This document shows, piece by piece, positions 1-48,536 of a DNA stretch of 48,536 nt. The first letter of the stretch is position 1. The number at the start of each line of letters is the position of its first letter. Location of the stretch: IMG/VR virus record IMGVR_UViG_3300034062_008208, positions 1 through 48,536 of that record; one strand, 5' to 3'. Below the pieces are notes generated by a model, which saw nothing but the letters and a program-made list of their open reading frames with translations, was not told the origin of the DNA and ran no database searches. The translations under genes were made by a program, and so were the position numbers. This stretch comes from a virus.

Positions 1-99
1 CGTATGTTACAAGGAGTACACTATCCTAGTGACTGTGATGCATCACTAATATTTTCAACAACCTTATTCAATAAACTAAAAGGAATTTTCAATGAATAG
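1..99 (+). CDS. C-terminal end of a PAP2/haloperoxidase-like phosphatase (partial)
   Basis: An open frame enters from the left window edge and ends at TAG 97-99, giving 32 residues. It contains R-x(3)-GVHYPSD followed by a short helix-like tail. This resembles the last conserved motif of PAP2-type acid phosphatases and vanadium haloperoxidases (SR-x-x-x-G-x-H-x-x-x-D), where the His and Asp complete the active site. PAP2-family proteins hydrolyse phosphate monoesters or lipid phosphates. The frame overlaps the next start codon by 8 bases, the same tight packing seen elsewhere in the window. Only the tail is visible, so the assignment rests on one motif; the rest of the protein lies outside. 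Confidence 0.55.
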   Translation, partial: RMLQGVHYPSDCDASLIFSTTLFNKLKGIFNE

Positions 100-568
100 A
101 CATCATGATATTCTAAATCAAATTCAACAAAATTTAAAAGATAAAACTCAAGCAGAAAATGATTTTACAAGAGTTGAAGAAATGGAAGTTGAAAGTCCAG
201 AAATGGAACTTATGGAATATAAATATGATTTTTATCAAATGAGTCTTGGTTCAATAAAATCTATCGCAAAACACGCACAAGCTATTGTTGATGCTGTTGA
301 GAACGGAACCATAAAAGACGGCTTGACAGAAAGCTGGCTACAGGGTAAAATTGCTGTTACAGAAGATTATATGCTAACGATACACAATTTTCTAATGTTT
401 GGAGAAACAGAAACCGATACAGAAGGAGCAGAGGCAGCAAAGAATCTTCCTGGTCTATGGGAAAACATTCGTAGAAAAAGAGAAAGAGAAGGACAAAACT
501 ATAAACCAGCAAAACCAGGAGACAAAGACAGACCAGATTCTGAACAATGGAAAAAACTTAGTAAATAG
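92..568 (+). CDS. Conserved phage-type helical protein, unknown function
   Basis: 158 residues, acidic and mostly helical by composition. The centre (about residues 45-105) contains YDFYQMSLGSI, then ESWLQGKIAVTEDYM. This is reminiscent of short proteins common in large tailed phages that have a conserved W-x-Q-x-K-x-x-x-A-x-D/E-Y pattern; I know of no assigned function. The C-terminal 40 residues are rich in Lys, Arg, Pro and Asp and probably disordered. The start is supported by AAGGA about 8 bases upstream. The gene sits between the phosphatase-like gene and the sigma factor gene. Confidence 0.75.
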   Translation: MNRHHDILNQIQQNLKDKTQAENDFTRVEEMEVESPEMELMEYKYDFYQMSLGSIKSIAKHAQAIVDAVENGTIKDGLTESWLQGKIAVTEDYMLTIHNFLMFGETETDTEGAEAAKNLPGLWENIRRKREREGQNYKPAKPGDKDRPDSEQWKKLSK

Positions 569-613
569 TTGATATTATAATAAATTTTTATTAACCTTTT
601 GAGGATTTTGATT

Positions 614-1189
614 ATGGAAAAAAAATACGAGAGTCTATCTACATACTTGATGCTATCTAAAAAGATTATCAATAAGTTTGCACCAAAATTTATTGTTAAG
701 CATATGCTTAATGATGAAGACGCTATAAGCGATGTGGCTGTGGCATTAATGAACGCCGACAAAAATTTTGACCCTAATAGAGAAGGTCTTGGACACGGAA
801 AGAAAACACTGTATTCTTACAGAAATCAGTGCGGTCTTTGGGCAATTAAAACATATGTAACTAAACAATACAAATCTAAAAAAGTTAATAGCTTAGACTA
901 TGTTTTTGATAATGACAGCAATACTCTATACTCTACTATATCGGATTCAAAAAATAAAGATCCTCTTACAATTCTAATAGATAATGAACAACAAGATAAT
1001 ACTCAATCAGATATAGCGTTTATATTAGATTCAGATATATTAAGCGATAAACAAAAAGATCAGATACGCATGTATTATTTTGAAAATAAAAGTCTAGCAG
1101 AAATAGGAAAGGGCTATGGTGTAACCAGAGAAGCAATAAGACAAAGTATAAAAAGGGCATTAAACTCTATAAGATCTCTTGCTAAATGA
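614..1189 (+). CDS. Phage-encoded sigma-70-family factor
   Basis: 191 residues from ATG 614, preceded by GAGG at 601-604; a TTG at 599 is in frame but has no spacing for that ribosome site. The N-terminal half (about 30-85) resembles sigma region 2: an EDAISDVAVALMNA helix, then a YSYRNQCGLWAIK helix. The C-terminal 45 residues are a clear sigma region 4 helix-turn-helix (LAEIGKGYGVTREAIRQS). Regions 1.1 and 3 are absent, as in ECF-type and phage sigma factors. Expected role: directing host RNA polymerase to phage promoters. The TGGTGTATWW motifs in this window are candidate targets (inference). The stop overlaps the next start by 4 bases. Confidence 0.85.
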   Translation: MEKKYESLSTYLMLSKKIINKFAPKFIVKHMLNDEDAISDVAVALMNADKNFDPNREGLGHGKKTLYSYRNQCGLWAIKTYVTKQYKSKKVNSLDYVFDNDSNTLYSTISDSKNKDPLTILIDNEQQDNTQSDIAFILDSDILSDKQKDQIRMYYFENKSLAEIGKGYGVTREAIRQSIKRALNSIRSLAK

Positions 1190-1614
1190 AAATATTCAAA
1201 AAAATCATAAACTGGATATTTGGTCAATCCAAATCTTCTATCATTATACCTGATGCTTCTTTAATTGAACAATTAAAAACTGAACAGTATGTTTGTGAAA
1301 TTAATTTTCAATTAACAGAGTCTAATGATATTGATATTAGTTTTAAACATAATAATGTTTCAGAATATAGTGTAGAACAAATTTCTTTATTAGCAGAAAA
1401 TTGTGCAAATCTTGTAGTATTAATTAATAATGGATTATTAAAAAAAGAATTAATAGGATCTATTAAACAGCTTAAAAAAGCTAATATGAATAATGATAAA
1501 ACTACGTTATTCTTGGATAATATTTTATTTTTTAATGGTTTACTACAAGAAGAATTAAAAAGTATCAAAAAAGAAAATGGTCCTTTGATCAAACCATCAT
1601 CAGTATTCAAATAA
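1186..1614 (+). CDS. Hypothetical protein, translationally coupled to the sigma factor
   Basis: 142 residues, starting at ATGA overlapping the sigma-factor stop. The N-terminus is short and basic-hydrophobic (MKIFKKIINWIFGQ), possibly membrane- or surface-associating. A beta-like segment follows at about 35-55, then two or three helices up to the Lys-rich end. I do not recognise a family. Coupling to the sigma gene makes a role in regulation possible (an accessory or anti-sigma function is speculation). Codon use is AT-rich like its neighbours. Confidence 0.6.
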   Translation: MKIFKKIINWIFGQSKSSIIIPDASLIEQLKTEQYVCEINFQLTESNDIDISFKHNNVSEYSVEQISLLAENCANLVVLINNGLLKKELIGSIKQLKKANMNNDKTTLFLDNILFFNGLLQEELKSIKKENGPLIKPSSVFK

Positions 1615-1657
1615 ATCTTATTGGATACTTTTTTATAGCTTTTTTAGCACTATTATA

Positions 1658-1673
1658 AGGGTGTATTAATATG
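1658..1673 (+). promoter_or_regulatory. Candidate phage late promoter, TGGTGTATWW motif (variant)
   Basis: AGGGTGTATTAATATG lies in the 89-bp gap between two genes, with its GG 44 bases before ATG 1704. It matches the element seen before ATG 3522, 9882, 12463, 15380 and TTG 28491, except that A-G replaces A-T before GGTGTAT. It shares TATTAATATGT with the copy at 28439. Promoter function is inferred only from position and recurrence. Confidence 0.5.
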
Positions 1674-1703
1674 TGCTAATTACCATTTCAAAAGGATCTT
1701 ATT

Positions 1704-2162
1704 ATGCAAAACGATAATATTATTATATGGCAGAAATGGATTGATCCTTTTGGAAGAGACGATGAAGAAAATAAAAACGAAGAGTTTTCAAATTATGCAC
1801 AAGATACGAATAATTTAGAAGATGACGAAACTTATGATCAAAAGGAAAAAGTCAATGAGTTTATTGCTGATAAAAAAATTCGCTATGGAGTTAAAGTCAT
1901 AGCAACCCCTATGGGAATAATTCCTGTTAATGATAATACATCTAGTGGTAAAATTTTTAACTTTTGGATGGGCCATACTAATTTTGATATTACAAAGAAA
2001 GTTGCTGAAACAATAGAGATTACAGAAGGAGTAGAGAGTCTGGATATTTATACTAGATATAGATTTAGAATAAGTATCGGTAAAGCATTCGAAGATTCTA
2101 TTGTGATGAGAAGTATAAATAAAAACGTATACAAGGAATTATCATATGCCAATAAACCATGA
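1704..2162 (+). CDS. Conserved phage hypothetical protein
   Basis: 152 residues; ATG 1704 follows AAAGGATC. The first 60 residues are very acidic and probably flexible. The C-terminal 85 residues look folded, with FNFWMGHTNFDI, then EITEGVESLDIYTRYRFRI and VGKAF-like IGKAFEDS. I recall this pattern from unassigned proteins of T4-like and cyanophage-like genomes, but know of no function. The last 17 bases overlap the ClpP-like gene, whose ribosome site lies within this gene, so the two are probably co-translated. A candidate late promoter is directly upstream. Confidence 0.7.
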   Translation: MQNDNIIIWQKWIDPFGRDDEENKNEEFSNYAQDTNNLEDDETYDQKEKVNEFIADKKIRYGVKVIATPMGIIPVNDNTSSGKIFNFWMGHTNFDITKKVAETIEITEGVESLDIYTRYRFRISIGKAFEDSIVMRSINKNVYKELSYANKP

Positions 2163-2847
2163 TATAGACCTTTTATCTATACATACTTATAACATAGATA
2201 CAAAAAATAGAGAAATTTTTTTACATTCTTATATGAGTGACGGCGAAGAAGAATCTGGAGTTGATTATAGAAGTGCTATAATATTCGAAAAAAATATGAG
2301 ATATTTAAATCTTATGTCTAGCGATCCTATTCTTATTCATATGCATATGCCTGGTGGCGATTGGGAAGATTGTTTAGGAATTTATGATACAATTAAACAC
2401 AGTAAAGCCAAAACTATTCTATTAGCTTATGGCAAAGTACAATCTGCTAGTAGTGTTATATTACAGGCTCCTAATATCAGGATACTTATGCCTAATGTTA
2501 CAATGATGATTCATTATGGTAGTATAAGTCTTGACAGCGAACACAGCAAAGCGGCTGCGAGTAGTCTAAAATGGAATGAACGAGAATGTGACAAGATGAT
2601 AGATATATTTACTGAACGGTGTATTCAAGGTGATATGGCAAAAAATAAAAATTGGAAAAAGTTAATGGCAAAAAAACATATTCAATCACAATTAGCAAGT
2701 CAATGTGATTGGATACTCACAGCAGAAGAGGCAATACAATATAATTTTGCAGATGGTATTTTAGGTCATAAACCTTATACAACAATAGATAGTCTAAAAT
2801 CCTTAAAAAGGAATAAAAATAATGCTTCTAGAGTTTTGTCAACATGA
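2146..2847 (+). CDS. ClpP-like serine protease (S14 fold), possible prohead protease
   Basis: 233 residues. The ClpP/crotonase-fold elements appear in order: HMHMPGGDW (about 65-73, the 'NSPGG' region that binds substrate and forms the oxyanion hole), GKVQS around Ser100 (nucleophile), MMIHYG with His123, and CDWILTAEEA with Asp188 followed by YNFADGI. All three catalytic residues seem present. ClpP-like proteases in phages often mature the prohead scaffold. Lying near a probable virion protein gene fits that, but a role in host protein turnover is equally open, and no capsid gene is visible to test it. ATG 2146 is preceded by AAGGAATT inside the upstream gene. Confidence 0.85.
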   Translation: MPINHDIDLLSIHTYNIDTKNREIFLHSYMSDGEEESGVDYRSAIIFEKNMRYLNLMSSDPILIHMHMPGGDWEDCLGIYDTIKHSKAKTILLAYGKVQSASSVILQAPNIRILMPNVTMMIHYGSISLDSEHSKAAASSLKWNERECDKMIDIFTERCIQGDMAKNKNWKKLMAKKHIQSQLASQCDWILTAEEAIQYNFADGILGHKPYTTIDSLKSLKRNKNNASRVLST

Positions 2848-3472
2848 TTATACTCTAAACGAGAATGAAAACAAAGAACTTATCCTAGAGGCTATCAAGT
2901 ATAAACCTGACTATATTTCATTATTCTCCTACTATACAAAAAATATTTCTCAATTAACTAATATTCCTATAATTTGTCCGATAGATTTTCCTATAGGTAT
3001 TAGCGACAGTAAGAGCAGGCTTACTATGGCCGAATTTGCTGTTAAAAACGGAGCCAGGGTGCTAGATATAACATACCCTGCTCAACTAATAAGTAATAGA
3101 AAATACGATAAATTTAGAGAAGATATTAGAAATTTTAATAGTCTTGGCATAGAAAGTAATGTTGATATACGGTATATTTTAGAATATAGAAAATATTCAT
3201 ATGAGCTTTTATATAAATTAACCCAGATTTTATTAGATTTTGGAATTTCTACTGTTTTATTGTCAACAGGATACTTTTTAGACGATATTAATGATAATAT
3301 TATTGCTGCTAGTATGATATTAAAGAAAAATCCTAATATTAATATTATTCTTACTGGTAATATATGGACAAAAGAACATGTTGATAATATTATTAAATGT
3401 GGCATGTCTGGAATTCGTATCAATACTATAAATGGATTAAAATTATTTAACCAAAATATTTCATCAATATAA
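2822..3472 (+). CDS. DeoC-like TIM-barrel protein lacking the Schiff-base lysine
   Basis: 216 residues, near the length of deoxyribose-phosphate aldolase (about 220-260). The DeoC landmarks appear in order: CPIDFPIGISDSKSRLTMAEFAVKNGARVLDI (about 52-83, matching the family's GFPxG...K..E...A...GA.E.D), then VLLSTGYF at 145-152 and INIILTGNI at 173-181. The catalytic lysine of the family's VKTSTG becomes Leu146, and the second lysine of the VKASGGI segment becomes Ile. The conserved Asp (Asp82) remains. Ordinary aldolase chemistry is therefore unlikely; the fold may serve another purpose. The start overlaps the ClpP-like gene by 26 bases, with AAGGA upstream. Confidence 0.65.
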   Translation: MLLEFCQHDYTLNENENKELILEAIKYKPDYISLFSYYTKNISQLTNIPIICPIDFPIGISDSKSRLTMAEFAVKNGARVLDITYPAQLISNRKYDKFREDIRNFNSLGIESNVDIRYILEYRKYSYELLYKLTQILLDFGISTVLLSTGYFLDDINDNIIAASMILKKNPNINIILTGNIWTKEHVDNIIKCGMSGIRINTINGLKLFNQNISSI

Positions 3473-3477
3473 TTTTT

Positions 3478-3490
3478 TGGTGTATAATCC
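3478..3490 (+). promoter_or_regulatory. Candidate phage late promoter, TGGTGTATAATCC
   Basis: TGGTGTATAAT lies 43 bases upstream of ATG 3522, just after the previous stop. It is one of six copies of the TGGTGTATWW element at similar distances from starts. The downstream gene is followed by a strong terminator, so this element would drive a single-gene transcript. Confidence 0.6.
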
Positions 3491-3521
3491 TGTTGCATTC
3501 CTACCAAAATGGAGATTTATT

Positions 3522-4061
3522 ATGGCAACAGCTCAACAAGGTAATTCCGCTACAACAGGAACATATGATAGTGGATCAACCAATAACAATCATGGCACAG
3601 CCAAGAACGTCGGCACCGCGTCCACAGTTTTAGAAAATAGTAGTCTTGGTGGAACAAATTTAGGAGTTTTTGGTTCTACTGTTATTGATGGTACAGATAC
3701 CGATAAGTCATTGTCTGGCGGCACAATTGCTCATAATCATGTTAAACCAATAACATTTAAAATAACAACAGAGTTGGGTGGTGTAAACAGTACCTCGTTA
3801 GCTACCACAGCTAATGATCCAACACAATTAAGAAGTATTCATAAAAGAGAAAGTTATAAAGTAAATAGAATCGCTACAGCTATTCGTGCTGGTTACTGGA
3901 ATATTTATACTGGTGCTTGGACTACTCTTCCAACATCAACTACAGACAGTCCAGGCACAGACGAAGCAGCAACACCAACACGCAGCGTTCCTGGCGAATT
4001 AGTATACAAGACAGGGGCTAAGGTTCCAGTTCAAGATAATTATAAGGCTAAAACCGGCTGA
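3522..4061 (+). CDS. Probable abundant virion protein, family not recognised
   Basis: 179 residues from ATG 3522, with GGAG 9 bases upstream. The N-terminal third is rich in Gly, Thr, Ser and Asn. The middle has VKPITFKITTELGG, and a basic segment HKRESYKVNRIATAIRAGYWNIYTG follows, then a Thr/Pro-rich end. There is no Cys, signal peptide or membrane segment. Base composition and codon use are richer in GC than its neighbours, as often seen in highly expressed phage genes. A candidate late promoter before it and a factor-independent terminator after it make it a one-gene unit. I infer a structural or decoration protein; the sequence alone does not prove it. Confidence 0.65.
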   Translation: MATAQQGNSATTGTYDSGSTNNNHGTAKNVGTASTVLENSSLGGTNLGVFGSTVIDGTDTDKSLSGGTIAHNHVKPITFKITTELGGVNSTSLATTANDPTQLRSIHKRESYKVNRIATAIRAGYWNIYTGAWTTLPTSTTDSPGTDEAATPTRSVPGELVYKTGAKVPVQDNYKAKTG

Positions 4062-4090
4062 TTATAATTTATCAATTTAATTTTTATAAT

Positions 4091-4123
4091 AAGCCAGGGC
4101 TAATAACCTTGGCTTATTTTTTT
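4091..4123 (+). terminator. Rho-independent terminator
   Basis: AAGCCAGGG (4091-4099) pairs with CCTTGGCTT (4107-4115) through nine base pairs, one of them G-T. The loop is 7 nt, and the stem is followed by A and seven T. It is the strongest terminator seen in the window and ends the transcript of the preceding gene. Confidence 0.9.
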
Positions 4124-4129
4124 AGGATT

Positions 4130-4561
4130 ATGCAAAATACAGATTTAATTAAAGAATTATTAAATAATAATGTGAATATGATATTAGTAGGAAGCTATGC
4201 TGCTAATTATTATGGATATAATGTTAAAAGTGGATCAAATGATATAGATTTTATAATTGATAGTTCATCTAAAAATTTACATAATATTTATGATATTTTA
4301 AAAAGATATAATGCTGATTTAATTTTAGAAGATTTATTAAAAAGTTATGTAATTAGGAGTATTATTAGGGAGACTAATGAAAAAATAGATATGTTTAGAT
4401 TTTCAAGTAAAAGTCCTCATATCAACTATGATTCTCTATACGAACAAAATGAATATATTATAGATTATTTTTATGATATAACTACTAAAATTATTTCACA
4501 AAATAAGCTAAAAGAAATGATAAAATTAAGCGAATCAATTAAATATAATAACATATTATGA
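4130..4561 (+). CDS. Nucleotidyltransferase-fold protein
   Basis: 143 residues from ATG 4130, with AGGA at 4124-4127; an in-frame TTG at 4109 lies inside the terminator stem and is rejected. ILVGSYAANYYGY at 18-30 and NDIDFII at about 37-43 form the GS-x(n)-DxD signature of the nucleotidyltransferase superfamily. IDMFRF at about 89-94 could supply the third acidic residue. The superfamily transfers NMP to proteins, RNA or small molecules, and includes MNT/AbiEii-type toxins. No HEPN or antitoxin partner is adjacent. It overlaps the next gene by 4 bases. Substrate unknown. Confidence 0.65.
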   Translation: MQNTDLIKELLNNNVNMILVGSYAANYYGYNVKSGSNDIDFIIDSSSKNLHNIYDILKRYNADLILEDLLKSYVIRSIIRETNEKIDMFRFSSKSPHINYDSLYEQNEYIIDYFYDITTKIISQNKLKEMIKLSESIKYNNIL

Positions 4562-7551
4562 AAATAATTAATATACTACAATATGAAGCACAAGAAAGTA
4601 CAGGAACTTGTTGTTGTTTATACGCAGGAACAATAAATACTTGTGCTAATTGTCCTCCTCCATGTGTTTGTGGAGGAAGCGAGGGTAGTTTAGGTTGTAA
4701 TTGTAATGCTACGATTGGTTGTGAGCAAAATACAGATTGTGATAGTCAGATCTGTATAGAAACGTGCCAGGCTTTAAGTAAACCAGTCCCTTTTGCTGGT
4801 ATAATACCTGGATCTTGTCCGACATCGCCACCTCCACCTCCACCGCCACCTCCTCCACCGCCACCTCCTCCACCGCCTCCTCCACCGCCTCCTCCACCAG
4901 TTCCACCACCTCCTCCGCCAGTTCCACCACCTCCTCCGCCGGTTCCACCACCTCCTCCGCCGGTTCCACCACCTCCTCCGCCGGTTCCACCACCTCCTCC
5001 GCCGGTTCCACCACCACCTCCGCCAGTTCCACCACCTCCTCCGCCAGTTCCACCACCACCTCCGCCAGTTCCACCACCTCCACCACCTCCTCCACCACCT
5101 CCACCACCGCCTCCTCCACCGCCACCTCCTCCACCACCGCCACCTCCTCCGCCTCCTCCTCCGCCACCTCCTCCACCTCCGCCGCCTCCACCTCCGCCAT
5201 CACAAACGCCTAATCCGACACCTCCTGTAACACCAACACCAACACCAACTAGCACTCCAGCCCTTTTTACATCTTGTGATTGTTGTTTTAATATTTGTGT
5301 CGAATCATATATAGAAACAAATGATTGTAATATACAAGTTCCAAAATCCACACTAACAACAGTTTCTTGCTCATCAAAAATATATGATACAATTAATAAA
5401 CATTTATTAAATACTAATACTGAAAATTGTCTACAATATTCTCAATTTAATGTAATTAATAAAAATAATGAATTTCAAATAAATGGTGAAATTAATCCAT
5501 GTTTATTATTACAAAGATGCGCAACATATACCTTTTATCTTAAAGGAATCGAACCTTTACAATTTTGGTTTCAAACTGAACCATATACTGATGGACCAAT
5601 ATATACTAATGGAATAACCAATAATGGTTTTTCAACAGGATATATTACATTTCAAGTACCAGATAATGCTCCATTATTCTTATACTATTCATCACCAGGA
5701 TCATTATCATATGGAAATATATATATTCCTCTTAAAAATAATAATCAAATAGATAATAGTTTAACACATTTACCATCAAGAAGTTTCAAAAAAATAGAAG
5801 ATAATAATTATGATATTATCATGTTTGGTAATTGTGAAAATATAGAAATTTTAGCAGAATCAGAGAATAGATGTTATGGATGTGAATATCCGTATGCTAG
5901 ACAAGTCAAGGTGCTTTGTGAAACACAATCTTGCGATATTGTGAAAGATTTGCCGGGCGCTAGTTTAAATCCATCACCCTTTGTTAAACCACCTATATCA
6001 AATAATAAGTGTACTCCAACTCCTACACCAACCCCAACCCCAACAAGAGCCCCGATATCGTCTCCGCCACCACCTCCACCACCGCCACCACCGCCACCTC
6101 CTCCGCCACCACCACCACCACCACCACCACCTCCACCGCCACCCCCACCACCACCTCCACCACCACCGCCGCCCCCACCACCACCTCCACCACCTCCACC
6201 ACCGCCGCCCCCACCACCACCGCCGCCCCCACCGTCTCCACCACCTCCTCCACCGCCAGTAAGTAATAGTGCTAATTTTAGGACTTATGCTAATTGGAAT
6301 AGGCAACGCGGTAATGTTACAACCGTTGGAACTAATGGGGGGCCAAGCTCTTATGGAACATATGATCAGAGCGGAAATGTGAATGAGTGGAATGATTTAA
6401 ATGATACTGCCGGCTCGTCTCGTGTGCTTCGGGGCGGCGGCTGGCCCAACGACGCGTCCAACTTGTCGTCCTCCGACAGGTTCCCTGCCGTCCCGTTGTT
6501 CGAGAACTACTACTACGGTTTTCGTCTCGCTAGTCGTTTCGTTACCCTTAACCCTTTAAATCTTTCATACTTTGTAAATGTGGGTGATAGTGGTAATAGT
6601 AACGATGTTACTGGCTATGGCGGCGTAAGTTATGAGTATGTTATAGCTCAATACGTTGTTACCAACTGTGAGTATGCCGCGTTTTTAAATGCGGTAGCAA
6701 GTACTGATACTTATAATTTATATAATACTCTTATGGATGATGATTATAGGGGTGGAATAACTAGAAGTGGCTCTAGTGGTAGTTATACTTATAGTGTTAA
6801 GACCGATATGGGTAACAAGCCAGTAGTTTATGTTAGCTGGTTCGACTGTGCCCGATATTGCAACTGGCTTCACAATAATAAACCATCTGGAACACAAAAT
6901 ACTAATACTACCGAGGACGGAGCATATACTCTTAACGGAACGATTAATGGAGATGCTGTACCAAGTAATCCTGGCGCTAAATATCACCTTCCTACAGAAA
7001 ATGAATGGTATAAAGCAGCCTATTACAAGAGTGGCGGGACTAATGCTGGATATTGGAAATATGCTACTCAAAGCGATACGGATCCGACACCAGTTGTTGC
7101 TGATAGTTCTGGAAACGGAATATTAAACGATAAGCCAGCAAACACCAGCAAATACGTTTGTCCTGCAACAGCTCCATCTTACATACCAAAATGTGAGTCT
7201 ATTAAAAACACTAAAAATAATATAGCTATTACTGCTGGAAATAAATCATCCATTATGATTATAGCAACAGGATCTAATGCTGTTAAATCGGGGTATTTAC
7301 AGATTATGGGACCATCGGCACCACAGAATACTTATTTTGATCCTGTTATTTGGGATGGTAATCAAAATGGTACAATGTTTGTTACAGGAGATATTATTTC
7401 GTTTAATTCATCTGTAATCGATAATATTACTTTAGAACCTTTTGGATTATCCACAAATAAAAGCTATATGATAGAAGTTGTACCAACTATATCTTCTATA
7501 GTAACTAATTATCCAGGATCTCAAACTTTAGCTATACGTGATTGTTTATGA
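4558..7551 (+). CDS. Giant polyproline protein with permuted FGE/C-type-lectin module carrying a DGR-like variable region
   Basis: 997 residues. Order: a Cys-rich head (1-88); a polyproline tract (about 90-214) with nine Val spaced every seven residues; a Thr/Pro linker; a Cys-containing beta-rich region (about 236-480) that includes TDGPIYTNGITNNGFSTGYI and VPDNAPLFLYY, similar to a beta-sandwich module of phage structural proteins; a second polyproline tract (about 501-566); the C-terminal half of an FGE-sulfatase/C-type-lectin-like domain (about 570-661, GTYDQSGNVNEWN then RVLRGGGW and GFRLAS); the N-terminal half of the same domain (about 668-868, KPVVYVSWFDCARYCNW and [13 protein letters not shown]); and a C-terminal beta-rich domain. 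The module lacks the catalytic cysteines of formylglycine-generating enzyme, so binding is more likely than catalysis. Residues 622-661 are encoded by a GC-rich, DGR-like variable region. Likely a virion-surface or receptor-binding protein (inference). There is no clear signal peptide. Confidence 0.8.
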   Translation: MKIINILQYEAQESTGTCCCLYAGTINTCANCPPPCVCGGSEGSLGCNCNATIGCEQNTDCDSQICIETCQALSKPVPFAGIIPGSCPTSPPPPPPPPPPPPPPPPPPPPPPPPVPPPPPPVPPPPPPVPPPPPPVPPPPPPVPPPPPPVPPPPPPVPPPPPPVPPPPPPVPPPPPPPPPPPPPPPPPPPPPPPPPPPPPPPPPPPPPPPPPPPSQTPNPTPPVTPTPTPTSTPALFTSCDCCFNICVESYIETNDCNIQVPKSTLTTVSCSSKIYDTINKHLLNTNTENCLQYSQFNVINKNNEFQINGEINPCLLLQRCATYTFYLKGIEPLQFWFQTEPYTDGPIYTNGITNNGFSTGYITFQVPDNAPLFLYYSSPGSLSYGNIYIPLKNNNQIDNSLTHLPSRSFKKIEDNNYDIIMFGNCENIEILAESENRCYGCEYPYARQVKVLCETQSCDIVKDLPGASLNPSPFVKPPISNNKCTPTPTPTPTPTRAPISSPPPPPPPPPPPPPPPPPPPPPPPPPPPPPPPPPPPPPPPPPPPPPPPPPPPPPPPPPSPPPPPPPVSNSANFRTYANWNRQRGNVTTVGTNGGPSSYGTYDQSGNVNEWNDLNDTAGSSRVLRGGGWPNDASNLSSSDRFPAVPLFENYYYGFRLASRFVTLNPLNLSYFVNVGDSGNSNDVTGYGGVSYEYVIAQYVVTNCEYAAFLNAVASTDTYNLYNTLMDDDYRGGITRSGSSGSYTYSVKTDMGNKPVVYVSWFDCARYCNWLHNNKPSGTQNTNTTEDGAYTLNGTINGDAVPSNPGAKYHLPTENEWYKAAYYKSGGTNAGYWKYATQSDTDPTPVVADSSGNGILNDKPANTSKYVCPATAPSYIPKCESIKNTKNNIAITAGNKSSIMIIATGSNAVKSGYLQIMGPSAPQNTYFDPVIWDGNQNGTMFVTGDIISFNSSVIDNITLEPFGLSTNKSYMIEVVPTISSIVTNYPGSQTLAIRDCL
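4827..5199 (+). repeat. Polyproline-coding tract 1, with a 21-bp tandem unit
   Basis: About 124 codons of CCN, with CCA, CCT and CCG interspersed. Between 4900 and 5070 a GTT (Val) codon recurs exactly every 21 bases, nine times, giving PPPPPPV heptads. The strand is nearly free of G except at CCG and GTT. All frames on both strands are free of stops here, which creates long spurious ORFs. Confidence 0.95.
6060..6258 (+). repeat. Polyproline-coding tract 2
   Basis: About 66 CCN codons with one Ser near the start and one near the end. It separates the central beta-rich region from the FGE/C-type-lectin module of the same protein. Confidence 0.95.
6421..6540 (+). other. Candidate DGR variable region (VR) in the C-type-lectin-like domain
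   Basis: By hand count 73 of 120 bases are G or C and only 14 are A, in a gene that is otherwise AT-rich. After the conserved GGGW (626-629) come 24 codons before GFRL; 16 end in C (CCC, AAC, GAC, TCC, TTC, GCC, GTC, TAC and so on) and none ends in A. This is what results when AAC codons of a template are adenine-mutagenised to NNC. The position, between G-G-x-W and G-F-R of a C-type-lectin/FGE fold, is exactly where known DGR variable residues lie. The last 24 bases could be the initiation-of-mutagenic-homing site. No template copy or reverse transcriptase is visible in this window. Confidence 0.75.
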
Positions 7552-9830
7552 AATTATTAAAACTAGAAAAATTAAATATAAATAATAGTATAAATACTAT
7601 ATTAAATGTTCAACCTCAAGCAGACACATCACCGCGACCCCCTGGCTGTCCGTGTTGTAAATATACTAAAGATTGTGATGCTAATTCTTTTATATGTAAT
7701 AAACAAATTAATCCTCCAATACCATGCGGCATAGCAATACCGGTAGGTGGTGTAATGGGAGTACCATGCGTTGTTTTTCCCTTTGACACCTGTCAGAATC
7801 TTGTGTTTCCTGACGGCGCATTTGCACGATGTGGAGATCCAGTAAATGGAGTAAGATTATGCGAATATCCTCCTTGTGTAGATGGTAATAAATGCAGCGA
7901 AGTAGTAAATGGAAATTGTAATGAGTGTAATAACTCTTGCACATGCGATAATGTAGCTGATGCTCCGATTCAATTTACAGAAGAATGTGAAAAAGATCCA
8001 AACCAACCACAAATTCCTTGTAAAAATCCAGAAGATTGTGGTGGCAAATGCATTAATGGAGAATGTTTTACTTGCAAATGTGTTGCTAGCTACTCACCTT
8101 CTTCTGAGGAATGCAAGCGCAATCAGGGGGCTGACAATAATTTTGATCCTAATATATGCGAAAACATAAAGGCTAATCATCGAGAACTCGCAGATTCCGA
8201 AGCAGAGGCAGTCAAAGATCGGCCGCCAGAAACAGAAACTTGTTATTTTGATCGTGATGGTTGTATTAATTATTTAACTTGTAGACAATTTAGTGGGCCA
8301 GAAAGATTGAGCACTTGTCAATGTATGCAAAGTTGTAATGATCGAGGAGGACAATTTTCCATAGAAAAACCAGAAGATTGGTGTCCAAATAATGGAAAAG
8401 GTCGCGCTTTAAGTGGCAAATGCTCAGAATGCGGAGGAGGAGGAGGAGGAGGAGGAGGAGGAGGAGTTCCTCCCGGTGTTCCCGGAGTTCCCGGCGTTCC
8501 GGGTGTTCCTCCCGGTGTTCCCGGCGTTCCGGGTGTTCCTCCCGGTGTTCCCGGCGTTCCCGGCATTCCTCCCGGTGTTCCAGGCGTTCCTGGGTCGCCA
8601 CCACCGCCACCACCGCCACCTCCACCACCGCCACCACCACCACCACCACCACCACCTCCGCCAGATGTCGCTCGAGATTTTATCTTAACAAAAAATACTG
8701 TTCATCATAAAAATCCTGTAAATACTTTTATAGGATATTTTAAAATGAATAATCAAGACGATCAAAGTAAATGGTTTAATAATTTAAATAATGATTACTC
8801 ATTTAGTTTAGTAAATAATAGTAATGCACAATTTAGTAGTGATAATGGATCTTTTAGTATAACAGAAAAAAATAAATTATATATTCAAACAATAACAGAT
8901 TATAAAATAAAAAATAAATACTATATAACCGTTAAGTCCGATCATTCAACAGAACAATCAATAACTAAAAATTTTATCATTCTTGTTCTACCTCCTGATC
9001 ATGACGATGCTAACGATCCAGCCTGTTCATGCTATAGTTCGCTATATTTTAGAAATTACAATAATGTTAAAAATTATAATGATAAATTATATCATGTTAT
9101 CAAAATATATAAATCAGGATCAACCACACCAGTTTTTACAAGCGATCCTTTACAAACCTATGGAGAGTTAGTACAGATTTTTAATAACAAAACTTTTAAT
9201 TGTGATCCTACTACAGTTGAGATAAAAATTGCTTCACCGCCACCTCCACCACCACCTCCTCCACCGCCACCACCTCCGCCACTTCCTCCACCCCCGCCGC
9301 CTCCTCCACCTCCACCGCCTCCTCCACCGCCACCACCACCTCCTCCACCGCCACCACCACCTCCTCCTCCACCGCCACCACCGCCTCCTCCACCGCCACC
9401 ACCACCACCTCCTCCACCTCCTCCACCACCACCACCACCACCACCTCCACCGCCTCCTCCACCGCCTCCTCCACCGCCTCCTCCACCGCCTCCTCCACCG
9501 CCACCACCTCCTCCACCGCCTCCTCCACCGCCTCCTCCACCGCCACCACCTCCTCCACCGCCACCACCGCCACCACCGCCACCACCACCTCCTTCACCGC
9601 CACCACCACCTCCGTCCTGTTCGGGAGATTTGGATTGCGAAACATTGTGTTGTAATCCTTACGCTGGATGTATACCATTAGGATTAGCCGCTATAGTTTC
9701 CGTAAATACCCCATGCTCAAATTATGCTGGTGATTATGAAGGAAGCAATGGTACTCTAATATGGTGCTGTGATGGTATTGGCGTCGCTAGACCTACCGGA
9801 TATTGTTGTAATCAAAGTAATATGTATTAG
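7548..9830 (+). CDS. Giant Cys-rich protein with Gly, GVP and polyproline tracts and a cadherin-like domain
   Basis: 760 residues from ATG 7548, overlapping the previous stop (ATGA); an in-frame TTG at 7542 is less likely. A Cys-rich N-terminal region (about 30-295) has spacings like small disulphide-rich or EGF-like repeats (DCGGKCINGECFTCKC). Then come a poly-Gly run (296-306), collagen- or elastin-like GVP/PGVPGVPG repeats (about 306-348), polyproline (about 350-372) and a cadherin-like beta domain (about 373-490: FIGYFKMNNQDD, FSLVNNSNAQF, YYITVKSDH). A beta-rich stretch follows, then a 127-residue polyproline tract with one Leu and one Ser, and a Cys-rich tail (CCNPYAGC, YCCNQ). Disulphides imply folding outside the reducing cytoplasm or in the virion. 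Likely an extended surface or fibre protein (inference). Confidence 0.75.
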   Translation: MKLLKLEKLNINNSINTILNVQPQADTSPRPPGCPCCKYTKDCDANSFICNKQINPPIPCGIAIPVGGVMGVPCVVFPFDTCQNLVFPDGAFARCGDPVNGVRLCEYPPCVDGNKCSEVVNGNCNECNNSCTCDNVADAPIQFTEECEKDPNQPQIPCKNPEDCGGKCINGECFTCKCVASYSPSSEECKRNQGADNNFDPNICENIKANHRELADSEAEAVKDRPPETETCYFDRDGCINYLTCRQFSGPERLSTCQCMQSCNDRGGQFSIEKPEDWCPNNGKGRALSGKCSECGGGGGGGGGGGVPPGVPGVPGVPGVPPGVPGVPGVPPGVPGVPGIPPGVPGVPGSPPPPPPPPPPPPPPPPPPPPPPDVARDFILTKNTVHHKNPVNTFIGYFKMNNQDDQSKWFNNLNNDYSFSLVNNSNAQFSSDNGSFSITEKNKLYIQTITDYKIKNKYYITVKSDHSTEQSITKNFIILVLPPDHDDANDPACSCYSSLYFRNYNNVKNYNDKLYHVIKIYKSGSTTPVFTSDPLQTYGELVQIFNNKTFNCDPTTVEIKIASPPPPPPPPPPPPPPPLPPPPPPPPPPPPPPPPPPPPPPPPPPPPPPPPPPPPPPPPPPPPPPPPPPPPPPPPPPPPPPPPPPPPPPPPPPPPPPPPPPPPPPPPPPPPPPPPPPPPPPPSPPPPPPSCSGDLDCETLCCNPYAGCIPLGLAAIVSVNTPCSNYAGDYEGSNGTLIWCCDGIGVARPTGYCCNQSNMY
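8433..8665 (+). repeat. Poly-Gly, GVP and polyproline coding repeats
   Basis: GGA repeats about ten times, then come GTTCCC/GGCGTTCC-type 9-bp units coding GVP and PGVPGVPGVP, then about 20 CCN codons. The GVP block is GC-rich and consists of near-identical units, so it is prone to slippage. Confidence 0.9.
9235..9616 (+). repeat. Polyproline-coding tract, about 127 codons
   Basis: This is the longest near-uninterrupted proline run in the window, broken only by one CTT (Leu) near the start and one TCA (Ser) near the end. It is built from permuted CCTCCTCCACCG and CCACCACCG blocks. Confidence 0.95.
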
Positions 9831-9831
9831 T

Positions 9832-9847
9832 TGGTGTATTAAATAAT
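9832..9847 (+). promoter_or_regulatory. Candidate phage late promoter, TGGTGTATTAAATAAT
   Basis: It lies immediately after the stop of the giant Cys-rich gene, with its GG 49 bases before ATG 9882. It is another copy of the TGGTGTATWW element. Confidence 0.6.
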
Positions 9848-9881
9848 ACTCTATCTTATAATATTTTATTAAAGGTTTATT

Positions 9882-10202
9882 ATGAACGAAAATATTATCG
9901 ATTTTTGGCAAGTAGTTGCAACCACAAGTTTCGGAATAGTCGTGACACTTATAGGATTTTGGGTAACAGTAGGAAAAAATATGGCCACAAAAAATGATGT
10001 TTTGCGCATGATAGAAACTCAAAGTCCATACTCTCAAGATCGTCAATTTATTATGGAAAGATTAGCGGCTAATAAAGAAAGTCAAGCAGCATTCGCCAGT
10101 GCATTACAACGAAATACAGAAGTTATGAATGAACTAAAAATTCAATTAGTCACACTAGGCAAAACACTAGAGGCACTAGAAGAAAGAATAGAAAGGGCAT
10201 AA
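9882..10202 (+). CDS. Small membrane-anchored coiled-coil protein
   Basis: 106 residues; AAAGG precedes ATG 9882. One membrane segment (about 10-30, VVATTSFGIVVTLIGFWVTV) is followed by a polar helical region (about 45-105) with heptad-like Leu/Ile/Val spacing ending in LGKTLEALEERIERA, probably a coiled coil. The layout (short N-terminal anchor plus coiled coil) resembles spanin-like or holin-accessory proteins, but no lipobox is present and the function is not established. The next gene follows after 1 base. Confidence 0.65.
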   Translation: MNENIIDFWQVVATTSFGIVVTLIGFWVTVGKNMATKNDVLRMIETQSPYSQDRQFIMERLAANKESQAAFASALQRNTEVMNELKIQLVTLGKTLEALEERIERA

Positions 10203-10203
10203 T

Positions 10204-10407
10204 ATGGCAAATGATATTGGTTTAGCAAATAGTGGAGAGGCTATAAAACACGGAACTCTTGTAATAGCACCATCTCCGTTCACAGATAGTTTTCAATATC
10301 AAAACGTTAATGTTTATAATAAACCAGTTATTACTGATATAGAAAATAAATATGATGAACGATTTGATGATATTAGTTACTACACAATAGGTTCAGGAAC
10401 TCTCTAA
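10204..10407 (+). CDS. Small hypothetical protein
   Basis: 67 residues, with AGGGC 5 bases before ATG 10204. Soluble, without Cys; contains HGTLVIAPSPFTDSFQYQNVN and a C-terminal Tyr-rich end. It lies between a membrane-anchored protein and a tail-fibre-like protein, so a small virion or fibre-assembly role is possible but unproven. No family recognised. Confidence 0.55.
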   Translation: MANDIGLANSGEAIKHGTLVIAPSPFTDSFQYQNVNVYNKPVITDIENKYDERFDDISYYTIGSGTL

Positions 10408-10416
10408 GATTTAATT

Positions 10417-11805
10417 ATGGCTGTTTTTAAAATTAACTTAAATAAAGTATTAAATAGTGGTGGGTCTATCAAGGTTAGAAAATCAGATGAATCTGTTACG
10501 CCCACACCAACTCCGAGTCAAACCACAATAATTACGCCTACACTAACTCCAACCACAACGACCACTCTTACGCCCACGGCTACTCCAGCAGCACAAAACA
10601 ATTTATCATTTTCTAATTATTACAAGGCATCTGCTGACAACGTAAATCCATTCCCAGATCAGTACAGCGTGTCTGGTCAGGGAACGTCGGGCAGTCCCAT
10701 GACTGTCACTGTAGGAGGTGGAAATCCATTAACAGACGACGAGGATCATCGCGTGTGGCTGTTGGTCAACCAGACTGGGACGCTCTCTTGGTCTATATCA
10801 CTTTCTGGCAGCGATTATCAGGGCGAAGCAAGACTGTTTCGTCATGCTGGAACACCTAGTCAGCATGGATGGTCAAGCAGCTCCACTATCTCTGGCGGCA
10901 CTGCGATATCTAATGTCGCCATTGGTGGTAGTACGCTGACCGGCACTGCCTCTGTGACTGCTGGTGAGTATTTAGTCATTCGCTGGATGGAAGATGAACG
11001 GGTTGGTGGTCAAAATCCTACCGCTACAGCGATATTATCAATAGCAAGCATAACCACCACAACAACGCCCACGACTACTCCCACAACAACACCAACAGGC
11101 ACTACAACAACAACCCCAACAGCAACACCAACGACAACCCCCACCACTGCGACACAATTTTCACCAATGGCAGTTATGCTAACAACGGGTTCTTCATATA
11201 CAATACCAACTGGTGCTACCAATATGAAAGCATGGGCTATTGGAAGTGGTGGGAATTACGGCAGAAGCGCTGGCGGAACAGCGTATAAAACATGGGTCGT
11301 AAACGGCGGTTCTTCTATTTCTTACAGCGTAGGAGCTGCTGTTAGTAATACCAATCTTGATGCGCCCGGTAATAATACAACAGTAACATATAATGGAACG
11401 ACTATTACTGGATTTGGTGGCGGTAGAGCAAGCAATGGAACTCTCAAATATAACGGTGGAGAATTTTCTGGCGGAGACGGTGGAGCTATAGGAGGATCAA
11501 TACAATATTTGGGTAACGGAATTTGGGCTGCGGGGGCGGTTGGTGGAAATACCTCACAAAATATTGGAGGATATATAGTATTTAAAGCAACAGATGTAGA
11601 TGGTCTATTTGCCGTATTAAATCTATTAGGAATAGACCCAACCACAAATATAGAAAATACTAAGCCTAGTAATCCAAATGTATTTGGTGCTGGTAGTCAT
11701 TTTGATAAATATGGAGGATTTATCTCTGGTGGTATAGGCGGCGGTAATGGATCCGGTACAAATGAAACTAGAGAAACAGGAGCAGTAATACTTTACTTTA
11801 CATAA
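10417..11805 (+). CDS. Tail-fibre-like protein with Thr/Pro linkers and a glycine-rich C-terminal domain
   Basis: 462 residues. A short N-terminus (MAVFKINLNKVLNSGG) precedes a Thr/Pro linker (about 28-62). A beta-rich domain follows (about 65-208), encoded by a clearly more GC-rich stretch, then a second Thr/Pro linker (about 209-247). The C-terminal glycine-rich domain (about 250-462) has MLTTGSSYTIPTGATNMKAWAIGSGG, several GGxxG turns and a terminal GAVILYFT strand. Such glycine-rich domains occur at the tips of tail fibres and adhesins, where polyglycine loops contact the receptor. Predicted role: host recognition (inference from domain type). Confidence 0.75.
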   Translation: MAVFKINLNKVLNSGGSIKVRKSDESVTPTPTPSQTTIITPTLTPTTTTTLTPTATPAAQNNLSFSNYYKASADNVNPFPDQYSVSGQGTSGSPMTVTVGGGNPLTDDEDHRVWLLVNQTGTLSWSISLSGSDYQGEARLFRHAGTPSQHGWSSSSTISGGTAISNVAIGGSTLTGTASVTAGEYLVIRWMEDERVGGQNPTATAILSIASITTTTTPTTTPTTTPTGTTTTTPTATPTTTPTTATQFSPMAVMLTTGSSYTIPTGATNMKAWAIGSGGNYGRSAGGTAYKTWVVNGGSSISYSVGAAVSNTNLDAPGNNTTVTYNGTTITGFGGGRASNGTLKYNGGEFSGGDGGAIGGSIQYLGNGIWAAGAVGGNTSQNIGGYIVFKATDVDGLFAVLNLLGIDPTTNIENTKPSNPNVFGAGSHFDKYGGFISGGIGGGNGSGTNETRETGAVILYFT

Positions 11806-11807
11806 TC

Positions 11808-12284
11808 ATGCCAAGCATATTAACAAGCCCGAATGGAAATAGTATAATTCTAATTCCTCGCAGTGGATCGCACTCAATAGCAATGGCTATGTTACAATCC
11901 TTTTATCCAGATATAGAAATAACAGATCCGTATCATCCTGCTTATTTTTATCCAATTAGCCAAGACAATGGTCAAAAATGTGTTATTGTTAGAAATCCAA
12001 TTGAAAGATTTCGATCTATGGTGTCTCATAGAAACAGAACAGTTGAAGAACAATTAGAAAATCCAATATATGGTTGTGAATTCTGTCATATTACAAATTA
12101 TGACAGAGCATTTTTATTTGAAACGCAATTACAAGATTGCGCAAATTGGCTTGGAATTACAGTGCCATTGCCACATTTGGATGCTAGTGAAAATAAACCC
12201 GTTTTAACAACAGAACAAGAAAATAGAGTTCGTGAAATATATGCAACAGATATTGAGTTGTGGGAATCATTGATGAATACATAA
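11808..12284 (+). CDS. Sulfotransferase-like protein
   Basis: 158 residues, shorter than typical cellular sulfotransferases (about 250-350). IPRSGSHSIAMAM (16-28) fits the 5'-phosphosulfate-binding loop (PxxGTTxL-type), and VIVRNPIERFRSMVSH (59-74) fits the 3'-phosphate-binding R-x-P-x-x-R-x-x-S motif with Arg62 and Ser70. The end, IYATDIELWESL, resembles the family's terminal helix (Y-x-x-D-x-x-L/W). The family moves sulfate from PAPS to sugars or proteins. The gene follows the fibre-like gene by 2 bases, so a substrate on the virion or on host glycans is possible (inference). Confidence 0.75.
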   Translation: MPSILTSPNGNSIILIPRSGSHSIAMAMLQSFYPDIEITDPYHPAYFYPISQDNGQKCVIVRNPIERFRSMVSHRNRTVEEQLENPIYGCEFCHITNYDRAFLFETQLQDCANWLGITVPLPHLDASENKPVLTTEQENRVREIYATDIELWESLMNT

Positions 12285-12309
12285 TTTATGAGTCAAAAAT
12301 TATTAATAA

Positions 12310-12338
12310 TTGACATGGGAAAATACAATGATTATGAT
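12310..12338 (+). promoter_or_regulatory. Candidate sigma-70-type promoter
   Basis: TTGACA (12310-12315), a 17-bp spacer and TATGAT (12333-12338) lie in the 178-bp gap before the holin-like gene. The gap also holds the late-type element at 12424. Apart from these and a 21-codon open frame at 12288 with no ribosome site, I see nothing else in the gap. Confidence 0.5.
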
Positions 12339-12423
12339 AGAGTATTTTTATGATATAAAGCAAAATATATTCGATCAAGCTTTAAAAACCGTAAAATTTA
12401 ATAGATAATAATAAAAATCCGTA

Positions 12424-12438
12424 TGGTGTATTATTATA
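12424..12438 (+). promoter_or_regulatory. Candidate phage late promoter, TGGTGTATTATTATA
   Basis: The GG lies 38 bases before ATG 12463 of the holin-like gene. It matches the other TGGTGTATWW copies and would start transcription of the membrane-protein cluster. Confidence 0.6.
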
Positions 12439-12462
12439 TAGTATTTATTTTTGGAGAAAATC

Positions 12463-12807
12463 ATGATCAAGCCCGGATATCGCACAAGTGAGTTCTGGTT
12501 TACACTCGTTAGTTTTATTTTTAGTGGATTATATCTAACTGGTATCATTAATGATCATACTAATAAAGAAGAACTTATTAGTGTTGTTAGTCATGCTGTA
12601 GAAAGTTGTATTCTAATTGGTGGTCAATTTGTAATATTATATAAGTATATTAATAGTAGAAAAAATATTAAAGCTGAAATCAAACCAGAAGTTGTCAATA
12701 CCCCACCAGTTGTTAATGAGGAGACAAAAGATGATAAACCAAGAAAGTCCAGAAACACCAAAAAGCCAAGAACTAATACTAAACGAAGTAGAAAAACTGA
12801 TAAGTAG
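12463..12807 (+). CDS. Holin-like two-helix membrane protein
   Basis: 114 residues from ATG 12463, with GGAG at 12452-12455; TTG 12451 is rejected. KPGYRTSEFWFTLVSFIFSGLYLTG gives the first membrane segment, and a second lies at about 47-62 (ESCILIGGQFVILYKYI). A Lys/Arg-rich polar tail of about 45 residues ends in KRSRKTDK. R/K-T-S-E-F-W before the first helix and a basic C-terminal tail are typical of several phage holin families. Holins make the lethal membrane lesion at lysis. No classical endolysin is recognised nearby; a papain-like protease lies 1.2 kb downstream. Confidence 0.6.
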   Translation: MIKPGYRTSEFWFTLVSFIFSGLYLTGIINDHTNKEELISVVSHAVESCILIGGQFVILYKYINSRKNIKAEIKPEVVNTPPVVNEETKDDKPRKSRNTKKPRTNTKRSRKTDK

Positions 12808-13159
12808 AACAAAAGAATCATTTAAGGATGTTAAAAGATTCGCAATAGATCAAGCATGGAAAATTTTACAGCTAGCAATAGCTAGCATTATTCAAATTAT
12901 AGAAATAATAGGAAATGATTTAAGTAGTCCAGATAAAAAAGCTCTTGCTATGAGCATGATTAGTAAATTCTACGATAGCTTATTTTTAGCAGTTGACATT
13001 CCTGTTGTACCTCACATAATAGAAGGGTACATTCATTCTTATGTTAAAAGTTTTCTTATGATTTTGGTCAGTTCAACAATTGATAGTATGGTTAAAATCT
13101 TTAGAGAAGCGGGCGTTTTTAAACCAAAGTTAACAGTTCAAAACAATTATTTAGTCTGA
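12731..13159 (+). CDS. Hydrophobic-helix protein nested over the holin-like tail
   Basis: 142 residues from ATG 12731, preceded by GAGGAG 6 bases upstream. The first 77 bases lie inside the basic tail of the holin-like gene in another frame. It has amphipathic or hydrophobic helices at about 42-60 (WKILQLAIASIIQIIEII) and about 110-130 (SFLMILVSSTIDSMVKIF). No Cys or lipobox. The family is not recognised. Overlap with a holin-like gene and shared upstream signals suggest co-regulated membrane function, perhaps lysis control (inference). Confidence 0.6.
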   Translation: MINQESPETPKSQELILNEVEKLISRTKESFKDVKRFAIDQAWKILQLAIASIIQIIEIIGNDLSSPDKKALAMSMISKFYDSLFLAVDIPVVPHIIEGYIHSYVKSFLMILVSSTIDSMVKIFREAGVFKPKLTVQNNYLV

Positions 13160-13172
13160 AAGGACGAATCTT

Positions 13173-13529
13173 ATGAATTATGCCGAAAGTTTTCAAGAAT
13201 TTAGTAGTCGATTATCAACAACGGATTTAATGGTTTACGGCGGAGCCGCTTTAGTATTATTTGTATTGTTCAAGGATAAATTAACTCCATTAAAAGATCT
13301 AATAATTAATACTTACAATAGTGTTATGAATAAGGTAAAAAACGACACTGTAACATCTACACCTGTAACTACAGTTAAAACTAATGATAATGATTTTCTC
13401 AAACTAATTAGTAGTTGGAAAAATACTAGAGATTTAGCAGAAAAAATGGGATGTCCAAAAGCTGTTGAAGTTTTAGATGGCGCATTCCCATATCTCAGTC
13501 CTAATGTTTGTCATCAGGAGAACAAATGA
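13173..13529 (+). CDS. Single-pass membrane protein, unknown
   Basis: 118 residues; GAAAGGA precedes ATG 13173. One membrane segment is seen at about 19-34 (LMVYGGAALVLFVLFK). A Thr/Val-rich linker follows, then a soluble C-terminal domain (about 72-118) with NDFLKLISSWKNTRDLAEKMG and two Cys. It overlaps the next start by 4 bases (ATGA). No family recognised; part of the membrane-protein cluster. Confidence 0.65.
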   Translation: MNYAESFQEFSSRLSTTDLMVYGGAALVLFVLFKDKLTPLKDLIINTYNSVMNKVKNDTVTSTPVTTVKTNDNDFLKLISSWKNTRDLAEKMGCPKAVEVLDGAFPYLSPNVCHQENK

Positions 13530-14029
13530 ATACTAAAAATACCACTAATATAATAGTTCTAGTTATTGGAGGACTATTACTAGCGTATGGATTACTTGGA
13601 CCAGTTATTAAAAATAATCTATCCACCAACCCAGTAAATAATGTTCCATCAGTATTAGCTCCGTTGGATCCATCATTAAAAGATAATTGTGAAAAAGTAA
13701 CTGAAATTCTAAAATCCGGAAGTTCTGATCGATCAGTAGATGGCGTTAAATTAAGTAGTTTATTCTCTGACTTGGCAAGACTAATAGAATTAGATGGTGA
13801 AAATGAAGTAATTAAAAATACTGATGAAATTAGAGAAGCTAATAAAATAGCTGGAGCTTTTTATAATTTGGATCTTAAAGGTAAATATCCTGATCTAACA
13901 CAGGCAGCTACTTATGTTGTTGTACAGCATATCGGAGACGATAATGTAGCCCTAGATCCTGAACTTAGGAAAAAAGCCGTAGAAGCTTTTAATGGTTTAG
14001 CATGGGCTTTTTATGAGGGTAGTAAATAA
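13526..14029 (+). CDS. Membrane-anchored protein with helical soluble domain
   Basis: 167 residues from ATG 13526, with GGAG 5-6 bases upstream; an in-frame TTG at 13508 is less likely. The N-terminal membrane anchor (about 8-28, IIVLVIGGLLLAYGLLGPVI) has no signal-peptidase site that I trust. The rest is predicted helical (about 50-165), with SLFSDLARLIEL, EIREANKIAGAFY and AVEAFNGLAWAFYEG. Its end overlaps the papain-like gene start (TAATGG), implying coupled expression. Function unknown; a partner or inhibitor of the protease is a possibility. Confidence 0.65.
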   Translation: MNTKNTTNIIVLVIGGLLLAYGLLGPVIKNNLSTNPVNNVPSVLAPLDPSLKDNCEKVTEILKSGSSDRSVDGVKLSSLFSDLARLIELDGENEVIKNTDEIREANKIAGAFYNLDLKGKYPDLTQAATYVVVQHIGDDNVALDPELRKKAVEAFNGLAWAFYEGSK

Positions 14030-14958
14030 TGGCAAGACTATCTCCTGAACAATTACTAAAACTATACAAAGATGGATTTCAGGGATGTCTTTGGGAAGGT
14101 CATATATTCGAAAATCTTTTAGAAAATTCTAAGTATGGTTATTTTGGAGACGGAGCCAAAAAAATTGTTGGAACTGGTAAAGGTAAACTATCTACTCCAT
14201 ACAAAAGTGTTTTGAAGTTTGATAAGAATCCTTATAATGAGCGCCAGGTTACAGGGGACTGTGTAAGCCACTCTACTAGAAATGCTGTAGACGTATCTCG
14301 TGCTGTAGAAATAGATATAGATAAACATAAAGAAAGTTGGATAGCAAGAGGCGCAACAGAAGCAATATACGGAGCAAGAGGTCATGGTGGACAAGGAATG
14401 AGTTGTTCTAGAGCAGCACAATTTGTCAGCCAATATGGTGGTGTCTTAGTTAGAAAAAACTATCCCGGAGTTGTGGACCTTACCAAATATCAAGGCATGT
14501 TGGGTGCCGGATGGGGTGGTCGTAGTTTGCCAGACAAAGTTATAGACCTTGCAAATGATCATCAAGTTAAAACTGTTAGCTTAGTAAGAACGATAGAAGA
14601 AGCCAGAGACGCTCTGGCTAACGGTTATGGAATTAGTGTTTGTAGTAGTTATGGTTTTAGTAGTCGAAGAGATAGTAAGGGTTTTGCTAAACCGCAAGGC
14701 TCTTGGGCTCATGCTATGGCATGGATTGCTTGTGATGATACTGGTAGTGAACCAGCTTTTTTGGTTCAGAATAGTTGGGGAAAATGGAATGATGGCGGTC
14801 ATCCATCATGGGGTCCGATTCCTGATGGATCATTTTTAATAAAAGCAGATGTTGCTGCTGGTATGTTAAAAGGCAACGCAGCATACGCTTTTAGCGACTT
14901 TGATGGATTTCCATTACAAAAATTACCAGACTATGGTTTTGATTATTTAAAATCTTAG
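14029..14958 (+). CDS. Papain-like cysteine protease (C1 fold)
   Basis: 309 residues. The papain landmarks occur in order: Q73-x(4)-C78 within RQVTGDCVSHSTRNA (oxyanion Gln and nucleophile), GSWAHAMAWIA with His228, and LVQNSWG with Asn248. The SWGKWNDGG stretch after Asn matches the family's NSWG-x-x-W-G-x-x-G. There is no signal peptide or propeptide. Sitting inside a cluster of holin-like and membrane proteins, it could act in lysis, particle maturation or host takeover; none is shown. Cysteine proteases of this type occur in large phages, but I know of no firm role. Confidence 0.8.
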   Translation: MARLSPEQLLKLYKDGFQGCLWEGHIFENLLENSKYGYFGDGAKKIVGTGKGKLSTPYKSVLKFDKNPYNERQVTGDCVSHSTRNAVDVSRAVEIDIDKHKESWIARGATEAIYGARGHGGQGMSCSRAAQFVSQYGGVLVRKNYPGVVDLTKYQGMLGAGWGGRSLPDKVIDLANDHQVKTVSLVRTIEEARDALANGYGISVCSSYGFSSRRDSKGFAKPQGSWAHAMAWIACDDTGSEPAFLVQNSWGKWNDGGHPSWGPIPDGSFLIKADVAAGMLKGNAAYAFSDFDGFPLQKLPDYGFDYLKS

Positions 14959-14967
14959 GAATACACA

Positions 14968-15294
14968 ATGAGTTTACCTAATTTAACTAAAGTTCCATCA
15001 TTAGGGCTGAATCTACCGCCTCTTCCGCCTTATCAAAAATGGGCATATAATAGAGATACAAATAGTTTAGTTCTTATAGAATTTGTATACGAAAAGATTA
15101 ATCAGGAATTGCAAACACAAAATATATTATCCAAAGAATCAGAAGACTCTATAAGCTTATTAACAACTACTTTACAACAATCTTCTTTATTAATAAATAG
15201 TCAATTACAAATTTTAGAAAACAGAATGAATGTTTTGGAAACGTTAGTAAATTCTATAGTTCCGCCAACAGTAACAACAACAGGCACTATCTAA
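14968..15294 (+). CDS. Small coiled-coil protein, unknown
   Basis: 108 residues, ATG 14968 after AGGAAT. A Pro/Leu-rich N-terminus (GLNLPPLPPYQKWAYNRDTNSL) precedes a long helix (about 40-95) with regular hydrophobic spacing ending in LENRMNVLETLVNSI, likely an oligomeric coiled coil, then a short Thr-rich tail. Such proteins often serve as virion or fibre-trimerising parts; function unknown. Confidence 0.6.
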   Translation: MSLPNLTKVPSLGLNLPPLPPYQKWAYNRDTNSLVLIEFVYEKINQELQTQNILSKESEDSISLLTTTLQQSSLLINSQLQILENRMNVLETLVNSIVPPTVTTTGTI

Positions 15295-15343
15295 TATTTG
15301 ATATTTAAGTTAGCAAATCTGTTTTGAATATCAACAAGATATA

Positions 15344-15361
15344 TGGTGTATAACCATTATA
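15344..15361 (+). promoter_or_regulatory. Candidate phage late promoter, TGGTGTATAACCATTATA
   Basis: Its GG lies 35 bases before ATG 15380. It is preceded by an 8-bp inverted repeat, TTGATATT (15298-15305) and AATATCAA (15327-15334), of uncertain meaning. Confidence 0.6.
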
Positions 15362-15379
15362 TCGTACTGGAGTTTATAT

Positions 15380-15547
15380 ATGAAATTTCTTGATAAATTA
15401 GCCTTAAATAGATTAATATCAATAATATTAAACTTTATTTTATCTATCATTAAGATAATTGCACCAAAAGATAATAATCCAGCACCTCCAGTGCCCAAAC
15501 CTCCTTTAAAAAGACGACCATGGTTTCCTAGAGGTAAAAATGAATAA
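15380..15547 (+). CDS. Small membrane protein, 55 residues
   Basis: ATG 15380 follows CTGGAG by about 9 bases and a candidate late promoter by 35. One hydrophobic helix (about 12-28, LISIILNFILSIIKIIA) is followed by a Pro-rich basic tail (PAPPVPKPPLKRRPWFPRGK). The stop overlaps the next start by 8 bases. The spacing signals and position make it a real gene in my view. The anchor plus Pro-rich tail is loosely spanin-like, without proof. Confidence 0.65.
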   Translation: MKFLDKLALNRLISIILNFILSIIKIIAPKDNNPAPPVPKPPLKRRPWFPRGKNE

Positions 15548-15779
15548 ATTAATTTTGCCACTTTTATTTATCTCTTTATTTTTTACTTCTCATAGATATG
15601 ACGGATCGTCCCGTGCTCCTGTTATAATATCCGGAGCTATTGTTAAAAATATGGGAAATGAACCAATTAAAAAATATAAAAGAAAAGAATGTCCTGTTTG
15701 CAAAGGAAGTGGACAATATTTAAGTGGAGATGGTATAAAAATGGTCGATTGCGGATACTGCATTCCTGATAAAAAATAA
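15540..15779 (+). CDS. Exported small protein with a DnaJ-type Cys motif
   Basis: 79 residues. The N-terminal 17 residues look like a signal peptide or anchor (MNKLILPLLFISLFFTS). The C-terminal part has CPVCKGSGQYLSGDGIKMVDCGYC (two CxxC pairs, the first as CxxCxGxG as in DnaJ zinc modules), so it probably binds zinc. It overlaps the upstream small membrane gene. GAGGTAAAA lies in the upstream gene as ribosome site. An exported metal-binding partner of the membrane cluster is a reasonable reading; function unknown. Confidence 0.7.
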   Translation: MNKLILPLLFISLFFTSHRYDGSSRAPVIISGAIVKNMGNEPIKKYKRKECPVCKGSGQYLSGDGIKMVDCGYCIPDKK

Positions 15780-15800
15780 AGAATCTGAGGAGATAAGATA

Positions 15801-16190
15801 ATGACTATTGATCCTAAGTTAGAAAATTTAGCACAAAAAATTCTTACTAAAGCAAATATAAAAAATGAAAACTATGGATTTGATCCTATTACTATTATTA
15901 TAGTTATAGGAGTTATACTGAGTCTAATTCGCGTTATTCAGGAATGTCGTAGTAAACGTAGAAAAAATGATAAAATGAGTGAAGCTTTGGACTTAAGACA
16001 TACTATAGTTAATTTAACTATTAAAGATAGTTGGTTAAATAATTATAGATTAAATAAAATATTAAAACAACATTTGAGTAAAAAACAATATCAGCAATAC
16101 GGAGTTAGTTTAAGAAATGCCATCATGGAAGTTGGTAAGAATCTTGATGATACAGAATCTTTAACACTTCTGGAGGCAACCAATGTTTAG
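15801..16190 (+). CDS. Single-pass membrane protein, unknown
   Basis: 129 residues; GAGGAGATAAGATA precedes ATG 15801. One membrane segment (about 29-46, ITIIIVIGVILSLIRVI) separates a short N-terminal region from a basic helical domain (RSKRRKNDK, then LTIKDSWLNNYRLNKILKQ). By the positive-inside rule the C-terminal domain is cytoplasmic. It overlaps the next start by 8 bases. No family recognised. Confidence 0.65.
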   Translation: MTIDPKLENLAQKILTKANIKNENYGFDPITIIIVIGVILSLIRVIQECRSKRRKNDKMSEALDLRHTIVNLTIKDSWLNNYRLNKILKQHLSKKQYQQYGVSLRNAIMEVGKNLDDTESLTLLEATNV

Positions 16191-16431
16191 TCTTTTAGTA
16201 TGGGTGATTTATGGTTTGTTTGTTGGCTCATTAGCCAAAGCTATTGTTCCGCTTAACCTACGTCTTGGATTTTTTCAAACAGTAGCATTAGGAGTAGCTG
16301 GGTCTTATATGGGCGGAGCTATTCTATATCTTCTTGGTACATATGATAGTCTCAGCCCATCCGGTATTTTTATGGGTGTTACCGGAGGCATACTTAGCCT
16401 AATGTTATATAATAAACTTATTAACAAATAA
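16183..16431 (+). CDS. GlsB/YeaQ/YmgE-like membrane protein
   Basis: 82 residues with three hydrophobic helices. VIYGLFVGSLAKAIVP, then LGVAGSYMGGAILYLLG and GIFMGVTGGILSLMLYN match the pattern of the GlsB/YeaQ family (transglycosylase-associated protein), small Gly-rich membrane proteins of 80-100 residues found in bacteria and some phages. The biochemical role in bacteria is unclear and linked to envelope stress. GGAGG precedes ATG 16183 inside the upstream gene. Confidence 0.7.
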   Translation: MFSLLVWVIYGLFVGSLAKAIVPLNLRLGFFQTVALGVAGSYMGGAILYLLGTYDSLSPSGIFMGVTGGILSLMLYNKLINK

Positions 16432-16445
16432 TAAATGGAAAATGA

Positions 16446-19400
16446 ATGTCAACTCCTCCAATTTATTCTATCTTAGGAAACTGTAATAGCGCTAATTATA
16501 GTAAGAACGGAAATGCTTCCTCGGATTGGAATAATGAAAATGGTAATGTTACCAGCGTTGGCAGCAATGGTAATGATAGTTTTTTTGGCACTTATGATCA
16601 AAACGGTAATGTTTATGAAATTATAGACTATCAACCATCGTCATTTTTTATTCAGTTATATGGAGGTAGTTATTCTTCTTTAACAGCAAATGATTCTATT
16701 GATAGTTCTTTAAGTTTAAGAAGAGACGATGTTGGATTTAGAGTATGCGCTAATAGTGGAACAACAACAGCGTTTGATTCTATTACAGTTTCTGGTACAG
16801 GCAATAATAACGATACTAATGGAATTGGTCAAGTAAATTACAATTATAAAATTGGTAAATTTACTATTACAAATACTCAATATGTAGAATTTTTAAACGC
16901 TGTTGCTAATAGTGGATCGCCCGCATTAATACAAACTAGTGTTTGGCCTTTTCAACGACTAATGCAGGATTCTAATCGTGGAGGAATAATAGTAAACGGC
17001 TTTAGCCCAAATATGTCTTATTCTGTAAAAACGAATTTTGCAGATAAACCAGTTAATTACGTTACTTGGTATAATGCGGCTAGATATATTAATTGGTTAC
17101 ATAACGGAAAACCAAATTCGTCTACTTTATCATTAAATTCTACAGAAAATGGTGTTTATTATCTTAATTTTGAAAATAATGTTACAACTATACCAACCAT
17201 AATAAATAATAAAAATACATATTGGCTACCAGATAGAAATGAATGGTATAAAGCGGCCTACTATACATTAGATAAAAATGGCTCAGGTTCCGGATATTGG
17301 TTATATGCTACGCAATATGATACTGCTCCAGATTCAATTGTTTCTAATAGTAGTGGCGTTGCCAACAATACAGTAACAACACCGGACATTTGTATTAGCC
17401 CAACACCTACCCCCAGCGTTACTCCTACTTATTCTCCTACTCCTTCTTTAACGGCTAGTCCTACTCTTACTCCAACTAAAACAGCAACAAGCACCCCAAC
17501 AGTCACATCTTCTGTAACAACCACTCCAACACTAACACCAACCAAAACGCCAACAGCCACCATAACTCAAACAAGAACACCTAATTTAACTGTTAGTCCA
17601 ACAAAAACACCTACACGTACTCCAACAAGGACACCAAGTTTAACACCATCAACAACAGAAACACGTACTCCAACACCTACAGTTACCAGTTCTTCGACGG
17701 TAACCCCTACTCCGAGTAAGAGTCTTTGCTCTTCTATAACAGTTGGAGAACTAATTTATAATCCTATTTATACTAATGAAAATATTAGAATAATTTATAA
17801 AGGTTTTACATTTGAATCCTTTATTAACAATAGACAATTACTAGTCAATGGCGGTCAATTAGGAAATGCCGATATAAATATTGGACTACAAGAAATTCCT
17901 AATGCTAGTCAAACCCCAACTCCTACATTAACGCCAACCAATACTAGTACTCCAACCATCACACCAACAAATACTTCCACAACTACTAGTACTCCAACTG
18001 TTAGCCCAACACAAACAAACACAGCTTCTGTAACACCAACTAATTCTATTACTCCAACAGTTACAATTACTTCAACAGCGACACCGACACCTAGTATAAC
18101 CGCAAGTCAAACTCCAACACCGTCTATAACGCCAACACTTACACCAACAACAACAGTTACAAATACAGTAACATCAACAGCAACTCCCACTGTAACTAGC
18201 TCAAACACAACAACTCCAACTAATACTCCAACTAACACAGCAACTCCTACAAACACACCAACATTTACTCCATCTTCAACAACAACTCCTACTGTTACTC
18301 CAACAGTGACAGTAACCCCAACACCACTAGCATTTGCTCCATTATCAAATAGTATAAATTATGCTAATTCCGGTAATTGGAATGGATCTGTTTCTGGTAA
18401 TCTAACAACGGTAGGAACAAATGGAGGTCCAAGTTTTTATGGAACATATGATCAAAATGGAAATATTTCTGAAATAGCTTTAAGTGTTGTTAATAATACT
18501 GATTTAATTTTCAGTATCGGTGGTAATTTTGAAACTGCAACAGGAGATCTAAGATTATTAGAAAATATAAATGAAAATACTTTGGATAAAAATATAGGTT
18601 TTAGAATTGTTACCACAGGCAATCCTCTTAACTTGCCTTATTTCATAGATATTGTTGATAGTGGAAATAGTGCAGATACTAATGGGGTTGGATCTGTTAA
18701 TTATAATTATAAGATAAGTCAATATACAATAACTAACTGTGATTATATACAATTCTTAAATGCTGTTTCTACACAGAGCGATACTAATGATACTTATAAT
18801 GTTCAAATGTCTGGCGATCCATATGGTGGTATTATAAGAAGCACAGGATCAGCACCATATACTTATACTTTAAAAACTAATTTTGATAATAAACCAATTA
18901 ATTTTCTTAATATAAAAAGCATGATGAGATATTGTAATTGGTTACATAATGGTAAACCAATAGGAATACAAGATTTCAGTACAACAGAAGAAGGTGCATA
19001 TATATTAGATCCGATTGGTATAACTCCACAAGTAAGTTTAATTGCAAGCAATGGTGCAAAATATACACTACCAACATTAAACGAATGGTATAAAGCTGCT
19101 TATTATAATCCAAGAAAAAATGGATGGGGTAATGGCGGATATTGGACCTATGCTACACAAAGTGATAGTTTACCAGATAGAATTTGCTCTAGCGCTAGTG
19201 GAGATGGTAGATTAATTATCAGTAATGTTTGTTCAAACACAGAAGGTAATTCTTCTACTATCCTTTGTACGTTTACCCCTACTCCAAGCGTAACTCCTAC
19301 CAATACCCCAACAACAACAATTACTAGAACCCCTACTAATACTCCTACTAATACTCCTAGTCTAACTCGAACAATAACTCCGACAACAACCCTATCTCTA

Positions 19401-21512
19401 ACACCAACATCTACTTTAACTCCAACACAAACTATAACAAATACACCAACATCAACTATTGGCGGTACTCCAACAGTAACTCCTACATTAACATCAACTC
19501 CTACGAATACTCCTTCTGTAACTGTTAGTCCGACATCAAGTGCTACGCCAACAATCACACCAACTACTACTACAACTCCAACAACAACAATTATTGTAAC
19601 TCCAACAACAACCCCAACGGTTACTCCTACAGAAACTCCAACCGTTACTCCAACAACAACCCCAACAGTTACTCCCACAACAACGATTACTCCAACTGTT
19701 ACTATAACACAAACACCAACAACAACTCCAACCGTTACTCCAACAGAAACTCCAACCCTTACTCCTACAGAAACGCCAACTGTTACACCGACGCTCACCT
19801 CTACACCAACAGAAACACCAACACCAACAGTAACACCGACACCAACAGCTACAGAGGGTTTAACACCAACTCCTACCCCATCTGTAACAGAAACCCCAAC
19901 AGTTACTCCAACAGAAACACCAACAACAACCCCAACAGTTACTCCAACAGAAACACCAACAACAACCCCAACAGTTACTCCAACAGAAACACCAACAACA
20001 ACCCCAACAGTTACTCCAACAGAAACACCAACAACAACCCCAACAGTTACTCCCACAGAAACCCCAACCGTTACTCCGACAACAACCCCAACTGTTACTC
20101 CCACAACAACGATTACTCCAACTGTTACTATAACACAAACATCAACAACAACACCAACAACCACGCCAACAATTACACAAACCATTACTCCTTCTTCGAC
20201 ACCAATAGCCGGATGGATTCAAAGAGGTGTAGATATTGATGGCGAGGCAGCTAATGATTACAGTGGAAGTAGTGTTGCTATGAATAATGATGGTACCGTA
20301 GTAGCAATAGGAGCATATAGCAACGATGGAAATGGAACAGACAGTGGACATACTAGAATATATGCTTGGAACGGAACCTCTTGGATTCAAAGAGGAAATG
20401 ATATTGATGGTGAAGCAGCTTTTGATACAAGTGGATACAGTGTTAGTCTCAATAATGATGGAGATATAGTAGCAATCGGAGCAAATGGAAATAATGGTAA
20501 CGGGACCGATAGCGGAAGCGTAAGAGTATATGTTTGGAATGGTTCAGTATGGACTCAACGAGGAAGTGATATTGATGGAGAAGCAACCAATGATGCTAGT
20601 GGTATTAGCGTTTCTTTAAATAGCGACGGCACCGTACTAGCAATAGGAGCGTCTTTAAATGATGGTAATGGAACCGATAGCGGTCATGTACGAGTATATA
20701 ATTGGAATGGTTCAGCATGGACACAACGAGGAAGCGATATTGATGGAGAAGCGGCAAGTGATTATAGTGGACAAAGCGTTAGCTTAAATGATAATGGAGA
20801 TATATTAGCTATTGGAGCATATGGTAATGATAGTAATGGAAATAATAGCGGTCATGTACGAGTATATTCTTGGAATGGCTCAGTATGGACTCAAAGAGGA
20901 AACGATATTGATGGTGAATCAGCTAACGATGCTAGTGGTTTTAATATTAGTATTAATAGTGATGGTACTATACTAGCGATAGGAGCAGGTGGAAATAGCG
21001 ATAATGGAACAGCTAGCGGCCATACCAGAGTGTATGTTTGGAATGGTACTTCTTGGGTTCAAAGAGGAAGCGATATTGATGGAGTAGCAGCAAATGATAA
21101 TAGTGGTCTTAGTGTATCATTAAATAATGATGGTAGCATATTAGCTATTGGATCGCCATATAATGACACAAACGGTACCAATAGTGGACATGTACGAGTA
21201 TATTCTTGGAATGGTAGTTCTTGGACGCAAGTTGGCGATAATATTAATGGAGAAACATCTTTAAATTATAGTGGAATTAGTGTTCATCTTAATGGAGATG
21301 GTACAATATTAACTATCGGAGCCTCTGGTAATAGTGATAATGGAGCTAGTAGTGGTAGTGTACGAGTATATAGATTAATTGGTATCTCTTTTACGCCCAC
21401 GCCAACAAAAACCTTAACACCCACACCAACTAAAACACCAACAACAACACCAACAGTAACTCCTTCAAAAACAGCATATTATTCAGGCCAACAATATAAT
21501 TTTATTCCATAA
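16446..21512 (+). CDS. Giant modular adhesin: two permuted FGE-like modules, Thr/Pro linkers, seven-repeat propeller
   Basis: 1688 residues. Order: FGE/C-type-lectin-like module 1 (about 10-315), with the C-terminal half first ([21 protein letters not shown]) and the N-terminal half second ([33 protein letters not shown]); a Thr/Pro linker (317-425); a small domain (426-487); a linker (488-630); module 2 (633-925), permuted the same way; a very long Thr/Pro linker (about 940-1252); seven repeats of about 56 residues (1255-1646), each with W-x-Q-x-G-x-D-I-D-G-E, S-x-D-G-x-x-x-A-I-G and H/S-V-R-V-Y-x-W-N-G, forming a probable seven-bladed beta-propeller; and a short linker tail. Neither module has FGE catalytic cysteines or a GC-rich variable stretch. 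Likely virion-surface, with O-glycosylatable linkers (inference). Confidence 0.8.
19897..20076 (+). repeat. 36-bp tandem repeat in a Thr/Pro linker
   Basis: The word CAACAGTTACTC recurs at 19897, 19933, 19969, 20005 and 20041, exactly 36 bases apart, and the intervening bases are nearly identical. Each unit codes 12 residues of the [12 protein letters not shown] type. It is a protein-coding repeat, not a CRISPR array. Confidence 0.9.
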
Positions 21513-21524
21513 AGATAACATAAT

Positions 21525-23801
21525 ATGAATATTAATAAATCTATTATAGAATGTTGTCCATTTATACCAACAGCACAGCCTACTCCTAGTCCGACCTTAA
21601 CACCAAGCGCCACTATTACTCCAACAGTAACACCTACTCCTACGGAAACACCACCGGTAACACCCACTAATACAATAACTCCAAGTGCCACAGTCACAAT
21701 ACCTCCGACTCCTACTAATACTCCGACTCCATCATTCACTCCGGCCGAAACACCCTCTCCCACAGTAACTCCGACTCCATCTCCAACAATACCATTAGGA
21801 ATCGCTCCTAATGACTACATTCTAATATTTATTGATGAATCTAATAATTGGCAATGTAAACAAGGATCAAATGATCCTGGATGCTCCAATCCAGGAGGTT
21901 ACGTTGATTGGGCCGGACCTCCATCAACAATAGGATGGGCAGGCTATAATCTATATTCCACATGCACATCATGGGACTCGTGTTCATTAAACCCAACAGA
22001 ATATAAAGAAAGAGATGGAACAGCATACAGAACCACCGATTTTGCTCAAGGGGGAGTATCTGGCAGTTGGGAAAAAGATATTGCTGCAATTAATACAATA
22101 TCTTCATCTATCGATTTTAATAAAATTGTTGTATTCCATTCAATATGCAGAAGACTTGTAACGTTTTCTGGTGGTGGTATGAATTTAACTATTGAAAGTT
22201 GCTTGCCGGAGCCGTTGTTTCCTGTTGCTCCACAAGGATCATATACTCCTAGTTTATGTCCGATTAGACCGCGTAATTTTATATGGTCCCCTAGAACAAT
22301 AAATACTGGAACCCGTGGATGCCAAGACGCTTTCAATAATCAATTTCTTACTAAAACATGGATAGAAACACATTCTATAAATGATAGAAATAGATGGGAA
22401 ACTTTACCTCCAAATGGAGCTCGTATTTTTATATTTATAGACGACTCAGGTAGCTTAGGTCAGTATGGAAATAATGTAGAAGAACCTATTGATGAGCTAA
22501 TAGCTGCTTATCCACAATATAATTTTATTAAGCTTAAATGTGATAATGAAAGATTTTTAAGATGGATATATAATGTTACGGTAAAGAATACTGATATTTG
22601 TATAAGATCAGGTGGTAATCCTCCAGTTTCTCCTCCACCACCGCCTCCGCCACCTCCACCACCGCCGCCTCCGCCACCCGTACAACCACCTATTCCTACT
22701 CCACCAGCACAAACTTTTGTAAATAGAATGTGGGCAAATGTTTCTATGACATCAGACGGATCAATAATAGTAGCATCTGTTCAGAATACTACTTCCACTA
22801 ATACTGACAGTGTTTTTACGAGTTTAGATTATGGAAATAATTGGACACTAAATCGTAGTGGAATAGATGTTAGAGCAATATTAATATACGATAGAGATAA
22901 AAGAATATTTGCTGCCCCAGACGATGGTGTAATAGTTAAAAGCGAACAACCGCCTACTTTTGGTAGTTGGGCAGGTTTATTCGTTATGACAAGATCATAC
23001 GATAATGTTTCATTAGGATCATCTAGGCCATGGCGAGCAATATCGTGTTCTACTGATGGACTAAAATTATGTGCTGGAGATGCTCAGAGTGGATTCTTTG
23101 TAAGCAATGACGGAGGTGCCTCTTGGAAAGCTCCAGATGGTAATAATTTTGTACCAAGACAATTTAGTGATTTATCTTGTTCTAGTGATGGAAGCATAGT
23201 AGCAGCATCAGCATCAAGCTCTACAACATCAGCTGCTGGTGGCGTTTTTGTTAGCAATAACGGCGGATGGGCCACTGATCGTGGTATAGTTCTATCTCCT
23301 TGGAGCGCAAGAGAAAGTTGGAGTCTTAAATTAAGAGATGACGATGTGAGAATTATTAGGGGGCCAAATATTGTACGTCGTTTTGAGAGCACAGCAGTAT
23401 CTAGTAATGGTACTAATATGGTTGCAGTAAGCAATATTGGTTCCGTATTTACAAGCAATGATACTGGAAACACTTGGACATTCAGATATAATAATTTCCA
23501 AAAATGGGAAAAAGTAGCTATATCTCACGACGGCACCAAAATGGTAGCAGTCGCATCTCAAAGGTTCGCGAGCGGAGCAGTTACTTCAGCAAATTCTGAG
23601 TATATTTATACAAGTCATGATGGTGGTATTAATTGGGTTCAAAGAGGTCCACAAAAACAATGGAGAAGTATTGCTATGTCAGCCGACGGTTCTATTATGG
23701 TAGCAGTTGCTGGCCCAGGAACATCAATTAATAATACTTTCGCATACGATGGTATTTATAGAAGCACAGATAGCGGAGTTACTTGGACAAGAGTATTCTA
23801 G
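21525..23801 (+). CDS. Virion-type protein with Thr/Pro stalk, VWA-like region and Asp-box propeller
   Basis: 758 residues. After a Cys-containing start, a Thr/Pro stalk (about 15-92) leads to a domain (93-360) that begins NDYILIFIDESNN and later has RIFIFIDDSGSLGQ, a D-x-S-G-S metal-site-like motif of VWA domains. A short polyproline segment (about 368-386) precedes a C-terminal region (395-758) with repeated Asp-box motifs: SLDYGNNW, SNDGGASW, SNDTGNTW, SHDGGINW and STDSGVTW. Asp boxes mark sialidase/sortilin/YCF48-type beta-propellers; no sialidase catalytic residues are evident. A stalked binding protein is likely. ATG 21525 has only a weak AAAGATAA ribosome site. Confidence 0.75.
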   Translation: MNINKSIIECCPFIPTAQPTPSPTLTPSATITPTVTPTPTETPPVTPTNTITPSATVTIPPTPTNTPTPSFTPAETPSPTVTPTPSPTIPLGIAPNDYILIFIDESNNWQCKQGSNDPGCSNPGGYVDWAGPPSTIGWAGYNLYSTCTSWDSCSLNPTEYKERDGTAYRTTDFAQGGVSGSWEKDIAAINTISSSIDFNKIVVFHSICRRLVTFSGGGMNLTIESCLPEPLFPVAPQGSYTPSLCPIRPRNFIWSPRTINTGTRGCQDAFNNQFLTKTWIETHSINDRNRWETLPPNGARIFIFIDDSGSLGQYGNNVEEPIDELIAAYPQYNFIKLKCDNERFLRWIYNVTVKNTDICIRSGGNPPVSPPPPPPPPPPPPPPPPVQPPIPTPPAQTFVNRMWANVSMTSDGSIIVASVQNTTSTNTDSVFTSLDYGNNWTLNRSGIDVRAILIYDRDKRIFAAPDDGVIVKSEQPPTFGSWAGLFVMTRSYDNVSLGSSRPWRAISCSTDGLKLCAGDAQSGFFVSNDGGASWKAPDGNNFVPRQFSDLSCSSDGSIVAASASSSTTSAAGGVFVSNNGGWATDRGIVLSPWSARESWSLKLRDDDVRIIRGPNIVRRFESTAVSSNGTNMVAVSNIGSVFTSNDTGNTWTFRYNNFQKWEKVAISHDGTKMVAVASQRFASGAVTSANSEYIYTSHDGGINWVQRGPQKQWRSIAMSADGSIMVAVAGPGTSINNTFAYDGIYRSTDSGVTWTRVF

Positions 23802-23807
23802 GACAAT

Positions 23808-24773
23808 ATGAAAGACTCTTTGGCAATAATATTGCATCTATATCATATTGATTTATGGCAAGAATTTAAAGAATTATTAATTCCATTTAGAAATGAATTT
23901 AAATTATATCTATGTTTGTGCGAAGATAATGGTGAACAAACAGAAATAATAAAATCAGCTAAAAACTTATTTGATACAGATATATCATTCCATAAAAATT
24001 ATGGAGCTGATATAGCATCTTTTTTAAGAACTCTAGAAAATATAAAAGAATCATATTTCATTAAGATACACACTAAAAAAAGTTTACTTGGACAGTATAA
24101 TCAAATTAAATGGCGACATATTCTTTTACATGATTTTTTTAGTAATACAAATATTTTTGAATCTAATTATAAACAAATATTAACTAATCCTGATTGTGGG
24201 ATGATAGGTAATAAATATTTATTATCTACAGATAGCGAAAATTATCATTCTCACAAGATAAAAGAGCTATGTAATATATTAAAAATAAACTACGATAATA
24301 TTACTAATTATTCTTTTTTTGGCGGCAATATGTTTATGAGTAAAACACATTTATTCAAAAAACATTTTTTGCCGTATCAAGATATCTTACAATACTTATT
24401 ATCTAAAGAACTTAATAAAGTAATAGAAAAACACACCGGAACATATTCACATTCTCTAGAAAGACTGTTTGGTTATATTGTGTCTCTAAATAATTTAAAT
24501 TTTTACTATGTTAAACATGCTACAATAATTATTCCCAATAACAAAGCACCAAATGGAAAATTTAATCTAATAAAATTATACAACAATGATTGTTATCTAC
24601 AAGAAGATTTAAATGTATATGGACAAATTATCGATTTTGATGAAAATGAATTTTCAATAGAGTGGTATCATATGGAACCAAAACCAATTCAAAAATATAC
24701 CCTCATAAACAAAAACACAGCTGTTCAAAAAAATCTTGACACGCCACGAGAAAAGGATATAATACATGAATGA
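23808..24773 (+). CDS. RgpF-like (rhamnan synthesis F) glycosyltransferase
   Basis: 321 residues. NYGADIASFLRTL (about 64-76) and YFIKIHTKKS (about 82-91), then WRHILLHDFF, the NPDCGMIGN segment and FFGGNMFMSKTH (about 172-183), reproduce the RgpF family pattern (N-x-G-x-D-I, H-T-K-K-S, WR-x-x-L, G-x-M-F). This family is thought to transfer rhamnose or related sugars in cell-wall polysaccharide assembly. Here it follows the giant Thr/Pro-rich proteins directly (6-base gap), so it might glycosylate those linkers or alter the host surface (inference). Its stop overlaps the dCMP deaminase start (ATGA). Confidence 0.75.
   Translation: MKDSLAIILHLYHIDLWQEFKELLIPFRNEFKLYLCLCEDNGEQTEIIKSAKNLFDTDISFHKNYGADIASFLRTLENIKESYFIKIHTKKSLLGQYNQIKWRHILLHDFFSNTNIFESNYKQILTNPDCGMIGNKYLLSTDSENYHSHKIKELCNILKINYDNITNYSFFGGNMFMSKTHLFKKHFLPYQDILQYLLSKELNKVIEKHTGTYSHSLERLFGYIVSLNNLNFYYVKHATIIIPNNKAPNGKFNLIKLYNNDCYLQEDLNVYGQIIDFDENEFSIEWYHMEPKPIQKYTLINKNTAVQKNLDTPREKDIIHE
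24736..24763 (+). promoter_or_regulatory. Candidate sigma-70 promoter with near-leaderless start
   Basis: TTGACA (24736-24741), a 16-bp spacer and TATAAT (24758-24763) lie at the end of the glycosyltransferase gene. Transcription would begin about 7 bases on, at or next to ATG 24770, giving a leaderless or almost leaderless mRNA. AAAAGG (24751-24756) could serve as ribosome site on a read-through transcript. Confidence 0.55.
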
Positions 24774-25252
24774 CACAATCAAAAACAAGACCGTCGTGGA
24801 CCGATTATTTTCTTGGATTAGCCAAAGTGGTTTCCCAAAGAAGCCACGATGTTCATACACAGCATGGATGTATTATAACTGATAAGCAAAACCGCATTCT
24901 TGGCGTTGGATATAATGGATTTCCTAAAGGACTGGACGATAGTGAATTACCATTAACAAGACCAGAAAAATATCATTGGATGGTACACAGCGAAAGAAAT
25001 GCTCTGGCTAATTGCGTTGTTAGACCAGACGGCGGCACAGCCTATGTTACTGGTCAATGTTGTAATGATTGTATTATAGCTCTATACCAAGAGGGTATAG
25101 ATACAGTTTATATGATAGATAATCATGGAACAGTTTTATTCGACGATGATGCAAAAAATAGATTTGACATTTTTATTAGAATGAGTGGTATGAAAATTTT
25201 CTATATAGATCCAAATCTTGAGTGGCTGAGACAACTAAATGGTGTAATATGA
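24770..25252 (+). CDS. dcd: dCMP/deoxycytidylate deaminase
   Basis: 160 residues, the usual length for phage dCMP deaminase. The zinc site is H73-x-E75 in VHSERNAL and C98-x-x-C101 in GQCCNDC, where the usual Pro before the first Cys is itself Cys97. GYNGFPKGLDD and the R-P-E-K-Y segment match the substrate-binding region of the family. It makes dUMP from dCMP for thymidylate synthesis. No thymidylate synthase is seen in the window. It begins a nucleotide-metabolism block that includes ribonucleotide reductase. The symbol follows the common phage name, not a confirmed orthology. Confidence 0.9.
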   Translation: MTQSKTRPSWTDYFLGLAKVVSQRSHDVHTQHGCIITDKQNRILGVGYNGFPKGLDDSELPLTRPEKYHWMVHSERNALANCVVRPDGGTAYVTGQCCNDCIIALYQEGIDTVYMIDNHGTVLFDDDAKNRFDIFIRMSGMKIFYIDPNLEWLRQLNGVI

Positions 25253-25401
25253 TGGTTACCCTATTTTATATTTTATCTACCATATATTTCATACAACTAT
25301 ATCTAATAGAAAACTTTAATCCTATCGGTAAAGAATTTACAATCTTAACCATATTAGGTTTAGCTGCTATTTTAGTAAAAAAAGAAAGAAAACCATTATG
25401 A
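25249..25401 (+). CDS. 50-residue membrane protein between dCMP deaminase and NrdB
   Basis: ATG 25249 overlaps the deaminase stop (ATGA), and its TGA at 25399-25401 overlaps the NrdB start (ATGA), so it fills the gap exactly. Two hydrophobic stretches are seen (LFYILSTIYFIQLYLI and FTILTILGLAAILV), with a Lys/Arg-rich end. The four-base overlaps on both sides argue that it is translated. The family is not recognised. Confidence 0.65.
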   Translation: MMVTLFYILSTIYFIQLYLIENFNPIGKEFTILTILGLAAILVKKERKPL

Positions 25402-26369
25402 TATTCGACGAACAAATTTCCAGAAAACCCGACAATTATCCTTGGACCCAAGATTTTATAGAGGCTATGCATAATGGATTTTGGACTCATCGCGAATTTA
25501 ATTTTAGTAGCGATATTCAAGATTTTAGAGTTAATTTAACAGAACAACAAAAACAAATTATTATCAGAGCATTATCAACTATTGGTCAATTAGAAATTAG
25601 CGTAAAAAAGTTTTGGGCCAAACTTGGCGATAATCTACCACATCCTTCTCTTAATGATTTGGGCTATACAATGGCTCATGTGGAAGTTATTCACGGCGAT
25701 GCGTACGAAAGGCTTCTAGAAGTTCTAGGTATAGATGATAATTTTGAAAAAATCCTAGAATTAGATATTATTAAAGGCAGAGTCAATTATCTCCGCAAAC
25801 ATTTACATAAATTTCATCAAGACAATAAAAAACAATTTATTTACTCTCTTATTCTATTTACTTTGTTTGTTGAGAATATAGCATTATTTTCTCAATTTTA
25901 TACTATTAGTTATTTTGGTAGATTCTTGAATTTACTTAAAGACACAAATAAACAAGTTGAATATACTAGTAGAGAAGAGAATTTACATGCTATGATAGGT
26001 ATAAAGATAATAAACACTATCAAGCAAGAATATCCAGAGCTATTTGATAAAGAATTAGAAGATAAGATTATTCATGAATCTAAGGAAGCAGTCAGATATG
26101 AATGCGAAATAATTGATTGGATTGTTAATGGTTACGGAGAAGAAAATCTAAATTCTGATCTTCTTAAAGAGTTTATTAAAAACAGACTAAATGAATCATT
26201 AGATCAAATAGGATACGAACCGGTATTTGATATTGATCAAAAATTGTTATCAAAAACATTGTGGTTTGACGAACAGATTCTTGGTAACAATATGACCGAT
26301 TTCTTTCATTCTCGCCCCGTAGAATACTCTAAGAAAGCCCTATCGTTCGATATAGAGGCTTTGTTTTAA
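25398..26369 (+). CDS. nrdB: Class I ribonucleotide reductase small subunit
   Basis: 323 residues. The di-metal ligands are in place: Glu66, Glu96 and His99 (E-V-I-H), Glu160 (VEN), Glu194 and His197 (EENLH). A tyrosine, Tyr103, lies seven residues after Glu96 as in E. coli NrdB (E115/Y122), consistent with a tyrosyl-radical enzyme. The C-terminus SFDIEALF ends in the hydrophobic/acidic type of tail that docks on NrdA. It supplies the radical for reduction of ribonucleotides to dNTP precursors. NrdA follows 29 bases later. Confidence 0.93.
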   Translation: MIFDEQISRKPDNYPWTQDFIEAMHNGFWTHREFNFSSDIQDFRVNLTEQQKQIIIRALSTIGQLEISVKKFWAKLGDNLPHPSLNDLGYTMAHVEVIHGDAYERLLEVLGIDDNFEKILELDIIKGRVNYLRKHLHKFHQDNKKQFIYSLILFTLFVENIALFSQFYTISYFGRFLNLLKDTNKQVEYTSREENLHAMIGIKIINTIKQEYPELFDKELEDKIIHESKEAVRYECEIIDWIVNGYGEENLNSDLLKEFIKNRLNESLDQIGYEPVFDIDQKLLSKTLWFDEQILGNNMTDFFHSRPVEYSKKALSFDIEALF

Positions 26370-26398
26370 TCATTATTAATGGTTTTATAGGACTTTAA

Positions 26399-28051
26399 AT
26401 GACAACGCAACCGTACTATTGGCTTAATTCACATAGTCGTTTATTCTTAGAAAGAGGATATCTTGAACAAGGTGTTTCTCCAGAAGATAGAATAAAAAAT
26501 ATATCCCAAAATGCTGAGAGATTATTAGACATCTCAGGCTTTGCGGAAAAATTCGAACATTATATGAGTTTAGGATATTACTCATTGTCCACGCCTGTTT
26601 GGACCAATTATGGTAATTCCAGAGGACTACCGGTTAGTTGCTTTAATTCCCATATTAGTGATAGAATGGATAGTATCCTATATAAAGTTGCGGAAGTTGG
26701 TATGATGAGCAAATTAGGAGGCGGCACCAGTGGTTACTTTGGTGAATTAAGATCACGCGGGGCGAGTATTAGTGTTGGTGGAGAAAGTAGCGGCCCAGTT
26801 CACTTCATGGAGTTGTTTGATAAAGTAGCAGATGTGATTAGTCAAGGATCAGCACGAAGAGGAAGTTTTGCAGCGTATTTGCCAGTAGAGCATCCTGATA
26901 TAGAAGAGTTTTTACAAATTCGTAATGAAGGCCATCCTATTCAAAATATGAGTATTGGCGTTACCATCACTGATGAATGGATGAATAGTATGGTCGAAGG
27001 AGACAAACATAAAAGAAAAATTTGGGCCAAAATTATTCAAAAACGATTTGAGAGTGGATACCCATACATATTCTTTTATGATACTGTAAATAATAATGCT
27101 CCACAAGCTTATAAAGACAAGAATATAAAAATAAATAGTAGTAATCTATGTTCAGAAATTAGTTTAGCATCAGACGAAAATAATAGTTTTGTTTGTGTTC
27201 TAAGCTCGCTTAATCTGCTTCATTGGGATGAAATTATACAAACAGACGCAATCGAAACTCTTATTTACTTTTTAGATAGTGTTAACCAAGAGTTTATAAA
27301 TAAAACAGAAAATATTCGTTTCATGAAGAGCGCTAGAAACTTTGCCTTAAATCATAGAGCATTAGGTATGGGAGTATTAGGATGGCATTCGTATCTTCAA
27401 AGCAAAATGATAAGCTTTGAAAGTATGCAAGCTAAACTAATTAATGCTAATATGTGGCAAACCATTAGAGAACGATCAGACAAGGCATCAAGAGAATTAG
27501 CAGAAAAATTCGGAGAGGCTCCTATTCTCGAAGGATATGGTTGTAGAAACGTCACAACATTAGCTATCGCTCCTACAACTAGTAGTAGTTTTATATTAGG
27601 ACAAGTTAGTCCTAGTATAGAACCATTGAATAGTAATTATTTTGTGAAGAATTTAGCAAAAGGGAAGTTCACATATAAAAATCCTCATCTAAAAGAAACT
27701 CTCAAAAAATATAATAAAAACGATGAGACAGTTTGGAAGAGTATACTAGTCAAAGGAGGCTCTGTTCAACATCTAAAATTCTTATCAGATAATGAAAAAG
27801 AAGTATTTAAAACATTTGGTGAAATTAGTCAGAAAGAGATTATTATTCAAGCATCTCAAAGACAAAAATATATAGATCAATCTCAATCTTTAAATCTAAT
27901 GATTGGGCCAGACATACCACCAAAACAAGTAAGCGATCTTCTTATAGAAGGATGGAAATTAGGAATCAAAACTTTTTATTATCAACGAAGTGCTAATCCA
28001 GCACAAGAACTAGCGCGTAATATTTTAGCTTGTACAAACTGTGAATCTTAA
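26399..28051 (+). CDS. nrdA: Class I ribonucleotide reductase large subunit
   Basis: 550 residues, short compared with E. coli NrdA (about 760) because the N-terminal ATP-cone is missing. Active-site residues: Cys81 (PVSCFN) and Cys266 (redox pair), and N249-L-C251-S-E253 (thiyl-radical Cys with Asn and Glu). Y527-Y528 carry the radical pathway, and the end CTNC (545-548) is the reductant-exchange pair. Without an ATP-cone, overall activity control by dATP is not expected, a common trait of phage reductases. ATG 26399 follows ATAGGAC. Confidence 0.93.
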   Translation: MTTQPYYWLNSHSRLFLERGYLEQGVSPEDRIKNISQNAERLLDISGFAEKFEHYMSLGYYSLSTPVWTNYGNSRGLPVSCFNSHISDRMDSILYKVAEVGMMSKLGGGTSGYFGELRSRGASISVGGESSGPVHFMELFDKVADVISQGSARRGSFAAYLPVEHPDIEEFLQIRNEGHPIQNMSIGVTITDEWMNSMVEGDKHKRKIWAKIIQKRFESGYPYIFFYDTVNNNAPQAYKDKNIKINSSNLCSEISLASDENNSFVCVLSSLNLLHWDEIIQTDAIETLIYFLDSVNQEFINKTENIRFMKSARNFALNHRALGMGVLGWHSYLQSKMISFESMQAKLINANMWQTIRERSDKASRELAEKFGEAPILEGYGCRNVTTLAIAPTTSSSFILGQVSPSIEPLNSNYFVKNLAKGKFTYKNPHLKETLKKYNKNDETVWKSILVKGGSVQHLKFLSDNEKEVFKTFGEISQKEIIIQASQRQKYIDQSQSLNLMIGPDIPPKQVSDLLIEGWKLGIKTFYYQRSANPAQELARNILACTNCES

Positions 28052-28068
28052 TATAAAGGATATTAAAT

Positions 28069-28434
28069 ATGGGTAATGTGTTTGAAGACCAAACCAAGTT
28101 TATGGTAGCCTGTGATCAAACAGTATGCGAGTGGAATCAATCTCAATTTGATATGTATTACACCCTTATACAAGAAGAAGTTTCGGAGCTTAAAGAGGCC
28201 ATAAACAACACAGATAGAGTAGAAATATTAGATGCTTTAATAGATATTATTGTGGTTACAGCAGGAGCTATAAATAGCACTGGTAGTAATGCTCAAGGAG
28301 CATGGGACGAAGTAATGAAAACTAATTTTGCTAAAGTAGATCCTATTACAGGAAAAGTAAAAAAGAGAGAAGATGGCAAAGTATTAAAACCAGAAGGATG
28401 GAAAGCGCCTAATCTTAAGTCGTTTGTAATATAA
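28069..28434 (+). CDS. MazG-like / all-alpha NTP pyrophosphohydrolase
   Basis: 121 residues; AAAGGA precedes ATG 28069. QEEVSELKEAI (about 35-45) provides the E-E-x-x-E metal motif, and EILDALIDIIVVTAGAI (about 52-68) the second acidic D-x-x-x-D helix. The tail VMKTNFAKVDPITGKV...REDGKVLKPEGWKAPNL is characteristic of phage proteins of the PRA-PH/MazG superfamily. These hydrolyse nucleoside triphosphates, perhaps non-canonical dNTPs or alarmones. It sits with ribonucleotide reductase, so a role in nucleotide pool control is likely. Confidence 0.8.
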   Translation: MGNVFEDQTKFMVACDQTVCEWNQSQFDMYYTLIQEEVSELKEAINNTDRVEILDALIDIIVVTAGAINSTGSNAQGAWDEVMKTNFAKVDPITGKVKKREDGKVLKPEGWKAPNLKSFVI

Positions 28435-28438
28435 TATA

Positions 28439-28455
28439 TGGTGTATATTAATATG
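28439..28455 (+). promoter_or_regulatory. Candidate phage late promoter, TGGTGTATATTAATATG
   Basis: The GG is 51 bases before TTG 28491 (phoH). The same element overlaps a perfect A/T inverted repeat, TATATTAATA (28444-28453) and TATTAATATA (28460-28469), with a 6-base spacer, which could be an operator. Confidence 0.6.
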
Positions 28456-28490
28456 TCATTATTAATATAACTTATTATAAAGGGCATAAC

Positions 28491-29228
28491 TTGAGAAAGA
28501 AAAAAAATGGTAGCACTAGAAAAGAAAAAATTATTGATCTCACAAATTCGCCCCTTAATCAAGATAATACAAGACTATCATCTAGGAATAGATTAAAACC
28601 AAGAACAGAAAATCAAAAAGAATATATACGATCTATTATAGAAAACACTATTACTTTTTGTCAAGGCAGTGCTGGTAGTGGTAAAACTCACTGTGCTGTT
28701 GGTTTGGCATTGGAGCATTTATTAGAAGATAAAATTAAAAAAATCATTATAACAAGACCTGTTGTTGAAGCAGGAGAAAAAATAGGTTATCTTCCAGGTA
28801 AATATGAAGAAAAATTATTTCCTTATCTATTACCTATAGAAGATGAGATAAATTATTTTATTGGTCCAGCATTGAACGCAACCCTTAAATTAAATAATAA
28901 GATAGAAATTGTGCCTTTAGGATTTATGAGAGGAAGAAATTTTCATGATTGTTTCATAGTAGCAGACGAATGCCAAAATGCTTCCTATGAACAATTAAAA
29001 ATGCTATTGACAAGAATTGGTCAAAACAGTAAAATGGTATTAACTGGAGATGTTTCGCAATCAGATCTTGCTAGACATTTACAGGGTGGTTTTTATGAAA
29101 TGATAAAAAATCTATCAGATGTAGACGGTATAGGTATTTCTACACTAACCGATAATGATATTATTCGTAATCCTATAATAGCAAAAATTTTAGCAAAATT
29201 AGACAATTATGAACAAGGCAGAAAATAG
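28491..29228 (+). CDS. phoH: PhoH-like ATPase
   Basis: 245 residues. Walker A is GSAGSGKT (59-66) and Walker B is CFIVADECQN (about 162-171). TRPVVEAGEKIGYLPG and VLTGDVSQSDL are hallmark PhoH segments. The first in-frame Met is far inside the ATPase domain, so translation must begin at a non-ATG codon; TTG 28491 with AGGG 6 bases upstream fits. PhoH is a predicted RNA-associated P-loop ATPase widespread in phages, with no settled role. The end overlaps the HNH gene by 20 bases. Confidence 0.9.
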   Translation: MRKKKNGSTRKEKIIDLTNSPLNQDNTRLSSRNRLKPRTENQKEYIRSIIENTITFCQGSAGSGKTHCAVGLALEHLLEDKIKKIIITRPVVEAGEKIGYLPGKYEEKLFPYLLPIEDEINYFIGPALNATLKLNNKIEIVPLGFMRGRNFHDCFIVADECQNASYEQLKMLLTRIGQNSKMVLTGDVSQSDLARHLQGGFYEMIKNLSDVDGIGISTLTDNDIIRNPIIAKILAKLDNYEQGRK

Positions 29229-29796
29229 TAAGTGCTTATTATTGAATGCTGACTATTCACCTTTAAGAATTATTAGTTGGCAAAAAGCTATTGTATGGTC
29301 TATTAAATATGAAAATAGTCCAACATTTAAAATAGAAATACTCGAATATTATAAAGATAAATTTATTCAGGGTACTAATAATAAACAATTTAAAGTACCA
29401 TTGGTTGCTAAAACCGTAAGATTTTTTAATATCTACAATAGATCACTAAAGTTTTCTAGACAAAATCTATTTATTAGAGATAATCATACTTGTCAATATT
29501 GTGGTTTAAGATTTAATCATAATGAATTGACTTATGATCATGTTATTCCAAAAAGCCAATTCTATCCAGATAAAAAAGATGCTACAAATTGGCTAAATAT
29601 AACAACCGCTTGTGTCAAATGCAATAGAAAAAAATCTAATAAAACTCCGGAACAAGCAAACATGAAATTACTAAATATCCCCAAAAAACCATTTTATGAG
29701 CCAAGATACTTGCCTTTAGCGAAGGAGTTACATACTATATATGGTAGTAGCTCAGATCAAAAAGAATGGATAAAATATATAGATGGCTATTTTTAA
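29209..29796 (+). CDS. HNH endonuclease
   Basis: 195 residues. The HNH core is at 85-150: C95-x-x-C98, then LTYDH with Asp110-His111, Asn130, and C135-x-x-C138-N139. The two CxxC pairs hold a structural zinc. The N-terminal 80 residues (LLNADYSPLRIISWQKA) match the domain found in many stand-alone phage and bacterial HNH proteins. Such enzymes nick or cut DNA; roles range from homing to packaging. It is not inside an intron here; it simply overlaps phoH and the next gene in an operon-like row. Confidence 0.85.
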   Translation: MNKAENSKCLLLNADYSPLRIISWQKAIVWSIKYENSPTFKIEILEYYKDKFIQGTNNKQFKVPLVAKTVRFFNIYNRSLKFSRQNLFIRDNHTCQYCGLRFNHNELTYDHVIPKSQFYPDKKDATNWLNITTACVKCNRKKSNKTPEQANMKLLNIPKKPFYEPRYLPLAKELHTIYGSSSDQKEWIKYIDGYF

Positions 29797-30190
29797 TACA
29801 AAACAACTAGATAATAGTAATGATAAATTTTATTGTTTGTCTGGATCCGAAGATTATGTAGATCAGGATGGATATCCAAGACTATATGATGAGCATATGA
29901 ACGATGCTGTAGCAAAAGTTGTCTTTACTAAAAGACCAAAACATTTTGAAGACAGTAATAAATCATATGGTCGTTATTATATCAAACTAGATCCCAACTC
30001 TAAGATATTTAATCCGAAAAAGATTCTATCTCCCATAGAAGAAAAAAATTCTTTATCTTTTATCAATTTAGTATGTAAAACAGAATGGATATTTAGAGAG
30101 GTTACGCCGCAAGTATTTCAAAAATACATAACTTTTTTAAAGACAAAAAACATATCCTGGTTAAAAGATGCTCAAAGAGATTTGAAATAA
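29783..30190 (+). CDS. Conserved phage hypothetical protein, paralogue of 30914-31300
   Basis: 135 residues. KFYCLSGSEDYVDQDGYPRLYDE near the start and YGRYYIKLDPNSKIFNP in the middle are echoed by KYFYCHANHAEFVDNEGNGR and SYHIKVSNNNQLFNP in the later gene. FQKYITFLKTKNISWLKDAQRDL at the end is echoed by FSYYLKFLSTGNNAWLNRAERERL. The two are diverged copies of one family, with no function known to me. ATG 29783 lies within the end of the HNH gene. Confidence 0.7.
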   Translation: MAIFNTKQLDNSNDKFYCLSGSEDYVDQDGYPRLYDEHMNDAVAKVVFTKRPKHFEDSNKSYGRYYIKLDPNSKIFNPKKILSPIEEKNSLSFINLVCKTEWIFREVTPQVFQKYITFLKTKNISWLKDAQRDLK

Positions 30191-30531
30191 TGCCAACGTA
30201 TACTTATTGTTGTAATCAGTGCAATAAAAAATTTGAGCTATTTTTTTATATCAAAGACTATAATCCGACACCAGTTTGTCTTTTTTGCTACGCTAAAGAT
30301 ACTGCAAGAAGCTATCATGATGATATAGGTTCCATACAAGGATCAGTTATAAAACATGATAGCGAATTAAAAACTGTTGGCGATCTAGCAAATAGAAATA
30401 GAGATAAGATGAGCAATGATCAAAAGCAAGAGCTATATAATAAGCACAATGCCTATAAAGATCAATCGGTTAAACCATTACCAAAAGGAATGAGCAGAAT
30501 ACCGAAAGGAATTAAACCTAAATGGACATAA
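30190..30531 (+). CDS. FmdB-type zinc-ribbon protein
   Basis: 113 residues. MPTYTYCCNQCNKKFE at the start and PVCLFCYAKD at about 28-37 form the two CxxC pairs of the FmdB/zinc-ribbon family (MPTY-x-Y-x-C-x-x-C-x-x-x-F-E). The rest is polar and basic with a Pro/Lys end (LPKGMSRIPKGIKPKW). FmdB-like proteins are small putative regulators common in bacteria and phages; DNA or RNA binding is assumed rather than shown. Stop and start codons overlap with the upstream gene by one base. Confidence 0.75.
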   Translation: MPTYTYCCNQCNKKFELFFYIKDYNPTPVCLFCYAKDTARSYHDDIGSIQGSVIKHDSELKTVGDLANRNRDKMSNDQKQELYNKHNAYKDQSVKPLPKGMSRIPKGIKPKWT

Positions 30532-30537
30532 TAGTAT

Positions 30538-30921
30538 ATGGAACAAGATAATATTAAAAGTATTTTACCAGAATGGTCGCCTGAAAATGAGACCTTCATT
30601 AAGAGTCAGGTAGAACAACTCAATAAAGATCATAATATCGATCTATCTGATTATGACTATATCTTCAAAGACATGTATGAAATTAAGAAACAAACTGATG
30701 CAAAACACGAGATATTTATTAGTATAACAGCAAATATTTTGGAACATGATCCGAAGTCATCATTGCCACAATCAAAAGCTATATGTAATAATAATTACTA
30801 TATTCCTGTGCCTTCTGGCAATAGTCATGATGATTATTTGAAATTATTTTTTGACTATATAGAAAATTGTATGGGTCTTGCTGCCAATAACGCTCAATCT
30901 AAGGAAAATAAAGATGGATAA
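30538..30921 (+). CDS. Conserved hypothetical protein
   Basis: 127 residues, acidic, predicted mainly helical. Notable segments are LPEWSPENETFIKSQVEQLNKDH near the start and HEIFISITANILEHDPKS in the middle; two Cys lie far apart. The C-terminus overlaps the next gene by 8 bases. No family or function recognised; it sits between a zinc-ribbon protein and a member of the paralogous pair. Confidence 0.6.
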   Translation: MEQDNIKSILPEWSPENETFIKSQVEQLNKDHNIDLSDYDYIFKDMYEIKKQTDAKHEIFISITANILEHDPKSSLPQSKAICNNNYYIPVPSGNSHDDYLKLFFDYIENCMGLAANNAQSKENKDG

Positions 30922-31300
30922 GAATTTTATATTTAGTCCCAGTGCTCATACGTCTAATAATTCTCAATCCAATAAATATTTTTATTGTCATGCTAATCAT
31001 GCAGAATTCGTGGATAATGAAGGAAATGGTAGAACGCATGAAGAAAATACCAAAACGCTTGCCAAGATTATAGAAAAAAATAATCATATGTCTTATCATA
31101 TTAAAGTATCTAATAATAATCAGTTATTCAATCCTCTATCAAAGTTTGATACTGAAAAAAGCTATAGTTTTTTGGATAATGTTGTTAGACCAACAGACAA
31201 GTTTATTTCTGTTAATAGTCTTGTATTCTCATATTACTTAAAATTTTTATCAACAGGCAACAACGCTTGGCTCAATAGAGCAGAAAGGGAAAGATTATAA
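30914..31300 (+). CDS. Conserved phage hypothetical protein, paralogue of 29783-30190
   Basis: 128 residues from ATG 30914, with AAGGAAA about 7 bases upstream; an upstream in-frame start at 30878 would overlap the previous gene more. It shares FYC, VDxxG, S/Y-x-H/Y-IK, LFNP, the EKS-x-SF block and the C-terminal F-x-x-Y-x-x-FL-x-T-x-N-x-W-L pattern with the gene 1.1 kb upstream. Function unknown. Confidence 0.7.
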   Translation: MDKNFIFSPSAHTSNNSQSNKYFYCHANHAEFVDNEGNGRTHEENTKTLAKIIEKNNHMSYHIKVSNNNQLFNPLSKFDTEKSYSFLDNVVRPTDKFISVNSLVFSYYLKFLSTGNNAWLNRAERERL

Positions 31301-31608
31301 TGAGTAAATTATCAAAAAGTAGTATCTATGCTATTAAATATTTATTTAGTCAAGGATTGAATGCTGAACAGATATCATCGGAGATCAACCTGTCTGTCGA
31401 TAATATTCAAAGTATTATAGAATCAGAAAATTTAATTAAACAACCTCCAACAGCTAAAGACCTTATGATAAACCAAACAGCTGTTAAAAGAACAAATAGT
31501 GTCGCTATTATGACCAAGGAAGCTTCTATGATGAATGATCATGATAGAATCAAATTTGCATCTCAAAAAAGTTCCACAGAGCACATATTTAGACCATTTA
31601 GTAAATGA
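31300..31608 (+). CDS. Small putative helix-turn-helix protein
   Basis: 102 residues. SSIYAIKYLFSQGLNAEQISSEINLSVDNIQSIIESENLI (about 7-46) reads as a helix-turn-helix of the Trp-repressor/sigma-4-like kind (Gln-Ile-Ser-x-x-x-x-x-Leu-Ser-x-x-x-Ile). The remainder is polar with ATNSVAIM-like and DHDRIKFASQ stretches. It may bind DNA and regulate neighbouring replication genes (inference). The start overlaps the upstream stop by one base, and the end overlaps the next start (ATGA). Confidence 0.6.
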   Translation: MSKLSKSSIYAIKYLFSQGLNAEQISSEINLSVDNIQSIIESENLIKQPPTAKDLMINQTAVKRTNSVAIMTKEASMMNDHDRIKFASQKSSTEHIFRPFSK

Positions 31609-32024
31609 AATTCATATCTCGTTATTCTAATAATAAAGAAGTGTCTGCCGCTCAATATATCGTAGAACTAATCTGTGAAAAAAAAGCAAAATTTGACAAA
31701 AAGGATTTACATTATAGATTTTGGGTTAACAAGGAATGGTCTGCATACTATAGAAATCAAATAGCAACAGCAAACAAATTGGTAAAAAAGTATAATCCTT
31801 TGGCTATAGTCAAGGCTTTACAAGATGATAAAACAGCAAATACATATTCGTTGCGAGCGCCTTTTCTTATTCCTATAATAGAACACTACGAGAAACTTAT
31901 AGATTCACAGAATAAAGATTTTTCCAAAACTATAGATAGATCTTTGAATAAAAAACACAAAACAAACATTAGTAAAACCAAAAATATACTTTCAATTTTA
32001 GAGGACATAGACAATGAGTCTTAA
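31605..32024 (+). CDS. Conserved hypothetical protein upstream of RecA
   Basis: 139 residues, strongly basic (many Lys/Arg). SAAQYIVELICEKKAKFDKKDLHYRFWVNKEW is followed by YYRNQIATANKLVKKYNPLAIVKAL, both helical. I recall similar proteins beside UvsX/RecA in phages without an assigned role; nucleic-acid binding is plausible from the charge. Its end overlaps the recA-like gene by 11 bases, and GAGG at 32000-32003 serves that start. Confidence 0.6.
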   Translation: MKFISRYSNNKEVSAAQYIVELICEKKAKFDKKDLHYRFWVNKEWSAYYRNQIATANKLVKKYNPLAIVKALQDDKTANTYSLRAPFLIPIIEHYEKLIDSQNKDFSKTIDRSLNKKHKTNISKTKNILSILEDIDNES

Positions 32025-33027
32025 AGAAGATATAATAAAAAATTTTGGAGATGATATTATACTATCCGGTAACTCGCTAGTAGAAAAAAAGATACTGACT
32101 ATCCCAATTAGTCCAGCCCTAGATATAGTTCTAGGTGGCGGTATACCGGAAGGTAGTTTCGTAATATTTACTGGACAACCAAAATGTGGAAAAACGTTAT
32201 CTTCGTTGGATTTTGCTACCACAGCACAAAAACCAGAATATCAAGGAGATCTAAAGAGTCCTAGAGAAGTGTACTATCTAAACATCGAAGGTAGATTAAA
32301 ACAAAGAGATCTATTAGGTATCAAAGGATTGGACTTAACTCGATTTCATATCATAGGATCTCAACAAGGAAAAATTTTACACGCTGAAGAATATTTACAA
32401 ATAGCTGAGAGAATCATCAATGAGATTCCCGGGTCGATAGTTATCATAGATTCCTATTCTGCATTATGTACAGAAGCAGAAATTACTAGCGATATGGATA
32501 AAATGCAAAGAGCAGACGGAGCAAAACTATTAGCTAAATTCTGTAGAAAAGTTTCTAACGTTATTCCTGTTAATAAAAATATCGTAATTGGTATTACTCA
32601 TTTAATGGGCAACCCAACAGGATATGGAGCGGAATTTAAGGAGAAAAGCGGACAAGGTATCGCCTATCAAACCGATATTAAATTACGAGCAAAAAGTTCT
32701 AAACCATGGTCTTTAGGAGCAGATGATACACAGATAGGTCAAGAGGTTGAGTGGCAAGTTATTTGTTCTGCTCTTGGGCCTCCAGGTGGAGTAGCAAAAA
32801 GCTTTATCCGATATAACGAAGGCATAGATAAACTCACGGAGCTTGTTAATTTGGCCTCAGACGTCGGAGTTATAAATAAAGGCGGGGCATGGTATACAGT
32901 TAAAACAGCCAAAGAAAACCATAAATTTCAGGGAGCAGAAAAAGTACGACTATTTCTAATGGAAAATCCGGATATTGCTAAAGAAGTTGAAAGTTCTATT
33001 AAAAGTATATTAGGTATCACAAAGTGA
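32014..33027 (+). CDS. RecA/UvsX-like recombinase
   Basis: 337 residues. Walker A is GQPKCGKT (54-61), Walker B-like IVIIDSYSALC at about 142-152, and NIVIGITHLMGNPTG corresponds to the L2-adjacent beta strand with the sensor Gln replaced by His. PISPALDIVLGGGIPEGSFVIF is the classic RecA/UvsX entry to the ATPase core. It drives homologous pairing during phage recombination and recombination-dependent replication. The N-terminal domain is short, as in UvsX-type proteins. Neighbours are an endonuclease-fold gene and replication genes. Confidence 0.88.
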   Translation: MSLKEDIIKNFGDDIILSGNSLVEKKILTIPISPALDIVLGGGIPEGSFVIFTGQPKCGKTLSSLDFATTAQKPEYQGDLKSPREVYYLNIEGRLKQRDLLGIKGLDLTRFHIIGSQQGKILHAEEYLQIAERIINEIPGSIVIIDSYSALCTEAEITSDMDKMQRADGAKLLAKFCRKVSNVIPVNKNIVIGITHLMGNPTGYGAEFKEKSGQGIAYQTDIKLRAKSSKPWSLGADDTQIGQEVEWQVICSALGPPGGVAKSFIRYNEGIDKLTELVNLASDVGVINKGGAWYTVKTAKENHKFQGAEKVRLFLMENPDIAKEVESSIKSILGITK

Positions 33028-33437
33028 TGGATGTTGTGAATTTAGATGGCGATATAGTATCTTGGCACTTGACTGGACACATCGCCAAAGGTAGAATAGC
33101 ACATAAGTCGTCGTATCATCTACTTGCCAGGGGTCTATTGATAGACTTATTTCCTACACTACAAATTCTTGAAGAAGTATCAATACCCTTAAAAAGAAAT
33201 GAAACCTTATATTTGGATTTTTATATACCGTTATCAAAATTATGTATCGAAGTTCATGGTGAACAACACTATAAATTTATACCATTCTATCACGGAAATA
33301 TAATGAGTTTTTTGAAAGCTCAAAAAAAAGATAGAGAAAAAAAGGAATGGTGCGACAATAATAATATTCGTTATATAGAATTGCCTTATAATGAAAATCA
33401 AGAGCAATGGATAAATAGAATAAATCATGAACAATAA
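33027..33437 (+). CDS. Restriction-endonuclease-fold nuclease (VSR/DUF559-like)
   Basis: 136 residues from ATG 33027; GTG 33024 is an alternative one codon upstream. The core is LYLDFYIPLSKLCIEVHGEQHY (about 65-87), giving the D-x(n)-E-x-H/K pattern of PD-(D/E)XK nucleases. A basic helix FLKAQKKDREKKEWCDNNNIRYIEL follows, where the alternating strand and K-D-x-x-K match VSR, DUF559 and DUF2726 relatives. These nick or cut DNA in repair or recombination. Position after RecA suggests a recombination or repair role (inference). Confidence 0.75.
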   Translation: MDVVNLDGDIVSWHLTGHIAKGRIAHKSSYHLLARGLLIDLFPTLQILEEVSIPLKRNETLYLDFYIPLSKLCIEVHGEQHYKFIPFYHGNIMSFLKAQKKDREKKEWCDNNNIRYIELPYNENQEQWINRINHEQ

Positions 33438-33918
33438 AACATCAAAAGAAGAATTACAATATTGGGATAAGATATTAGATGAGTATGAAACATCTATTGG
33501 ATTATCGGAATATTCTGCATCCGTAATATCTTCACAAGAGATCAATACCTATACATCAATGAGTAGAGATGAAATAGAGAAGCTTAATCCTGAAGATTGT
33601 GCTCAAATATCTTATAGACTATCTCAATTTGCTTTTTATTTACAGCGTAGTTTAAATAGAGAACTTGCTAGATATAATTGGGCAGAAGAAAGTATCAAAG
33701 AAGTGATTGCTGACGAAATAAATAACTATAAAGGATATGGATATATAGAGAAATCTATACAAGCTATAAAACATAACGAAAAAGCCACAGGACTTAATAG
33801 TATTAGAAAATACGCAAAACAACGTAGTGATAGATTACAATACTTAGCCAATAGTATAAAAAATCTATCTGATATTATGTTATCTATTCAAAAGAGTAAA
33901 ACTAAACATGGATCCTAA
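33427..33918 (+). CDS. Conserved helical protein, unknown
   Basis: 163 residues, almost entirely predicted helical. The middle has EIEKLNPEDCAQISYRLSQFAFYLQRSLNRELARYNWAEE (about 54-93), a common phage pattern of paired helices; the end is basic (RKYAKQRSDRLQYLANSIKNL). It sits between nuclease and helicase genes with short overlaps on both sides. A replisome or recombination accessory role is plausible; I cannot name a family. Confidence 0.6.
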   Translation: MNNKTSKEELQYWDKILDEYETSIGLSEYSASVISSQEINTYTSMSRDEIEKLNPEDCAQISYRLSQFAFYLQRSLNRELARYNWAEESIKEVIADEINNYKGYGYIEKSIQAIKHNEKATGLNSIRKYAKQRSDRLQYLANSIKNLSDIMLSIQKSKTKHGS

Positions 33919-34339
33919 AGACTTATTAAATAATCCTGATCAGATAAAAAATCTAATTTCTTTATTACAAGCTATGCTGCCTAACGAAGAAAAACAAGAA
34001 CAAAAACCAACTAAAGCAAAATCAAAAAGTAAAAAAGAGACGGAAGCTTCAACAGAAGAGCCTTCTTTCAATAGTAAAATTAAAACGAAGAATAAAAGGA
34101 CATCGCAAGTGTCCTCTGTTAATAAATTTGAAAAAATGATGGAATTCAATATGCATAAAGATGATAAGCTAATAGATGAAAAATTAGCAAAACATCCGCC
34201 GGTTGCACGAACAAGAGAATACGAACCAATATCTGTGAAGTGCAGAGTTTGTGGAAAAACAGAGAATATAAATCCAGCTCTTGTGCATGACAGTCCTTCG
34301 CGCTATAAATGTAATAACTGTTCGACAAACGCTGGGTGA
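33908..34339 (+). CDS. Zinc-ribbon protein with disordered Lys-rich linker
   Basis: 143 residues. A short N-terminal helix (LLNNPDQIKNLISLLQAML) is followed by a Lys/Glu/Ser-rich disordered region (about 27-75). A C-terminal zinc ribbon (about 108-140) has CRVCGKTENI and YKCNNCST, two CxxC pairs. Similar proteins are found near phage helicases and primases; a nucleic-acid-binding or loader-like role is a guess. It ends 6 bases before the helicase start. Confidence 0.65.
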   Translation: MDPKDLLNNPDQIKNLISLLQAMLPNEEKQEQKPTKAKSKSKKETEASTEEPSFNSKIKTKNKRTSQVSSVNKFEKMMEFNMHKDDKLIDEKLAKHPPVARTREYEPISVKCRVCGKTENINPALVHDSPSRYKCNNCSTNAG

Positions 34340-34345
34340 GATGAA

Positions 34346-35812
34346 ATGATACTTTGTGATCCTGCCGCAGAGAGAGCGGTATTGTCTGGTATATGTAAAT
34401 ATGGTGAAAATGCATATTTAGATATTGCCGATATTGTACAGCCATCGACATTTACTGTTGATAGTAATGCTATGATTTTTCAGGTTATAAAAGAAATCTG
34501 TGAGAAAGATCATAGTCCATCTATAGATATAGCATCGATATTATCAACTTCCCAATCATTAAATTTTAGTCATATTCTATCTCAAAAGAATGAGACACAA
34601 CATTTAAAAGCTATTATTGATTTTCCTGTTAATCTTGAAAACGTGAGAAAGTTTGCTGCAAAAATACGCAAACTACAAATCGCTAGACTTTTAAGGGAAC
34701 AACTGGAAAATGCTAAAGAAAAATTACTAGATATTAGTGGCAATGAGCCAATATCATCTATTATAGGACTAGCAGAAGATAGTATATTTAACTTTTCAAC
34801 TCTATTAAATGATACAGATAATAATCCTGTTTGTGTTGCTAATATAGTCGATGATTATATCAATAATATTAAAGAAAATCCAATCGATCAAGTCGGTATA
34901 TCGACAGGGTTTCACGTTTATGATAACGCTATAGGGGGTGGTTTACGAAAAGGATCCGTTAGTATCATAGCAGCAAGACCAAAAACCGGTAAAACGCTTC
35001 TGGCAGATAATATAGGGTTACACATAGCTAAGAATGTAAAAATTCCTGTATTGAATATGGATACAGAAATGAGTACTGATGATCATTTAAATAGATTATT
35101 GGCTATGATGACAGAAATAGAAATTAATGATATAGAAACTGGGAAAGCTTTTGAATCACCGGATAAGAATACCAGATTAGTTGGTGCTCAACAAGAATTA
35201 AAAAACGCTAAACTTTACTATAAATCAATAGCTGGTAAACCATTTGAAGAGCAATTGGCTATAATGAGACGATGGTTAGTAAAGGAGGTTGGATTGCATC
35301 CAGACGGCACAGCAAAAGATTGTGTTATAGTTTACGATTATCTAAAACTTATGGATAGTCAAGGAATTAGTCAAGATCTTAAAGAATACCAAGTTCTAGG
35401 CTTTATGATGACTAGTTTGCATAATTTTGCTGTCAGATATAAAGTTCCGATTCTTGGATTTATTCAATTAAATAGAGATGGAATAACAAAAGAAACAACA
35501 GATACTGCTAGCGGATCAGATAGAATTATATGGCTATGTAGTAATTTTACAATCTTCAAAAGAAAAAGCGATGAAGAAATTGCAGAAGATGGCCCAAATA
35601 ATGGTAATAGAAAACTTGTTCCTATTATTAGTAGACATGGTGGTGGTTTAGATGATAATGATTATATTAATTGTCATATGAAGGGCTGGTGCGCAAAAAT
35701 TGAAGAAGGTAAGACTAGATTGGAATTAGTAAATAATAATACTAACACAGATAAAGGATTTATTGTTAATGACGAGAACAATGATGACGATCAAGAAATC
35801 CCGTTCATATAA
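34346..35812 (+). CDS. dnaB: DnaB-like replicative helicase
   Basis: 488 residues. The N-terminal domain (1-150) begins DPAAERAVLSGI as in DnaB. The RecA-like ATPase core begins VGISTGFHVYDNAIGGGLRKGSVSIIAARPKTGKT with Walker A at about 210-217. Walker B is DCVIVYDYLKLM. PILGFIQLNRDG and the later DRIIWLCSNF match DnaB motifs H3-H4, and the arginine-finger region follows. It is a hexameric 5'-3' helicase that unwinds DNA at the fork. No loader was identified. The end overlaps the primase gene. Confidence 0.9.
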   Translation: MILCDPAAERAVLSGICKYGENAYLDIADIVQPSTFTVDSNAMIFQVIKEICEKDHSPSIDIASILSTSQSLNFSHILSQKNETQHLKAIIDFPVNLENVRKFAAKIRKLQIARLLREQLENAKEKLLDISGNEPISSIIGLAEDSIFNFSTLLNDTDNNPVCVANIVDDYINNIKENPIDQVGISTGFHVYDNAIGGGLRKGSVSIIAARPKTGKTLLADNIGLHIAKNVKIPVLNMDTEMSTDDHLNRLLAMMTEIEINDIETGKAFESPDKNTRLVGAQQELKNAKLYYKSIAGKPFEEQLAIMRRWLVKEVGLHPDGTAKDCVIVYDYLKLMDSQGISQDLKEYQVLGFMMTSLHNFAVRYKVPILGFIQLNRDGITKETTDTASGSDRIIWLCSNFTIFKRKSDEEIAEDGPNNGNRKLVPIISRHGGGLDDNDYINCHMKGWCAKIEEGKTRLELVNNNTNTDKGFIVNDENNDDDQEIPFI

Positions 35813-36938
35813 TCAGCAACAACTAAAAGTATTGTCCGATTATTTATGCGAAGATATAGATAATCTATTAGATAGTCTAAATATCACAGACTATAAAATA
35901 TTTGATCGTATGATTGCCATGAGATGTCCTATACACGGAGGAGATAACAACTCTGCGTGTAACTTATATTATAAAGGGGACTCATACAGGGGAAACTGGA
36001 AGTGTCGTACTCATCAATGCGAAGAAACATTCAAAGGATCTATCATTGGTTTTATTAGAGGCTGTTTGTCTAAACAAAATGGATGGACAGGACCAGGAGA
36101 TTCGACAGTATCTTTTAATGATGCTGTTGAATATGCAATAAAGTTTAGTAAGAAAAATCCTGATAATATTAAAGTCAATAAAAAAGAGGTTGAAAAAAAT
36201 AATTTTGTTAATGTTATCAATCATATACAGTCTGATATAAGACTAAAAGATGAATCACCAAAGGTGTCAAGAGCCACTATTATTAAAAATCTAGATATTC
36301 CATCACAATACTTTTTGGATAGAGGATTTTCAAGAGATATATTAATCAAATATGATGTTGGAGAATGCACCAGTCGTGAAAAAGAAATGTTCCAAAGGGC
36401 AGTTGTTCCTGTTTATGACGATTCTCACTCACATATGGTAGGATGTTCTGGAAGAAGTCTGTTCGACTCCTGCGAAAAATGTAAGGGCTATCATAGTTTA
36501 GACGCATTATGTCCAAAAGATGACTATTTATGGCAATACTCTAAATGGAAGCATAATAAGGGATTTAAGACTCAAGAATATCTATATAATTTATGGTATG
36601 CGAAAGACTATATACAACAAAGTAAAAGTATAATTCTTGTAGAAAGTCCCGGCAATGTATGGAGACTTGAAGAGGCAGGAATACATAATAGCGTAGCCCT
36701 ATTCGGATCTGTGCTACAAGACAAACAAAAACTATTATTGGATATATCCGGGGCTATGAGTATATATATGTTAATGGATAATGATGAAGCTGGCAAAAAA
36801 GCATCAGAAAAAATTTATGATAAATGTTCGAAAACATATAATGTCTATAAAATAGATATTGATCATCCTGATGTTGCCGAGATGACCGTCTCAGAAGTAA
36901 AAGAAATTATTTCACCACAAATACGAGATAAGTACTAA
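35784..36938 (+). CDS. dnaG: DnaG-type DNA primase (zinc finger plus Toprim)
   Basis: About 384 residues. The start is uncertain: ATG 35784 has GAGA 6 bases upstream; ATG 35781 or 35769 would add 1 or 5 residues. A zinc-binding region has C48-P-I-H51 and C74-x-x-H77-x-C79, like CHC2 primase fingers. A Toprim domain follows, with IILVESPGNVWRLEEAG (the Glu motif) and YMLMDNDEAGKKA (D-x-D-x-x-G). Between them a second set of CxxC pairs (CEKCKGYHSLDALC) is inserted. It makes RNA primers for the fork and is encoded next to its helicase. Confidence 0.88.
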   Translation: MTIKKSRSYNQQQLKVLSDYLCEDIDNLLDSLNITDYKIFDRMIAMRCPIHGGDNNSACNLYYKGDSYRGNWKCRTHQCEETFKGSIIGFIRGCLSKQNGWTGPGDSTVSFNDAVEYAIKFSKKNPDNIKVNKKEVEKNNFVNVINHIQSDIRLKDESPKVSRATIIKNLDIPSQYFLDRGFSRDILIKYDVGECTSREKEMFQRAVVPVYDDSHSHMVGCSGRSLFDSCEKCKGYHSLDALCPKDDYLWQYSKWKHNKGFKTQEYLYNLWYAKDYIQQSKSIILVESPGNVWRLEEAGIHNSVALFGSVLQDKQKLLLDISGAMSIYMLMDNDEAGKKASEKIYDKCSKTYNVYKIDIDHPDVAEMTVSEVKEIISPQIRDKY

Positions 36939-37531
36939 TGAATACCAAAATTATAGCATTTTCTGGACGTAAACAGTCTGGCAAAACTATTTGTTCAGAA
37001 TTTTTAAAAGGATTATTATTATCTAATGGATATTCTGATGTTGAAATATATAACTTTGCAGACCCATTGAAAGAAGACATATGCATGAACATGTTTGGAT
37101 TATCATATGCTCAGTGTTATGGCGAAGATCATAATAAGAATGAACTAGTTGATGCCTATTGGGAAGATAAGCAACTAACAGCACGAGATTTAATGCAATT
37201 AATAGGCACGGACTTATTTAGAAAATTAAATAATAATATTTGGGTAAATGCTCTTATCAATAAAATTAAAAAGAGTAAACTTCAAGTTGTTATAGTTTCT
37301 GATTGTAGATTTCCTAATGAAATAGAAGCTATAAAAAATAATGGAGGAATAGTATTTCGACTAAATAGAAATCCACACAAATCAGAACATATTAGCGAAT
37401 CAATATTGGATGCTTGCAGATATGATTGGAATAATTTTAATGCTATCATTAATAATGAACATATGACAGTTAGAGAGCAATATGATAAACTTAAAAAACT
37501 TATGTTACATTTTAATGTACTACCACAATAA
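36938..37531 (+). CDS. Deoxynucleoside monophosphate kinase
   Basis: 197 residues. P-loop GRKQSGKT (10-17) lies near the start, and YNFADPLKE (about 38-46) is the typical substrate-region motif of T4 gp1-type dNMP kinases. ARDLMQLIGTDLFR and VVIVSDCRFPNEIEAI with R-x-P follow. It phosphorylates dNMPs to dNDPs, complementing ribonucleotide reductase and the deaminase. The start codon overlaps the primase stop by one base, so it belongs to the replication operon. Confidence 0.85.
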   Translation: MNTKIIAFSGRKQSGKTICSEFLKGLLLSNGYSDVEIYNFADPLKEDICMNMFGLSYAQCYGEDHNKNELVDAYWEDKQLTARDLMQLIGTDLFRKLNNNIWVNALINKIKKSKLQVVIVSDCRFPNEIEAIKNNGGIVFRLNRNPHKSEHISESILDACRYDWNNFNAIINNEHMTVREQYDKLKKLMLHFNVLPQ

Positions 37532-37540
37532 TAGGATATC

Positions 37541-39529
37541 ATGATTATAACTTATTTCCGTAGTTCGTCTTATAATGCCCATTCTATGTGCGAACAACAA
37601 TATTTTTTTGAATATGTACTAGGATGGAGGGGCCCAAGTGGACAAAAGGCGGATAAAGGAACAATAGTCCATAAAGTTTTAGAAATTCTTGCCATGATCA
37701 AACAAGGTCAGCAAGATAAATTATCTCATATAAATGATGACGAATTCTTAGGTCTTATAGATATAAATGACTATAGTCTTAATACCATAATAGAAAAAGT
37801 ATACAAGCATTATAGTACCGCTAATAGTCATCATACTTGGACTCTAAAAGATTATAAGGACTGCTATAATTGGGTTTACAAGGCTATAGAATTTAATGGC
37901 GGTATGTTTGATCCTAGAAATCGCACCATTCTTAGACCAGAACAACACTTTGATTTGGTAATAGAAAAACCATGGGCTAAATACGAGTATAATATTAATA
38001 ATCAAAAACTAGATGGATATTTGGGCTTAAAAGGCACTATAGATCTTATAACTTTGGCTAATGATAATACTATTGAGGTCATAGATTGGAAAGGATTGCC
38101 ATTAGATACAAAATTACCTACTCTTGACGGATGGACAACAATTGCAGATATAAATGTGGGATGTAATGTCTTTGATCAATACGGTAATATATGTCGCGTT
38201 GTTGGAAAATCAAAAGTCAAAACAAAAAAATGTTTCAGAGTAACTTTTGATGACAAAACATCGGTAATTTGTGACGATGAGCATTTATGGAAATTATCTA
38301 ATGGTGAAACGGTATCTATACAGGATCTAGTTATTGGCGATACTATTAATGTGACAAAACCATTAAAATGTAATGAACAATCCCTACCAATAGATCCTTA
38401 TCTATTAGGAGTCTGGTTAGGAGACGGAAGAAATAGAGGCTGCGAGATTAGTGGCAATGATACTGAAATTTTTGAAGAAATACAAGCAAGAGGTTATGAG
38501 CTAGGAAAAATTCAAAATGATAAAAGATCAAAAAATAAGACAGTATCGATCCTAAATGTGACAAAAATACTAAAATCTTTAAATCTATTGAATAATAAAC
38601 ATATACCAAAAATTTATTTGAGAGCATCTTTTCAACAAAGGCTAGACTTACTAAGGGGTTTGATGGATACAGACGGAAATGTAAATCCAATTAGAAAACA
38701 AACTGTGTTTACTTCTTGTAATAAAAAACTATCCGACGATGTTAAAGACCTACTTTTAACCCTTGGGCAAAGACCGAATCAAGCGTGTATTAAAAGAGAT
38801 ACAAATTACAAAAAAAACGTAATCATATATCCTATTTCGTTTCGTCCAATTGACATTAATCCTTTTCTATTGAGCAGGAAAAAAGAACTTGTGGATGTAA
38901 ATTGGGGATCTGGAAGATCTAGGGTTAGACGAGTTTCTAAAATAGAAGAATCGATTATACAAAAAACTCAATGCATTTCCGTAGACAGTCCAGACAATAC
39001 TTATCTGTGTACAGAAAATTATATTCCAACACATAATACTGGACGAAGACTAGATTGGGCAACAGGACAAGAAAAAACACAAGAAAAATTAGAAAAAGAT
39101 CCTCAACTCAAAATCTATCATTATGCTATTAAAAAACTGTATCCTCATATAGAGAATGTTATTTTTTCCATATATTTTATTAATGATGGTGGTCCTTTTT
39201 CTATGGTTTTTCATGATAGCGATCTTGCCGATACTGAAAATATGTTACGTCAAAAATTTGAAATCATTAAACAAACTAAACGACCACGATTGAATAAAAG
39301 TTGGATGTGTAATAAATTATGTCATTTTGGTAAGACTACATTTGCTAATACTAATATTGAGCCATTGAAAGAGTATAGGGATGGACAAATATGTCAAAAA
39401 GATTCGATCATGACAAAATGTGAACAAGTGAAGCACGACCTTGAACTTTACGGGATCGATGCTACAATGAGTATGTACAAGCACCCGAATCATTCTTTTG
39501 GATCCTACAAAGCACCCGGAACCGTATGA
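37541..39529 (+). CDS. Cas4/RecB-like PD-(D/E)XK nuclease interrupted by an intein
   Basis: 662 residues before splicing; about 347 after removal of the 315-residue intein. Extein motifs: SMCEQQYFFEYVLG with Cys17; GTIVHKVLE with His44; GTIDLI with Asp168; EVIDWK-TGRR, the catalytic D182-x-K184 split by the intein; and Q522-L-K-I-Y526 of the family's Q-x-x-x-Y motif. The C-terminal C590-x(3)-C594 with Cys17 might hold an iron-sulfur cluster as in Cas4/AddB (uncertain). Such nucleases process DNA ends in recombination. The position between kinase and polymerase fits a replication/recombination role. AGGATATC precedes ATG 37541. Confidence 0.85.
   Translation: MIITYFRSSSYNAHSMCEQQYFFEYVLGWRGPSGQKADKGTIVHKVLEILAMIKQGQQDKLSHINDDEFLGLIDINDYSLNTIIEKVYKHYSTANSHHTWTLKDYKDCYNWVYKAIEFNGGMFDPRNRTILRPEQHFDLVIEKPWAKYEYNINNQKLDGYLGLKGTIDLITLANDNTIEVIDWKGLPLDTKLPTLDGWTTIADINVGCNVFDQYGNICRVVGKSKVKTKKCFRVTFDDKTSVICDDEHLWKLSNGETVSIQDLVIGDTINVTKPLKCNEQSLPIDPYLLGVWLGDGRNRGCEISGNDTEIFEEIQARGYELGKIQNDKRSKNKTVSILNVTKILKSLNLLNNKHIPKIYLRASFQQRLDLLRGLMDTDGNVNPIRKQTVFTSCNKKLSDDVKDLLLTLGQRPNQACIKRDTNYKKNVIIYPISFRPIDINPFLLSRKKELVDVNWGSGRSRVRRVSKIEESIIQKTQCISVDSPDNTYLCTENYIPTHNTGRRLDWATGQEKTQEKLEKDPQLKIYHYAIKKLYPHIENVIFSIYFINDGGPFSMVFHDSDLADTENMLRQKFEIIKQTKRPRLNKSWMCNKLCHFGKTTFANTNIEPLKEYRDGQICQKDSIMTKCEQVKHDLELYGIDATMSMYKHPNHSFGSYKAPGTV
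38093..39037 (+). mobile_element. Intein with LAGLIDADG homing endonuclease, class 3-like
   Basis: Residues 185-499 of the nuclease. The start GLPLDTKLPTLDGWTT has no Cys or Ser at position 1. The end is IPTHN with Thr500 as +1 residue. Splicing residues fit class 3 inteins (WCT): Trp250 in DDEHLW (block B), Cys478 in QCISVD (block F) and Thr497 just before His498-Asn499. Two LAGLIDADG helices are visible: YLLGVWLGDG (288-297) and DLLRGLMDTDG (369-379), with an acidic residue in each, so the endonuclease may be active. The boundaries restore a continuous VIDWKTGRR in the host protein. Confidence 0.88.
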
Positions 39530-41394
39530 CTTATTCAGTACTACATTGTCATTCTCATTTTTCATTATTGGATGGCTTAAATAGACCAGAGCAAATTGCC
39601 ACCAGATGTGCCAAACTGGGCATAAAATCATGCGCCTTAACAGATCATGGTAATATTGCTGGATCGGTACAGTTTTATCAGAAAATGAGATCTAAGAATA
39701 TTAAACCTATTCTTGGATGCGAATTATATATTTGTGAAGATGATCCATCAATACAAACAAAAGAGAATGCTTCCTTGTCGCATTTTCTCGTACTTGCTAA
39801 AAATTTAAAAGGCTGGAAAACACTCATCAAAATAGTCTCGGAATCAAATAGGCCAGATTATTTTTACCATAAGCCAAGACTAAGTATCAAAAAATTATCA
39901 GAATTACTAGATGGTAACATAATAGGTGTTTGTGGTCATTTGGGATCGACCCTATCGGATATTATCTTAAAAGATCAGGATAATAGTATTTCTAATGGTC
40001 TTTCTTTTATAGACAATATGAAAACTATATTCGGTGATAATAATTTTTATTTGGAAACACAATTATTCGATAAAGACTATCTAAAAGAACAAGTCTATTT
40101 AACAGAAACGATTAGGCGACTATCCGAATTAAGTAAAATTAAGGCAGTATCTACTCCCGATGCTCATTATTGCGAACAAGACGACGCTATAGACCAAAGG
40201 ATTCTTCTTTGCAATAATTTAAAAACAACACTATCTGATATTAATACTAAATTAATTAATAATCAAAGTATTCCTATGGAGTGCTTCTTTAAAAGTGATA
40301 AATATTATATCCTATCTCCAGAAGAGATGACGAACCTACATAGTCCACAGGAAATAGAAAATACAATTTTTGTCGATAGCTTAATAGAAGAGTTCGACAT
40401 CTTATCTGCTCCAAAATTGCCTAATTTTGATTGTCCAGAAAACTATGATCCTGATGAATTTTTAAGGGAATTGTGTAGAGTTGGATGGAAAAATAAAATC
40501 ATTCCAAATATTCCAAAGGATGATCATCAAGTTTATGTAGATAGAATAAAATATGAGTTAGATATATTACAAGGTGCTAGTTTATCTAGTTATTTTTTAA
40601 TTGTGCAAGATATAGTCAACCATGTTAGACATAATAACTGGCTACCTGGACCGGGCAGAGGAAGTGGGGCTGGGTGTCTGGTTTCTTACCTTGTTGGTAT
40701 CACAGATATTGATCCCATGAAATATGATTTATTATTCGAAAGATTTTATAATGCTGGTAGAAATACTAAAGATAGAATCTCTATGCCAGATATTGATATA
40801 GATATTCCAATCGATAAACGCGAACAAGTATTAGAATACATAAAAAATAAATATGGACACAGTAAAGTATCTCAAATGATTACTTTTAATACTATGAAAG
40901 GTAGAGGGGCACTAAAAGACGTATTGCGAGTATATGGTAATATTAGTTTCGAAGAGATGAATACTATTACTAAGTTTATTCCTGACGAAGCTAAGATAGC
41001 GGACGAGCTTCAAGAAATGAAAGAAGATACTGGAGAAGCATCTATTATCAGATGGGCTCTAGAAAATAATACGGATAAACTAAAAGAATGGTGCTATATA
41101 TCTGAAGAGGACGGGACTTTATCTGGGCCTCTATCTAAAAGATTTGAACAGGCAATAAGATTGGAGGGAACAAAATCTAATCAAAGCAAACATGCTGCTG
41201 GTGTAATAATAGGTACTCAAGACCTTGCGTCTTTATGCCCGATGGTCTATGATAACAGAAATGATCAGCTTATCGCTGGCATGGAGATGAACGATCTAGA
41301 GAGTTTGGGTCTAATAAAATTTGACATATTGGGTATCGCATATTTGGATAAAATTATGTCAGTATCAGAATATTTAAAACACGGAGAACTATAA
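39526..41394 (+). CDS. dnaE: DNA polymerase III alpha, N-terminal part (PHP and catalytic palm)
   Basis: 622 residues. The PHP domain begins LHCHSHFSLLDG, with LTDHGN, ILGCELY and STPDAHY carrying metal ligands, so it looks intact. The palm has GPGRGSGAGCLVSYLVGITD and SMPDIDIDI (the catalytic Asp pair, about 422-424), and the third Asp in IKFDILGI (about 600). The protein then stops, where cellular DnaE (about 1160 residues) continues into the fingers. The missing part is encoded 0.9 kb downstream at 42273-43886. Together they should form the replicative polymerase. The start overlaps the nuclease stop (ATGA). Confidence 0.9.
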   Translation: MTYSVLHCHSHFSLLDGLNRPEQIATRCAKLGIKSCALTDHGNIAGSVQFYQKMRSKNIKPILGCELYICEDDPSIQTKENASLSHFLVLAKNLKGWKTLIKIVSESNRPDYFYHKPRLSIKKLSELLDGNIIGVCGHLGSTLSDIILKDQDNSISNGLSFIDNMKTIFGDNNFYLETQLFDKDYLKEQVYLTETIRRLSELSKIKAVSTPDAHYCEQDDAIDQRILLCNNLKTTLSDINTKLINNQSIPMECFFKSDKYYILSPEEMTNLHSPQEIENTIFVDSLIEEFDILSAPKLPNFDCPENYDPDEFLRELCRVGWKNKIIPNIPKDDHQVYVDRIKYELDILQGASLSSYFLIVQDIVNHVRHNNWLPGPGRGSGAGCLVSYLVGITDIDPMKYDLLFERFYNAGRNTKDRISMPDIDIDIPIDKREQVLEYIKNKYGHSKVSQMITFNTMKGRGALKDVLRVYGNISFEEMNTITKFIPDEAKIADELQEMKEDTGEASIIRWALENNTDKLKEWCYISEEDGTLSGPLSKRFEQAIRLEGTKSNQSKHAAGVIIGTQDLASLCPMVYDNRNDQLIAGMEMNDLESLGLIKFDILGIAYLDKIMSVSEYLKHGEL

Positions 41395-41577
41395 ATGCTA
41401 ACAAAAACTTTAGATCAAGTTGCTGCTGGCGAAATATTCAAGGTTAATAATATTAACTATGTCAAAATCGCCGAGGTTCGTGTCAGTTGTTGCAGAACCG
41501 TGAACTGTCACGTTCTAGAAGATAGTAATCAAAGGACTTTTTTCCCAGGAAACACAGTTGTGGAGACTAATGGCTAA
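41395..41577 (+). CDS. Small protein between the two polymerase halves
   Basis: 60 residues, ATG directly after the TAA of the polymerase N-part. Beta-rich by appearance: GEIFKVNNINYVKIAEVR, then SCCRTVNCHVLED and TFFPGNTVVE, with three Cys close together. The pattern is like short beta-barrel proteins of phages, with no function known to me. It overlaps the exonuclease start by 8 bases, where GTGGAG provides a ribosome site. Confidence 0.65.
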   Translation: MLTKTLDQVAAGEIFKVNNINYVKIAEVRVSCCRTVNCHVLEDSNQRTFFPGNTVVETNG

Positions 41578-42271
41578 TTTACAAAAAATTTGTGTATTCG
41601 ATTTAGAAACGGACGGGGCTAATCCCGATATTTGTAGCCCCGTTCAAATCGCTGCTGTTATTATCGATCCTTATAAATTAGAAATAATCAAAGATTCAGA
41701 ATTTAATATCAATCTAAAGCCCCAAGCAATACAAGATAATCCAGAATATATATATGATGATTCAGATGTTCTGGATTTTCATGCCAAAGTTAGAGGATGT
41801 GATAAAACAAAAATCTTAGAAGATTGGAGATCTTTCCAGAAACAAGACAGTGGATGGAAAATGTTTGTATCATATTTGGAAAAATATCATATAAGATCTG
41901 ATAAAAAATCTTGCTTTACAGCTCCTATTGCTGCTGGCTATAATATTAATAGATTCGATCTAAGAATTATAGATAGATTAAGCATAAAATATAATAATGT
42001 CAATAAGGAGGGACGAACATCTCTATTTTATCCACGAGATGTTATTGACTTAATGAACGTTATTTTTTATTGGTTTGAAGGTAATAATGAGCTTAAAAAC
42101 TATACACTTGATAATGTTAGAGAATATTTAGGATTAGGAAATAGTGGCTCTCATGATGCTCTAAATGATGTTAGGGCAACAGCTGATATTTTGATAAGGT
42201 TTATGAAATTACATAGAAATTTATCGAATAAGGTAAAATTCAGAAACGCCTTTGCTCTTGCAAAAAATTGA
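41570..42271 (+). CDS. dnaQ: DnaQ-like DEDDh 3'-5' exonuclease
   Basis: 233 residues from ATG 41570, with GTGGAG 5 bases upstream. Exo I is FDLETDG (Asp11, Glu13), Exo II is AGYNINRFDLRII, and Exo III is SHDALNDVRATADIL with His and Asp five apart, so DEDDh type. The family removes mispaired 3' ends. Being placed between the two polymerase alpha genes, it very probably proofreads for this polymerase as the epsilon subunit does in bacteria (inference from context). No clamp-binding motif was identified with confidence. The symbol names the family member type. Confidence 0.88.
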   Translation: MANLQKICVFDLETDGANPDICSPVQIAAVIIDPYKLEIIKDSEFNINLKPQAIQDNPEYIYDDSDVLDFHAKVRGCDKTKILEDWRSFQKQDSGWKMFVSYLEKYHIRSDKKSCFTAPIAAGYNINRFDLRIIDRLSIKYNNVNKEGRTSLFYPRDVIDLMNVIFYWFEGNNELKNYTLDNVREYLGLGNSGSHDALNDVRATADILIRFMKLHRNLSNKVKFRNAFALAKN

Positions 42272-42272
42272 A

Positions 42273-43886
42273 ATGACTCAATATTTTACTTTTGATTGTG
42301 GATGTAAGTTCAAGGTTTTGGAATATACCTCAGAAGGAATTCCAAAAATAGAATTTACAGGTAAGTTGAGCGATCTTAATCTTGATTGTTCAAAAACATG
42401 GTCTATGATCGGAGATGGTAATACCAAGGGTGTATTTCAACTAGAATCAAGGTTAGGTTCTAGTATGGCTAAAAAATTAAAACCAGAGAATATAGAACAA
42501 CTATCTGCCCTAATTAGTATTATGAGGCCAGGATCTTTGGAAGCTTATAGAGATGGTAAAAGTATTAGTCATCATTATATAGACAAAAAGAATGGTCAAG
42601 AAAGCTTAGACTATTTTCACCCATCCCTTGAGCCATCATTAAAATCAACCTATGGAGAGATGATATATCAAGAACAGGCCATGCAAATCGCGCAAGCGGT
42701 GGCTGGTTTTGATCTACAAGAGGCAGATATGCTGCGTAAAGCAATTGGCAAAAAGAAGCCAGAAGAAATGGCTAAGATCAGGGTAAAGTTTAAGGATGGT
42801 GCTAAAAAACTGAATATAGTCAACGACGAAGAAATAGACGAAATATTTAGTTGGATTGAAAAAAGTCAAAGATATTCTTTTAACAAAAGCCACGCTGTGT
42901 CATATGCTATGAATGCATATTCTTCGGCTTATGCAAAAGCTCATTTTGCTAAAGTATTTTTTGCATCATACCTTAAATTTGCAAAAGATAAAATGGATCC
43001 TCAAAAAGAAATAAAAGAACTAATACGTAATGCAACAGAAATGGATGTGATTGTATGTGTTCCTGATGTAAGAAAGCTTAATAAGCATTTTACTATTAGC
43101 GATGATAAAATATATTTTGGTCTTACCGATATTAAGGGTGTCGGTTATTCTGTTTATGATAAATTATTAACTATTATTAAAGACTTAGATATAAATAATA
43201 TATCTTGGAATACATGTTTAGTTAAAGTTTTAACAAAAATTAATTCCACAGCAGCTAAAGCATTAATATCATGTGGCGCTTTAGATCATCATAATATCAC
43301 CCGTACAAAAATGTTATTTGAATACGATATAATATCTGAATTAACTTCTAGAGAATTAGATCTATTAGACTTGGAAAAGTCGTCTATTGCACAATCTTTA
43401 CATGGTTTATTGACACAAAATAAAATTAATATTAAGCGAAAAAGTAGCATACAAAATCTTATCAATTTATATAACAATCCGCCATATTCATTAGATGATA
43501 AAATAGAATGGCTATCTGATACAGAAAATGCTTTATTAGGGGCCTCTATAACTTGTTTTAAGATAGATTCTTATGATATTAGTATGACAAATTGTGATTG
43601 TAAAGCTTTCAAGACTACCAACGCATCAAAAAATATTATTTTAGCAGGAGAAATTAGTTCCATCAACTTTGTCAAAACAAAAAACGGCAAAAATCCTGGG
43701 GCTGAAATGGCCTTTGTCACAATAGAGGATCAATTTGCATCACTAGACTCAGTAATATTATTTCCTGAGCAATTATCAAAATATCGTAACTATCTATTCG
43801 ATGGTAATGTACTAATATTCTTAGGTAATAAAAGTTCTAAAAAAGATTCTTTTATAGTGGAGAAATGTTTTATACCAAGATCTTGA
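42273..43886 (+). CDS. dnaE: DNA polymerase III alpha, C-terminal part (fingers and tail)
   Basis: 537 residues from ATG 42273 (TTG 42252 is an in-frame alternative; neither has a good ribosome site). After a 40-residue lead with FDCGCKFKVLE it enters the DnaE fingers at GVFQLESRLGSSMAKKLKPENIEQLSALISIMRPG. SYGEMIYQEQAMQIAQAVAGFDLQEADMLRKAIGKK follows, then RYSFNKSHAVSYAMNAYSSAYAKAHF, the helix-hairpin-helix region and an OB-fold (ILAGEISSINFVKTKNGK). It has no catalytic Asp of its own, so it must pair with the N-part. Its last codons hold the left arm of an inverted repeat around the ssb promoter. Confidence 0.88.
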   Translation: MTQYFTFDCGCKFKVLEYTSEGIPKIEFTGKLSDLNLDCSKTWSMIGDGNTKGVFQLESRLGSSMAKKLKPENIEQLSALISIMRPGSLEAYRDGKSISHHYIDKKNGQESLDYFHPSLEPSLKSTYGEMIYQEQAMQIAQAVAGFDLQEADMLRKAIGKKKPEEMAKIRVKFKDGAKKLNIVNDEEIDEIFSWIEKSQRYSFNKSHAVSYAMNAYSSAYAKAHFAKVFFASYLKFAKDKMDPQKEIKELIRNATEMDVIVCVPDVRKLNKHFTISDDKIYFGLTDIKGVGYSVYDKLLTIIKDLDINNISWNTCLVKVLTKINSTAAKALISCGALDHHNITRTKMLFEYDIISELTSRELDLLDLEKSSIAQSLHGLLTQNKINIKRKSSIQNLINLYNNPPYSLDDKIEWLSDTENALLGASITCFKIDSYDISMTNCDCKAFKTTNASKNIILAGEISSINFVKTKNGKNPGAEMAFVTIEDQFASLDSVILFPEQLSKYRNYLFDGNVLIFLGNKSSKKDSFIVEKCFIPRS

Positions 43887-43910
43887 CAATCGACGCCGTC
43901 TTGGTATAAT
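43870..43910 (+). promoter_or_regulatory. ssb promoter inside an 11-bp inverted repeat (candidate operator)
   Basis: TTGACA (43883-43888), a 16-bp spacer and TATAAT (43905-43910) form a near-consensus sigma-70 promoter. TTATACCAAGA (43870-43880) and TCTTGGTATAA (43899-43909) are perfect inverted repeats of 11 bp, 18 bp apart; the left arm abuts the -35 box and the right arm overlaps the -10. This suits a dimeric repressor. The centre spacing of 29 bp is close to three helical turns. As a transcript hairpin it lacks a U-tract, so terminator function is less likely. Confidence 0.7.
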
Positions 43911-43949
43911 ATGTATAGTTGTGGCGTTTTTAACTTTAGGAGTTTGATT

Positions 43950-44318
43950 ATGAATATCACTTTGTTGAAGGGTAATTTAGCACGAGATCCGGAACTACGC
44001 GTTGTTAATCCTAATGGAAAGCAAACAAGCGTTGTCAACTTTACTATTGCTGTTAACAGAGATTATGTTAAGGCTAATGGAGAAAAAGACAGGATCACAT
44101 CTTTTATTAACTGCGAGGCATGGGATAGCGGCGCCGAAACTATTGCTGAGTCCTTGAAGAAGGGCGACTTGGTGATGGTTGAAGGCTCCTTAAGAAATGA
44201 CACATGGGAAAAAGATGGTGTTAAGCATAGTAGTCTAAAGGTTAGAGTTAATAACTTTTCTAAGATTACCAAGTTGAGCAGAATTAAGTCGGAAGAGTCC
44301 GAAACTGTTGCTTTCTGA
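43950..44318 (+). CDS. ssb: Single-stranded DNA-binding protein
   Basis: 122 residues from ATG 43950, with AGGAG 7 bases upstream. OB-fold pattern: LLKGNLARDPELR, VVNFTIAVNRDY, SFINCEAWDSGAETIAESLKKGDLVMVEGSL and the tail strand SSLKVRVNNF. It coats single strands at the fork. The usual acidic SSB tail (DDDIPF) is absent; the end is ESETVAF, weakly acidic with terminal Phe, so partner contacts may differ. It has its own strong promoter with an inverted repeat and is followed by a hairpin, so it can be expressed alone, as expected for an abundant protein. Confidence 0.92.
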   Translation: MNITLLKGNLARDPELRVVNPNGKQTSVVNFTIAVNRDYVKANGEKDRITSFINCEAWDSGAETIAESLKKGDLVMVEGSLRNDTWEKDGVKHSSLKVRVNNFSKITKLSRIKSEESETVAF

Positions 44319-44337
44319 AACCAAATAGGAAATATAT

Positions 44338-44370
44338 AGAATATTGGGGGTGAAATATCCCCCTTATTCT
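44338..44370 (+). terminator. Hairpin after ssb, possible terminator
   Basis: AGAATA-TT-GGGGG (44338-44350) pairs with CCCCC-T-TATTCT (44359-44370), an 11-bp stem with a small internal mismatch and an 8-nt loop. No clean T-run follows, only ATTATATATG leading into the next start codon, so termination may be partial, or the hairpin may regulate the next gene. Confidence 0.5.
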
Positions 44371-44377
44371 ATTATAT

Positions 44378-46024
44378 ATGGAAAAATCTAAACTAAAGAT
44401 ATTGATGTGTTCCGAAGCAAGTTTTATTAATTCTGGCTTTGGAAAATATGCATATGAAATTTTATCTAGATGGCATAAAACAAATAAGTATATAGTTGCA
44501 GAGTTTGCTTCTTATGGTATGGTTAATGATCCAAGAGATAAGAACATAGATTGGATATATTATGCCAATGCTGTTAGAGATAGTGATCCTAGATATAAAG
44601 AGTATATGTCTAGAACAGATAATCAGTTTGGTCGATGGAGATTTGAAAAAGTATTATTAGATTTTAAACCAGATGTTGTTGTTGATGTTAGAGATTTTTG
44701 GATGACAGGATATCAATCCATATCCCCATTACGAAGTTATTTTCATCATATTTTGATGCCAACTGTAGATTCAGCACCACAACAAGAAGAATGGATCGAT
44801 ATATTTTTATCTACAGATGCCATCTTTACATATAGCGATTGGGGGGCAAAAGTTCTAAAAGAACAAACAAACAATAAAATAAAATATATCAGCACAACAA
44901 GTCCAGGGGTCAATCTCGATATCTTTAATATAAAAGATACAAAGTCTTTACGACGCCAATTTGGTATACCGGAGGATGCTTTTATTTTTGGGTCCGTAAT
45001 GAGAAATCAAAAACGCAAGCTAATCCCTGAGCTGTTTAATTCGTTGCGTAAGATATTATCCATACTTGAATCAGAGCAATCTAAACAAAAGATCTATCTA
45101 TATTTACATACCACATATCCAGATATGGGATGGGATATACCAGAATTATTAAGTCAATATAATATAGCAAATAATGTTATATTCACTTATTTATGTAAAA
45201 ATTGTCAAAATATAGAGCCTTCTGTTTTTAGTGGTGCTCAAAAAATTTGTAATAAATGTTTGAACAAAAGCTCTCAATTTCCATCTGTGTCGAATGGAGT
45301 CTCTGATACTCAATTAAGCGACATATATAACATATTCGATATATATGTTCAATATGCTATTTGCGAAGGATTTGGTATGCCTCAAGTAGAAGCAGGCGCT
45401 TGCGGTATACCAATAGCCACAGTTAATTATAGTGCTATGGTAGATATTATAGAGAAATTGAATGCTTATAAAATTAATGTCAAAAGCTATTTCAAAGAAA
45501 TAGAAACTAAAGCTATAAGAGTATATCCAGATAATGATGATCTTATTAAGATTATTATAGAATATATGAACATGCCATTTCCAATTAGAAACAAAAAAAG
45601 ATTAGAAACTAGACAACTTACAGAGAAATTTTATAATTGGGATAATATTACTAAATTATGGGAAAATTATTTTGATCAATTAGAATTTAGAGCAAACTGG
45701 TTATCTCCATTAGGTCAATTACAAAAACCACCAAAACCAAAAGATAATAAAGAAAATATTATTCAAATTATTAATATGTGTAATGATTATCTTAAAAACG
45801 CAGATTTATTATCATCATCTAAATTTTTAAGTATGTTACAGAGTGCTGATTATGGATTCACATATGCTTCTCCAACACAAATATCTAACTATTCAATAGA
45901 TAATGTATACGATTATGTTAATACGATGATTGATAATAATAATAGGTCCGAAGAAGCAAGAGCTAATACTCAATTTATTGAAGAAGACTTTGTGCAATAT
46001 GCACATTTAAAGAGTAACACATGA
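44378..46024 (+). CDS. GT4-type glycosyltransferase (GT-B fold) with zinc-ribbon insertion
   Basis: 548 residues. The N-terminal Rossmann part begins KILMCSEASFINSGFGKYAYEIL. The junction SPGVNLDIF (about 185-193), the donor-binding FIFGSVMRNQKRKLIPEL, and CEGFGMPQVEAGACGIPI (E-x7-E, about 329-346) are GT4 hallmarks. Between them at about 270-302 sit two CxxC pairs (LCKNCQN and ICNKCLN), an unusual zinc-ribbon insertion. The C-terminal 110 residues after the GT fold are extra and helical. The sugar and acceptor are unknown. It opens a cluster of four or five linked genes. Confidence 0.82.
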   Translation: MEKSKLKILMCSEASFINSGFGKYAYEILSRWHKTNKYIVAEFASYGMVNDPRDKNIDWIYYANAVRDSDPRYKEYMSRTDNQFGRWRFEKVLLDFKPDVVVDVRDFWMTGYQSISPLRSYFHHILMPTVDSAPQQEEWIDIFLSTDAIFTYSDWGAKVLKEQTNNKIKYISTTSPGVNLDIFNIKDTKSLRRQFGIPEDAFIFGSVMRNQKRKLIPELFNSLRKILSILESEQSKQKIYLYLHTTYPDMGWDIPELLSQYNIANNVIFTYLCKNCQNIEPSVFSGAQKICNKCLNKSSQFPSVSNGVSDTQLSDIYNIFDIYVQYAICEGFGMPQVEAGACGIPIATVNYSAMVDIIEKLNAYKINVKSYFKEIETKAIRVYPDNDDLIKIIIEYMNMPFPIRNKKRLETRQLTEKFYNWDNITKLWENYFDQLEFRANWLSPLGQLQKPPKPKDNKENIIQIINMCNDYLKNADLLSSSKFLSMLQSADYGFTYASPTQISNYSIDNVYDYVNTMIDNNNRSEEARANTQFIEEDFVQYAHLKSNT

Positions 46025-46983
46025 ATATTTTATATATAGGACCGTATAGATTAGCTAATAATGCGGGTTTAGAATCAACTAATCTGCTATATAATCTTAT
46101 GGAACTTGGTCATAATATTACAGCTAGATCCGTATTCGATGGAACAAATCCTATTAAGGATAAAGAAATAATATCCGTGTTTGAAAATATAGAGCAAAAT
46201 AAATATTCTAAATTTGATTTACTTATTCAGCATCTACCTATCTCAAGAATTGTAAAAACTTCAAAAATCAAGAATAATATCTACTGGCCGATACTAGACA
46301 ATACGGGATTGTCTCCAATTGAAAAAAAGAAATGTGAATTAATAAGTCAAGATGGACTGCTAATATATAGCACAAATTCCGATAAAACTATTTTGGGTAC
46401 TTGTAATATATCTAATTTGATGAAACTAAATTATATAATTAATGATAAGCTATTATCCAAAAATTCTAGTATATTTAATTTTGGTATCTATAATAGACAT
46501 AAAAAATATTATACAATTGTCGATGCGACTATGGAATACACTATACAAAATCTGATTATTAATTTTGTGACAAAATTTCAGAACAAAGACTATTGTTTGG
46601 TAGTATTCTTACCAAATACGACTCAAAACTTATTAGATCAGTATCAGAAATATATAAAAGAGATATATACAATATTTGATATTAATTTTTCTATCAATAA
46701 AATTCTCATTGTGCCGATAGACCATAATGTAGATGCTCTAGTATCGGCGCATAAAACAGGAGATATCTATATTTCCTTAAAAGATAATATACAGACTATC
46801 TTATCGTCTAGTCTTGGTAAAAATATTATTTATTATAAATCAGAACCAATACTATCATACGAAAAAAATAATCTTAAAAAATATGGAACTATAGAATATA
46901 AAGAAAAATTAGACTTGGATCAACCAAGTATAATAAAAAATATCGATAACCTAAAAGAGATTATAGGAAGATATGCTCAATAA
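46021..46983 (+). CDS. Divergent GT-B glycosyltransferase-like protein
   Basis: 320 residues, ATGA overlap with the upstream glycosyltransferase. MNILYIGPYRLANNAGLESTNLLYNLMELGHNITARSV is a GT-B N-terminal start, with FNFGIYNRH at about 151-159 in the place where the donor domain starts. The E-x7-E motif is not recognisable; instead DALVSAHKTGDIYISLKDN occupies the expected place. It is probably a diverged or non-catalytic relative, perhaps a partner of the upstream enzyme. Confidence 0.55.
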   Translation: MNILYIGPYRLANNAGLESTNLLYNLMELGHNITARSVFDGTNPIKDKEIISVFENIEQNKYSKFDLLIQHLPISRIVKTSKIKNNIYWPILDNTGLSPIEKKKCELISQDGLLIYSTNSDKTILGTCNISNLMKLNYIINDKLLSKNSSIFNFGIYNRHKKYYTIVDATMEYTIQNLIINFVTKFQNKDYCLVVFLPNTTQNLLDQYQKYIKEIYTIFDINFSINKILIVPIDHNVDALVSAHKTGDIYISLKDNIQTILSSSLGKNIIYYKSEPILSYEKNNLKKYGTIEYKEKLDLDQPSIIKNIDNLKEIIGRYAQ

Positions 46984-47830
46984 TATAGCTACCAGTAATA
47001 TCATTAGTAGTATTTTTAGTAAAAATACGCTATTATATAATGGTAAAAAAGATTTATTTTTAACCACTTTATTACAGTGCGAGTCAATTAATATTATAGA
47101 TTCGCCATCTCAACCATTTTCTATTTTACTCTCTGATAATCCGATAGATTATTCACAAACATCTATAAAAAATAGCTTAATGTATCATGTTAATAGTTTA
47201 ATATTATTTCATAAAGAACCACCACAAGCTCTTAAAAAAGAAGATAAAGCAATTCTTGACAAAAAATTAAAGAATTCTTACAGACTGTTTTTCTCAAAAG
47301 ATATAGAGAAATCTTGGGGTTTAGCAACTATAGAAAAAAATATAAATATTGAATATGGAGTCATAAGAATAGATGAAAAAGATAAAAATAAAAATGTATG
47401 CGTAGTTAATCTTAATAAAGATAATGGTATACAAAATTTATATCAACATATTAAAAATACTATTATCGATTGTGATCTAATAGATGCGCATACTGATGGT
47501 GATGAAGTATTAAAGATATTATCACAATATAAAATATGTATTATTCCACACGATACATATGATGCATTATTAGCTGCTTCTTTCGGAGGACTGGTTTATA
47601 CATCATCAAGTCAGATAGACAAATCCATAAGCAATATAGCATATATAAAAGACTACAATACTATTAATGATCGGTTAAAAAACGATTTGAACCAATGGGA
47701 TAATATAAATAGTTTATTAAAACAAAATCAGTCATACATACATGATAAATACAATATAGACAAATTCTATAGCGAATTTAATAATATCTGTACTTCTATT
47801 TCTAGAAAAGCATTTACATATGAAACGTAA
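46973..47830 (+). CDS. Hypothetical protein of the glycosyltransferase cluster
   Basis: 285 residues; ATAGGAAG precedes ATG 46973. The segments NVCVVNLNKDNGI (donor-domain-like first strand) and YKICIIPHDTYDALLAASFGGLVYTSSSQID (about 186-218) look like the C-terminal half of a GT-B fold, without the acidic motif. Charged and Asn/Lys-rich overall, like its neighbours. Possibly a degenerate third glycosyltransferase; low certainty. It overlaps the next gene by 11 bases. Confidence 0.5.
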   Translation: MLNNIATSNIISSIFSKNTLLYNGKKDLFLTTLLQCESINIIDSPSQPFSILLSDNPIDYSQTSIKNSLMYHVNSLILFHKEPPQALKKEDKAILDKKLKNSYRLFFSKDIEKSWGLATIEKNINIEYGVIRIDEKDKNKNVCVVNLNKDNGIQNLYQHIKNTIIDCDLIDAHTDGDEVLKILSQYKICIIPHDTYDALLAASFGGLVYTSSSQIDKSISNIAYIKDYNTINDRLKNDLNQWDNINSLLKQNQSYIHDKYNIDKFYSEFNNICTSISRKAFTYET

Positions 47831-48227
47831 TCTAATTATAACAGTCGATTCTTCTATTAAACAAGATGGTTTTGTGCATATTAATCAAATATCTTCGATC
47901 ATTAATTATTCCTGTGACTCTATCATTCTAGACTGTTTAGAATATCTGCAAGAAAAAGATCATGCCGTAGTATTTAATGTTCTACTAGAAAAATTAAGAC
48001 CAACTGGCAGATTGGTTGTCTCGATAAGTAATGCTAAAGATATAGCCAATAATTTTGTTAATGCAACAATATCATCCGGTGACTTTTTAAGATTTTTTAT
48101 TAACAAACAGAGCCTATTAAGTATCGAATCTATATATACTTTTATTGATTTCAAACATTATGATATTTTAACACTAGATACCGATGACACATCTATAACT
48201 ATAGTAATAGAAAGAAAAAATATATGA
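47820..48227 (+). CDS. Methyltransferase-fold-like protein, short
   Basis: 135 residues. CDSIILDCLEYLQEKDHAVVFNVLLEKLRPTGRLVVSISNA (about 30-70) resembles the second half of class I SAM-dependent methyltransferases (D-x-I-x-x-x-x-x-L-E-H-x, then L-R-P-G-G-x-x-x-x-x). The N-terminal SAM-binding glycine loop is missing, so it is probably not an active methyltransferase alone. It may be a remnant or work with a partner. The stop overlaps the last start (ATGA). Confidence 0.45.
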   Translation: MKRNLIITVDSSIKQDGFVHINQISSIINYSCDSIILDCLEYLQEKDHAVVFNVLLEKLRPTGRLVVSISNAKDIANNFVNATISSGDFLRFFINKQSLLSIESIYTFIDFKHYDILTLDTDDTSITIVIERKNI

Positions 48228-48536
48228 GCAATACCATATGCGAAAAATGTCTTTTTGCTCAGAATATTTCTAATCCTATGCCTTGTTCTTTTAGTATACC
48301 AAGTCTTATAAAAGATATCCATAATATTGTAGAAAAAAATAATTATTTTGTTATTAATAACTACACATGTAGATATGGTTTTAGTAAAAATATTTATCAA
48401 GAAAATATCGATAAGTTTAATGATACAGATATGATGGAGTATGTTAAGCAACAAAATATTGTCAAATATTCCTTGGCTCTTATTACTAGTAATATAACAT
48501 TTAAAGATACTATAGAAAACTTAAACGCTTTATCGA
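48224..48536 (+). CDS. Partial gene at the right edge, Cys-rich N-terminus
   Basis: An open frame runs from ATG 48224 (overlapping the previous stop) to the window end, 104 codons without a stop. The start has CEKC at residues 6-9, a third Cys near residue 21 and a fourth near residue 49 (YTCRYGF), possibly a metal site. No family recognised. It continues outside the window. Confidence 0.6.
   Translation, partial: MSNTICEKCLFAQNISNPMPCSFSIPSLIKDIHNIVEKNNYFVINNYTCRYGFSKNIYQENIDKFNDTDMMEYVKQQNIVKYSLALITSNITFKDTIENLNALS

Follow-up and report, generated by a model that had tools for sequence, protein, structure and literature searches.

A putative variable repeat of a diversity-generating retroelement in a virus gene, apart from reverse transcriptase and template

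Introduction

How did a short GC-rich segment with the codon signature of a diversity-generating retroelement (DGR) come to lie in an AT-rich virus gene, and from where could its template have come? The segment is found in record IMGVR_UViG_3300034062_008208, a linear virus fragment from IMG/VR of 48.5 kb and 33.6% GC, which was analyzed over its full length of 48,536 nucleotides and is called the window here. An original prediction had placed a DGR variable region at positions 6421–6540, within a domain of the formylglycine-generating enzyme (FGE)/C-type-lectin fold, and had seen neither a reverse transcriptase (RT) nor a template. The phage DGRs known to us carry their own RT and template. 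The parts of the target gene and the second FGE gene (16446–21512) lie on the plus strand.

Results

The virus record and the target gene

Matches to PHROGs were obtained for a sigma factor, a head maturation protease, a ribonucleotide reductase and a UvsX-like recombinase, and also for DnaB-like helicase, terminase-like and DNA polymerase genes. Judged by these matches the record is consistent with a piece of a large tailed phage. The DNA polymerase is apparently divided into two ORFs (39526–43886; phrog_405 positions 42–615 and 610–1054) that flank an RNase_T-type exonuclease ORF. An intein may be present in the ORF at 37541–39529, which gave PD-(D/E)XK nuclease, terminase-like and LAGLIDADG-like matches.

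The target gene (4558–7551) encodes a protein of 997 amino acids, likely a surface protein, with a Cys-rich N-terminus, two long polyproline tracts, a permuted FGE domain and a short C-terminal region. The second polyproline tract (6064–6258) is located directly upstream of the FGE domain; this domain order makes a function as display stalk plausible, and we infer a receptor-binding role for the protein. The adjoining gene (7542–9830) also contains long polyproline tracts, together with polyglycine and collagen-like GVPGVPG repeats, and gave no Pfam match.

A circularly permuted FGE-fold domain

The FGE/C-type-lectin-fold domain comprises 297 amino acids (6244–7134) and was delimited using PF03781, an AlphaFold model and PDB 5aoh. 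The PF03781 score for the target protein was 67.3 bits, compared to a gathering score of 23.3, and was made up of two matched stretches in swapped order. The C-terminal half of the profile (positions 154–254) comes first, at 6259–6540. The N-terminal and middle part (positions 36–132, at amino acids 693–834) comes second, in a segment assigned to 6541–7140 by Pfam and related loci. The canonical N-to-C order of the fold is therefore absent, and PDB 5aoh, a solved FGE-fold protein, aligned in swapped order as well. An AlphaFold model built with 28 related permuted domains reached a pLDDT of 90.3 and a pTM of 0.92. A Foldseek comparison with the PDB yielded no significant match for the window domain, as expected because the chain is permuted; its top two hits were FGE-fold proteins including TvpA.

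Nearly all phage relatives retrieved with the window domain as query have the permuted order, and the bacterial relatives whose upstream part was assembled have the normal one. No phage relative was detected in INPHARED at E ≤ 1e-5, and a literature search revealed no earlier description of an FGE domain in permuted form. This conserved permutation, which the original prediction had missed, is a structural novelty in its own right. It gives the variable region, which normally lies at the 3' end of a gene, a mid-gene position. In two related loci, L017 (9746–10828) and L020 (9602–11848), FGE domains are broken elsewhere (middle, C-part, N-part); from this order of parts, the L017 domain and the first L020 domain are a different circular permutation from that of the window.

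The window domain matches the profile of formylglycine-generating enzyme above the cut-off, but it is permuted and contains no Cys in the RGGxW...R segment, which we take to be where FGE has its active-site Cys pair. This lack of Cys argues that the domain is probably not an enzyme. TvpA of Treponema denticola (PDB 2y3c), a DGR variable protein of the FGE/C-type-lectin fold, aligns to the half of the domain that bears the putative variable repeat (VR). TvpA is, however, a bacterial protein with normal domain order. By the PF03781 match, the TvpA alignment and the confident model, the VR sits in a ligand-binding-type fold. Two more permuted FGE domains without the GC-rich segment are encoded by a second gene (16446–21512) and served as internal control. 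Its product of 1,688 amino acids also contains Thr/Pro-rich linkers and FG-GAP repeats.

Composition and limits of the GC-rich cassette

A recount of 6421–6540 gave exactly the predicted 73 G+C and 14 A of 120 bases. Of the 24 codons that lie between GGGW and GFRL (6445–6516), 16 are NNC, again as predicted, along with 7 NNG, 1 NNT and no NNA. Outside this stretch, and with Pro codons left out, the third positions of the ORF are 31% A, 10% C, 9% G and 50% T. The GC content at third positions (GC3) of the cassette is 0.96. Among 8,483 windows of 24 codons from 15 larger ORFs, the mean was 0.20 (sd 0.11) and the highest value elsewhere 0.625. Such a value is not chance. The only other stretches of at least 60% GC in the record are polyproline and polyglycine tracts. 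At the equivalent site, the codons of both paralogous domains of the internal control (16446–21512) are of the ordinary AT-rich kind; thus, the fold does not impose the GC-rich composition. Misassembly was rejected because the reading frame is intact and independent samples agree.

The GC-rich patch itself was confirmed, but its predicted borders were not: an ungapped alignment of seven loci from viruses and bacteria of two phyla places the shared VR-like cassette at 6412–6530 (119 bp). Identity extends from GGCTCGTCTCGTGGGCTTCGG to GGTTTTCGTCTCGC, with divergence outside. The 5' constant segment GGCTCGTCTCGTGTGCTTCGGGGCGGC (6412–6438) is followed by a variable segment (6439–6516) of NNC codons among constant TGG, GCG, TTG TCG TCC TCC, AGG and GAG codons. 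The 3' constant segment GGTTTTCGTCTCGC (6517–6530) forms a conserved, sharp end of the VR, where the cross-genome identity stops abruptly at an IMH-like position. The window cassette matches the consensus at 85 of 89 constant positions. DGR targets are expected to have a hairpin or cruciform 4–34 bp downstream of the VR. Behind the window VR no GC-rich hairpin was detected, the search being for stems of at least 6 bp with a loop of 3–8 nt, and this speaks against a DGR target; by the same search, the VR of the canonical DGR L183 described below has none either.

The same cassette in other viruses and in bacteria

The same cassette occurs in at least three other AT-rich virus genes (L001, L002 and L051, on contigs of 120, 154 and 178 kb). 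These genes share the constant codons GCG..TTG TCG TCC TCC..AGG..GAG with the window and differ in their NNC codons. Motif searches also revealed it in FGE genes of MAGs, namely L134 (Chthoniobacterales), L212 (from the order of L134) and L094 (Planctomycetia). GC contents are 33–41% for the three viruses and 60–67% for these MAGs. Three further MAG loci (L354, L355 and L356), which together with L094 represent one Planctomycetota family, contain cassettes of somewhat different codon number. The MAGs carrying the cassette belong to Planctomycetota and Verrucomicrobiota. Among the matches listed in the motif scan of genome contigs most were chance and L094 and L134 were real; the one-mismatch matches in Verrucomicrobiota outside the MAG of L134 (G030) turned out upon inspection to be chance.

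Pairwise differences amounted to 0.11 at cassette sites off the adenines of an independent template (see below), compared to 0.46 and 0.67 in the 90-bp flanks. Decayed cassettes were observed in L014, L012 and L298. Five relatives (L003, L004, L005, L013 and L018) do not exhibit the cassette pattern; hence the activity is not universal.

Variation at template adenines

An independent template was available from L183, a canonical DGR of the Chthoniobacterales MAG G030 with RT, template repeat (TR) and FGE-PEP-CTERM VR on one locus, whose TR and VR differ at A in 23 of 23 cases. L183 is located at about 301–305 kb of contig C1, approximately 30 kb from L134. The latter is an orphan VR whose constant bases are unmatched by the L183 DGR and whose gene is apparently frameshifted. 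L183 resembles the window locus in its fold, the position of the VR, the 119-bp frame and the variation at adenine sites. It differs in possessing RT and template, in its constant codons (CTGCAGTCTTCC..CCGC, not those of the window) and in its normal domain order, in which the VR comes close to the gene's 3' end.

The cassettes were aligned to the L183 template by position, with just 62 of 89 constant sites in common. In this alignment virus cassettes were variable at 24 of 32 template A sites versus 21 of 87 other sites (p=6e-7), and bacterial cassettes at 24 of 32 versus 11 of 87 (p=2e-10). The window differs from the consensus of the other cassettes at 26 sites, 20 of which are A sites of the L183 template. 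Variation is concentrated at positions 1 and 2 of NNC codons, and the constant bases are nearly identical. In the viruses 55 of 56 variable codons end in C, compared to 38 of 254 elsewhere in the window domain. Synonymous differences among codons for the same residue, counted over all seven loci, were found in 44 of 460 cases (10%) inside the cassette and in 203 of 387 (52%) in the left flank. Against the DGR pattern, the adenines of the AGG and GAG codons, which would be expected in a template, are invariant across the seven aligned loci.

The shared cassette and the variable sites predicted by adenines make the patch look like a DGR variable repeat, an assignment strongly supported by these sequence comparisons. 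The prediction of a DGR variable region in this fold, varied as expected from mutagenized template adenines, therefore gained from the independent template, the NNC positions and the TvpA alignment. That a DGR wrote the cassette is well supported, and one may possibly serve it now. Against such present-day diversification, two strains of a related virus with a decayed cassette (L014 and L016, 97% identical over 9 kb) showed no change in the VR.

Search for reverse transcriptase and template

Searches with positive controls gave no RVT_1 match for the window or for 86 related virus records (29, 1, 6 and 50), some of 150–320 kb. Five cassette-bearing MAGs likewise gave no RVT_1 match, and the sixth contains a DGR with a different template. 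These RT negatives refer to the single profile RVT_1, and the incompleteness of MAGs and contigs limits them as well as the template negatives. A tblastn search with the L183 RT over the related loci retrieved only L183 itself and an unrelated RT in L096.

When the window was searched against itself for a template, with mismatches at adenines tolerated, the best off-target score was 12, compared to 145 for the VR itself. The same approach within 10 kb of the related loci yielded one marginal score of 25.5, in the cassette-less locus L020. Motifs fitting both template and VR detected no template among 2.9 million IMG/VR contigs, and no cognate template was found in about 970 genomes including the six cassette-bearing MAGs. 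A model template gave no near-identical match in phage and plasmid collections. The best phage match to most of it was the TR of Bordetella phage BPP-1, with 72% over 90%, a similarity that is partly circular because the model template was built with AAC codons.

The absence of RT and template noted in the original prediction was thus borne out and extended well beyond the window, although this empty search is also one half of what had been named as speaking against a DGR. Both components of a complete DGR are missing from the window and the related virus records searched, and the element is classed not as complete but as a DGR target without RT.

Discussion

Comparison with known systems

The mtd/brt DGR of BPP-1 also diversifies a C-type-lectin-fold phage protein at AAC-derived codons. 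Its RT, Avd and TR, however, adjoin a 3'-terminal VR with IMH and hairpin, none of which was found in the window. Retargeting of this DGR to a heterologous gene provided with IMH and hairpin has been shown (PMC3240598). Remote or partial DGR targets have been described within single cellular genomes, in Nanoarchaeota DUSEL4 (PMC4372165) and Thiohalocapsa PB-PSB1 (PMC10907252). They share with the window adenine-directed variation in target genes without an adjoining RT, but in these cases another part of the cellular genome itself is known or proposed to hold RT and template. The window target, in contrast, sits in a virus, and the related virus records contain neither.

Origin of the cassette

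The segment 6412–6530 is most simply explained as the product of a template-bearing DGR located outside the virus. Reverse transcription with adenine misincorporation would have used a template RNA whose variable positions are AAC codons. The cDNA would then have replaced the virus gene segment. In this way GC-rich constant codons would have become established in a genome rich in AT, and about 14 codons for the ligand-binding face of the FGE/C-type-lectin domain would have been randomized. Since the virus appears to encode neither RT nor template, a cellular or co-resident genome is the most likely source from which both would act in trans. We consider it rather probable that the cassette is the VR of such a remote DGR target, with its template outside the virus and probably supplied in trans. 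We infer this trans supply, as well as recent or ongoing activity.

The most serious competitor, though an unlikely one, is that the cassette is a bacterial DGR product which reached the virus by homologous recombination via its constant ends, so that ready-made variants are swapped and no retrohoming takes place in the virus gene. The constant 27-bp and 14-bp ends could be used as crossover sites, neither RT nor matching template was found in five of the cassette-bearing MAGs themselves, and among the decayed cassettes (L014, L012 and L298) one is identical between diverged strains; single sequences would look similar in either case. Yet every intact virus cassette has its own variable codons, none identical to the bacterial copies found, and the limits coincide despite otherwise unrelated flanks, as predicted for template-limited replacement. 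It is improbable that RT and template lie in an unassembled part of the virus genome: the record is a linear 48.5-kb fragment and relatives reach 230 kb or more, but the cassette-bearing relatives on contigs of 120, 154 and 178 kb contain no RVT_1 match, and collection-wide motif scans gave only the VR on each of them.

Acquisition of a GC-rich patch followed by ordinary diversifying selection at the binding site, with no DGR involved, is very improbable. Loops of the FGE fold are naturally variable, and relatives without the cassette vary at this site too. Selection on amino acids, however, does not hold C at the third base of 55 of 56 variable codons, leave constant codons nearly free of synonymous change at 33% GC, or direct the variation to sites where an independent template has A. 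Just as slight is the chance that the NNC codons of a mobile 119-bp unit common to phages and bacteria are written by some mechanism other than a DGR. Such a mechanism would agree with the absence of RT from all virus records searched and from five cassette-bearing MAGs, but the details of the pattern are those of DGRs, and one bacterial copy has a canonical DGR with the same fold about 30 kb away.

Implications and a second cassette type

If a DGR outside the virus is indeed the source, targeted hypermutation would be borrowable across genomes, and RT-centred surveys would overlook RT-less virus targets. This limit of such surveys for remote targets was stated by Roux et al. 2021 (PMC8144416). 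The cassette sequence makes RT-less targets searchable, and AACTTGTCGTCCTCCAACAGG can be used as search string for the supplier contig. As a tentative and still doubtful extension, large aquatic phages might keep short GC-rich docking cassettes, placed in genes of receptor-binding type, by which DGRs of hosts or neighbours rewrite phage binding sites in trans. The same cassettes might be exchanged between phages and the FGE-PEP-CTERM genes of two bacterial phyla, Planctomycetota and Verrucomicrobiota.

A second type of GC-rich cassette, TTGCAGTCGTCC..CCGC..GGTTTTCGTGTCGC (LQSSxR...GFRVA), was observed in FGE genes of other AT-rich viruses, clearly in L248 and L259 and in part in L244, L247, L255 and L256. 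No RT was found on the contigs of these viruses, which points to a repeated occurrence of RT-less targets among viruses. The genes with this second cassette type show the normal domain order, often with FGE domains in tandem.

Follow-up and report, generated by a model that had tools for sequence, protein, structure and literature searches.

The alpha subunit of DNA polymerase III is known to be split in several systems. In cyanobacteria DnaE is cut in the FNKSH region, deeper in the fingers than the cut described here, and the halves are trans-spliced by the DnaE split intein. Another phage replication gene, gp43 of T4-like phages, is split by homing endonucleases. Jumbo phages of group 2.2, e.g. 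Agrobacterium phage Atu_ph07, carry a split minimal Pol III alpha beside their main polymerase, a PolB, and the idea of a split phage Pol III alpha is thus already known (PMC7824862). Fractured genes with split inteins are ascribed to Dassa et al. 2009 where that study is cited in PMC6892783.

We analysed a window of 48,536 nucleotides, part of the genome of an uncultured phage (IMG/VR record IMGVR_UViG_3300034062_008208). A sequence-only reading of this window had claimed a DNA polymerase III alpha gene split in two, the first part (dnaE-N) ending at 41394 and the second (dnaE-C) starting at 42273, with a 60-residue gene and a DEDDh exonuclease gene in between. The ORFs and the Pfam and PHROG matches confirmed the split at these coordinates; both intervening ORFs were found as described and the exonuclease was complete. 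PHROG 405 spanned the two DnaE halves in order (profile positions 42-615, then 610-1054). The replication operon 5' of the split dnaE comprised genes for a DnaB-like helicase, a primase, a dNMP kinase and a PD-(D/E)XK nuclease, assigned with Pfam and PHROG. A LAGLIDADG intein was observed to interrupt the nuclease gene in the window, an insert missing from most relatives.

Table 1. Features of the split dnaE locus, with positions in the window.
Feature	Position	Strand	Evidence
PD-(D/E)XK nuclease gene, directly 5' of dnaE-N, 4-nt overlap with dnaE-N	37541..39529	+	Pfam PDDEXK_1, LAGLIDADG_3
dnaE-N, 622 aa, half of Pol III alpha with PHP, palm and thumb	39526..41394	+	Pfam PHP E=4e-38, DNA_pol3_alpha (PF07733) E=4e-73
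Small gene, 60 aa, predicted SH3-like/EF-P-N-domain-like beta barrel	41395..41577	+	AF2 pLDDT 93
DEDDh 3'-5' exonuclease, 233 aa, candidate epsilon-like proofreading subunit	41570..42271	+	RNase_T E=2e-10; phrog_192
dnaE-C, fingers + HhH + OB half of Pol III alpha, 537 aa, ATG start	42273..43886	+	Pfam DNA_pol3_finger (PF17657) E=2e-48, HHH_6
Clade-specific N-terminal element of dnaE-C, CGC....C motif (Cys 9, 11, 39)	42273..42404	+	conservation + AF2
SSB gene, directly 3' of dnaE-C; same operon in close relatives	43911..44318	+	Pfam SSB; synteny

The dnaE-N product carried all three catalytic Asp residues (PDIDID, KFD) together with the PHP metal ligands, and could be aligned to residues 9-565 of E. 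coli alpha as well as to DnaE of T. aquaticus and M. tuberculosis. The alignment of dnaE-N ended at E. coli residue 565 and the dnaE-C profile began at 585, which maps the cut to approx. residues 566-584. In the published domain map of the E. coli enzyme the palm ends near residue 560 and the fingers begin near 561. By alignment, the cut is located at the palm/fingers boundary, with the catalytic triad on dnaE-N and the predicted fingers, HhH and OB domains on dnaE-C. Of the features by which a DnaE-type Pol III alpha is recognized, the N-terminal PHP domain with its metal ligands, the pol-beta-like palm with three Asp residues and the fingers/HhH/OB region were all present; a single polypeptide was not, as two ORFs were found in 321/321 loci scored among the relatives.

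The distance from the third catalytic Asp to the VFQLE motif is approx. 48 residues in intact enzymes and approx. 22+51 residues in the split ones. The junction has thus gained residues and lost none, and the earlier description of a short missing link was wrong. Approx. 25 residues were gained at the head of dnaE-C, where they fold into a beta element that carries a CxC...C motif kept almost without exception; in the AF2 model it consists of three short strands (residues 4-6, 12-18 and 24-26; pLDDT approx. 90). The Cys residues were kept in 182-183 of 184 sequences, and CxC was detected in none of the 46 linkers of intact enzymes. The CGC....C head element is a possible zinc knuckle, with just three obvious ligands. 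When dnaE-C was modelled alone (AF2), a DnaE fingers-OB fold was obtained with a pLDDT of 92.4, and the model matched M. tuberculosis DnaE1 (7pu7) over 528 columns, nearly its full length. Because the model was confident and the match nearly complete, dnaE-C should fold as an independent unit.

Relatives with identities from 100% to approx. 40% were collected in four scans of viral contigs and one genome scan. Both halves were scoreable in 321 clade loci, while three further loci were cut by contig ends. The 321 loci represent 210 distinct dnaE-C sequences, some being the same contig fetched twice; the 184 complete sequences fall into 151 clusters at 95% identity. The split with the exonuclease gene in the gap was observed in every scoreable locus, and the first-round IMG/VR relatives (n=80) had the same architecture, contig-truncated ones aside. 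Such recurrence far exceeds what chance would give. No intact DnaE was found inside the clade in the four viral scans and the genome scan, where intact matches came solely from bacteria or distant phages. The palm Asp triad, the GPGRGS loop and the key finger residues were invariant in 184/184 sequences, and the PHP metal ligands were mostly kept (157-183 of 184). Sequencing error or a frameshift, an objection that the sequence-only reading had raised against itself, was ruled out, as independent assemblies repeat the split in 321 loci and the frames of dnaE-N and dnaE-C vary randomly between loci. Reassignment of a stop codon was ruled out as well, since all three stops terminate dnaE-N and the exonuclease among the relatives. 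Decay of the locus was rejected on the grounds of the split being fixed throughout the clade and the catalytic residues being invariant.

In a tree of the joined N+C sequences the split clade was monophyletic (UFBoot 100) and was nested in a phage DnaE clade (UFBoot 100) together with intact enzymes of Bacillus phages and actinophages. Since the split clade nests among intact phage enzymes, we concluded that the split is a derived state and older than the radiation of the lineage. The comparison with relatives that had been proposed to find an intact dnaE and to date the split thus yielded no intact gene in the clade and a date before its radiation. Tree distances of dnaE-N and dnaE-C were correlated with r=0.94, the largest of 500 permutations giving 0.16, and those of the exonuclease and the DnaE halves with r=0.92-0.95. 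As evidence for physical contact this congruence is weak, because phage genomes co-inherit neighbouring genes. Furthermore, 27 supported splits of the N tree were at odds with supported splits of the C tree, and therefore some recombination between the halves, or model error, has to be assumed.

The DNA_pol3_alpha and finger domains were found in 18/18 clade contigs of 92-231 kb. Sixteen of these contigs contained one dnaE-N and one dnaE-C, and two (G010, G011) contained two of each. PolA and PolB were detected in none of the 18 with the Pfam models, the completeness of the contigs not being certified. The split DnaE is apparently the sole replicative polymerase detectable in the large clade contigs. 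That dnaE-C might be a separate second polymerase, the other objection attached to the earlier reading, was ruled out, as N and C numbers were equal in each of the 18 large contigs and no other polymerase was detected.

The exonuclease gene was never absent from between the halves, so that the claim of its physical linkage to the polymerase genes held in 321/321 loci. Its product is annotated in PHROG as 'DNA polymerase exonuclease subunit' (phrog_192) and matched the PolC exonuclease 2p1j (E=9e-7). The D, E, D, H, D set of the DEDDh site was invariant in 184/184 sequences. In the window the ATG of the exonuclease gene (41570) lies within the 3' end of the small gene and its stop 1 nt ahead of dnaE-C. 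Among the 210 distinct sequences, the spacing from the exonuclease stop to the dnaE-C start was -25 to +30 nt in 191, mostly -4, -8 or -1. This spacing, usually a small overlap, argues for translational coupling of the exonuclease and dnaE-C, and together with the constant presence of the exonuclease it defines dnaE-N, exonuclease and dnaE-C as the fixed, translationally coupled unit. The DEDDh protein, tied to the split DnaE by gene linkage, is most likely an epsilon-like proofreading subunit.

The small 60-aa family was present in the gap of 251 of the 321 loci and nowhere else in the sampled loci. In the other 70 the split was retained and the small gene was missing or replaced by unrelated genes, the slot holding a 71-aa family, a uracil-DNA glycosylase, a GroES-like gene, or nothing. 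An essential role of the small gene was rejected on this result. Probable HNH-type endonuclease ORFs were also seen in the slot (identified by eye, with no Pfam match). The small protein contains an invariant SCC motif, and its nearest folds were weak matches to EF-P/eIF5A N domains (E=0.04). The slot between dnaE-N and the exonuclease is a cargo site whose small gene is dispensable, unlike the exonuclease.

The halves could also be joined covalently, either by a group I or II intron, the exonuclease and the small gene being its ORFs, or by a split intein of highly diverged sequence. The dnaE-N gene of this clade is indeed a genuine target of such elements. In three loci (L048, L061, L077) it was further fractured at GPGRG/S by a clear split intein whose halves (CFLPDSR...CTKDHKFL... 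and ...YNIEGIGVHN/S) flank an ORF for a Vsr-like endonuclease, and two others (L007, L020) contained 1.1-kb inserts with LAGLIDADG ORFs ahead of PDIDID. The statement that intein fragments are absent was therefore correct for the palm/fingers junction and not for dnaE-N as a whole. At the junction itself, an Rfam search of 41300-42500 gave no match at E<=1 and no intron core, while a probable group I intron in dnaE of Bacillus phage KLEB27-3, used as a control, was matched with E=0.004, below the gathering score. The same approach missed the insert in L007, a probable intron, so the Rfam negative alone is not decisive and space is the stronger argument. The gap genes overlap or abut, and dnaE-C has its own start codon, which overlaps or abuts the exonuclease stop. 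In two loci that lack the small gene, L209 and L302, the exonuclease reaches into the end of dnaE-N, which leaves no space for an intron core. In all 184 sequences dnaE-N ended 20-31 residues past the third Asp; neither these tails nor the C heads of approx. 51 aa contained intein halves or blocks, and in tails this short an intein half cannot fit. We consider covalent joining highly improbable.

One of the halves might instead act outside the replicase, for example as a PHP nuclease next to a separate DNA-binding protein, or phage DNA might be replicated by a host polymerase while the locus decays. Use of a host replicase is possible for large phages, and Atu_ph07 keeps split remnants beside a PolB (PMC7824862). 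Against this, the active-site residues of palm, fingers and exonuclease were invariant in 184 sequences, both halves always co-occurred in a replication operon (DnaB-like helicase, primase, dNMP kinase, nuclease, SSB), and no alternative polymerase was found; we regard this explanation as unlikely, if slightly less so than splicing. The small protein as an assembly glue holding the halves is as improbable as covalent joining: its confinement to the gap and its SCC motif would fit such a role, but the 70 split loci in which it is missing or replaced do not. Non-covalent assembly, as claimed from the sequence at the outset, is supported as the sole remaining route consistent with the data.

Judged from these sequence comparisons, the replicative polymerase of this large uncultured phage clade is very probably a bacterial-type Pol III alpha made of two polypeptides, both obligate, that dock non-covalently, with a co-translated epsilon-like exonuclease. 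From a polycistronic mRNA, dnaE-N, the cargo where present, the exonuclease and dnaE-C would be produced in sequence by coupled translation. Docking of the palm half and the fingers half would then rebuild the active site, perhaps aided by the CxC...C beta element with which dnaE-C begins, and the DEDDh protein would act as an epsilon-like proofreading subunit. As for the origin, an intact phage dnaE may have been broken a single time, ahead of the radiation of the clade, by a mobile element or a gene inserted into a permissive surface loop at this site; the exonuclease gene may then have become trapped between the halves. We propose more tentatively, and with considerable doubt, that the replicase core is an obligate heterotrimer of palm half, fingers half and exonuclease, in which the exonuclease would be co-translated immediately ahead of the fingers half and CxC...C would serve as a docking clasp. 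If this were true, the split would permit modes of coupling or regulating polymerase assembly and proofreading that are out of reach for a single-chain Pol III.

A replicase cut through its active-site cleft, with palm and fingers on separate chains, would be expected to be fragile, yet this arrangement is fixed throughout a whole phage lineage and is apparently its only replicase; the lineage counts at least 210 distinct sequences, and IMG/VR contains further ones. The clade offers a natural system for testing how a C-family polymerase functions in two pieces and a natural split site for an engineered, switchable Pol III. It also bears on the fixation of split genes in the absence of inteins and on the way in which a polymerase and its proofreading exonuclease come to be linked.

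No isolates within the clade were found. The small gene had no match, the best isolate match of the exonuclease was 27% (Bacteroides phages) and those of the DnaE halves were at most approx. 34%. The open-licence literature yielded no account of such a split in the clade, nor of any whole clade that combines a palm/fingers split, a lodged exonuclease and a new head element with the lack of another polymerase.

A similar cut was found in Rossellomorea phage phiT1, a named cultured isolate in whose record the DnaE split is annotated (gp20/gp19/gp18, PV767480). Its DnaE is cut at the same palm/fingers junction (KFDLLGLKTLKVIQ... / MFDILDIPLDD...GVFQLES) with a 49-aa gene between the parts, and no PolA match was obtained in its genome, which makes a functional two-piece enzyme plausible. 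The phiT1 locus differs from the clade in having no exonuclease in the gap and no CxC...C head on the C-part, and its identity to the clade is approx. 30%. The phiT1 split probably arose independently of that of the clade; tree supports on this point reached 62-67.

In Atu_ph07, too, a phage Pol III alpha is encoded as two separate proteins, which are thought to reconstitute a polymerase (PMC7824862). We checked the position of that cut and found that it precedes PDIDID, so that one 191-aa piece, near 58 kb, holds both the Asp triad and a finger remnant; the N piece is encoded near 241 kb, some 180 kb away. In the clade described here the cut follows the triad, the domains are of full length, the genes are adjacent with an exonuclease between them, and the split enzyme is the sole polymerase detected, with no PolB. 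The cyanobacterial split DnaE is likewise a Pol III alpha made from two genes, whereas in the clade FNKSH is intact within dnaE-C and the cut is without intein halves. Fracture of the type described by Dassa et al. is seen in the clade as well, though within dnaE-N (L048, L061, L077). Split-intein genes and the split gp43 of T4-like phages resemble the clade in that an essential phage replication gene is in two pieces. In contrast to both, the palm/fingers junction of the clade has no intein and mostly no endonuclease, and the gene lodged there is a proofreading exonuclease fixed throughout the clade.

The dnaE-N gene, which encodes the PHP, palm and thumb part of the polymerase, was found to be broken a second time in three relatives, L048, L061 and L077, giving three dnaE genes per phage. 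In these phages a Vsr-like endonuclease ORF sits between the dnaE-N halves, which bear the split intein. Inserts were also detected directly before the catalytic PDIDID motif in L007, L020 and Bacillus phage Jayan (L082), the first two containing a LAGLIDADG ORF. These three inserts were not recognised by Rfam and are probably introns. In a Clostridiales dnaE (L094) the insert encodes a reverse transcriptase/maturase with HNH and looks like a group II intron.

Features in the window and in comparison loci (L-numbers)
Feature	Locus	Position
Small-protein gene	window	41395-41577
PD-(D/E)XK nuclease gene adjoining dnaE-N, in-frame LAGLIDADG intein inside	window	37541-39529
Second dnaE-N fracture at GPGRG/S, split intein	L048	2050-5120
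Same	L061	2044-5120
Same	L077	1327-4400
Insert immediately 5' of PDIDID	L007	3400-4502
Same	L020	3417-4519
Same	L082	5209-5480
Clostridiales dnaE interruption, exactly at third catalytic Asp	L094	3095-5884
Extra genes separating exonuclease from dnaE-C	L064	4990-5990
Same	L068	2373-5983
Split DnaE, Rossellomorea phage phiT1	L377	1613-4895

The intein of the window's PD-(D/E)XK nuclease covers about residues 188-498 and is absent from most relatives. PHROG ties this nuclease to families labelled phage terminases, probably because of inteins in common. The 60-residue small protein carries an invariant SCC motif, and the fold predicted for it comes closest to the N-terminal domains of EF-P/eIF5A, a weak match (E 0.04).

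L064 and L068 are among the rare exceptions to the close exonuclease/dnaE-C coupling, the extra genes being a membrane protein, a methyltransferase and a ThyX-like gene. Two large contigs each hold two split dnaE sets, at 19580 and 165638 (G010, the contig of L320) and at 55229 and 201284 (G011, the contig of L317), the finger ORF of the second set being only 315 aa; the doubling would be due either to a joined assembly or to a genuine duplication. Genes of this phage clade, at 43% identity, also occur on L089 and L090, a pair of contigs assigned to a Lokiarchaeota MAG; this is probably a binning error, with a hint of an unexpected host as the alternative. The record OQ572403 ('Pseudomonas phage Y1', L085) seems to be contaminated by host DNA, because its lpxB-rnhB-dnaE order resembles a bacterial chromosome.

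The Pol III alpha split of Agrobacterium phage Atu_ph07 lies at the same spot as the pre-PDIDID inserts. In the isolate phiT1, a good laboratory model, DnaE is cut at the same palm/fingers site as in the window, with a 49-aa gene in between.
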